This document shows positions 1 through 32,543 of a stretch of 32,543 nt of DNA, piece by piece (position 1 is the first letter of the stretch; each line of letters begins with the position of its first letter). The position numbers and the translations under genes were made by a program. The DNA is from Leyella stercorea DSM 18206. Its GTDB lineage: Bacteria > Bacteroidota > Bacteroidia > Bacteroidales > Bacteroidaceae. The stretch covers positions 1 through 32,543 of the forward strand of contig NZ_JH379442.1 in the NCBI RefSeq assembly GCF_000235885.1, in the 5' to 3' direction. The notes beneath the pieces are model-generated. The model saw only the letters and a list, made by a program, of their open reading frames with translations. It was not told where the DNA came from and did not search any database.

Positions 1-68
1 TTGTTAAAAACACAACAATATTATTTGATCCATATTATTATAACACAGTTACAACACTTTAAGCATCT

Positions 69-178
69 GCGTCGGTCGATGCGGATGTCTGCGCCGGTCG
101 ACGCGGATGTCTGCGCCGGTCGATGCGGATGTCTGCGCCGGTCGATGCGGATGTCTGCGTCGGTCGATGCGGATGGTT
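69..178. repeat. 22-bp tandem repeat array, five units
   Basis: Five head-to-tail 22-bp units begin at 69, 91, 113, 135 and 157. The shared core is GGTCGATGCGGATGTCTGC, with C/T variation near the unit start, one ATGC-to-ACGC change in unit 2, and a last unit that diverges after 175. The unit is not a multiple of three, so short open frames across it are artefacts. It is GC-rich inside an AT-rich stretch. The rest of 1-283 holds no gene that I can support. A related array lies at 10021-10110. Confidence 0.95.
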
Positions 179-283
179 CGTTGAAGCGATAAGAACCGAG
201 GCACACATCGTTCCAGACCACGAAACGACAAGTGCTTACACCTTAATTATATTATATAGTCTGCAATAAATAGTCTGGTTTGC

Positions 284-314
284 TTTGTAAAGCGACATAA
301 AAACACTACCTTTG
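284..314 (+). promoter_or_regulatory. Bacteroidota-type promoter of the GH92 gene
   Basis: TTTG at 284-287 and TACCTTTG at 307-314 are separated by 19 bp, an exact fit to the Bacteroidota sigma-ABfr consensus (TTTG, then TAnnTTTG). Transcription should begin near 320, which excludes starts at 312 or 318 and supports ATG 339. Confidence 0.7.
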
Positions 315-338
315 TCTATGAAATTAAAAACCACCTAT

Positions 339-2561
339 ATGAACAAATCCAAAAGACTTTTCTGCAAGCTGGCGTTTGCTGCGCTCGGTCTTCTGCCGAC
401 AATGGCTACAACAGCGCTCGCAGACACCACCGACTACACACAGTACGTTAACCCGTTCGTCGGCAACGCCGACAACGGACACACCTTCCCGGGAGCGTGC
501 CGCCCGTTCGGCATGATACAGACCAGTCCGGTGACGGGTGCTGTGGGCTGGCGCTACTGCTCGGAGTACGTTTATAGCGACTCTCTCATCTGGGGATTTA
601 CGCAGACCCACCTCAACGGCACGGGCTGCATGGACCTTGGCGACATACTCGTGATGCCCACAAGCGGCAAACGCACACGTGCTTGGGATGGTTATCGTTC
701 TCGCTACTCTAAGCAGCAGGAGTTTGCCACACCCGGCTACTACTCGGTTTACCTCACCGACGCCAAGGTGAAAGCCGAACTGACGGCTGCACCGCACGTT
801 GCCTTCCACCGCTACACATTCGACAACCCCGACTCCACTTCCGTATTCATCGACCTGCAGCACGCTCCGGCTTGGCGCGATGAGCAGTACCACTCACAGT
901 GCATCTCGTGCGAGACAAAGTGGGAGGACGCGCAGACTCTCACCGGACACGTACGCAACAAGGTGTGGGTGGACCAGGACTACTTCTTCGTGATGAAGTT
1001 CAACCGCCCGGTTGTCAGCCACATCCAGCTGCCGAAGGCTGTTGACACGGAACGCGGACAACGCATCGTGGCTACGTTCGACATACCGCGTGGCGAGCAA
1101 CTACTCGTTAAGGTGTCAATGTCTACAACAAGCGTTGATGGCGCACGCCTGAACCTCGAAACAGAAGTGCCTGATTGGAACTTTGCCGAGGTGACACGCA
1201 CCGCTCACGACGAGTGGAACTCTTACCTTAGCCGCATCGATGTGACCGGCACCGACACCGACAAGCAGAACTATTACACGGCGTTCTACCACGCACTTAT
1301 CCAGCCTAATCAGATTGCTGACGTTGACGGTAAATACCGCAACGCCGACAACAAGGTTGTCTGCTCAAGCAATGGCGAGTTCTACTCCACCTTCTCCTGC
1401 TGGGACACCTACCGCGCCACTCACCCATTCTACACTATGGTCATTCCGGAGCGCGTCGACGGCTTAGTCAACTCGCTCGTTGAGCAGGCAGAGGTGCAGG
1501 GCTTCCTGCCAATCTGGGGACTCTGGGGCAAGGAGAACTTCTGCATGATTGGCAACCACGCCGTGTCTATCGTAGCCGAAGCTTACCACAAAGGCTTCCG
1601 CGGCTTCGATGCAGAGCGCGCTTTCAACGCCATCAAACGTACACAGACCGTGAACCACGGCGAGAAGTACGACTGGGAGACATACATGAAGTACGGCTAT
1701 TGGCCAACCGACCTTGTCGCGTCTGAATCGGTATCCAACTCACTCGAGTGTATGTACGACGACTATGCCGCAGCCGACATGGCTCGTCTCATGGGCAAGA
1801 AGCAGGATCAGCAGTACTTCGCACGCCGCGCCAACTTCTACAAGAACCTCTTCGACAAGCAGACCAACTTCATGCGTCCGCGCCTTGCCGACGGCTCATG
1901 GAGAAGTCCGTTCAACCCGAGCGACGTGGCTCACGCCGAAACCGTCGGTGGCGACTACACCGAGGGCAACGCATGGCAGTACACATGGCAGGTGCAGCAC
2001 GACATTCCCGGACTCATTAAACTCTTCGGCGGTCAGAAGCCGTTCCTCAAGAAGCTCGACGAGTTCTTCACACTCGAACTCATCACCTCGCAGAACGACG
2101 TGACCGGACTTATCGGACAGTACGCACATGGCAACGAGCCGAGCCATCACGTGGCTTATCTCTACGCCTTAGCAGGTCGCCCATCACGCACGCAGGAACT
2201 CATACGCGAGATTTTCGACACACAGTACCACCCCACCGTTGACGGACTCTGTGGCAACGACGACTGCGGACAGATGTCGGCATGGTACATGCTCTCGGCA
2301 ATGGGTTTCTATCCTGTGAACCCTGTCAGTGGCGAGTATGTATTCGGTGCTCCACAGATGCCAAAGATTGTGCTTCATCTGCCCGAAGGCAAGACATTCA
2401 CCATTGTAGCCGATGGCATTTCTGCCGAGAACAAATACGTAGACTACATCCTGCTCAACGGCAAAAAGTACAACAAAACATCCATTTCGCACAACACAAT
2501 CATGCAAGGTGGCACATTAGTATATAAGATGTGTAGTACAAAAAAGCACGATAAATACTAA
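339..2561 (+). CDS. Secreted GH92 alpha-mannosidase
   Basis: A 740-residue glycoside hydrolase family 92 enzyme. The family consists of calcium-dependent exo-alpha-mannosidases that trim mannose from N-glycans or yeast mannan. ATG 339 is chosen because the promoter element ends at 314; it gives a basic start and hydrophobic signal peptide ending near ALA. The mature N-terminus carries the family signature YVNPFVG followed by GHTFPGACRPFGM. Further blocks are THLNGTG, FSCWDTYRATHPF and a C-terminal GNDDCGQMSAWY block. E542 in TEGNAWQY and D641/D642 in GNDDCG sit where the catalytic acid and base are known in the family. The gene stands alone, with no SusC/SusD neighbours, and a strong hairpin terminator follows. 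Fold and family are confident; linkage specificity is not readable here. Confidence 0.93.
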   Translation: MNKSKRLFCKLAFAALGLLPTMATTALADTTDYTQYVNPFVGNADNGHTFPGACRPFGMIQTSPVTGAVGWRYCSEYVYSDSLIWGFTQTHLNGTGCMDLGDILVMPTSGKRTRAWDGYRSRYSKQQEFATPGYYSVYLTDAKVKAELTAAPHVAFHRYTFDNPDSTSVFIDLQHAPAWRDEQYHSQCISCETKWEDAQTLTGHVRNKVWVDQDYFFVMKFNRPVVSHIQLPKAVDTERGQRIVATFDIPRGEQLLVKVSMSTTSVDGARLNLETEVPDWNFAEVTRTAHDEWNSYLSRIDVTGTDTDKQNYYTAFYHALIQPNQIADVDGKYRNADNKVVCSSNGEFYSTFSCWDTYRATHPFYTMVIPERVDGLVNSLVEQAEVQGFLPIWGLWGKENFCMIGNHAVSIVAEAYHKGFRGFDAERAFNAIKRTQTVNHGEKYDWETYMKYGYWPTDLVASESVSNSLECMYDDYAAADMARLMGKKQDQQYFARRANFYKNLFDKQTNFMRPRLADGSWRSPFNPSDVAHAETVGGDYTEGNAWQYTWQVQHDIPGLIKLFGGQKPFLKKLDEFFTLELITSQNDVTGLIGQYAHGNEPSHHVAYLYALAGRPSRTQELIREIFDTQYHPTVDGLCGNDDCGQMSAWYMLSAMGFYPVNPVSGEYVFGAPQMPKIVLHLPEGKTFTIVADGISAENKYVDYILLNGKKYNKTSISHNTIMQGGTLVYKMCSTKKHDKY

Positions 2562-2634
2562 AAGAAGTTCAAAAAGAAGTCTTTTTTGTCCTACTAATGA
2601 ATAATAATGGTAGATTTTTCCCTTTATATCATCA

Positions 2635-2670
2635 AAAAAGCCAAATAACTTCCAAGTTATTTGGCTTTTT
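2635..2670 (+). terminator. Rho-independent terminator after GH92 gene
   Basis: A perfect 17-bp inverted repeat (arms 2635-2651 and 2654-2670) with a two-base CC gap and a terminal T5 run. The arms start with A5, so it could also act in the other direction. Confidence 0.9.
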
Positions 2671-2691
2671 CATTTATTTTGCTTTACTTTG
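2660..2691 (+). promoter_or_regulatory. Probable ompA promoter overlapping the preceding terminator
   Basis: TTTG at 2660-2663 lies inside the right arm of the terminator. TTACTTTG at 2684-2691, 20 bp downstream, is one mismatch from TAnnTTTG. Predicted leader is about 45 nt to ATG 2744. Confidence 0.45.
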
Positions 2692-2743
2692 CAGCAAATA
2701 ATTATAGAGAGATAACAATAAACTATTATAAAAAAGTAATTTT

Positions 2744-3919
2744 ATGAAAAAGATTTCAACTCTTTTTGCAGCTGCTGTGATGGCAGCTACAGCTTCGGCC
2801 CAAACTGCTACAGAAAGTAAGACTTTTGACAACATGTATGTCGGTGTAAATACCGGTGTGTCAACAGCTTCTAAGGGTCACCATTGGCTTCAGGACTTCC
2901 GTCCAAACCTTGGCGTACGTCTCGGTCGCAACTTCACACCTGTATTTGGTCTCGCAGTTGAGAGCAACATTTACTTCAAGGAAGTTGGCTCTAAGCAGGG
3001 CTTCCTGCACAAGACAGGCACTGCCGTAAACGGCATCAACACCTCACTCCTTGGTACTGCAAACATCACCAACTGGGTAGGTGGTTACAAGGGTGAGCCA
3101 CGTCTCTTCGAAGTATCAGCTGTATATGGTCTTGGTTGGGGTCATGTTTTCTCTAACGCAGCTTCTTACAAAGACAACACTAATATGCTCACTTCTAAGG
3201 CAGGCCTCAACTTCGCCTTCAACCTTGGCAAGACAAAGGCATGGCAGTTCTACGTAGAGCCTTCTATGAACTGGTCGCTCAATGGTCTCGGTTACGAGGG
3301 TGTTGAGTACAGCATCAACCGCTCAATGTTCCAGGTTAATGTTGGCTTCAACTATAAGTTCAAGAACTCTAACGGCACACATAACTTCACAATTGCTTCG
3401 GGTCGCGACCAGGCAGAGGTTGACGCTCTCAACGCTCAGATCAACAGCCTCCGCGAGGAGAACGCCGCTCTCACAAGCAAGGACGAGCAGAACAAGAAGA
3501 ACCTCACCGCTAAGGACACAGAGATCAACAACCTCAAGCAGGCTCTCGAGGAGTGCAACAACCGTCCTGCTCCTAAGGCTGAGACCGCAACTAACCTCCA
3601 GCCGACAGTCATCTTCCGCCAGGGCAAGACTTCTGTAGACCCGGCTCAGGTAGCTTCTATCGAGCTCATCGCCAACTACATGAAGAACCACAAGGAGTCG
3701 AAGGTAGAAATCAAGGGCTACGCTTCTCCAGAGGGTTCTAAGGAAATCAACGAGCGCATCTCTCAGCAGCGTGCTGACGCTGTTAAGGCTATCCTCGTTA
3801 AGAAGTACAAGATTTCAGAGAATCGTCTGAAGGCTACTGGTATGGGTGCTACTGACAAGCTCTTCGAGCAGGTAGAGTTCAACCGCGTTGCTACATTCAA
3901 CGACATCACAAAGGACTAA
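2744..3919 (+). CDS. OmpA-family outer membrane protein
   Basis: A 391-residue outer membrane protein that should tether the outer membrane to peptidoglycan. Residues 1-19 form a signal peptide (cleavage after ASA). Residues about 28-212 are glycine/aromatic-rich and alternate like a beta-barrel. Residues about 222-272 are a charged heptad-rich coiled coil beginning AEVDALNAQINSLREEN. Residues about 287-391 are the OmpA peptidoglycan-binding domain, with GYASPEGSKEINERISQQRA carrying the conserved N and R contacts. This barrel/coiled-coil/OmpA order matches the abundant OmpA-like porins of Prevotella and Porphyromonas. Codon use is strongly biased (CTC, AAG, GTA, TCT), as expected for a highly expressed protein. 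It is monocistronic between terminators. Confidence 0.9.
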   Translation: MKKISTLFAAAVMAATASAQTATESKTFDNMYVGVNTGVSTASKGHHWLQDFRPNLGVRLGRNFTPVFGLAVESNIYFKEVGSKQGFLHKTGTAVNGINTSLLGTANITNWVGGYKGEPRLFEVSAVYGLGWGHVFSNAASYKDNTNMLTSKAGLNFAFNLGKTKAWQFYVEPSMNWSLNGLGYEGVEYSINRSMFQVNVGFNYKFKNSNGTHNFTIASGRDQAEVDALNAQINSLREENAALTSKDEQNKKNLTAKDTEINNLKQALEECNNRPAPKAETATNLQPTVIFRQGKTSVDPAQVASIELIANYMKNHKESKVEIKGYASPEGSKEINERISQQRADAVKAILVKKYKISENRLKATGMGATDKLFEQVEFNRVATFNDITKD

Positions 3920-3945
3920 TTGTTCACCGAACAAATAATCCGAAA

Positions 3946-3974
3946 TTGCTTGAGTGCCCATGCTGCTCAAGCAA
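3946..3974 (+). terminator. First of two hairpins after ompA
   Basis: A 9-bp inverted repeat (TTGCTTGAG at 3946-3954, CTCAAGCAA at 3966-3974) with an 11-nt loop. No T-run follows, so it may protect the mRNA 3' end rather than terminate. Confidence 0.5.
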
Positions 3975-3984
3975 CATAAAAAAC

Positions 3985-4025
3985 AAATCCCAGTGTAATG
4001 ACTCAACCATTGCACTGGGATTTTT
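3985..4025. terminator. Bidirectional terminator between convergent genes
   Basis: A 16-bp stem (3985-4000 with 4008-4023, one G-T pair) with a 7-nt loop and a T-run. It lies between ompA (plus) and the thioesterase gene (minus, ending 4040), and A-rich sequence on the left arm allows it to serve both. Confidence 0.85.
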
Positions 4026-4039
4026 CGTATCAATTCGTT

Positions 4040-4831
4040 TTACTTCGCTACAAATTTTATCTTACAACGACACACTTCCTTAAGCTCGGCATCCGCCTTC
4101 TGTCCGGCATCACCCTCCGGTGTCTGCTTCATCACTTGCACACAGAACTCACCATCTGCCACCTCTTCAACAAACAGATGCAAGCGATCGCCACAATGCG
4201 ACTCTGCAACATAAGCTATATCGAAGCGCTGCAAACGATTCGTGCGATAGAAGTCGAGCGTCCAAAGGTCAAGAATATGCTCTATGTACTTCACGCTATT
4301 GATGTGTCCGTTGACATCCACATCGCTGTAACGTGTCTCAACAATGCGTCGACACTCAGCTGCTTTCGATAGTTTCACACGCTTGAACGGCTCAATCGGG
4401 CACGGCTCATCGGTCTCGATGTACTTCGTAATCAGTCCGTCGCGCTCCGCAAGAATATCCACCGGCTGACGCGTATCGGTGTCAATCATTGCCCAAATGC
4501 TGCGACCATAGCCGTAGTGCTTGCCGCTCTTATCACGAATGGCATAGTTGCGACTCGTGAAGAACTTCATCACGTTCTCCACCCACGTGTCCACCGTGAT
4601 GCGGTCGTAAGCAAGGGGCATTTCGTCGAGCTCCATAACGAAGCGCGAGAGCACCCAGGTCTTGTGCACCGTGTTGAGATAGTCCATGCCGTAACCACGC
4701 TCGTTGCTATGGAAGTCGGCTGCATTCAGCAGATGGTTACCAAGATGTCCAAGAAATATATGGTTAGAAAAATCGCAGTGGAATGGCTCCACAAGGAAGT
4801 CGTAGCTTCCAATCTTACTTAATAAATCCAT
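4040..4831 (-). CDS. Acyl-ACP thioesterase (FatA/FatB family)
   Basis: A 263-residue cytoplasmic hydrolase expected to release fatty acids from acyl carrier protein. It has the double hot-dog layout of the bacterial relatives of plant FatA/FatB. The first hot-dog covers roughly residues 5-130 (TWVLSRFVMELDEMP, RSIWAMIDTDTRQPV). The second starts near 155 with the catalytic-region motif DVNGHINSVKYIEHILD, where N174 and H176 occupy the Asn/His positions of the family. It starts 9 bp after the stop of the secreted-protein gene upstream, so the two are probably co-transcribed. Chain-length preference cannot be read from the sequence. Confidence 0.88.
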   Translation of the reverse strand: MDLLSKIGSYDFLVEPFHCDFSNHIFLGHLGNHLLNAADFHSNERGYGMDYLNTVHKTWVLSRFVMELDEMPLAYDRITVDTWVENVMKFFTSRNYAIRDKSGKHYGYGRSIWAMIDTDTRQPVDILAERDGLITKYIETDEPCPIEPFKRVKLSKAAECRRIVETRYSDVDVNGHINSVKYIEHILDLWTLDFYRTNRLQRFDIAYVAESHCGDRLHLFVEEVADGEFCVQVMKQTPEGDAGQKADAELKEVCRCKIKFVAK

Positions 4832-4840
4832 AATCTACTC

Positions 4841-6025
4841 TTATTTTGATGAACTTTTGCCCCTATCCATACTTATTCTCACAGAACGAGGCTTTCCATT
4901 AGAATCATATTTACAATTATCGTAAAGACTGGGCATAAAGAAGTATGCACGCAATCCTTTCAAGTTGCCTTCTGCATTCGGCGTTACAAGCTGCTTGCCA
5001 TCAGCACCGACAAACCTATAGTGCCCGTCGGCTGGTAGAAGCACGGGGTCGTAAGTACCCACAAACAGGAAGTTGCCTAAAGAGAGCTTACCAGTCAACG
5101 TCGCAGGCTTGGCAGCGAGGATGAACTTATTCTTCACAACCGGCTTAACCACATCTTTCGTCACCCCATTCAAGAATTGCACAAGATATGGTTCGCCAGC
5201 AACTGTCGACTTTACACTGAGGAAGTGATACACCACATTATCATCGTCTACCTCCACATTCTGAAGTTGTTTGAACTGCATACCCGGGAAAGCTGTGCGA
5301 ATATCGCTTTCTGTAAGACCGAATGGCAGACAAAGTGTATAGCATCCGCCATCGGCACGGAACGTGCGATCGATAGTTACGTTGTGCACATAAGCGTCTT
5401 GATAGTACGAAGCAATGTCTGCATTGCCACCCGACTCACCGAACGTAAGACTCTCTACAACAACCGCATTTACAAGCCGGCGATATATCTGCACCTTGCC
5501 ATAGCCGTCATACCTAACATAGCGTGCGAAGCGTTCCGAGTCTGGTTTATAATCAAGATATCCTCCATTTTTAAACTTTACAAAACTGATACGGGCATTG
5601 CCCTCGTCCGAGAATTTTATATCAATCTCATTTGTCTTTTCCGTTTCTCTCTCCTGGAACATCAACGAATATGAAGCCTTCGTGCCTGCGCTAAGCCAAC
5701 CACACCTGCTATCCTTCAACCTCCAGCCACCAGTTATTTTCTTCACTTTGAACACCGCCATGCTGTCCGTTTCGCACGCAGCCAACTCCAGCTCGTCCTC
5801 CTTGCTCAACCTTATCAAGCATGGCAGCACATAGTCCTTTTTCGCATTCTGATACCTACTCATAGCCACGCCATTATCCTTGCTGACGATAATTATCTCG
5901 TCGCCATCGCGCAGAAACGAGGGGTCGGATATGTGCATATATTTTGCGGTTGCGTTTTGTGCGTCCACTCCGATTGGCACCAAAGAGAGTAGCATGATGA
6001 TAGCTGAAAGCGTGAATTTAGTCAT
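4841..6025 (-). CDS. Secreted protein of unknown function
   Basis: A 394-residue protein with a signal peptide (residues 1-22, ending VDA before Q) and no lipobox, membrane helix or recognisable catalytic motif. The body is beta-rich. The C-terminal half has the blocks YTLCLPFGL, GEPYLVQF, NFLFVGTYDPV and LKGLRAYFFMP. From memory, similar blocks recur at the C-terminal side of many Prevotella and Bacteroides surface proteins, where they follow variable N-terminal parts. I do not see a type IX secretion C-terminal domain. It lies upstream of the thioesterase gene on the same strand. A role cannot be assigned. Confidence 0.75.
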   Translation of the reverse strand: MTKFTLSAIIMLLSLVPIGVDAQNATAKYMHISDPSFLRDGDEIIIVSKDNGVAMSRYQNAKKDYVLPCLIRLSKEDELELAACETDSMAVFKVKKITGGWRLKDSRCGWLSAGTKASYSLMFQERETEKTNEIDIKFSDEGNARISFVKFKNGGYLDYKPDSERFARYVRYDGYGKVQIYRRLVNAVVVESLTFGESGGNADIASYYQDAYVHNVTIDRTFRADGGCYTLCLPFGLTESDIRTAFPGMQFKQLQNVEVDDDNVVYHFLSVKSTVAGEPYLVQFLNGVTKDVVKPVVKNKFILAAKPATLTGKLSLGNFLFVGTYDPVLLPADGHYRFVGADGKQLVTPNAEGNLKGLRAYFFMPSLYDNCKYDSNGKPRSVRISMDRGKSSSK

Positions 6026-6055
6026 TCGAATGTTTGGTTTTTAGTAATTCAGTTT

Positions 6056-6087
6056 CGACCCTAACACCACAAAGAGTGTTAGGGTCG
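6056..6087 (-). terminator. Hairpin downstream of nrdG
   Basis: A perfect 12-bp inverted repeat (6056-6067 with 6076-6087) with an 8-nt loop, 41 bp after the nrdG stop and 30 bp before the next minus-strand start codon. It has no good T-run, so the terminator assignment is by position and stem strength. Confidence 0.6.
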
Positions 6088-6128
6088 ACTAATAGAATAT
6101 TCGGAATTATAACATTAGCGTAGTTTGT

Positions 6129-6593
6129 CTACTTCCAAAAGCGTGATGTAATATCTGTAAAGTCGTCACCCACAGCACGCTTGTAGAGTCGTTGATTAGT
6201 GGTGCGCTCCTTCAGACAGCCAAGATGTTCGATATACGGACCGAGCTTTATATAGTCGAAGTCGCTTTTGCGTATTGTTCTTGGGAACAGCTGACGACCG
6301 CTATACCATGCCACCTTCAGCTTGGGGTGTTCACGATGCAGATACTGCGAGAGTTGGCTAACGTACTTCGGGTCAGCATCGCCACCCATAAAGCAGATGC
6401 AGGTTATCTCGTCATTATAGTCGGCAACGAGTTTGTCGAGCACCATTGGTGTCAGTGGTTCGCCGATGTTCTCCCACAGATACTGACTGTGGCAGCCCGG
6501 ACAACGACACGGACAGCCCGTGATGTTGATAGACAGCGTCACCTCATCGGGGATTTCCTGGAACACTATGCCTGTATTGAGATAATTTAGCAT
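6129..6593 (-). CDS. nrdG: Anaerobic ribonucleotide reductase activase NrdG
   Basis: A 154-residue radical-SAM activase that installs the glycyl radical on NrdD. The N-terminus has NITGCPCRCPGCHSQ, giving the CX3CX2C iron-sulfur motif as C27, C31 and C34; C29 is an additional cysteine inside it. Downstream, ICFMGGDADP matches the GGDP-like SAM-binding segment. The length is typical for NrdG. The start codon lies 37 bp after the nrdD stop on the same strand, the standard nrdDG order. Confidence 0.95.
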   Translation of the reverse strand: MLNYLNTGIVFQEIPDEVTLSINITGCPCRCPGCHSQYLWENIGEPLTPMVLDKLVADYNDEITCICFMGGDADPKYVSQLSQYLHREHPKLKVAWYSGRQLFPRTIRKSDFDYIKLGPYIEHLGCLKERTTNQRLYKRAVGDDFTDITSRFWK

Positions 6594-6630
6594 TGTTTTA
6601 TACGTTTTTTTTAGTTTCGCAAGCGAAAGT

Positions 6631-8733
6631 TCAATCCTTTACTTCGTTTGTTCCGTTGGCATAGAAGCGACGTGCCGCCTCTTTCTGACGAGCCTCAGAG
6701 AAGTTGCTCACACGCTTCAGATAGCCGATGATACGTGTCATGTAGTCAACATTCTCACTTCCGCAATGCGGACACTTCTTCAGATAACGCTTGTCGATAT
6801 GTCCACACTCGTTACAGATAGTGTTCGGGATATTGAATGTGAAGTAGTTGCAACCCTCCTTGGCAGCAATGCGCAGGAGCTGACGATACTGCGCCTTCGA
6901 GAGGTGCTCGTCGAGGTTCATGTGGAGTGCCGAGCCACCGGTGAGGTGCTCAATGTATGGTGCGCCGTGCATCTTGAACTTGTCAACCACGTTGAGCGAG
7001 TCGTCCTCCACGATGTAGAAGTAGCTGTTGTAGCAGTCGCGCGGCACGAAGTAGCCGTCCTCACGATCCCACTTGGCGTGTTTCACACCCACGTTCTCAG
7101 CCGGAATCATCTCGCAGTTGAACAGCACATCCTTTGTGCGATACTTCTTGTTGTACTTCTCAACCAGCCCGAGCACTTTCTGTACGAAGTGCAGATAGTC
7201 GGGGTTGTCGCTAATCTTCAAGCCCATGAATTCGGCAGCCTCCACGAGTCCGTTCACACCGATGGTGAGATACTGGCGGCCCATATTGATGTATCCTGCG
7301 TCAAACAGTGGCAGCATGCCTTGCGCCTGCAGTTCCTTCAGGTTCTCGTTGTAAGCAAGCTGCACTTTATGGCAGAGTTCAATCACCTCCGAGAGATAGT
7401 CGGCATAGTCGAGTCCGTTCTTTACGGCGTACTGTATGCAACGGTTGAGATTGATGGTGAGCACGCTCTTAGAGCCGGTAGACACACCGCCCGCACCGAG
7501 TGTGTAGCTGAAGCCGTTGTCCTGAATCTCGTTGCGCAGACGGCAGCAAGAGCTGAGCGAGTCGGCATTGTCGCTCATGTATGTGAAGAACGAGTGACCC
7601 TCCGAGTACATCTCCGCCGTGAAGTCGCCCCACTCCTTGTCTATCATGTCACCGTCCTTTGCGAGCAGTGCCATTGTCTCTACCGGGAAGGTGAGCACGG
7701 TCTTTGTGCGCTCGTTGTTGAACCACTTCATGAAGCGTTTCTGCAGCCATGAGAGTCCGTTCCAATCGGGTTTTGAACCGTCGGGGAAGATGAACTCGCC
7801 GAAGAGGCTTTCGAAGTATGGTTTGTCGTAATAAGCCACGTTCCAGAACACTGCCTGATAGTTGCGTGCGCCGGTCGGCTGGTTGATTGAGTAGACGATC
7901 TGCTCGAAGCAGTCGGTAATCACCTTGTCGATGGTGCGCTGTTTAGACGAGAGGTCTACTACTTTGTCTGCGTGCTCCCAATAGTCGAGTCCGTACTCTT
8001 TACCGATGAAGTAGTTGAGGTACATGAGGAACTCCGGCGTAGCGCAGGCACCGCTCAGCATACTCGAAACCATGAACACCATATTGACAAATCCGCCGCA
8101 GAACGACTTCAGATTTGTAGGAGCCGTCGAGTTGCCGCCGATGCTCGTTGTGCCGCCGATGAGCCATGGGTACATCGTGATTGAAGCACAATAGTTGGCG
8201 AGCGAGGTTTCGTCGTTCTTATATATAAAGTGGTGGTTAAGCTTGTCTATGTATTCATCAGCAAGTCTCTTACCGTACATCTTCTTGATACGGTCAGTGA
8301 GCAGGCGACGGTTCAAGCGGATGAAGCTCGACTTCGGAAGCTCGCCGATGAGCGTAGCGATGTTCTTGTGCTCCACGTTGGCATTGGCATCGTACTTAGA
8401 GCCTGTGGCTGCGTTTGCTGCGTGACAATAGTCGGTAAGGAACTTGAGTTTTTCGAGCGTCTCGCGATCCTCCGAGTGAAGCTGTCTATATATGATGAAC
8501 GACTTAGCCACCTTGAAGTAGCCCTCACTCATCAGAGCCTTCTCCACCTGGTTCTGAATATCCTCCACCGAGATGCCGTCAAAAACATCAATGTGGCTGA
8601 CAATCTTCGATACAGAAGCCAAATCTATATCCTCGTTCACTGACTCGAACGCCTTAAGTATGGCGTTCATAATCTTGTCTAAAGAGAAGCGATCTTTAGA
8701 CCCGTCGCGTTTGACAATTGCAAAATCTTTCAT
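6631..8733 (-). CDS. nrdD: Anaerobic ribonucleoside-triphosphate reductase NrdD
   Basis: A 700-residue class III ribonucleotide reductase that makes deoxynucleotides without oxygen. Residues about 2-90 form an ATP-cone allosteric domain. The catalytic barrel includes GGTTSIGGNSTAPTNL and SCCRLRNE. The C-terminus has a four-cysteine zinc site (C640, C643, C654, C657) and the glycyl-radical loop RIIGYL with G670. ATG 8733 is chosen: the frame continues upstream only to a TTG at 8820, and that extension is low-complexity, lysine-rich and built from leader repeats. The family normally starts at MKDF-like sequence just before the ATP-cone. It is co-directional with nrdG and with the hemerythrin regulator at 8962. 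Confidence 0.95.
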   Translation of the reverse strand: MKDFAIVKRDGSKDRFSLDKIMNAILKAFESVNEDIDLASVSKIVSHIDVFDGISVEDIQNQVEKALMSEGYFKVAKSFIIYRQLHSEDRETLEKLKFLTDYCHAANAATGSKYDANANVEHKNIATLIGELPKSSFIRLNRRLLTDRIKKMYGKRLADEYIDKLNHHFIYKNDETSLANYCASITMYPWLIGGTTSIGGNSTAPTNLKSFCGGFVNMVFMVSSMLSGACATPEFLMYLNYFIGKEYGLDYWEHADKVVDLSSKQRTIDKVITDCFEQIVYSINQPTGARNYQAVFWNVAYYDKPYFESLFGEFIFPDGSKPDWNGLSWLQKRFMKWFNNERTKTVLTFPVETMALLAKDGDMIDKEWGDFTAEMYSEGHSFFTYMSDNADSLSSCCRLRNEIQDNGFSYTLGAGGVSTGSKSVLTINLNRCIQYAVKNGLDYADYLSEVIELCHKVQLAYNENLKELQAQGMLPLFDAGYINMGRQYLTIGVNGLVEAAEFMGLKISDNPDYLHFVQKVLGLVEKYNKKYRTKDVLFNCEMIPAENVGVKHAKWDREDGYFVPRDCYNSYFYIVEDDSLNVVDKFKMHGAPYIEHLTGGSALHMNLDEHLSKAQYRQLLRIAAKEGCNYFTFNIPNTICNECGHIDKRYLKKCPHCGSENVDYMTRIIGYLKRVSNFSEARQKEAARRFYANGTNEVKD

Positions 8734-8737
8734 ATTT

Positions 8738-8832
8738 AAGTTTTCCGTTTGAGATAACTTTTTCAATTTTAGAAATCGAAAAGTTTTCCGTTTTGGAAAA
8801 CTTTTGTTAGTTCCGTGCAATGAAAAGTTTTC
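8738..8832 (-). promoter_or_regulatory. nrdD leader with repeated, mutually pairing elements
   Basis: The 13-mer AAGTTTTCCGTTT occurs identically at 8738-8750 and 8781-8793, and a diverged copy (AAGTTTTCTGATT) sits at 8825-8837. A perfect 11-bp inverted repeat, 8779-8789 with 8795-8805 and a 5-nt loop, uses the central copy. In the minus-strand transcript one arm (8805-8795) can pair with the copy before it, the copy after it, or the copy next to the start codon. This suggests a conformational switch or a multi-site operator. No ligand is proposed. Confidence 0.5.
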
Positions 8833-8856
8833 TGATTTATGTTTTTGTTACGCTTG

Positions 8857-8864
8857 CAAAGGTA
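8857..8864 (-). promoter_or_regulatory. Probable nrdDG promoter, -7 element
   Basis: TACCTTTG on the minus strand matches TAnnTTTG exactly. No good TTTG lies 19-20 bp upstream, so it may depend on an activator. The leader to ATG 8733 would be about 115 nt and would contain all the repeated elements. Confidence 0.5.
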
Positions 8865-8961
8865 TACAAAAAAAACGATAACAGAGCATCAAAACAATGG
8901 AAAAATTCCAACAAATTTAAACGCCACGTACACCATTAGTCTAACGCAAACGATGTAACTT

Positions 8962-9918
8962 TCAGAGTTTCACCGCACTAATATCAATCAGATTATTCAC
9001 AATAGCATATATCGTCAAACCAGCCGCACTATGTATCTGCAATTTACGCGCAATGTTGCGTCGATGAGTGATTACAGTGTTCACCGAAATGCACAAGTGC
9101 TCGGCTATCTCCTTGTTGCTCATACCCTGCACCAACGCGACTATAACATCCTTCTCACGTTCGCCCAAAGCGTCAGTCCCCTCCTGGTTCCTGCCAATCA
9201 TATTCGAAATCTTAGCCGACACATCACTCTGTCGTGACCTCTCCTCCAGCGACCTGATGGCCGGAATAAAAATATTATCCTCCACCTCAGCGTGCAGCGC
9301 AAGCCACTCCTCATTATTATATATATCATAAAGCGTAGCCGAAAGCTGGTTGTTACGCAGACTGTCACCCGGGAAGTACTTGATGATGATACTCTTCAGC
9401 TCCCTCAGCTTCGAACTCTCCTGACCATGATGCTTCGAGTACATATCAATAGCATAATTAGCCAACGGCTTCCCCCCGATTAGCGACTCCACATACGGGA
9501 AAACCGTCTTCTCCTCATACCTCATGTGCTGCGTAACCGCGCGCGAATATTCGTCGTAAAGTTTCAGTATGAGTCGAGCGAGGTTGTCGTTTTCGTCAAG
9601 CGCGTCTACAAGCTCCTTGCGTATAAACGGCAACTGGAAGCCCAGGAAATAGTTGTGGCTCGCCTTCAGATACTGCAGCAACGTAGCCACCGACAGACGC
9701 GACACGTCGTCCATCTCGCGATAGCCGTTTATCATGAAGTTCACCACAGCCAGGAACGTGTATGTATCCACTCCCTGGTCCTCACACACCTGCTTCACCG
9801 TCTTGTCGCCGAAGCCCAGACTGATACCGAAACTACCCAAACACTGCAGCAAGTTATAGTTATCACGAATAAGCGATATCATCTTATCGCCTGCCTCGTA
9901 CATTTTCTGATTCTTCAT
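8962..9918 (-). CDS. Hemerythrin-domain LuxR-type regulator
   Basis: A 318-residue one-component regulator. Residues about 13-60 resemble the N-terminal segment of the RIC/ScdA/YtfE iron-sulfur repair proteins (LGSFGISLGFGDKTVKQ), but the usual Cys-Cys pair is absent. Residues about 80-230 form a hemerythrin-like helical bundle with candidate diiron ligands H88, H131, E135, H163/H164, H209 and E213 (HAEVEDN). Residues 251-312 are a LuxR/GerE helix-turn-helix (LGEREKDVIVALVQGMSNKE, then TVITHRRNIARKL). The architecture suggests a sensor of oxygen, nitric oxide or redox state that controls transcription. It is transcribed toward nrdDG, 228 bp upstream, so anaerobic deoxynucleotide synthesis is one plausible target. 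The targets themselves are inference. Confidence 0.87.
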   Translation of the reverse strand: MKNQKMYEAGDKMISLIRDNYNLLQCLGSFGISLGFGDKTVKQVCEDQGVDTYTFLAVVNFMINGYREMDDVSRLSVATLLQYLKASHNYFLGFQLPFIRKELVDALDENDNLARLILKLYDEYSRAVTQHMRYEEKTVFPYVESLIGGKPLANYAIDMYSKHHGQESSKLRELKSIIIKYFPGDSLRNNQLSATLYDIYNNEEWLALHAEVEDNIFIPAIRSLEERSRQSDVSAKISNMIGRNQEGTDALGEREKDVIVALVQGMSNKEIAEHLCISVNTVITHRRNIARKLQIHSAAGLTIYAIVNNLIDISAVKL

Positions 9919-9957
9919 ACTCCTAATTATTATTGGTTACAAAGTACATATATCGCA

Positions 9958-9965
9958 CAAAGATA
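9958..9965 (-). promoter_or_regulatory. Probable promoter of the hemerythrin regulator, -7 element
   Basis: TATCTTTG on the minus strand fits TAnnTTTG and lies 39 bp before ATG 9918. No matching upstream TTTG at the standard spacing was found. Confidence 0.4.
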
Positions 9966-10020
9966 CAAAGACTTTCCCATAAAAGCCGAACATTTACGAA
10001 CTTTATCATTAAAAAAAATC

Positions 10021-10110
10021 ATCGGATGGCGAACGCAATCCGATCAGACGGCGAACGCAATCCGATCAGACGGCGGACGGAATCCAATCAGACGGCGAAC
10101 GCCGTCCGCC
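10021..10110. repeat. 22-bp tandem repeat array, 3.7 units
   Basis: Units start at 10028, 10050, 10072 and 10094 (partial). Units 1 and 2 are identical and open with GGCGAACGCAATCCGATCAG; unit 3 has three changes. ATCGGAT at 10021-10027 is the reverse complement of ATCCGAT inside each unit, so a hairpin can form. It sits in the 320-bp gap between the hemerythrin regulator and the PIN toxin module; apart from the two promoters nothing else is seen there. The period equals that of the array at 69-178. Confidence 0.93.
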
Positions 10111-10176
10111 CACAAGCCACCAACATCCACCGTCTTAATGAAGCCATCATTAAAATGTTAAAACGTTGGAAATACA

Positions 10177-10232
10177 TTGTTTATATGCAATCTTTTCACT
10201 ATTTTTGCATATTATTTGATTTAACAGGAGGA
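10177..10232 (+). promoter_or_regulatory. Promoter and strong Shine-Dalgarno of the vapBC-like operon
   Basis: TATTTTTG at 10200-10207 fits TAnnTTTG, with TTG at 10177-10179 twenty bp upstream. AGGAGGA at 10226-10232 is a full Shine-Dalgarno 7 nt before ATG 10240, which is unusual in this phylum and fixes the start. Confidence 0.65.
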
Positions 10233-10239
10233 ATATTAT

Positions 10240-10479
10240 ATGAGTACGATTACCATAAACAGCGATATCTATCAAAAAGCTGAGAGATATGCCAAGTTGA
10301 ACAATATCAATTTGTCGCACCTCATAGAGAAGTTTCTCATGAAACTTCAAACACCAAGTGCCAAAGATAATGCAGCATTGGCACTTCCCGATCATTTGGA
10401 GAAATTGGCAGGATGCCTTTCTGATGTTTCTGACGATGATGATGAAAAGTTGAACTATCTACTTGAAAAATACAAATGA
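10240..10479 (+). CDS. Antitoxin of a VapBC-like module
   Basis: A 79-residue protein directly before a PIN-domain toxin gene, overlapping it by 4 bp (ATGA), the usual translational coupling of type II toxin-antitoxin pairs. Residues 1-37 (MSTITINSDIYQKAERYAKL, then a second helix) look like a ribbon-helix-helix DNA-binding unit. The C-terminal part is acidic (DVSDDDDEKLNYLLEK), as expected for the segment that wraps and blocks the toxin. It most resembles the small DUF6364-type antitoxins of Bacteroidota, a family assignment made from memory. It probably represses its own promoter. The codons are AT-rich compared with flanking housekeeping genes, consistent with acquisition. Confidence 0.8.
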   Translation: MSTITINSDIYQKAERYAKLNNINLSHLIEKFLMKLQTPSAKDNAALALPDHLEKLAGCLSDVSDDDDEKLNYLLEKYK

Positions 10480-10889
10480 AGAATGTACTTATAGATACTA
10501 ATGTCATCCTTGATTTCTTAATGAAACGTGAAGGCTTTTTCGAGGATGCAAGAAATGTTTTAGCTTTAGGATACAACAAGTGCTACACCTTGTATCTATC
10601 TTCATTGTCATTTTCTAATATTGCTTATATTGCAAGAAAAAAATATACTGGTGATGCATTATATGAATGCTTCTCTGAGATTAGGGAGTTGGTTAATGTT
10701 TCATCTGTAAATGAAGTTGAGGTGGATTCTGCTATAAAACTTCGTTCAAAGGATTTCGAGGATGCCCTACAATATTACTCTGCAAAATCGGTGAAGGCTG
10801 ATTACATTATCACACGAAATACCAATGATTTTACTTATTCTGACATTAAGGTTCTTACTCCACGTGAGTTTACCTCTCTCTATCTTTAA
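10476..10889 (+). CDS. PIN-domain toxin (VapC-like ribonuclease)
   Basis: A 137-residue PIN-domain protein, expected to be a metal-dependent endoribonuclease held inactive by the product of the overlapping upstream gene. It opens with NVLIDTNVILDFL, giving D7 and D13. D96 (in SKDFEDALQYY) and D118 (in TRNTNDF) supply the later acidic positions. The second classical acidic residue of VapC is not obvious; SSLSFSNIAY occupies that place, as in some Bacteroidota PIN toxins. The start overlaps the antitoxin stop. It appears intact. Confidence 0.85.
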   Translation: MKNVLIDTNVILDFLMKREGFFEDARNVLALGYNKCYTLYLSSLSFSNIAYIARKKYTGDALYECFSEIRELVNVSSVNEVEVDSAIKLRSKDFEDALQYYSAKSVKADYIITRNTNDFTYSDIKVLTPREFTSLYL

Positions 10890-10955
10890 CAACTCAAAAT
10901 TGCCTACTTGCGGTGTTAGTGTTATACCTTTGTACAACGAATATCACCATATAAC

Positions 10956-11020
10956 CAAGGGTCTATACGCCACCTGTTCATCGTGACGTATAGACCCTTG
11001 TCGTTTCCCGTGAAGTGCGG
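10956..11020. repeat. 65-bp palindromic repeat, copy 1
   Basis: A perfect 14-bp inverted repeat (CAAGGGTCTATACG at 10956-10969, its complement at 10987-11000) with a 17-nt loop, followed by the tail TCGTTTCCCGTGAAGTGCGG to 11020. It matches the element at 11699-11763 without gaps at 58 of 65 positions and in the same orientation; the tail is identical. It lies between the convergent PIN toxin and YafQ-like genes and could also act as their terminator. Confidence 0.9.
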
Positions 11021-11027
11021 GTGAATA

Positions 11028-11318
11028 TTATCGTCTTGTTTTGCCAAAAACATCGGAATGGGTAACCGCTGTTAGCATTAAGAGAGTCAATTCGTCATCA
11101 TTCTGTTCCCAAACTAACAGCCAGTTTGGTTTTATATGCGCCTCCCATTCACCTTCATGGTTACCATGAAGAATATGTGGTTTGTATTCTGATGGTAGGC
11201 TACCATTTTCTACCAATATGTCTATGGCTTTTCTTAGTTCTTCTATCGGATAGCCATGCTTTCTGCAAAGCTTTAAAGCCTTGTCAAATCTTTTGGTTGT
11301 ACCAAACTTATACGTTAT
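11028..11318 (-). CDS. YafQ-family toxin with ATA in place of the start codon
   Basis: A 96-codon frame related to the YafQ/RelE mRNA interferases that cut mRNA on the ribosome. It reads TYKFGTTKRFDKALKLC at the N-terminus, then GNHEGEWEAHIKPNWLLVW and THSDVFG at the C-terminus. The His of HIKPNW and the His of THSD match catalytic positions of YafQ; the Arg usually preceding THSD is absent. There is no ATG, GTG or TTG until a TTG at 11216, which would delete over a third of the protein. The only sensible start is ATA 11318-11316, overlapping the antitoxin stop as ATAA. The normal arrangement in such operons is ATGA, so one G-to-A change could have removed the start. It is either silenced or weakly initiated from AUA. 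Confidence 0.75.
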   Translation of the reverse strand: MTYKFGTTKRFDKALKLCRKHGYPIEELRKAIDILVENGSLPSEYKPHILHGNHEGEWEAHIKPNWLLVWEQNDDELTLLMLTAVTHSDVFGKTRR

Positions 11319-11542
11319 TCTCCTAAAACAGTGTCAAACATTTCGTCAACAGAATTCCATTGGGTAACCCTACCTTTCGCCTTGTCCTCTTCGGCAAGTT
11401 CCAGACCAGTCTTCTTAGGTCTCATAATAGAAATAGAACTAACACCATTCATCATTTTGATGGCGTTTTTCAGCTTTGTCAACATAGTAGGGTCAGATAC
11501 CGTTACCAAAAGCTGTGGCTCATTTATGATTGAGGTATTCAT
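11315..11542 (-). CDS. Antitoxin paired with the YafQ-like toxin
   Basis: A 75-residue protein immediately upstream of the YafQ-like frame and overlapping it. Residues about 8-45 (LLVTVSDPTMLTKLKNAIKM) have a beta-helix-helix feel. The C-terminus is acidic and polar (LAEEDKAKGRVTQW, then DEMFDTVLGE), fitting a toxin-binding tail. I do not recognise a named DNA-binding family. The start is set by AAGGAG at 11553-11548, 5 nt before ATG, again a stronger ribosome site than most genes here have. Function is inferred from position and size. Confidence 0.72.
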   Translation of the reverse strand: MNTSIINEPQLLVTVSDPTMLTKLKNAIKMMNGVSSISIMRPKKTGLELAEEDKAKGRVTQWNSVDEMFDTVLGE

Positions 11543-11581
11543 ACTTGCTCCTTATTTAATGTATATATGGTTATTCATCAA

Positions 11582-11589
11582 CAAAAGTA
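11582..11589 (-). promoter_or_regulatory. -7 element of the YafQ module promoter
   Basis: TACTTTTG on the minus strand matches TAnnTTTG, 39 bp before ATG 11542. The upstream partner is weak at standard spacing, which leaves room for autoregulation. Confidence 0.5.
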
Positions 11590-11698
11590 CGTTTTATTCT
11601 TGAAACTACCAAGCAAAACCTATAAAACTTCTAAGGTCAAGGTTTTAACTATATATAAGTTTTAATGAGCTGCAACACTACAGATGCTGATTTACATT

Positions 11699-11763
11699 CA
11701 AGGGTCTATACGCCCACCTCTCATCGTGGCATATAGACCCTTGTCGTTTCCCGTGAAGTGCGG
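11699..11763. repeat. 65-bp palindromic repeat, copy 2
   Basis: Same element and orientation as 10956-11020: 14-bp arms at 11699-11712 and 11730-11743 (one A for G, tolerated as a wobble pair), 17-nt loop, and the identical 20-bp tail. It lies 68 bp past the end of the fimbrial operon and 157 bp upstream of the antitoxin gene, so the YafQ module is bracketed by direct repeats. The rest of 11590-11831 shows nothing else that I can support. Confidence 0.9.
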
Positions 11764-11831
11764 AGGGATATGTTTGCTGGACAACTTATACTCCTGCCCA
11801 GCTTAGGAGTTAAACTTGATTGTACAGCCTT

Positions 11832-13190
11832 TTATTCCCAACTCTTTACTGAGTTAAATTGATAGCCGAGGAATATACCATTATCATAGTCTGGGCTGGC
11901 AAAGTATTTTTCACCCGTAGGCTTCCAAATATATTGATTGCTATTCTCGTCAAACTCACCTTTCATGACTTCCTGATTTTTGGGCAAATACAAATCTATA
12001 TATGGGGTCCAATTGTCATCATCAAAAATACCACCTCCAGAATTTGCTTCTCCTCGCACATCCGTGAGTTCTCCCAAAGTTACTTTTTCCAACATGATAA
12101 ATCCTGCAAATGCACGTTCATCTATAGTAGAAACATTCGGAGCACAAATTTCTTCCAAATACACACAGCGGGATAAGGCATTCATTCCAATTTTTGTCAC
12201 ATCAGGCAAAAAAATAGACTTTAAAGCGTTTAATTCTTTCAAACCATCTGCAGGAATTTCCTTGCATCCTATTAGAGTGAGGTCTATAGTGGCATCTTGC
12301 ACATTCTTAAAAGCTTCACGGATAGTCTTAAACTCATTATCGCCAGCATCAGAAGCGAGGTTAAGTATTATAGCAGTCTTGCTATTTGCTACTTCTTGCT
12401 TGATTGCTGACTTTATTTCTTCTGCACTATTTGCCGAAATGACAGTAGCATCCAGTGCATAACTCTTAGCATTTTCTGTTTCTTTCGAGAATTTATAAGT
12501 TTTCAAAGTTGCTCCTCGATATTTCACTGTAACTTCGGAATTATTTTCAAAAGTACCATATAAATAGGCATTGCCCTTTTCATCAGATGTAAGGGCATAT
12601 TTTTGATCCCATTTCATATCGCTGCTGCCCGCAGGAGTGTATCTATCGATGGTTACTGTTATTGGCTTATTTGGCATAGTTGCAATGCGGAGGCGTGAAT
12701 AGTTGCGTGTTGCTCCGGAAAATTTTACGGTTATAGCCTCACCATTAGGGGTTATTTGTGCTGTTCCCTCGATGTATTCATCCGTTCCTGCAACCTTACC
12801 TTCTTTCAAAACTAATTTGCCGGCTTCCCATTTGTAATTAGGGGCATAATATACATGAGGAAAAGTTGGCACTTCGTCTTCTTTATAAGACAACTCGCCA
12901 CTTGTCAATTCCCAGCTACTGCCATTATATTTAAAAGCAGCATACTTAGTCCCTAAAGTCTTACTGGTCATCTCCAGAAGCAACTCATCTCCTACAGCCC
13001 ATGAAGTCTTGCCTTCATCAGGTGTACCAATAGCACGAGTCTGTGAATCTCCGAATGCCGGAAATTCACCAACAACCAACTGTACGTTGCTCTTGCCTGT
13101 TGTTGCGGTTGTTTCTTCTATATCACTTGTGCATGACGCCATTACTATAGTAACGACTGCCAGCATGATGTATTGAAATATCTTTTTCAT
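11832..13190 (-). CDS. Fimbrillin-family lipoprotein with BspA-like leucine-rich repeats
   Basis: A 452-residue lipoprotein, last gene of the fimbrial operon. The lipobox ends MASC with C20. The N-terminal part looks like the Mfa1/FimA-type fimbrillin domain: TR at 51-52 followed by TSWAVGDELLLEM, the TR...W..GD pattern seen in the other subunits here. Residues about 300-402 form short BspA-type leucine-rich repeats (LKSIFLPDVTKIGMNALSRC, then VYLEEICAPNVSTIDERAFA). The C-terminus is a YIWKPTGEKYF-type domain. The last position, larger size and added repeats suggest a tip or accessory adhesin rather than the shaft subunit. It starts 14 bp after the preceding stop. Confidence 0.82.
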   Translation of the reverse strand: MKKIFQYIMLAVVTIVMASCTSDIEETTATTGKSNVQLVVGEFPAFGDSQTRAIGTPDEGKTSWAVGDELLLEMTSKTLGTKYAAFKYNGSSWELTSGELSYKEDEVPTFPHVYYAPNYKWEAGKLVLKEGKVAGTDEYIEGTAQITPNGEAITVKFSGATRNYSRLRIATMPNKPITVTIDRYTPAGSSDMKWDQKYALTSDEKGNAYLYGTFENNSEVTVKYRGATLKTYKFSKETENAKSYALDATVISANSAEEIKSAIKQEVANSKTAIILNLASDAGDNEFKTIREAFKNVQDATIDLTLIGCKEIPADGLKELNALKSIFLPDVTKIGMNALSRCVYLEEICAPNVSTIDERAFAGFIMLEKVTLGELTDVRGEANSGGGIFDDDNWTPYIDLYLPKNQEVMKGEFDENSNQYIWKPTGEKYFASPDYDNGIFLGYQFNSVKSWE

Positions 13191-13204
13191 ATTCTTTCCT
13201 CCAA

Positions 13205-14110
13205 TTATTTGAGATCTTCTTCGTTGTTACTGTCCCAACCTTTCAAATCATCTACGCTGATTCGGGTTAGTTCCACTTTGTCTTTTCCTACATCGAGTTC
13301 GTAGATGTAGCGATAGCCTTCTTGAAAGTTCGTATCTGACCTCATTTTTGCATGGAAGTTTTTGTCGCCTATCTTGAATTTCACGAAAATATCGTCAGTT
13401 TTGTATGAACCAGGGATAACGATTGCTGAAAACATATCGCCGTCATGCTTACAGGCTTGTACCCAAGCAGGATTAGCAGTAGGTGTACTCATGACAAATT
13501 GCCCTTGTCGGTCGTCTCTGTTAAAATCAACACTATTGTGCTTAGAATACACTTGTGGTTCACTAATATCCATATTAGGATAATCTGCAGTTCCAACATG
13601 ATATACTATTGTAACCAGCGACATGCGATGCTCCATACGAATGCTTAAATCAAACCGAGGAAGATCGTGCCAATATCCAGTTATGAGATCAGCGTTTTTT
13701 AATTTACTTTCGCTGCTTTGATCTGTCTGTAAATCATACTGTAGATTATTTTTCCCAAAATCCGTGTCAGATGGATATACAGCCAAAATAGTATGTTGAT
13801 CGTAGCCTGTTAACCAACGAAAACTTCCTGTACGAGACCATTCGTTTGTTGCACTATTAAAAGAAAGAACAGTCGTACTACCAGGATCATAATCCGTAAA
13901 TATACTTACTGTCAGTTTATCTTTATCCTCCCAATTGTCACCGTATCCCAATGTATTGACACGAGTCTGCATGCCTCCAACAGAGAAAGTGGCATTGATT
14001 TCCTGCCCTTTCAGCGTTGGAGCCATATCTTCATTTTGCGTACATGCTGTAAAGCCCATAGCCATAAGGCCCATTACCGCATAGGAAATTCTTTGTTTTA
14101 TCGTCTTCAT
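13205..14110 (-). CDS. Fimbrillin-family lipoprotein, third subunit
   Basis: A 301-residue fimbrillin-type (Mfa-like) protein. The signal peptide ends in lipobox FTAC with C23. T49-R50 (GGMQTRVN) is followed by YGDNWEDKDKLTVSIF, the family pattern. In characterised FimA/Mfa1 fimbriae, cleavage after the arginine frees the strand groove for donor-strand polymerisation; the same is inferred here. The C-terminus has the usual YRYIYELDVGKDKVEL block and ends in WDSNNEEDL. It is separated from the previous fimbrillin by 88 bp containing a hairpin, and may be made at a lower level as a minor subunit. Confidence 0.82.
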   Translation of the reverse strand: MKTIKQRISYAVMGLMAMGFTACTQNEDMAPTLKGQEINATFSVGGMQTRVNTLGYGDNWEDKDKLTVSIFTDYDPGSTTVLSFNSATNEWSRTGSFRWLTGYDQHTILAVYPSDTDFGKNNLQYDLQTDQSSESKLKNADLITGYWHDLPRFDLSIRMEHRMSLVTIVYHVGTADYPNMDISEPQVYSKHNSVDFNRDDRQGQFVMSTPTANPAWVQACKHDGDMFSAIVIPGSYKTDDIFVKFKIGDKNFHAKMRSDTNFQEGYRYIYELDVGKDKVELTRISVDDLKGWDSNNEEDLK

Positions 14111-14136
14111 AATCTTCAGTTTTTTATTGTTAGTGA

Positions 14137-14162
14137 GTTAGTGAGCGACCAAGCTCACTAAC
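14137..14162 (-). other. Intra-operon hairpin between fimbrillin genes
   Basis: A perfect 10-bp inverted repeat (GTTAGTGAGC at 14137-14146 and its complement at 14153-14162) with a 6-nt loop, in the only large gap between structural fimbrial genes. No T-run follows on either strand, so it more likely stabilises or partly attenuates the transcript than ends it. Confidence 0.6.
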
Positions 14163-14198
14163 CCTGTATTTCCTATTTCAGTACCTTATTTATCAGAA

Positions 14199-15179
14199 TT
14201 ATTCTATTTCTGCATCGAGAGGTTCTTTGTCTACGCCAATATCCCAACTCGTTATGTTTGCATTTCCTATTACTATACTATTATTATGAACACTGATAGT
14301 ATAAGTATATTTTTTACCACCTTCGAATCCATTTGGTAGGGATATCTTTGTTGTATAATTGTTAATAGTATTTTCGTTATACATCACATTACAACTAATG
14401 GTCAATTCTTTGTTTTCGAACTGTTGCGGGAAGAGTATGAACTTGCAGACCCTGGCATCGGTCAAAAGACCCGTTACAGGCAAAGTCGCTTTGGTGGAAG
14501 TCCCTGTGACTTCTGTCGCACCTGTTTTTACATTTATCTTACCCTGTGTCTTTATCTTGTCCAATGTTATACTTTGAAGATTACTCTTCCTGCTCTCAAC
14601 ACCTTCTCCTGCACTGACCGTAAATTCTATCATACTCATCTTGTGCTTAAAGCGATGGTCTTTCTCTGGCAAGGATTCACCCACATTATTCAAGTCAGTG
14701 AAATTAACCATTGGCGATGCTTTGCTGGCTGTTGCTCCCGAGGCAAAGAGAAAATCGTTTGCTAATAAGGTATTACTTGGATTGCTGTAATCAATAGTCC
14801 AATCATTTATTAACCAACCATTCTCATCGAATTTGTCATTATTGGGGTCATCAATGTATGGATAATACGCACTGAATGTCTGTTCCTCGTTATCTCTAAA
14901 ATAAATAGGATTTGCCGAAACAAATTCACCATATTGGTCAGATTCATACTTTACATTTGTTCCTTTTGTGTTTCCTGCGGAAGTGACGTACACACCGATA
15001 GCGTCGCCAGTTGTCCATCTGTCGTTGTCTGCAGTTCCACGGGTTTTGATATTGTTGGAAATATCCGCCTTTACGGTAGCAGCAACAGGACCATTGTTGC
15101 CGATACCGTCTTCTTCGTTAGCGCAAGCTGCAAACAGCAATGCTGCGGCAGCGATGTATAAGAATCTAAATTTCTTCAT
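14199..15179 (-). CDS. Fimbrillin-family lipoprotein, second subunit
   Basis: A 326-residue Mfa-like fimbrillin. The lipobox is FAAC with C19. T46-R47 (NNIKTRGTA) is followed by RWTTGDAIGVYV. The middle carries FKHKMSMIEFTVS, typical of the family's first domain, and the C-terminus has KKYTYTISVHNNSIVIGNANITSWDIGVD, a frequent ending in this family. It starts 22 bp after the previous fimbrillin stop. It could be shaft or accessory subunit; sequence alone does not decide. Confidence 0.86.
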   Translation of the reverse strand: MKKFRFLYIAAAALLFAACANEEDGIGNNGPVAATVKADISNNIKTRGTADNDRWTTGDAIGVYVTSAGNTKGTNVKYESDQYGEFVSANPIYFRDNEEQTFSAYYPYIDDPNNDKFDENGWLINDWTIDYSNPSNTLLANDFLFASGATASKASPMVNFTDLNNVGESLPEKDHRFKHKMSMIEFTVSAGEGVESRKSNLQSITLDKIKTQGKINVKTGATEVTGTSTKATLPVTGLLTDARVCKFILFPQQFENKELTISCNVMYNENTINNYTTKISLPNGFEGGKKYTYTISVHNNSIVIGNANITSWDIGVDKEPLDAEIE

Positions 15180-15201
15180 ATCTCTTGTTATTTAAGAGTT
15201 A

Positions 15202-16095
15202 TTATTGTGCTATATGTTCATTATTGTCTCCTGCCTCTGTCCAAGGCTTAATGGTTCCAGAAATATCTACGGCAGAACGACTCAATTTTACTACTGTATA
15301 GTGGTATCTTTTGCCACCCTCAAGTTTTACAGGCATTGTCCATACAAAAGGAGCGTCGTAACCATTCTTGAGGTCAAACTCTATCACTCGGCTTGCTTCT
15401 TCTGTAGGGAGCAGGATTGCCTCATACAGCTTGCCAGCTTCGGTAGTTTTCATCGTGATGTCCGCAGGAGTTTCTTCACCAGAGATAGTTCCATCCACAA
15501 GATTGAAAGTGGCTTTGGTATTCTGACCTTTCACAGTCACAGTCATTTTCTTAAGGTCTTCTTGCGTGAGACCGTTACCTGGTTGAACATCCAAAATAAG
15601 ATTGCTTAACTTATGGAAGAACCTCAAGTCAACCTGTGGCGTAGCTTTGTTGCAACCTTCCGTCTTGGCATACATGAAGTCGATAGCTTCTTGTTTCCCT
15701 TGGTCTGTTACATCAAGTGCTACCTTGTAGTCATTGACAGTGGTCTGTGGATAGTAAGAATAGAAGTCCACATCTCCATCTATCGGGAAGAAAATAGTCT
15801 TACCACCAGAAACAGGTGAAAAGGCTATACTTCCATTTGACTGATAGCAAACATTGTCAACACCCTCTTTGATTGCATCTGCCGAGAGAGGCTGATTTGC
15901 TCCAGTCATGAAGATACCTATCTTGTCACCATCAGCCCAGGCTACACCCGCAGCACGGGTGTTTACGCTGATACCACCAGTAAACTGCACGGCTACCTTA
16001 TCGTTCTGGGTAGAAGGTGCGGTGTCTTCTGTACTGCATGAAACCATTGCACCTGCCAAGAGTGCAAGGGCGAAAAACTTAGTCATCTTTTTCAT
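15202..16095 (-). CDS. Fimbrillin-family lipoprotein, first subunit
   Basis: A 297-residue Mfa-like fimbrillin directly after the anchor gene. The lipobox is MVSC with C20; T46-R47 (SVNTRAAG) precedes VAWADGDKIGIFM. FFHKLSNLILDVQPG and KRYHYTVVKLSRSAVDISG are typical family blocks, ending in IKPWTEAGDNNEHI. The Arg-Ala junction resembles the protease site of FimA-type prepilins. Its place next to the FimB/Mfa2-type gene and its compact size make it a reasonable candidate for the main shaft subunit, which is inference. Confidence 0.87.
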   Translation of the reverse strand: MKKMTKFFALALLAGAMVSCSTEDTAPSTQNDKVAVQFTGGISVNTRAAGVAWADGDKIGIFMTGANQPLSADAIKEGVDNVCYQSNGSIAFSPVSGGKTIFFPIDGDVDFYSYYPQTTVNDYKVALDVTDQGKQEAIDFMYAKTEGCNKATPQVDLRFFHKLSNLILDVQPGNGLTQEDLKKMTVTVKGQNTKATFNLVDGTISGEETPADITMKTTEAGKLYEAILLPTEEASRVIEFDLKNGYDAPFVWTMPVKLEGGKRYHYTVVKLSRSAVDISGTIKPWTEAGDNNEHIAQ

Positions 16096-16120
16096 ATTAT
16101 AAATATTTTAAAAGTTATTA

Positions 16121-17014
16121 TTATTTTATTTCTACTTCATTGTTGAGGTTCGTCCAACCGTTGATGGTAGCTTCCAGATTCATCTTTGGCTGCATTTGGT
16201 TGTAGTTGAGTCGCAACTCATACTTTCCTCCAACCTTCATCGCAGGAGCGGTGATGTCATACTCTTGCAAGGTCCCGTTAGGGAGCAAGAGGCGGAGATA
16301 AACATGAGAGGCGGGGCTTCCCTGTATGGTCGGCATCAGCCGGATGACTTCTGATTGCAAAGTTGACTCAGTAGCCAAGATAGTAGGCATTTCCACTTCC
16401 GTTGGATCTATGCTCGGCAATCCATATTCTCCATCACTATTCTTCTGTGTAGGGAACAGACACCAGGCTGCATCTAATGCCTTGCCACTCATCTCTGTAC
16501 CTTTAGGTACATTCTCTATGATGATGGTCAGTTCGGCAAGCACGCTCTTGATAGGATTCTGCACCACATAGTTGCCTTCCTTGTTGTCAATCCTCACGTC
16601 GGTCACTCCGAAATAAGCATTATGGTTCACATCCTTAGGATTGGTCAAGCCTATCTGGATATTGTTCCAATTAGTCAAAGCCCTGGTCTGGTCACCGATA
16701 GTAAACGGTTCTGTGAGATTGGTGGCAGCCAAGATGCGATACGACCCTTCAGGAAGAACGAAGCGCTGGCTTGCCACCTCCTTAGCACTACTATAATGTT
16801 TTTCCTCTACCAAGGAGCCATCATCGGCATTGAATATCCAGAGCTTCACGTCCTTCACTTCCGTACCTTGGTCGGCTTCATCCGCCCAAGTGAGCGATAC
16901 TGACAAACCACCCTCATCCTCACCATCATGAACATTATGGTCACAACTTGCCAACAGGCATGGGACGCATAACAGCACCCATAACCAAATATTAAATCTT
17001 CTTTTTGCTTTCAT
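16121..17014 (-). CDS. FimB/Mfa2-family fimbrial anchor subunit
   Basis: A 297-residue lipoprotein (lipobox LASC, C24) of the FimB/Mfa2 group, which anchors fimbriae to the outer membrane and limits their length. Family features seen are GLSVSLTWADE near the mature N-terminus, VKLWIFNADDGSLV, and FVLPEGSYRILAATNL. The C-terminal half has VYLRLLLPNGTLQEYDI and the family ending KYELRLNYNQ, then TINGW. No TR cleavage site is present, unlike the subunits downstream, consistent with an anchor that is not proteolytically activated. It starts 20 bp after the OmpA-domain gene. Confidence 0.88.
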   Translation of the reverse strand: MKAKRRFNIWLWVLLCVPCLLASCDHNVHDGEDEGGLSVSLTWADEADQGTEVKDVKLWIFNADDGSLVEEKHYSSAKEVASQRFVLPEGSYRILAATNLTEPFTIGDQTRALTNWNNIQIGLTNPKDVNHNAYFGVTDVRIDNKEGNYVVQNPIKSVLAELTIIIENVPKGTEMSGKALDAAWCLFPTQKNSDGEYGLPSIDPTEVEMPTILATESTLQSEVIRLMPTIQGSPASHVYLRLLLPNGTLQEYDITAPAMKVGGKYELRLNYNQMQPKMNLEATINGWTNLNNEVEIK

Positions 17015-17034
17015 TTTCTATCTTGTTTTATGGG

Positions 17035-18303
17035 TTACTTATGATTGTCTTTAGTCTCTACTCGGCGAGCCTTATCCGCATCTTGGGTGTCATCGCTACC
17101 ATTTCCTATTGCAGTAATGCGATTAGCCTCTATGCCATTCTTCACAAGCCAAGTCTTTACGGTTTCTGCACGCTGGCGAGATATACGTTTATTGACAGCC
17201 ACGCTGCCTTTCGTGTCGCACCAACCTGTTACAGTCACCTTCATCTGCGGATTCTCCTTCAATGTATGTAGGATAGCATTCAGCTTCGACAGCTCGCTCT
17301 GCTTGATGCCGATACTGTTGAAAGCGAAGTAGACGATGGGGAATGTCGCCTTCGGCTGTTCAACCACCTCTTGCTCTCCCACTCTTGTCTCAGCTTTTTC
17401 GGCAGTCTCCTGCTGGAGGGTGGTCTCCTTAGGAGTGGTCTCCAGCTGCTGCACTTCAGGTTCTGTTGTCCTCACTTCGGGTTCTGCTATCGGCGTTGTT
17501 TCCACAGCCACGTTCTTCTTTTTAGCCTTTGCGAAGCTTATCCCCAACCTTATGCCACTTTCCCAAACAAAGTTGTTCTTATGCAGATGCTCTGGCATTC
17601 CGTCCATACGTTCGCCAGTAAGACGAGTCAAACCGGAATAGATGCCCAATTTCAGGCATGAAGTCAGTTGATAACCAACCTGCAAGTCTGCACCATAACC
17701 CAAATGCCAGTTGGTAGAACCTTTCATTACCTTGGCATCATCGGCTATAGTCTGGATATCAGCCTTGGTCGTTACTGCATATATATGAGGCGATACAGCC
17801 AAATCCCATCGGCTGTTAGCTGTCTTATGGAACAACCCAAGGAGATTAACGTTCACTCTTGCTCCGTATCTGCCCATCCTGACATGGCTTTTCAGATTGG
17901 CATACTCCCAACTGTCCATGCCTAAGACACCTGCCTTGTAAAGCACACCGTCGCTACCCAACCAATAGTTACGTTCTACGCAGCAGTCTTGTGCAGACAA
18001 GTTCATTTCTCCATACTTGGCAGACAATTCTGCCGAGAAGATGGAGTTGAAACGATAGCCGCCATATACGCCAGCAGCCCAACCGAGATGCGTCTTGTCG
18101 TGTCCGAAACTTGAGAAAGTAGAGAAACCGAAAGGCATTCCACCCTCAATACCGACGTACCAGCCTTGCGAAATAGTCTTTCCGTCTTCTTTTGCTTCTG
18201 CTTTCGCAAAAGAAAATGGGAGAATAAATGCAAGCATTGCGACCAGCAACCGATTTTTTGTTGTCAAATGATTTACCATATTATTTCGTTTATTTTTTTT
18301 CAT
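17035..18303 (-). CDS. DUF3575-type barrel protein with OmpA domain, fimbrial locus
   Basis: A 422-residue outer membrane protein. Residues about 14-36 are a signal peptide. Residues about 46-258 look like a small beta-barrel (GWYVGIEGGMPFGFSTF, GVYGGYRFNSIFSAEL, HLGYGADLQVGYQL), as in DUF3575 proteins. Residues about 260-318 are a Glu/Thr/Pro-rich linker. Residues 322-420 are an OmpA peptidoglycan-binding domain (VYFAFNS, then GWCDTKGSVAVNKRISRQRA). Such genes commonly open Bacteroidota fimbrial operons and may support assembly or anchoring. The start overlaps the stop of the small membrane protein by 4 bp (ATGA); a second ATG lies at 18279. Confidence 0.85.
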   Translation of the reverse strand: MKKNKRNNMVNHLTTKNRLLVAMLAFILPFSFAKAEAKEDGKTISQGWYVGIEGGMPFGFSTFSSFGHDKTHLGWAAGVYGGYRFNSIFSAELSAKYGEMNLSAQDCCVERNYWLGSDGVLYKAGVLGMDSWEYANLKSHVRMGRYGARVNVNLLGLFHKTANSRWDLAVSPHIYAVTTKADIQTIADDAKVMKGSTNWHLGYGADLQVGYQLTSCLKLGIYSGLTRLTGERMDGMPEHLHKNNFVWESGIRLGISFAKAKKKNVAVETTPIAEPEVRTTEPEVQQLETTPKETTLQQETAEKAETRVGEQEVVEQPKATFPIVYFAFNSIGIKQSELSKLNAILHTLKENPQMKVTVTGWCDTKGSVAVNKRISRQRAETVKTWLVKNGIEANRITAIGNGSDDTQDADKARRVETKDNHK

Positions 18304-18545
18304 TCCAGGAAATACAAGAGGTTTGTCAGAAAGATAAATATGGATGCCAACAGCAAAAAGATATAAAAGCGTTCTCTCTTGATGAAGTCACGAAAGCTAT
18401 AGCGAGCCTTCCAATGATTCTCAAGATACATCCTGTACTCATGTATCATGGCATATCCGAAGATAATACATAATATGAGTACAAACACCCCGATGATGAT
18501 CAGGGCTAATTCAATCCTTGGCATAGTTTCTATTATTTCCTTCAT
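18300..18545 (-). CDS. Small two-TM membrane protein at the head of the fimbrial operon
   Basis: An 81-residue protein with two hydrophobic helices (IELALIIIGVFVLILCIIFG, and FYIFLLLASIFIFLTNLLYF) joined by a basic loop (HWKARYSFRDFIKRER). I do not recognise a family. Its ATGA overlap with the OmpA-domain gene implies coupled translation and a role in the fimbrial system. The promoter element ends only 5 nt before ATG 18545, so that start would be leaderless; ATG 18524, giving a 74-residue protein, is the alternative. Confidence 0.7.
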   Translation of the reverse strand: MKEIIETMPRIELALIIIGVFVLILCIIFGYAMIHEYRMYLENHWKARYSFRDFIKRERFYIFLLLASIFIFLTNLLYFLE

Positions 18546-18549
18546 GTTG

Positions 18550-18557
18550 CAAATATA
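18550..18557 (-). promoter_or_regulatory. -7 element of the fimbrial operon promoter
   Basis: TATATTTG on the minus strand matches TAnnTTTG. No TTTG is present 19-20 bp upstream, which fits a promoter that needs an activator. The repeat/palindrome at 18599-18654 lies where such an activator would bind. Confidence 0.6.
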
Positions 18558-18598
18558 GTGTATTGCCCAGAAAGAAGGTGCTGTTTTTCACTGTTCAA

Positions 18599-18654
18599 GT
18601 GTCGCATTCATACCAAAAAGGTGTCGCATTCGTAGGAATGCGACACCTTTTTGG
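18599..18654 (-). promoter_or_regulatory. Candidate operator plus terminator: GTGTCGCATTC repeats
   Basis: GTGTCGCATTC occurs as direct repeats at 18599-18609 and 18621-18631, exactly 22 bp apart, and inverted at 18636-18646. The latter two are the core of a perfect 19-bp palindrome (18613-18631 with 18636-18654, 4-nt loop) ending in T5. Read as RNA it is a strong terminator for the regulator gene ending at 18712. Read as DNA, three boxes about 60-100 bp upstream of the fimbrial start fit an AraC-type activator site. Confidence 0.7.
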
Positions 18655-18711
18655 CTGTTTCTCGATAAAGATTTTGCTTTTTCTTTGGTATTTTACGAAA
18701 AATGGTTATAC

Positions 18712-19164
18712 TCAATTTGAATCATTTTGTGCTGCATCTGTAGATTGGAAGTCTCTCCATTCTGTCGGAGAACAGCCTTCTTTTGTCTTGAAGATTCGGT
18801 AAAGATGAGTGCGACAAGAGAATCCACACTCGGCTGAAATGATGTCGTTGTTATAATCTGGATATTCCAACATCATCTTCTTTGCAGCGTTGAAACGTAT
18901 CTCGCTGAGCCATATTCGGAAGTTAGAGTGCAAGCATTGATCGAAAAACAGGCTCAATTCGTTCTTTGATATACAAAGTGTACGAGAAAGCGTCAACATA
19001 TTTACGTTGCTGTCCTTATAGCCTCCATTCGCACACCACTCATCAAGCTTTTGCTGTACGAATACTCTACGCTCCTCCGAAATCGGGTTCATACGCTTTG
19101 TGGTAGCCTCCCGCGGGCTTTTCTGCCCATCCGAAAAAGGATTTACCCCCCCGATGCTCCACAC
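18712..19164 (-). CDS. AraC-family DNA-binding domain, fimbrial regulator 3' part
   Basis: A 150-codon frame encoding an AraC-type double helix-turn-helix: VNMLTLSRTLCISKNELSLF for the first unit, IRFNAAKKMMLEYPDY for the linker helix, and IISAECGFSCRTHLYRIF with CSPTEWRDF for the second. On its own it lacks any sensor domain. It overlaps the upstream membrane-protein frame by 22 bp in another frame, and one extra G in the G7 tract at 19146-19152 would join the two into one protein of about 395 residues. GTG 19164 or ATG 19092 could allow separate translation. It precedes the fimbrial operon on the same strand and is its likely activator. Confidence 0.82.
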   Translation of the reverse strand: MWSIGGVNPFSDGQKSPREATTKRMNPISEERRVFVQQKLDEWCANGGYKDSNVNMLTLSRTLCISKNELSLFFDQCLHSNFRIWLSEIRFNAAKKMMLEYPDYNNDIISAECGFSCRTHLYRIFKTKEGCSPTEWRDFQSTDAAQNDSN

Positions 19165-19898
19165 TCCACATTCGGTTTCATCGATTCCTCTTCCTTATAC
19201 AGGAGTTCTCCTGTTGGAATATAACTGCTGCCAAGAGCGATAAATGTAAGGTTGAAGAACAACAAGGCAAGCAATACAGCAGGACCTACTATATATAATA
19301 AGGTGGTAGAAAAGATGGCAATCGGCATAGCGAGAACTGCGAGCCAGAGAATGATTACACTTGCACGCGAATATCTCACGTAAGGCAACATATCCGTTGC
19401 AGCCATTGTCTCCAACATATTCTTACGCCTGATCATCTCCTGAATAATCATGTATATGCAATATAAAACACTTAGGCAAAACAACGCAAGCATCACATAA
19501 AGCCCCTCTCTGATATACAGACTATGATGGAAACTGATACCCACACAAAAGACCACAATGATGGCAGCATAAATGCCACTACACATCAGTATCATCTTTC
19601 TGAGGTTGGAACGTGTGGTCTCTATGTTGTAGATACCTAAAGAGATAAGCGAGAAGCAGGGCGTATAGACGAGAATGTTGATGACCGCCCCAAGACTGTC
19701 GTCGGCAGCACGGAATCCGAAAACCATCTGCACCGCATATTGTATCGCCAGTCCTATTAAGGCGACAACGATCATCCATCGTGAACGCTCATACCGCTTG
19801 TTCTCCCATCTTACATGCAGATGAGAGAGCCCCACAAACAGCCCGTTGATAAGCATGAATATGAAACATGCAAACTGAAGTAGAAATAATGAATCCAT
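19143..19898 (-). CDS. Seven-TM sensor part of the fimbrial regulator
   Basis: A 251-residue integral membrane protein with about seven helices, for example CFIFMLINGLFVGLS, WMIVVALIGLAIQYAVQMVF, MILMCSGIYAAIIVVFCVGI and SVIILWLAVLAMPIAIF. It stops right after a run of seven G (ECGASGG, stop), while the frame one base over continues into an AraC domain. Membrane-spanning N-termini fused to AraC domains are known in Bacteroidota, so this is probably the sensor half of a single gene read in an OFF state, by programmed slippage, or with a sequencing error. No promoter is obvious in the 74 bp after lptD. Confidence 0.8.
   Translation of the reverse strand: MDSLFLLQFACFIFMLINGLFVGLSHLHVRWENKRYERSRWMIVVALIGLAIQYAVQMVFGFRAADDSLGAVINILVYTPCFSLISLGIYNIETTRSNLRKMILMCSGIYAAIIVVFCVGISFHHSLYIREGLYVMLALFCLSVLYCIYMIIQEMIRRKNMLETMAATDMLPYVRYSRASVIILWLAVLAMPIAIFSTTLLYIVGPAVLLALLFFNLTFIALGSSYIPTGELLYKEEESMKPNVECGASGG
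19146..19152 (-). other. G7 homopolymer at the junction of the split regulator
   Basis: Seven C on the plus strand (G7 in the coding sense). With seven, the membrane frame reads GGG GGG TAA and stops; with eight it reads GGG GGG GTA AAT and continues into the AraC domain. The context G GGG GGG is also a slippery sequence for -1 frameshifting, with the stop codon directly after it. Confidence 0.85.
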
Positions 19899-19972
19899 AC
19901 GCTTCTATTCTTTATTCACCCTCGCCGCTCGGTTCTGCCGCTTGCCAGAGCAAGAACATCCTCACCACTCTT

Positions 19973-22909
19973 TTAGTACCACTGAACGGCATTGCTATAA
20001 CCCGAACGCTTGTCATACTTCAGCGCATCCGTAAGCGTCGCAGCGTTACAACGGAACGAGAAGTTATAACTCGTGTACGGAGCAAGCACTACGGAGCACG
20101 CCATGTTGAAGCAATGGAGGTCGCGCTGCAGCGAAGCCGTAGTCATTGAGAGCTTGTTCTGGTCGAAGTCGTAACCGCTTGAGAACGAGATATTCCAGCC
20201 GTCACTAAGCCGCAAGTTACCACTAACGTTGAGGTTCTGCGAGAACTTGTACGGATAGCGCATCGTCCTCGTGTTGAACCTGCCACCCGTGTTCTCGCGC
20301 ATCGTGATGCCATAACCGAAAGTCAGCGACCACGGCATATTGAATCGCATGTAGCCGTCAGCGTCGGTTTCGGCCTTGCCACCACCGCTCTTCTTGCGCG
20401 TGCTGCGCTGGGCGTTCACCATCGTGTCGTCCACGTTCGACTCCACGTCGGTGTCAATACCGTCCTCCTCGTCCTTACCAGCCTTCTTCTTGCGCTCCTT
20501 GTCGTCGCCACCGCCGAACCATTTCTTAAGTTTGTCGGGCGTGAGCGTGAACGAGAAGTTCTGCGATGTACCCTGGAAGCGTCCGAACTTACCCATACCC
20601 CAAAGTGTGTGGTTACCCACATAAGGACGACCGTTCTTGTCAAGCTCGTAGGCGTACGAGGCGAAGACGGCGGTCATGTTGAACGTGTAGTTTTTCCACC
20701 ACTTCAAGCGGATGCGCATGGTGAGGTCGGAAAGCGGTTTTTCTTTGGCAGCCATATTGTAGCTCATCGACAGACCGAGTTCGTCGATAATACTAAGTTT
20801 CTTGAAGCCTGTGGAGTCCTTGCTGCTCTTCACCTTCATCTCCACGTTGTTTGAGAGGTCGAACGCGATGTTGCCCGTCTTGCCCTTACCCGGTACGCCG
20901 AAGAGCTGATCCTTATAAGGCGAGTACTCCACCAAGTCCACCGAACCGTCAGCATTGGTACGCTGATAAGTCTTGTAGTAGCCATAGCGCGACGCACTGA
21001 AATCGGGCGCATAACTGAAGCTCACAGACGGAGTCAGCACGTGGCGAATAGCCTGAATCTTATCGCCGAATATCTTACGGCTCGGCATATAAAAACCGTA
21101 AAGCTTCGTCGACGCACCGATAGACATACTATAGTTGTACACGTTGTTGAAACCGTATATAGTATCGCACACCTCGCGCTGCGCAGCAGCATCCCACGAG
21201 CGCATCACCTTGTGCGTGTACATGCGATCCTGGAAGTTGAACGACGGCGAAATGTTGATGTAGTTGAACAGCGTGAAGTTGCCGCTGATAGGTATCGAGT
21301 GGTTCCAGCCGTTGCGCCAGTCCTTTATCAGGTTGGAATGCAGCAGCTTATCCTCCTTAGTATTGATGCTGTTCGAGATGTGACCCGTGTACGACATTGA
21401 GATCTTCTCGTACCAACGCTCGTCGCCCGCAGCGTGTTTACGCTTGAAGGGGTAGAAACGCGAGAGCGAGATGTTAAGATCGGGCAATGTCATCGCAATC
21501 GACAAGTCGCGCATGTTCTGCGAGAGGTTGGCTGTAGAGCTGAGCGACAAACCGATACTCGAGAACGTAGTGCTCCACGACACGGATGATGTGCGTGTAG
21601 ACTGCGTGAGGGTCTGCGGATTATAGAGCGAGCTGAGGTTGTTGCGCTCGTAGCTCGACGTAGCGAAGTTGACGCTGGCTGAGAGCGAGCTGTAAGGGTT
21701 TGCCTTCTGATCCTGGCGGTGGTTCCACTGTATCTTGAAGCTTTTCTGACGGGTGAAGTCGGGCATACCCTTGTCGCCGGTCTGTGTGTTCTGAAAACTT
21801 GCATAAAAGCTGCCGCTGAAGCGATAGCGCTTGGTGTAGTTCATGGCAGCTGAGAGTCCCCATGAGCCTTTTGTGTATATTTCGCCGAGGAGCTTGAGGT
21901 CCATTTTGTCGCTGATGGCAAAGTAGTAGCCACCGTCGCGCAGATAGAAGCCGCGGTTGCTCTCGTCGCCGTATGTAGGCATGATGAAGCCGCTCGAATA
22001 GCTCTTGGTGAACGGGAAGAAGCCGTAAGGAATGGCAAACGGCAGAGGCACATCGGCAACCACGAGATAAGCCGGTCCGAACACGACCTCCTTACCAGGG
22101 CGTACTTTTGCACGCGAAAGAGCTATATAGAAGTCGGGGTGCTCGGCATCGCAAGTGGTATAGCGACCATGCTGAAGGAAGATGTCGCCGTTCGGACTGC
22201 GCTTTGATATCTCGCTACGCAAAAAACCGTCCTCCTGCTGCGTGTACACGTTGCTGATAAGACCCTTCTTTGTCTTGAAGTTGAACGCCATGGTGTCGCT
22301 CTCGTACTTGTCAGAGCCCATGGAGAACACGGGCGTGCCGAAGAGTGTCATGCCGGTGGTGTCAGCCTTGTCCTTGGCTCCGGTAGCGTGTACTAAGGAT
22401 GAGTCGAGACTCATGTGTATGCGCTCGGCAGCAAGGTCCATATTCTCGTATTTCACGGTGGAACTGCCATATAGACGTGCTGTCTTCGTGACGGCGTCGT
22501 ACACGAGAGAGTCGTTTGCCGAATAGTTTACTGGAGAGTTGATGCCTCCCGCACGCTGGCGGTTGATTGAATCGAGGCGTATGGAGTCGTCGATAGCCTT
22601 ATTGTGGTGGTAGATAGCGAGTTGCAGAGAGTCCATCTTGGTTGTGTCAACGCCCAATGCGAGCGTTGTGTCAACAGTAAGAGTAAGCATAGTGTCGTTA
22701 GCCGACAACAACGAATCGCGCAAAATGGTATCCGCAATATCACTTATCTCTATTGAGTCGCGAAGAACTTTCGCTCTCTTCTTGCGTTGCTTAGAGGGTG
22801 CGTCAGCACTTGCCATCACAAACATGATGGCGCAAAGCAATAGGGCTATAGCTGTCTTTGTTCTCAATTTGAATAATGTTGGTTCTTGTTGTTTACTTCT
22901 CTGGCTCAA
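19973..22909 (-). CDS. lptD: LptD-like LPS assembly outer membrane protein
   Basis: A 978-residue protein of the Bacteroidota LptD group, the barrel that places lipopolysaccharide in the outer leaflet. Residues about 15-36 are a signal peptide. A low-complexity Asp/Ser/Thr segment follows, then an OstA-like periplasmic domain (NDSLVYDAVTKTARLYGSST, YESDTMAFNFKTKKGLISNV, TTCDAEHPDFYIALSRAKV, VVADVPLPFAIPYGFFPF). The long C-terminal part is a barrel of repeated aromatic strands, with a charged KERKKKAGKDEEDG insertion. No ATG fits the N-terminus: TTG 22909 overlaps the HD gene by 17 bp and TTG 22867 is an alternative. It is third in a tight operon. Confidence 0.88.
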   Translation of the reverse strand: MSQRSKQQEPTLFKLRTKTAIALLLCAIMFVMASADAPSKQRKKRAKVLRDSIEISDIADTILRDSLLSANDTMLTLTVDTTLALGVDTTKMDSLQLAIYHHNKAIDDSIRLDSINRQRAGGINSPVNYSANDSLVYDAVTKTARLYGSSTVKYENMDLAAERIHMSLDSSLVHATGAKDKADTTGMTLFGTPVFSMGSDKYESDTMAFNFKTKKGLISNVYTQQEDGFLRSEISKRSPNGDIFLQHGRYTTCDAEHPDFYIALSRAKVRPGKEVVFGPAYLVVADVPLPFAIPYGFFPFTKSYSSGFIMPTYGDESNRGFYLRDGGYYFAISDKMDLKLLGEIYTKGSWGLSAAMNYTKRYRFSGSFYASFQNTQTGDKGMPDFTRQKSFKIQWNHRQDQKANPYSSLSASVNFATSSYERNNLSSLYNPQTLTQSTRTSSVSWSTTFSSIGLSLSSTANLSQNMRDLSIAMTLPDLNISLSRFYPFKRKHAAGDERWYEKISMSYTGHISNSINTKEDKLLHSNLIKDWRNGWNHSIPISGNFTLFNYINISPSFNFQDRMYTHKVMRSWDAAAQREVCDTIYGFNNVYNYSMSIGASTKLYGFYMPSRKIFGDKIQAIRHVLTPSVSFSYAPDFSASRYGYYKTYQRTNADGSVDLVEYSPYKDQLFGVPGKGKTGNIAFDLSNNVEMKVKSSKDSTGFKKLSIIDELGLSMSYNMAAKEKPLSDLTMRIRLKWWKNYTFNMTAVFASYAYELDKNGRPYVGNHTLWGMGKFGRFQGTSQNFSFTLTPDKLKKWFGGGDDKERKKKAGKDEEDGIDTDVESNVDDTMVNAQRSTRKKSGGGKAETDADGYMRFNMPWSLTFGYGITMRENTGGRFNTRTMRYPYKFSQNLNVSGNLRLSDGWNISFSSGYDFDQNKLSMTTASLQRDLHCFNMACSVVLAPYTSYNFSFRCNAATLTDALKYDKRSGYSNAVQWY

Positions 22910-23438
22910 AGAGTTCCTTCATCTTGCGGAACCGTGCCAATGTGTCGCCACCGAACTTGGCGAGCGAACGTTCTGCCTGTTCAATGGTCTTCTCGCGGTC
23001 GAGATGTGTTTTCGAGTAGAACTTATCGGCATAACAGATAAGTTTCTCCTCTATTGTTTCGGGTTGCATATCCTGATGTGGCAATGGCAGATCTTGCGAA
23101 ACGATATCGTCGAGGGTCAGTCCGGCGCCGGTATGACGCTCGCAGACACGGGCGTAACGCTCGGGCAATCCCTCGCTGCGCAGCATTTCAGCACCACAGA
23201 CACCATGACGTATGTACGGCTCCGTGCCGTGACACTCTATACCTGGGGCATCTACGCGGATGATTCCGATGTCGTGAAGCATCGCAGCCTGCTCTACAAA
23301 GTCGCAGTCGATATGTAGTTCGGGATGTAACGAAGCAATCTGCAGCGCACGTTTCGCTACAGATTGGCTATGAGCGAGTAGGATATGACGCAACGCATCA
23401 CATCCTACGTAGTATTTGTCGATTATTTGCTTATACAT
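22893..23438 (-). CDS. HD-domain phosphohydrolase-like protein
   Basis: A 181-residue HDIG-type protein. The metal-binding HD motif is AAMLHDIGII (H55, D56), preceded by H23 in LLAHSQSVAKRA and followed by H78 in IRHGVCGAEML and by CERHTGAG. Proteins of this size are often annotated only as HD-domain phosphohydrolases, and no nucleotide substrate can be inferred. It starts 6 bp after the carboxyltransferase stop and overlaps the lptD start, so the three are one transcription unit. Confidence 0.85.
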   Translation of the reverse strand: MYKQIIDKYYVGCDALRHILLAHSQSVAKRALQIASLHPELHIDCDFVEQAAMLHDIGIIRVDAPGIECHGTEPYIRHGVCGAEMLRSEGLPERYARVCERHTGAGLTLDDIVSQDLPLPHQDMQPETIEEKLICYADKFYSKTHLDREKTIEQAERSLAKFGGDTLARFRKMKELFEPEK

Positions 23439-23444
23439 ATATTT

Positions 23445-25220
23445 TTACTCGTGCTCGCGCTCGATGTATGCAATCACGTCGCCCTTCTGTACTTTTGAGC
23501 CACGCTTTGCGTTGATCTCAACGAGCTTGCCGCCAAGAGCAGCCGGCACCTCTACAAACTCGCCCCAAGGAGCCTGGATGTAGCAGAGCACATCGCCCTC
23601 CTTGTACTCCTTGCCGATGAACGGCTCTACAGTAGGTGCGCACTCGCCCTCGCCTGAGAACTCCCAGAAGATGTCACCCTTAACCGGAGCAACAACAGCG
23701 TCTGCCTTGGCGTGCTTGTAAGCACTGAGTTGCTCGGGAGAGAGGTTAGCACCGAGTTTGGCATCCTTGAGCTTCTGAAGGTCGGCGAGGAAGTTCTTCT
23801 TAGCCTGACCGCTCTTGTAGTTGCGATACTGTTCAGGGTGCATGGCGAGCTCGAAAAGCTCTTCGTCGTCCTGACCGTACTCCCATCCGTTTTCTGCCAT
23901 CTCCTTGCGGAAGTCGTCGAGAGCGTCGGTGAGAAGTGTGTGAGCGTCAACATCTGTGAACTCACGGCCCTGCTTCTTTGCAAGTTCAACAAGCTCCGGA
24001 TCGATAGTTCCAGGAATCTTACCCGACTTGCCGAGAATCATACCCCACATAGAGTCGTCCATCATCACGAAGCGTCCCTTGCCCTGCTCGAGAGTGAGGA
24101 GGTTCATAAGGGCGATGTTCTTCACGTACTGTGAGAACGGTGTTACCAATGGAGGATAGCCTACGCGTGGCCATACGTATTCAACCTCGTCGAAGAGCTT
24201 GATGAGGAGGTCGTCCATGGAGAGTTCGTCAAGGCCGTTCTTCTTGCGCACATTATTAATAGTGGTACGCATACCGCCGAGGTCAGCCATCATTGAACCC
24301 ATCATACCGCCAGGCAGACCGCAACCGAGGAGGAGCGAAGACATAATCTTGTTGCCAGGGTTGATGAAGTAGCCGAGCCACTCGTCGATGAACTCCTGGG
24401 TCATGGCGCGAGCCTTCATGTATGCGCTCATGTTGATTTCGGGAACATCGAAGCCCTCGTTCTTCAACATGCTGATAACAGAGATAACGTCCGGATGCAC
24501 CTTACCCCATGACAACGGCTCGATAGCTGTATCGATGATGTCGGCACCGTTCTGGCAAACCTCAAGGATTGAAGCCATTGAGAGACCAGGACCTGAGTGA
24601 CCGTGATACTGGATGATGATTTCAGGATACTTGTCCTTGATCATCTTTGTGAGTTTGCCGAGGAATGCAGGCTGACCAATGCCAGCCATATCCTTCAAGC
24701 AGATTTCCTCTGCGCCGGCAGCGATAAGCTGATCGGCAATGTTCATGTAGTACTCCAGAGTGTGAACCGGAGAGTTGGTGATGCAGAGAGCACACTGCGG
24801 AGTCATGCCGCCTTCCTTTGCCCACTTGATGCTCGGAATGATATTGCGAACGTCGTTCAGACCATCGAAGATACGTGTGATGTTTGTACCCTGCTTTGCC
24901 TTCACCTTGTACATGAGGGCGCGAACGTCGTCAGGCACGGGGTACATACGCAGAGCGTTAAGACCACGGTCGAGCATGTGGGTCTTGATACCTACCTCAT
25001 TGAAAGGCTTGCAGAAAGCGCGTACTGCATCGTTTGGATTCTCGCCTGCGAGAAGGTTCACCTGCTCGAAAGCTCCGCCGTTGGTCTCAACACGGGCAAA
25101 GCAACCCATATCGATAATCACGGGAGCAATGCGCTCCAACTGGTCTTTGCGTGGCTGGAACTTGCCAGAAGACTGCCACATATCTCGATAAACGAGACTG
25201 AACTGGATTTTCTTTTTCAT
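23445..25220 (-). CDS. OadA/PycB-type carboxyltransferase with degenerate biotinyl domain
   Basis: A 591-residue protein related to the alpha subunit of oxaloacetate decarboxylase and to pyruvate carboxylase subunit B. The barrel has D13 in YRDMWQSS, the lysine that is carbamylated in the family as K176 in EEICLKDMAG, and metal ligands H206 and H208 in QYHGHSG. A conserved carboxylase domain follows (KIMSSLLLGCGLPGGMMG onward). Residues about 515-591 have a biotinyl/lipoyl-like fold, but where the biotin lysine sits in AMKM this protein has APWGEF (550-555). Carrier function must therefore be lost or supplied by another protein. The neighbours are an HD protein and lptD, not the usual beta and gamma subunits. 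Confidence 0.85.
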   Translation of the reverse strand: MKKKIQFSLVYRDMWQSSGKFQPRKDQLERIAPVIIDMGCFARVETNGGAFEQVNLLAGENPNDAVRAFCKPFNEVGIKTHMLDRGLNALRMYPVPDDVRALMYKVKAKQGTNITRIFDGLNDVRNIIPSIKWAKEGGMTPQCALCITNSPVHTLEYYMNIADQLIAAGAEEICLKDMAGIGQPAFLGKLTKMIKDKYPEIIIQYHGHSGPGLSMASILEVCQNGADIIDTAIEPLSWGKVHPDVISVISMLKNEGFDVPEINMSAYMKARAMTQEFIDEWLGYFINPGNKIMSSLLLGCGLPGGMMGSMMADLGGMRTTINNVRKKNGLDELSMDDLLIKLFDEVEYVWPRVGYPPLVTPFSQYVKNIALMNLLTLEQGKGRFVMMDDSMWGMILGKSGKIPGTIDPELVELAKKQGREFTDVDAHTLLTDALDDFRKEMAENGWEYGQDDEELFELAMHPEQYRNYKSGQAKKNFLADLQKLKDAKLGANLSPEQLSAYKHAKADAVVAPVKGDIFWEFSGEGECAPTVEPFIGKEYKEGDVLCYIQAPWGEFVEVPAALGGKLVEINAKRGSKVQKGDVIAYIEREHE

Positions 25221-25256
25221 CTCTATTAGTTGATTTTTTATTGTTCGTATAACGCA

Positions 25257-25303
25257 ATTTGAAGAGATAGCGTGACTTTAAGCCACTGCACACCTCTTCA
25301 AAT
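25257..25303 (-). promoter_or_regulatory. Nested hairpin in the carboxyltransferase leader
   Basis: A perfect 10-bp outer repeat (ATTTGAAGAG at 25257-25266, its complement at 25294-25303) encloses an inner 6-bp stem formed by GTGGCTTAAAGTCAC in the minus-strand sense, with one G-U pair. The outer arm overlaps the probable -7 element, so it could also be an operator. Confidence 0.5.
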
Positions 25304-25330
25304 ATGCAAAATTAGAGAAAAAAATTCAAT
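25299..25330 (-). promoter_or_regulatory. Probable promoter of the carboxyltransferase operon
   Basis: CATATTTG on the minus strand at 25306-25299 is one base off TAnnTTTG, with ATTG at 25330-25327 twenty bp upstream. Confidence 0.45.
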
Positions 25331-25363
25331 TACTCAGTAATATCAACGCTTTTTTAGTAAATA

Positions 25364-26713
25364 TTAGAGCTGAATTTCTATTACTTTGTCAACATCTGTG
25401 GGCACTTCGTCGAGAGAAATCAGCACGCCACCGTCGCATTTCTGTGTCTTCACAACCTTGCGTGTGGCGAAGTCGACAGCCTTGCGAATCTTCTTCGAGC
25501 CGATAGGCAGGAAGAGTGAACGATCCTGCAAGTTGAGGATATGCACAAAGAGACGGTTATCCTTCTGTGTTGTCACGCCCCAATCGTGCGGAGCAACAAG
25601 TCCGCCACGTGTGCCGTAGATTGTCTCGCCATAAACCTTCATCCACTCGCCCATCTCTTTCAGGCGCTGCACAGCAACCTCAGGCAGACAGCCGTCTGGC
25701 TGCGGACCGATGTTCATAAGCAGATTGGCGTTGCGTCCGGCAGCGTTCACGAGATAATGAATGAGAGTCTTGGTAGATTTATAGTTCTGGTCAGTAATCT
25801 TGTAGCCCCACATGCCGTTCATGGTCTCGCAGGTCTCAAGCGGAAGTTTGCTGATTGCTTGACCCGACAGACCGGCAGTATTCTCGCCTGGAAGGTCGCG
25901 TTCGAACATCTGGAAGTCTTCGCCGTCGAACGGCTGAGAGTGGTGGTTGTTGCCGATAAGGCAAGAGGGCTGCAGCTTATGTATGAGCGCATACTGCTCG
26001 GGCAAGCGCCAGTCGAACGACGGATTGATATCCTGATCCCACCAGCCGTCGAACCAGATAGCGTTCACCTCGCCATAGTTGGTGAGCAACTCTGTGAGCT
26101 GATTGTTCATGAACTGATAGTAGCTGTCCCAGTTCTGCGCCTCTTTCGGGCGGCCAGTGCCAAGACCAGTGCGTCCGAGCGGTGCGTCCTCGCGTCCCCA
26201 GTCGATGTGCGAGTAGTAGAAGTGCAGACCGATGCCCTGACGATGACACTCGTCGGCAAGTTCCTTCACGACGTCGCGCTTGAACGGCGAAGCGTCAACG
26301 ATGTTATAGTCGGAATATTTCGTATGGAACATTGAGAAGCCCTCGTGGTGGCGTGTTGTGAAGCAGATATACTTTGCACCGGAAGCCTTGATTGCTGACA
26401 CCCACTCGCGTGCACTGAACTTTGAGGGATAGAAACCACCTGCAAGCTTGGCGTACTCCTTGTAGTTCAGATTGTTGTTTGTCATTGTCCACTCGCCGGT
26501 GGCGAGCATACTGTAAAGTCCCCAATGGAGGAAGATGCCGAACTTAGAGTCTTGGAAATGAGAGCGTGCTGCGAGGTTGCCTTCTGTTGGCACATACTTG
26601 TTCGCAACAGCCTTGTCGGCAGCGGTTCCGGCTGTGCTGTTAGCAGCATTTTCGGCAGAAACACCGGCAGACATAGCGAGTGCAAACATCACTGTACAAA
26701 AGATTTTCTTCAT
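25364..26713 (-). CDS. Secreted GH29 alpha-L-fucosidase
   Basis: A 449-residue exo-acting fucosidase expected to release L-fucose from mucin or other host glycans in the periplasm or outside. ATG 26713 is chosen because it gives a clean signal peptide (MKKIFCTVMFALAMSAGVSA); a longer frame upstream has no such feature. GH29 landmarks are KFGIFLHWGLYS (H63), TTRHHEGFSMF (H122, H123), and VNAIWFDGWWD, whose D222 matches the family's catalytic nucleophile. The C-terminal beta-domain is short. No SusC/SusD genes are adjacent, and the hairpin at 26756-26781 separates it from queF. Confidence 0.93.
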   Translation of the reverse strand: MKKIFCTVMFALAMSAGVSAENAANSTAGTAADKAVANKYVPTEGNLAARSHFQDSKFGIFLHWGLYSMLATGEWTMTNNNLNYKEYAKLAGGFYPSKFSAREWVSAIKASGAKYICFTTRHHEGFSMFHTKYSDYNIVDASPFKRDVVKELADECHRQGIGLHFYYSHIDWGREDAPLGRTGLGTGRPKEAQNWDSYYQFMNNQLTELLTNYGEVNAIWFDGWWDQDINPSFDWRLPEQYALIHKLQPSCLIGNNHHSQPFDGEDFQMFERDLPGENTAGLSGQAISKLPLETCETMNGMWGYKITDQNYKSTKTLIHYLVNAAGRNANLLMNIGPQPDGCLPEVAVQRLKEMGEWMKVYGETIYGTRGGLVAPHDWGVTTQKDNRLFVHILNLQDRSLFLPIGSKKIRKAVDFATRKVVKTQKCDGGVLISLDEVPTDVDKVIEIQL

Positions 26714-26755
26714 ACTTATTACATTAATTTTTAGGTAGTTATTATATACGAGAAA

Positions 26756-26781
26756 AGGTGCAGTTGTCCACAACTGCACCT
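26756..26781 (-). terminator. Terminator after queF
   Basis: A 12-bp perfect inverted repeat closing on a 2-nt loop (AGGTGCAGTTGT at 26756-26767, complement at 26770-26781). In the minus-strand sense it is followed by TTTTC, which suits the yhhQ-queF transcript. Confidence 0.85.
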
Positions 26782-26791
26782 AACGATGTTA

Positions 26792-27271
26792 TTATCCACG
26801 CAAATCGTGCTCCTCAAAACGACGTTCTGCGAGCTTTTCATACTTTGTTCCTGGCTTGCCGTAGTTGGCATAAGGCCATATAGAAATGCCTCCACGCGGT
26901 GTGAAGAGACCAGTCACCTCGATATACTTAGGATTCATAAGCTTCACGAGGTCTTTCATAATGATGTTCACGCAGTCCTCGTGGAAGTCGCCATGATTGC
27001 GAAAGCTGAATAGATAGAGCTTCAAGCTCTTGCTCTCCACCATCTTCACATCCGGTACATACGATATGCGTATCTCCGCAAAGTCGGGCTGACCGGTAAT
27101 CGGACACAGCGATGTGAACTCCGGACAGTTGAAACGCACCCAGTAGTCGTTGCCCTGATGCTTGTTGACAAATGTCTCAAGCACTTCCGGTGCATAGTCG
27201 TCACGATACTTTGTCTTCGCTCCGAGTGCCTGCAAGCCTTCGTCGCGGCGATTATCTGAATTTGTTGCCAT
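26792..27271 (-). CDS. queF: 7-cyano-7-deazaguanine reductase QueF
   Basis: A 159-residue NADPH-dependent nitrile reductase that converts preQ0 to preQ1 in queuosine synthesis. The catalytic segment is [16 protein letters not shown] with nucleophile C56 and acid D63; [20 protein letters not shown] is the QueF signature that binds NADPH and substrate. The length is that of the short single-domain type. It follows the precursor transporter gene on the same strand, a meaningful pairing for queuosine supply. Confidence 0.95.
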
Positions 27272-27284
27272 TTATATACTTATT

Positions 27285-27332
27285 ATATATACTACATTTT
27301 ATATATACTACATTTTATATATACTATATTTT
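27285..27332. repeat. Three 16-bp AT-rich tandem repeats between yhhQ and queF
   Basis: Units 27285-27300, 27301-27316 and 27317-27332 read ATATATACTACATTTT twice and with one C-to-T change in the third. They fill most of the 88-bp gap inside the operon. No promoter consensus is formed. Confidence 0.85.
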
Positions 27333-27359
27333 AAAGCACATTAACCTCTGAACGTTGTC

Positions 27360-28049
27360 TTAAATATTGAATATTCGCCAGATGCTATAGTTCATATTGG
27401 TATCGAAGTTGTCCTCGCCCTCAAACTTCTTTGTCCAACGCACAACGCGTATGGTAAGAGGCAGAACGATTATCTCGTAGAGTGTCTTCAGCACTACCTG
27501 CGAAATCATAAGCACGGGCAGTTCCTTCATCGGGATTACTCCTCCAAGTGCCAATGGGAAGAAGATAACGGAGTCGGCAGCCTCGCCGTACACCGTACTG
27601 AGTATGGCGCGAGCCGAAAAGTTCTTGCCTCCCGACGAGAGTTTCATGCGACTCATAACGTAAGCATTGACGAACGAACCAACGATGAACGCCAAGAATG
27701 ATGCGAATGCGATACGTGGCGCAAGACCGAATACCGCATGAAAGCCTTCTTCGTTATGCCAGTAAGGTGCAGCGGGCAATATGTCGCACAATGCTCCAAA
27801 GAGGACAAAGATGAAGTTCATAGCGAAACCCAACCATATCAGCAATCGGGTTTTTCCATAGCCCCATACCTCACAAACGCAGTCGTTGATGATGTACGAA
27901 ACGGGGAAGACGATTAATCCGCCTGTTACACTAATCGGACCTAACGCAATTTGCTTTGTCTCAAGCACGTTTGCCGTAATAAGACAAACGCAGAAAAGCG
28001 TACTGAAAAGCAAAAACAGCACACTCACGGTTTTCTTGTTTTTCTGCAT
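27360..28049 (-). CDS. yhhQ: Queuosine precursor transporter (YhhQ family)
   Basis: A 229-residue inner membrane protein of the YhhQ/VUT family, which imports preQ0 or preQ1. It has about six helices, with family blocks ANVLETKQI, GGLIVFPVSYIINDCVCEVW, ARAILSTVYGEAADSVIFFP and LKTLYEIIVLPLT. ATG 28049 is preferred over an upstream in-frame ATG at 28076 because the latter lies inside the candidate riboswitch and gives a non-hydrophobic extension. With queF downstream it forms a uptake-plus-reduction unit for queuosine. Confidence 0.9.
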   Translation of the reverse strand: MQKNKKTVSVLFLLFSTLFCVCLITANVLETKQIALGPISVTGGLIVFPVSYIINDCVCEVWGYGKTRLLIWLGFAMNFIFVLFGALCDILPAAPYWHNEEGFHAVFGLAPRIAFASFLAFIVGSFVNAYVMSRMKLSSGGKNFSARAILSTVYGEAADSVIFFPLALGGVIPMKELPVLMISQVVLKTLYEIIVLPLTIRVVRWTKKFEGEDNFDTNMNYSIWRIFNI

Positions 28050-28083
28050 AATCTTGTTTTTTAAGAGGTTTATCAAGCACTCT
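28050..28083 (-). ncRNA. Candidate preQ1-I riboswitch in the yhhQ leader
   Basis: In the minus-strand RNA, AGAG (28083-28080) pairs with CTCT (28067-28064) as P1. CTTG in the loop (28077-28074) pairs with CAAG (28056-28053) just before the start codon as P2, and an A-rich joining segment TAAAAAA lies between, giving an H-type pseudoknot. A C directly precedes the 3' strand of P1, where the known aptamers read preQ1. Order, spacing and the A-rich tail match preQ1-I, and the gene controlled is a preQ1/preQ0 transporter. P1 is short (4 bp). Confidence 0.5.
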
Positions 28084-28134
28084 ATATAATATAATGTATA
28101 TAGTAAACGATACTGCTACACTTATTTACGGCTG

Positions 28135-28165
28135 CAAAATTACTACTTTTTAATGAGAACGCAAA
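28135..28165 (-). promoter_or_regulatory. Promoter of yhhQ-queF
   Basis: On the minus strand TTTG at 28165-28162 and TAATTTTG at 28142-28135 are separated by 19 bp, an exact consensus fit. The predicted leader of about 80 nt includes the candidate riboswitch. Confidence 0.75.
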
Positions 28166-28195
28166 CAAAAACACAGAGTAAATAGCAATAAAGAA

Positions 28196-28238
28196 CGAGG
28201 AGCTACGCCGAAACGAATGGTTTCAGCGCAACTCCTCG
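28196..28238 (-). terminator. Long hairpin after the nucleotidyltransferase gene
   Basis: Outer stem CGAGGAG/CTCCTCG (28196-28202, 28232-28238) and inner stems CGC/GCG and GAAAC/GTTTC with small internal loops. It lies 31 bp past the minus-strand stop. The T-run after it is poor (TTCTTTATT). Confidence 0.65.
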
Positions 28239-28268
28239 CTATAATGATTATAAATATTGCGATGTAGT

Positions 28269-29183
28269 TTAGAACATCTTTGCTGGATAAACACCCTCGT
28301 CGGCAAGTTTCTGGAACTTAGCCACTACGTCCGGACGATCCTCCGGATAGGTCACGCCGAACCACTTAGATGTCGTGTCGAGCACCTCGCAAGTAGCGGT
28401 GCCGTCGTGGATGAGCTTGTCTACCATCAATGGGATGAAGAACTCGCTCTTAAGGTTCTCCATGTTCTTCGGGTCAGAGAGGAACGCCTTGAAGTACTCC
28501 TCACTGTGCTTGAAGTAATCAGGTGTAAAACCCCAGAAGTTCATAGATACCGGTGTTGTATCAGGAATCTCCACCCATGTTTCGTTGTCGTCAGCAAGAT
28601 ATTTAACAACGCCGTCGAAACGCTGAATCTTGGTGCGCTCAACAACAGATGTCAGGTGATGATGTTCATCGTTCTCACATACGCCACGGCTTACAGTGCC
28701 ACTCTCAGAAAGAGTGTTACCTACGCGGAAACCTACCATAGCATACTTACCAGTAGAACCCTCTGGCAACTCGCTGAGCCACTTGCCCATTACACGGAAT
28801 GCATCGCGATCGTAGAAGTCGTCGCAGTTGAGCACAGCGAACGGCTCATTGATAACGCTTGCACCCATCATCAGCGCATGGTTAGTACCCCAAGGCTTTG
28901 TGCGACCCTCAGGACATGTAAAGCCCTCGGGCAGTGCGTCAAGGCTTTGGAACACGAGCTCGCAAGGGATGTGGCCTTCATATTTAGAAAGAACAATGCG
29001 ACGGAAGTCGTCCTCAAAATCCTTACGGATAACGAACACAAGCTTGCCAAAGCCAGCATTGATTGCGTCGTAGATACTGTAATCCATGATTGTCTCACCG
29101 TGAGGGCCGAGCTCGTCGAGCTGCTTCAGTCCGCCGTAACGGCTTCCCATACCTGCAGCGAGGAGGAAAAGTGTTGGTTTCAT
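28269..29183 (-). CDS. Sugar-phosphate nucleotidyltransferase
   Basis: A 304-residue NTP-transferase-fold enzyme. It opens with the pyrophosphorylase signature LFLLAAGMGSRYGGLKQL and has the metal-binding VLNCDDFYD (D121, D122) and GTNHALMMG. It should activate a sugar 1-phosphate with a nucleotide for cell-envelope or polysaccharide synthesis. The exact sugar is not readable; similar Bacteroidota proteins are often encoded near sugar-kinase-like phosphotransferases, but none is adjacent here. It is monocistronic, divergent from glnS. Confidence 0.85.
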   Translation of the reverse strand: MKPTLFLLAAGMGSRYGGLKQLDELGPHGETIMDYSIYDAINAGFGKLVFVIRKDFEDDFRRIVLSKYEGHIPCELVFQSLDALPEGFTCPEGRTKPWGTNHALMMGASVINEPFAVLNCDDFYDRDAFRVMGKWLSELPEGSTGKYAMVGFRVGNTLSESGTVSRGVCENDEHHHLTSVVERTKIQRFDGVVKYLADDNETWVEIPDTTPVSMNFWGFTPDYFKHSEEYFKAFLSDPKNMENLKSEFFIPLMVDKLIHDGTATCEVLDTTSKWFGVTYPEDRPDVVAKFQKLADEGVYPAKMF

Positions 29184-29242
29184 AACTCTGATATTTGTTT
29201 AAGTTAATTTATATTGACTTTCGATTATTATTAATCTGAACG

Positions 29243-29250
29243 CAAAAGTA
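29243..29250 (-). promoter_or_regulatory. -7 element of the nucleotidyltransferase promoter
   Basis: TACTTTTG on the minus strand matches TAnnTTTG, 59 bp before ATG 29183. The upstream partner is not clear. Confidence 0.5.
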
Positions 29251-29290
29251 ACAAAATCGAATGAAATAAAAAAATTATTGATAGTATAAA

Positions 29291-29322
29291 ATTGCGCACA
29301 TCACTGAAAAATCGTAACTTTG
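29291..29322 (+). promoter_or_regulatory. glnS promoter
   Basis: ATTG at 29291-29294 and TAACTTTG at 29315-29322 are 20 bp apart. The leader to ATG 29377 would be about 49 nt and purine-rich. Confidence 0.65.
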
Positions 29323-29376
29323 CACGATACTATATCATAATGTAACGAAAGAAAGAAACAGAAAAAGTCTAAATAT

Positions 29377-31089
29377 ATGGCAATTACAGAAGAAAAGACA
29401 GTAGAAGAAAAGAATTTGAGTTTCGTAGAGCAGCTCGTTGAGCAGGACCTCGCTGAGGGCAAGAACGCCGGACGCATACAGACGCGTTTCCCGCCAGAGC
29501 CTAATGGTTATCTGCACATCGGACACGCTAAGGCTATCTGCATGGACTTCGGCGTGGCTGAAAAGTACAATGGAGTGTGCAACCTGCGCTTCGACGACAC
29601 CAATCCTACAAAGGAGAACAACGAGTACGTTGAGAACATTCTCAACGACATCTCTTGGCTCGGTTTCAAATGGGGTAACATATACTATGCTTCCGACTAT
29701 TTCGAGAAGCTTTGGGACTTCGCTGTGTGGATGATTCAGAACGGACACGCTTACATCGACGAGCAGACAGCTGAGCAGATTGCTGAGCAGAAGGGCACAC
29801 CTACCACTCCGGGCGTTGCTTCGCCTTACCGCGACCGCCCCGTTGAGGAGAGCCTCAAGTTGTTCAACAAGATGAACACTCCAGAGGCTGTGGAAGGCAG
29901 CATGGTGCTCCGTGCAAAGCTCGACATGGCTAACCCGAATATGCACTTCCGCGACCCTATCATCTATCGCATCATCCACACTCCACACCACCGCACAGGC
30001 ACGAAGTGGCACGCTTATCCGATGTACGACTTCGCTCACGGACAGAGCGACTTCTTCGAGGGTGTAACCCACTCTATCTGTACACTCGAGTTCGTACCTC
30101 ACCGCCCACTCTACGACAAGTTCATCGACTATCTGAAGGAGATGCGTGGCGAGACAGAGAACCTGCACGACTTCCGCCCGCGTCAGATCGAGTTCAACCG
30201 TCTGAACCTTACATACACAATGATGTCGAAGCGCAAGCTCCTGGCTCTCGTTGAGGAGAAGTTCGTGTCGGGTTGGGACGACCCGCGTATGCCGACACTC
30301 TCGGGTATGCGTCGCCGTGGCTACTCGCCCGAGTCTGTACGCAAGTTCATCGACTCAATCGGCTACACTAAGTTCGACGCTCTCAACGATATGGCGCTGC
30401 TCGAGGCTGCCGTTCGCGAGGATTTGAACAAGCGTGCGCTGCGCGTGTCTGCCGTGCTCAACCCGGTTAAACTCGTCATCACCAACTATCCTGAGGGTCA
30501 GACTGAGGAGATGGAGGCTATTAACAACCCGGAGAACGAGGCTGACGGCACACACACCATCACCTTCTCGCGCAATCTTTGGATCGAGCGCGACGACTTC
30601 ATGGAGGATGCTCCGAAAAAATTCTTCCGCATGACTCCGGGCAAGGAGGTACGTCTGAAGAACGCCTACATCGTGAAGTGCACTGGCTGCACAAAGGATG
30701 CCGAGGGCAACATCGTGGAGATTCAGGCCGAGTACGACCCGCTCAGCAAGAGCGGTCTTGAGGGCGCCAACCGCAAGGTGAAGGGCACACTCCACTGGGT
30801 ATCTGCCGACCACTGCCACAAGGCTCAGGTGCGCGTTTACGACCGTCTGTTCTGCGTTGAGAACCCGTCGGCTGACGAGCGCGACTTCCGCGAACTGCTC
30901 AACCCGGAGAGCCTCAAAACTATCGAGAACTGCTACGTTGAGGACTACGCTGCCGACTGCAAGCCTGGACAGTATCTGCAGTTCCAGCGCATCGGCTACT
31001 TCATGGCAGACCTCGACTCTACAGCCGAGAACCCTGTGTTCAACAAGACTGTTGGTCTGAAGGACGCTTGGGCAAAGCAAAACAAGTAA
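29377..31089 (+). CDS. glnS: Glutaminyl-tRNA synthetase
   Basis: A 570-residue class I aminoacyl-tRNA synthetase. The HIGH motif is in PPEPNGYLHIGHAKAI (H47-H50) and the KMSKS-equivalent loop is MMSKRKL (282-288). The catalytic fold is interrupted by the usual acceptor-binding domain, and the C-terminal half forms the two beta-barrel anticodon domains (LKNAYIVKCTGCTKDAEGNI, and GTLHWVSADHCHKAQVRVYD). The length matches bacterial GlnRS. Codon use is strongly biased toward CTC, AAG and GAG. The TPR gene follows after 7 bp. Confidence 0.97.
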   Translation: MAITEEKTVEEKNLSFVEQLVEQDLAEGKNAGRIQTRFPPEPNGYLHIGHAKAICMDFGVAEKYNGVCNLRFDDTNPTKENNEYVENILNDISWLGFKWGNIYYASDYFEKLWDFAVWMIQNGHAYIDEQTAEQIAEQKGTPTTPGVASPYRDRPVEESLKLFNKMNTPEAVEGSMVLRAKLDMANPNMHFRDPIIYRIIHTPHHRTGTKWHAYPMYDFAHGQSDFFEGVTHSICTLEFVPHRPLYDKFIDYLKEMRGETENLHDFRPRQIEFNRLNLTYTMMSKRKLLALVEEKFVSGWDDPRMPTLSGMRRRGYSPESVRKFIDSIGYTKFDALNDMALLEAAVREDLNKRALRVSAVLNPVKLVITNYPEGQTEEMEAINNPENEADGTHTITFSRNLWIERDDFMEDAPKKFFRMTPGKEVRLKNAYIVKCTGCTKDAEGNIVEIQAEYDPLSKSGLEGANRKVKGTLHWVSADHCHKAQVRVYDRLFCVENPSADERDFRELLNPESLKTIENCYVEDYAADCKPGQYLQFQRIGYFMADLDSTAENPVFNKTVGLKDAWAKQNK

Positions 31090-31096
31090 AACTTTG

Positions 31097-32515
31097 ATGG
31101 AGAAAAAAGAGAATTATTTCAACAGTCCCGAATTTCAAGAGACACTACACCGATACGAATCGTCGCTGCAAGAAGACCATCCTGAGTACTTCGGCAGCGA
31201 CGAGTTGTCGGACATTGCTGAATATTACTATGACAGTGGCAAGAGAAAGGAAGCTGTTGACGTTCTTGACTATGCCATCCAACTACACCCAGGAGCAGCT
31301 ATGCCATTGGTGTTCAAGGGACGCATAGCTCTTATCGACAATAAAGACATCGACACAGCGCAACACTACGCTGACATGATAGCCGACCAGCTCGACCTCG
31401 ACTGTCTTTATCTGCAAGCCGAGATTATGATTACACGTGGCAATGTTGAGGAAGCTGATAACTTCCTTAACAATGCGATGCACCAGATTGACGAGGACGA
31501 CGTGCCCGACTATGTACTCGACATAGCTACTATTTTTATCGATTATAACCAACCCGACATAGCAGCCAAGTGGCTTGCCATGAGCGACGAGGATGACCTG
31601 CTCGACTATCGTGAGGTGAAAGCACGCATTGCCTTCGCCAAGGGCGACTACGAGCAGAGCGAACAGATATTCGAACAGCTGCTCGACGAAGACCCTTACT
31701 CGGGCAAGTACTGGAACTCACTCGCCGTAACGCAGCTCATGAGCAACCGCATCAACGACTCGATAACGTCGAGCGAATACTCCATAGCTATCGACCCCGA
31801 GGACGAGGAGGCACTGCTCAACAAGGCTAACGGTCTGTTCTCGCTTGGCAACTTCACCGAGGCAATGGACTACTACCAGCGTTTCCTCAAACTCTGTCCG
31901 GAGGAGGGTGCTGCATATATGTTCGTAGGCAACTGCCTGCTCAACATGGGCAGACCGGAGGAGGCTATGCCGCAGTACAACAAGGCGTTGGAATGTTTCA
32001 AGAAATACAATATTAGCACATCGGAAGTGAACCAATGTCGTGCATTCACTCTCTCACAACTCGGACATATAGAACAGGCACTCGAATGTCTTGCCGAGAC
32101 CGACAACGACCCCGATTGCAACCATAGCGAGATAAACGTAATACGTGGTCATATCCTATTAGAGCATGGTAGAGTGAAAGAAGCTATAAAGAGTTTCGTT
32201 GAAGCCTTGCAAGCCACTCACTTCTCTCACGAGATATTCTTCCGCATAGCCATCTCGGTGTACGACTGTGGATACCCTACCATAGCGTACCGCATGTTCA
32301 AAACCTATCACGAAGCGCACCACAATCCAGGCGACGAGGGTGCGGCTTATCTGGCTGCGTGCTGCCGACAGCTGCAGAAGCATGACGAATACTTGAAGTA
32401 TCTCAACATAGCCTGTCAGCAGAACCCCTCGGAAGCGCGCAAGGTGCTCGGCGAATACTTCCCCACGGGCATGGACCCGAAGGATTACTTCGACTATGAA
32501 AAAGTAAAAGAGTAG
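31097..32515 (+). CDS. Tetratricopeptide repeat protein
   Basis: A 472-residue soluble helical-repeat protein with no signal peptide. Repeats of about 34 residues run nearly end to end; good examples are DIAEYYYDSGKRKEAVDVLDYA, WNSLAVTQLMSNRINDSITS, EEALLNKANGLFSLGNFTEA and AAYMFVGNCLLNMGRPEEAM, the last two with the canonical W/L-G-A spacing. It is acidic overall. ATG 31097 is chosen over a TTG just before it. It lies 7 bp after glnS, so it is co-transcribed, but no functional link to tRNA charging is known to me. Confidence 0.88.
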   Translation: MEKKENYFNSPEFQETLHRYESSLQEDHPEYFGSDELSDIAEYYYDSGKRKEAVDVLDYAIQLHPGAAMPLVFKGRIALIDNKDIDTAQHYADMIADQLDLDCLYLQAEIMITRGNVEEADNFLNNAMHQIDEDDVPDYVLDIATIFIDYNQPDIAAKWLAMSDEDDLLDYREVKARIAFAKGDYEQSEQIFEQLLDEDPYSGKYWNSLAVTQLMSNRINDSITSSEYSIAIDPEDEEALLNKANGLFSLGNFTEAMDYYQRFLKLCPEEGAAYMFVGNCLLNMGRPEEAMPQYNKALECFKKYNISTSEVNQCRAFTLSQLGHIEQALECLAETDNDPDCNHSEINVIRGHILLEHGRVKEAIKSFVEALQATHFSHEIFFRIAISVYDCGYPTIAYRMFKTYHEAHHNPGDEGAAYLAACCRQLQKHDEYLKYLNIACQQNPSEARKVLGEYFPTGMDPKDYFDYEKVKE

Positions 32516-32517
32516 GA

Positions 32518-32541
32518 GGGTATGGCATCCCTGCCATACCC
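32518..32541 (+). terminator. Hairpin after the TPR gene
   Basis: A perfect 10-bp inverted repeat (GGGTATGGCA at 32518-32527, complement at 32532-32541) with a 4-nt loop, starting 2 bp after the stop. The window ends before any T-run can be seen. Confidence 0.75.
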
Positions 32542-32543
32542 AC

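Follow-up and report, generated by a model that had tools for sequence, protein, structure and literature searches.

The window analysed here, a stretch of 32,543 nucleotides from Leyella stercorea DSM 18206, carries a putative regulator gene whose membrane part and DNA-binding part lie in different reading frames that meet at a run of seven G residues, next to a set of fimbrial genes. The question raised by this locus is whether such a gene is broken, wrongly sequenced, read through by a shift of frame, or caught in one state of a switch.

A regulator gene divided between two frames

The three elements of the gene are as follows.

19143..19898, minus strand: membrane half of the regulator (251 aa), with seven predicted transmembrane helices and a TAA right after the G run
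19146..19152, minus strand: G7 tract joining the two halves, the proposed slipped-strand switch
18712..19164, minus strand: DNA-binding half of AraC type (HTH_18), read in the other frame; the GTG at 19164 is merely the mechanical start of the frame

The membrane frame (ORF 19898-19143) has the C-terminal end ...ECGASGG, and the AraC-type frame (ORF 19164-18712, 150 aa) crosses the G7. The run is followed at 19145-19143 by TAA, such that the end of the membrane frame reads GCA TCG GGG GGG TAA; on the plus strand the joint reads ...ATTTA CCCCCCC GATGCTCC.... Pfam searches gave an HTH_18 match for the AraC-type frame (E 3.3e-15), which identifies an AraC/XylS-type DNA-binding domain, together with an HTH_AraC match slightly under the curated cut-off, and no match at E 0.01 for the membrane frame. 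Thus the initial annotation, in which a membrane frame stops after the G7 and an AraC domain continues in another frame, was borne out by the sequence, the open reading frames and Pfam. The two frames are one slip of the G run apart, again as had been described, and the product of about 395 residues predicted for a restored frame is close to the 375-399 aa of fused close relatives. The gene has the hallmark of a slipped-strand phase-variable gene, a homopolymer within it whose length determines the reading frame. A G7 is within chance for this window (at least one was present in 40 of 100 shuffles), so the significance of the run lies in its position and its retention in relatives.

The seven membrane helices were taken from the predicted structure of a fused relative (L043), a model of low confidence (mean pLDDT 64.2). 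When the loop limits were placed by hand, lysine and arginine residues numbered 5, 3 and 4 in the loops after helices 1, 3 and 5, and 1, 1 and 0 in those after helices 2, 4 and 6. By the positive-inside rule, the basis for orienting membrane helices, these counts would place the C-terminal AraC domain in the cytosol. Helix limits from the low-confidence model itself left too few loop charges to orient the protein, as the charged loops were modelled as parts of helices. Fold searches of the PDB with the same model returned AraC-type domains first, then microbial rhodopsins and other seven-helix proteins, none of them at E 0.001 or better; given the low-confidence model and these weak matches, we make no claim about the fold of the membrane half.

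Run length and reading frame vary among close relatives

When a single genome per species was scanned for 84,980 species, with six short peptide patterns as the first filter, 16 loci came out; relatives may have been missed by this filter. We defined a close homologue as one with a membrane half about 75% identical or more and an evaluable joint. Left out by this definition were L053 (cut by a contig end), L055 (large deletions) and L056 and L057 (short fragments), and L052 (62% identical) was counted apart, leaving 11 loci that with the window made 12 close homologues. Two pairs of labels denote the same place (L039 and L045; L040 and L046). A family-wide search of 399 genomes probably returned the same strains again, judged by positions and frames, and a protein search of viral contigs found no relative, although a 14-base pattern taken from the joint matched 74 times there.

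A run of G6 to G8 was present at the joint in 8 of the 12 close homologues.

Window: G7, out of frame, in one offset
L047, Leyella stercorea: G6, out of frame, offset other than that of the window
L045 and L046, two loci of S. copri Indica: G8, out of frame, offset other than that of the window
L042, S. copri iA622: G8, out of frame, offset other than that of the window
L050, S. copri iAQ1173: G8, out of frame, offset other than that of the window
L043 and L044: G7, fused, 376 aa

Six of the eight run-bearing copies were thus out of frame, five sharing one offset and the window having the other. L043 and L044 are near-identical sequences filed under two species, and so were counted as a single independent fused allele with a run. 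Altogether, run lengths of 6, 7 and 8 and three frame relations, the fused one included, were found among close homologues. The initial annotation had allowed that relatives might all show one corrected length, or might encode the two parts as stable separate genes without a homopolymer; no single corrected length emerged, and the out-of-frame relatives do not fit separate genes, as most of the close homologues keep the run.

The other four close homologues (L048, L049, L051 and L054) lacked a run. L048, L051 and L054 were fused, as were the more distant L052 and L041, also without a run. L049 was broken by a frameshift and had a shortened AraC frame; as it is broken without a run, ordinary loss occurs too. 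Prevotella sp. 885 carries a regulator copy with large internal deletions (L055:8001-8441) beside a fimbrial block, and a G6 run persists near the old joint of this deleted copy. More distant loci had a single open frame of 352-411 aa without a linker run in 24 of 24 examined. This distant set came from 38 loci, which gave 30 matches, less six that were the window or relatives counted elsewhere; it omits the eight loci without a match, L035 (G154, open frame of 164 aa) among them, and two other short frames, G040:C5 (127 aa) and G072:C73 (292 aa). Pfam confirmed the AraC domain in one distant locus, L178.

The run is kept in a diverged linker and both halves appear to be under selection

Compared with the window, the seven run-bearing relatives were 84-91% identical at the DNA level in the membrane half and 42-54% in the linker, with the linkers of some relatives closer to each other (L042 and L043, 83%). 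The expected chance of a run of at least six G in a 75-base linker is 0.0007 (about one run per 109 kb of strand). In all six out-of-frame run-bearing copies the change of frame was confined to a short overlap of otherwise open frames, the run lay inside that overlap, and no lesion beyond the overlap had to be supposed.

Ratios of non-synonymous to synonymous change (dN/dS) for the membrane and AraC halves were 0.18 and 0.16 between the window and L047, 0.11 and 0.09 between the window and L045, and 0.17 and 0.15 between L045 and L050; for the AraC half of the window and L042 the value was 0.33. Ratios above 1 were obtained for the AraC half in two very close pairs with few changes (L045 and L046, 1.10; L042 and L048, 2.15), and for many distant pairs dN/dS was undefined because synonymous sites were saturated. 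These sequence comparisons indicate that purifying selection is acting on both halves between out-of-frame copies.

The regulator adjoins a type V fimbrial block

Downstream of the regulator, in the same orientation, lie the following genes.

18300..18545, minus strand: small membrane protein ORF, 81 aa, which opens the fimbrial block
17035..18303, minus strand: OmpA-family outer membrane protein
16121..17014, minus strand: Mfa2-type anchor subunit
15202..16095, minus strand: fimbrillin, Mfa_like_1
14199..15179, minus strand: fimbrillin, Mfa_like_1
13205..14110, minus strand: fimbrillin, Mfa_like_1
11832..13190, minus strand: protein whose BspA-type LRR match falls slightly short of the curated cut-off; it ends the block common to relatives

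An Mfa2-type anchor and fimbrillin subunits thus occur in one block, as in a type V fimbrial operon, and the position of the regulator directly upstream of fimbrial genes, which had been noted at the outset, is confirmed by this block and by its presence in relatives. Matches to the block followed the regulator in L044, L045, L046, L048 and L055, in L054 without the OmpA gene, and in L047 as far as the contig end. In L043 there were only fimbrillin matches, about 6 kb further on. Within the stretch compared, no fimbrial block was found after L049, L050, L051 or L052; for L042 the stretch compared ends too soon to show one.

Candidate operator sites vary with the type of AraC domain

Between the regulator and the first gene of the block lies a short series of repeats.

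18636..18646, minus strand: operator-like site 1, GTGTCGCATTC, opposite in orientation to sites 2 and 3
18621..18631, minus strand: operator-like site 2, GAATGCGACAC
18599..18609, minus strand: operator-like site 3, GAATGCGACAC, 22 bp after site 2
18578..18588, minus strand: possible fourth site (site 4) in degenerate form, AAAAACAGCAC, which agrees with site 3 in 6 of 11 bases and follows it at 21 bp
18550..18557, minus strand: TATATTTG, -7-like element, 52 bp from the start of site 3

The 3.1-Mb genome contains three copies of the 11-mer GTGTCGCATTC, one inverted and two direct, and all of them are in the fimbrial promoter; TATATTTG agrees with the Bacteroidota -7 element consensus. At the distance of site 4, an exact or one-mismatch copy was found in L041 and L052, and two-mismatch copies in L045, L046, L047, L049 and L054.

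The repeats changed with the AraC domain. Where this domain was of the SCRTH type, GAATGCGACAC-type sites were present at 7 of 7 loci (the window, L042, L043, L044, L047, L048 and L055), with two of the L047 sites carrying one mismatch. All four loci with a SARTY domain and the promoter present (L045, L046, L049 and L051) had GAAGTAGACAC-type sites; in L051 these were the first two only, one with a mismatch, in agreement with the expectation set beforehand for L050 and L051, and the SARTY locus L050 was without such a promoter. L052 (SSRSY) had GAAGTAGACAC-type sites, and L054 (SSRTY) and L041 (SSRTH) had mixed types. Since the sites adjoin the AraC end of the gene, the match between site and domain may also reflect shared descent or linked exchange. 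The inverted repeat of sites 1 and 2 could serve as a terminator of the regulator gene. A reading of the promoter repeat as a hairpin only was rejected, as the third copy, outside the inverted pair, changes likewise in L045, L046 and L049. AraC-type activators usually use direct repeats about two helical turns apart next to the promoter. The candidate sites here are direct repeats spaced by 22 bp (21 bp to the weak next copy) and vary with the domain type; their spacing beside the promoter suggests an activator.

The two halves of the gene also differ in their closest relatives (L045, L046, L048 and L049 as against L042 and L043). The membrane half of L048 is 97% identical to that of L045 and 92% to that of L042, whereas its AraC half is 75% identical to L045 and 98% to L042, and trees of the two halves place L048 accordingly (supports 0.27 to 1). 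From this discordance, the AraC domain and the promoter sites seem to have been exchanged together as one piece, with the boundary at the run-bearing joint.

Long G runs in the rest of the genome

Runs of G in the genome numbered 39 of G6, 4 of G7, 7 of G8, 6 of G9 and 1 of G10, which is not a falling series. There were 14 runs of G8 or longer as compared with about 0.5 expected if the fall from G6 to G7 had continued, an excess that weakens under milder assumed decay (P about 8e-6 at a ratio of 0.25 and 0.02 at 0.35). Nine of these 14 fall within genes counted as surface-related, acyltransferase genes included, either at the start (signal peptides among them) or in the body.

DUF285/BspA-like protein genes: G8-G9 runs in L162 (C9) and L170 (C96)
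Alpha-galactosidase-like protein gene: G8-G9 run in L163 (C28)
Two long frames with signal-peptide-like starts and no Pfam family: G8-G9 runs in L173 (G000:C116:75400-79400) and L176 (C120:136600-140600)
TonB receptor gene: G8-G9 run in L177 (C146)
Three acyltransferase genes: G8-G9 runs in L166 (C46) and, two of them, in L168 (C79)

A reading of the three frames puts three of the nine in frame (L177 and both runs in L168) and six out, coincidentally the proportion of one third that random slippage would give. The other five of the 14 (L164, L169, L171, L172 and L174) have no clear intragenic place. The longest G run of the genome, a G10 at G000:C94:22604-22613, is outside obvious surface genes; the gene near it, which we named by eye, we take to resemble that of ribosomal protein L17. 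In the genus at least one run of G8 or longer was present in 117 of 119 sampled genomes, and three genomes of this sample (G059, G097 and G125) had more than 55 such runs each.

A proposed slipped-strand switch and its alternatives

The reading that we prefer, and consider likely on these comparisons, is that an AraC activator of fimbriae, tethered to the membrane, undergoes slipped-strand phase variation. The intact product would be a single membrane-tethered transcription factor, with seven transmembrane helices, a cytosolic C-terminus, a linker and an AraC-type DNA-binding domain, and would probably activate the adjoining downstream fimbrial operon by binding the repeated promoter sites. 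The G run in the linker would gain or lose bases through slipped-strand mispairing at replication. One frame would then give the full regulator, so that the fimbrial operon could switch on, and the other two would give the membrane half alone, with fimbriae expected to be off; the window assembly would represent the off state. The proposal of such a switch in the initial annotation is supported by the retention of the run at the joint in the majority of close homologues, by the mixed lengths and by the three frame relations. We infer length change by slippage at replication from the mixture of lengths and frames among relatives; reversibility within a strain, the direction of action as an activator and the fimbrial phenotype are likewise inferred.

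Programmed ribosomal frameshifting or transcriptional slippage at the run, which would yield membrane-only and fused protein from one allele, is an improbable alternative. RNA polymerase and ribosomes may slip on G runs, this run lies within the frame overlap, and in the window it is directly followed by a stop. However, a programmed shift requires a fixed direction, and the copies do not share one: the offset of the window differs from that of five other copies, and L043/L044 are fused; the -1 shift that had initially been considered thus fails on the mixed lengths and frame relations. Moreover, the flanks of the run have diverged between copies, with no conserved slippery site of the kind that defines a programmed frameshift, and the nine surface-gene runs of the same genome show a similar mix of frames. 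RNA slippage in both directions may still act as a leak. There is similarly little probability that the gene is intact in the window and only appears split through an assembly or sequencing error. One wrong base in the homopolymer would yield exactly the picture seen in this one genome, and the earlier caution on this point holds for the length given in the window assembly; it does not extend to the relatives, where five other copies from four named strains (L042, L045, L046, L047 and L050) are out of frame too, and where an error could alter the length of a run yet could not place runs in diverged linkers.

It is quite unlikely that the two halves are separate proteins, one in the membrane and the other a soluble AraC protein with its start near the run; the switch would then alter tethering and not presence. 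In the AraC frame the run is immediately preceded by an ATG in L045 and L046, and a GTG precedes it in the window and L042, but in L047 and L050 there is no ATG, GTG or TTG just before the run, and the single long frame of all 24 distant homologues also speaks against it. Permanent loss of the regulator in the lineage, as a decaying pseudogene, we regard as very unlikely indeed: L049 and L055 show that copies do decay, but the out-of-frame run-bearing copies are without exception free of any lesion outside the overlap, and purifying selection appears to hold on both of their halves, a picture unusual for a pseudogene.

Comparison with known switches

Slipped-strand switching of the regulator, as preferred above, has a counterpart in bvgS of Bordetella pertussis, where a C6/C7 tract in a regulator gene switches phases (PMC1891110). 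In both systems, going by the passages of that report that deal with the tract, a short C/G run lies in the coding part of a regulator and a one-base change truncates it, turning the programme off, and the run in the window is as short as the C6/C7 of bvgS (PMC1891110). They differ in that BvgS is a sensor kinase with a wide regulon, whereas the regulator here is a one-chain seven-helix AraC protein beside one fimbrial block in a gut member of the Bacteroidota. By this analogy bvgS appears to be the closest system in mechanism. In Streptococcus pyogenes, homopolymer length affects a surface protein and a neighbouring transcriptional regulator (Spy1336/R28-Spy1337), but in the part of the published account concerned with it that run is intergenic and alters transcript level, not reading frame (PMC7098570).

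Phase variation in gut Bacteroidales has been described as DNA inversion (PMC12632263). The invertible promoters of this same bacterial order likewise turn surface structures on and off, but they use recombinase-mediated DNA inversion and not a change of run length; the word 'slipped' occurs 0 times in the main text of this review (PMC12632263). In the literature searched, with most subscription journals outside its scope, no account was found of phase variation by run length in Prevotella or Segatella.

With its Mfa2 anchor and Mfa_like_1 fimbrillins the block resembles other type V fimbrial operons of the Mfa/FimA family, and differs from them in that its regulator is a seven-helix AraC protein. 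In Porphyromonas fimbrial regulation is by FimS/FimR. A further counterpart is a helix-turn-helix protein of 8.9-kb Bacteroidales plasmids (10 records; e.g. NZ_CP072240.1), which is about 31% identical over 89% of the membrane part and has a C-terminal AraC domain but, unlike the gene in the window, a single long frame whose linker lacks a G run. On NZ_CP072240.1 the gene after this seven-helix AraC homologue (L178:2445-3500) encodes a 551-aa protein without a clear family assignment, and annotated fimbrial genes were not found beside the homologue in the two plasmids looked at.

A wider reading, which we offer tentatively and would put at somewhat under an even chance, is that gut bacteria of the Prevotella/Segatella type have a genome-wide set of poly-G switches in which the fimbrial runs sit at a modular joint; in front of it the seven-helix sensor would be conserved, and after it the AraC domain would be swapped together with matching promoter sites, so that several loci per cell could flip independently without cross-talk. 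The run-length switch on the fimbrial regulator would by itself give common bacteria of the human gut a second way, simple to read, of varying their surface from strain to strain: the frame states of the regulator would be countable directly from existing reads, and genes switched by run length would be easily mistaken for broken ones.
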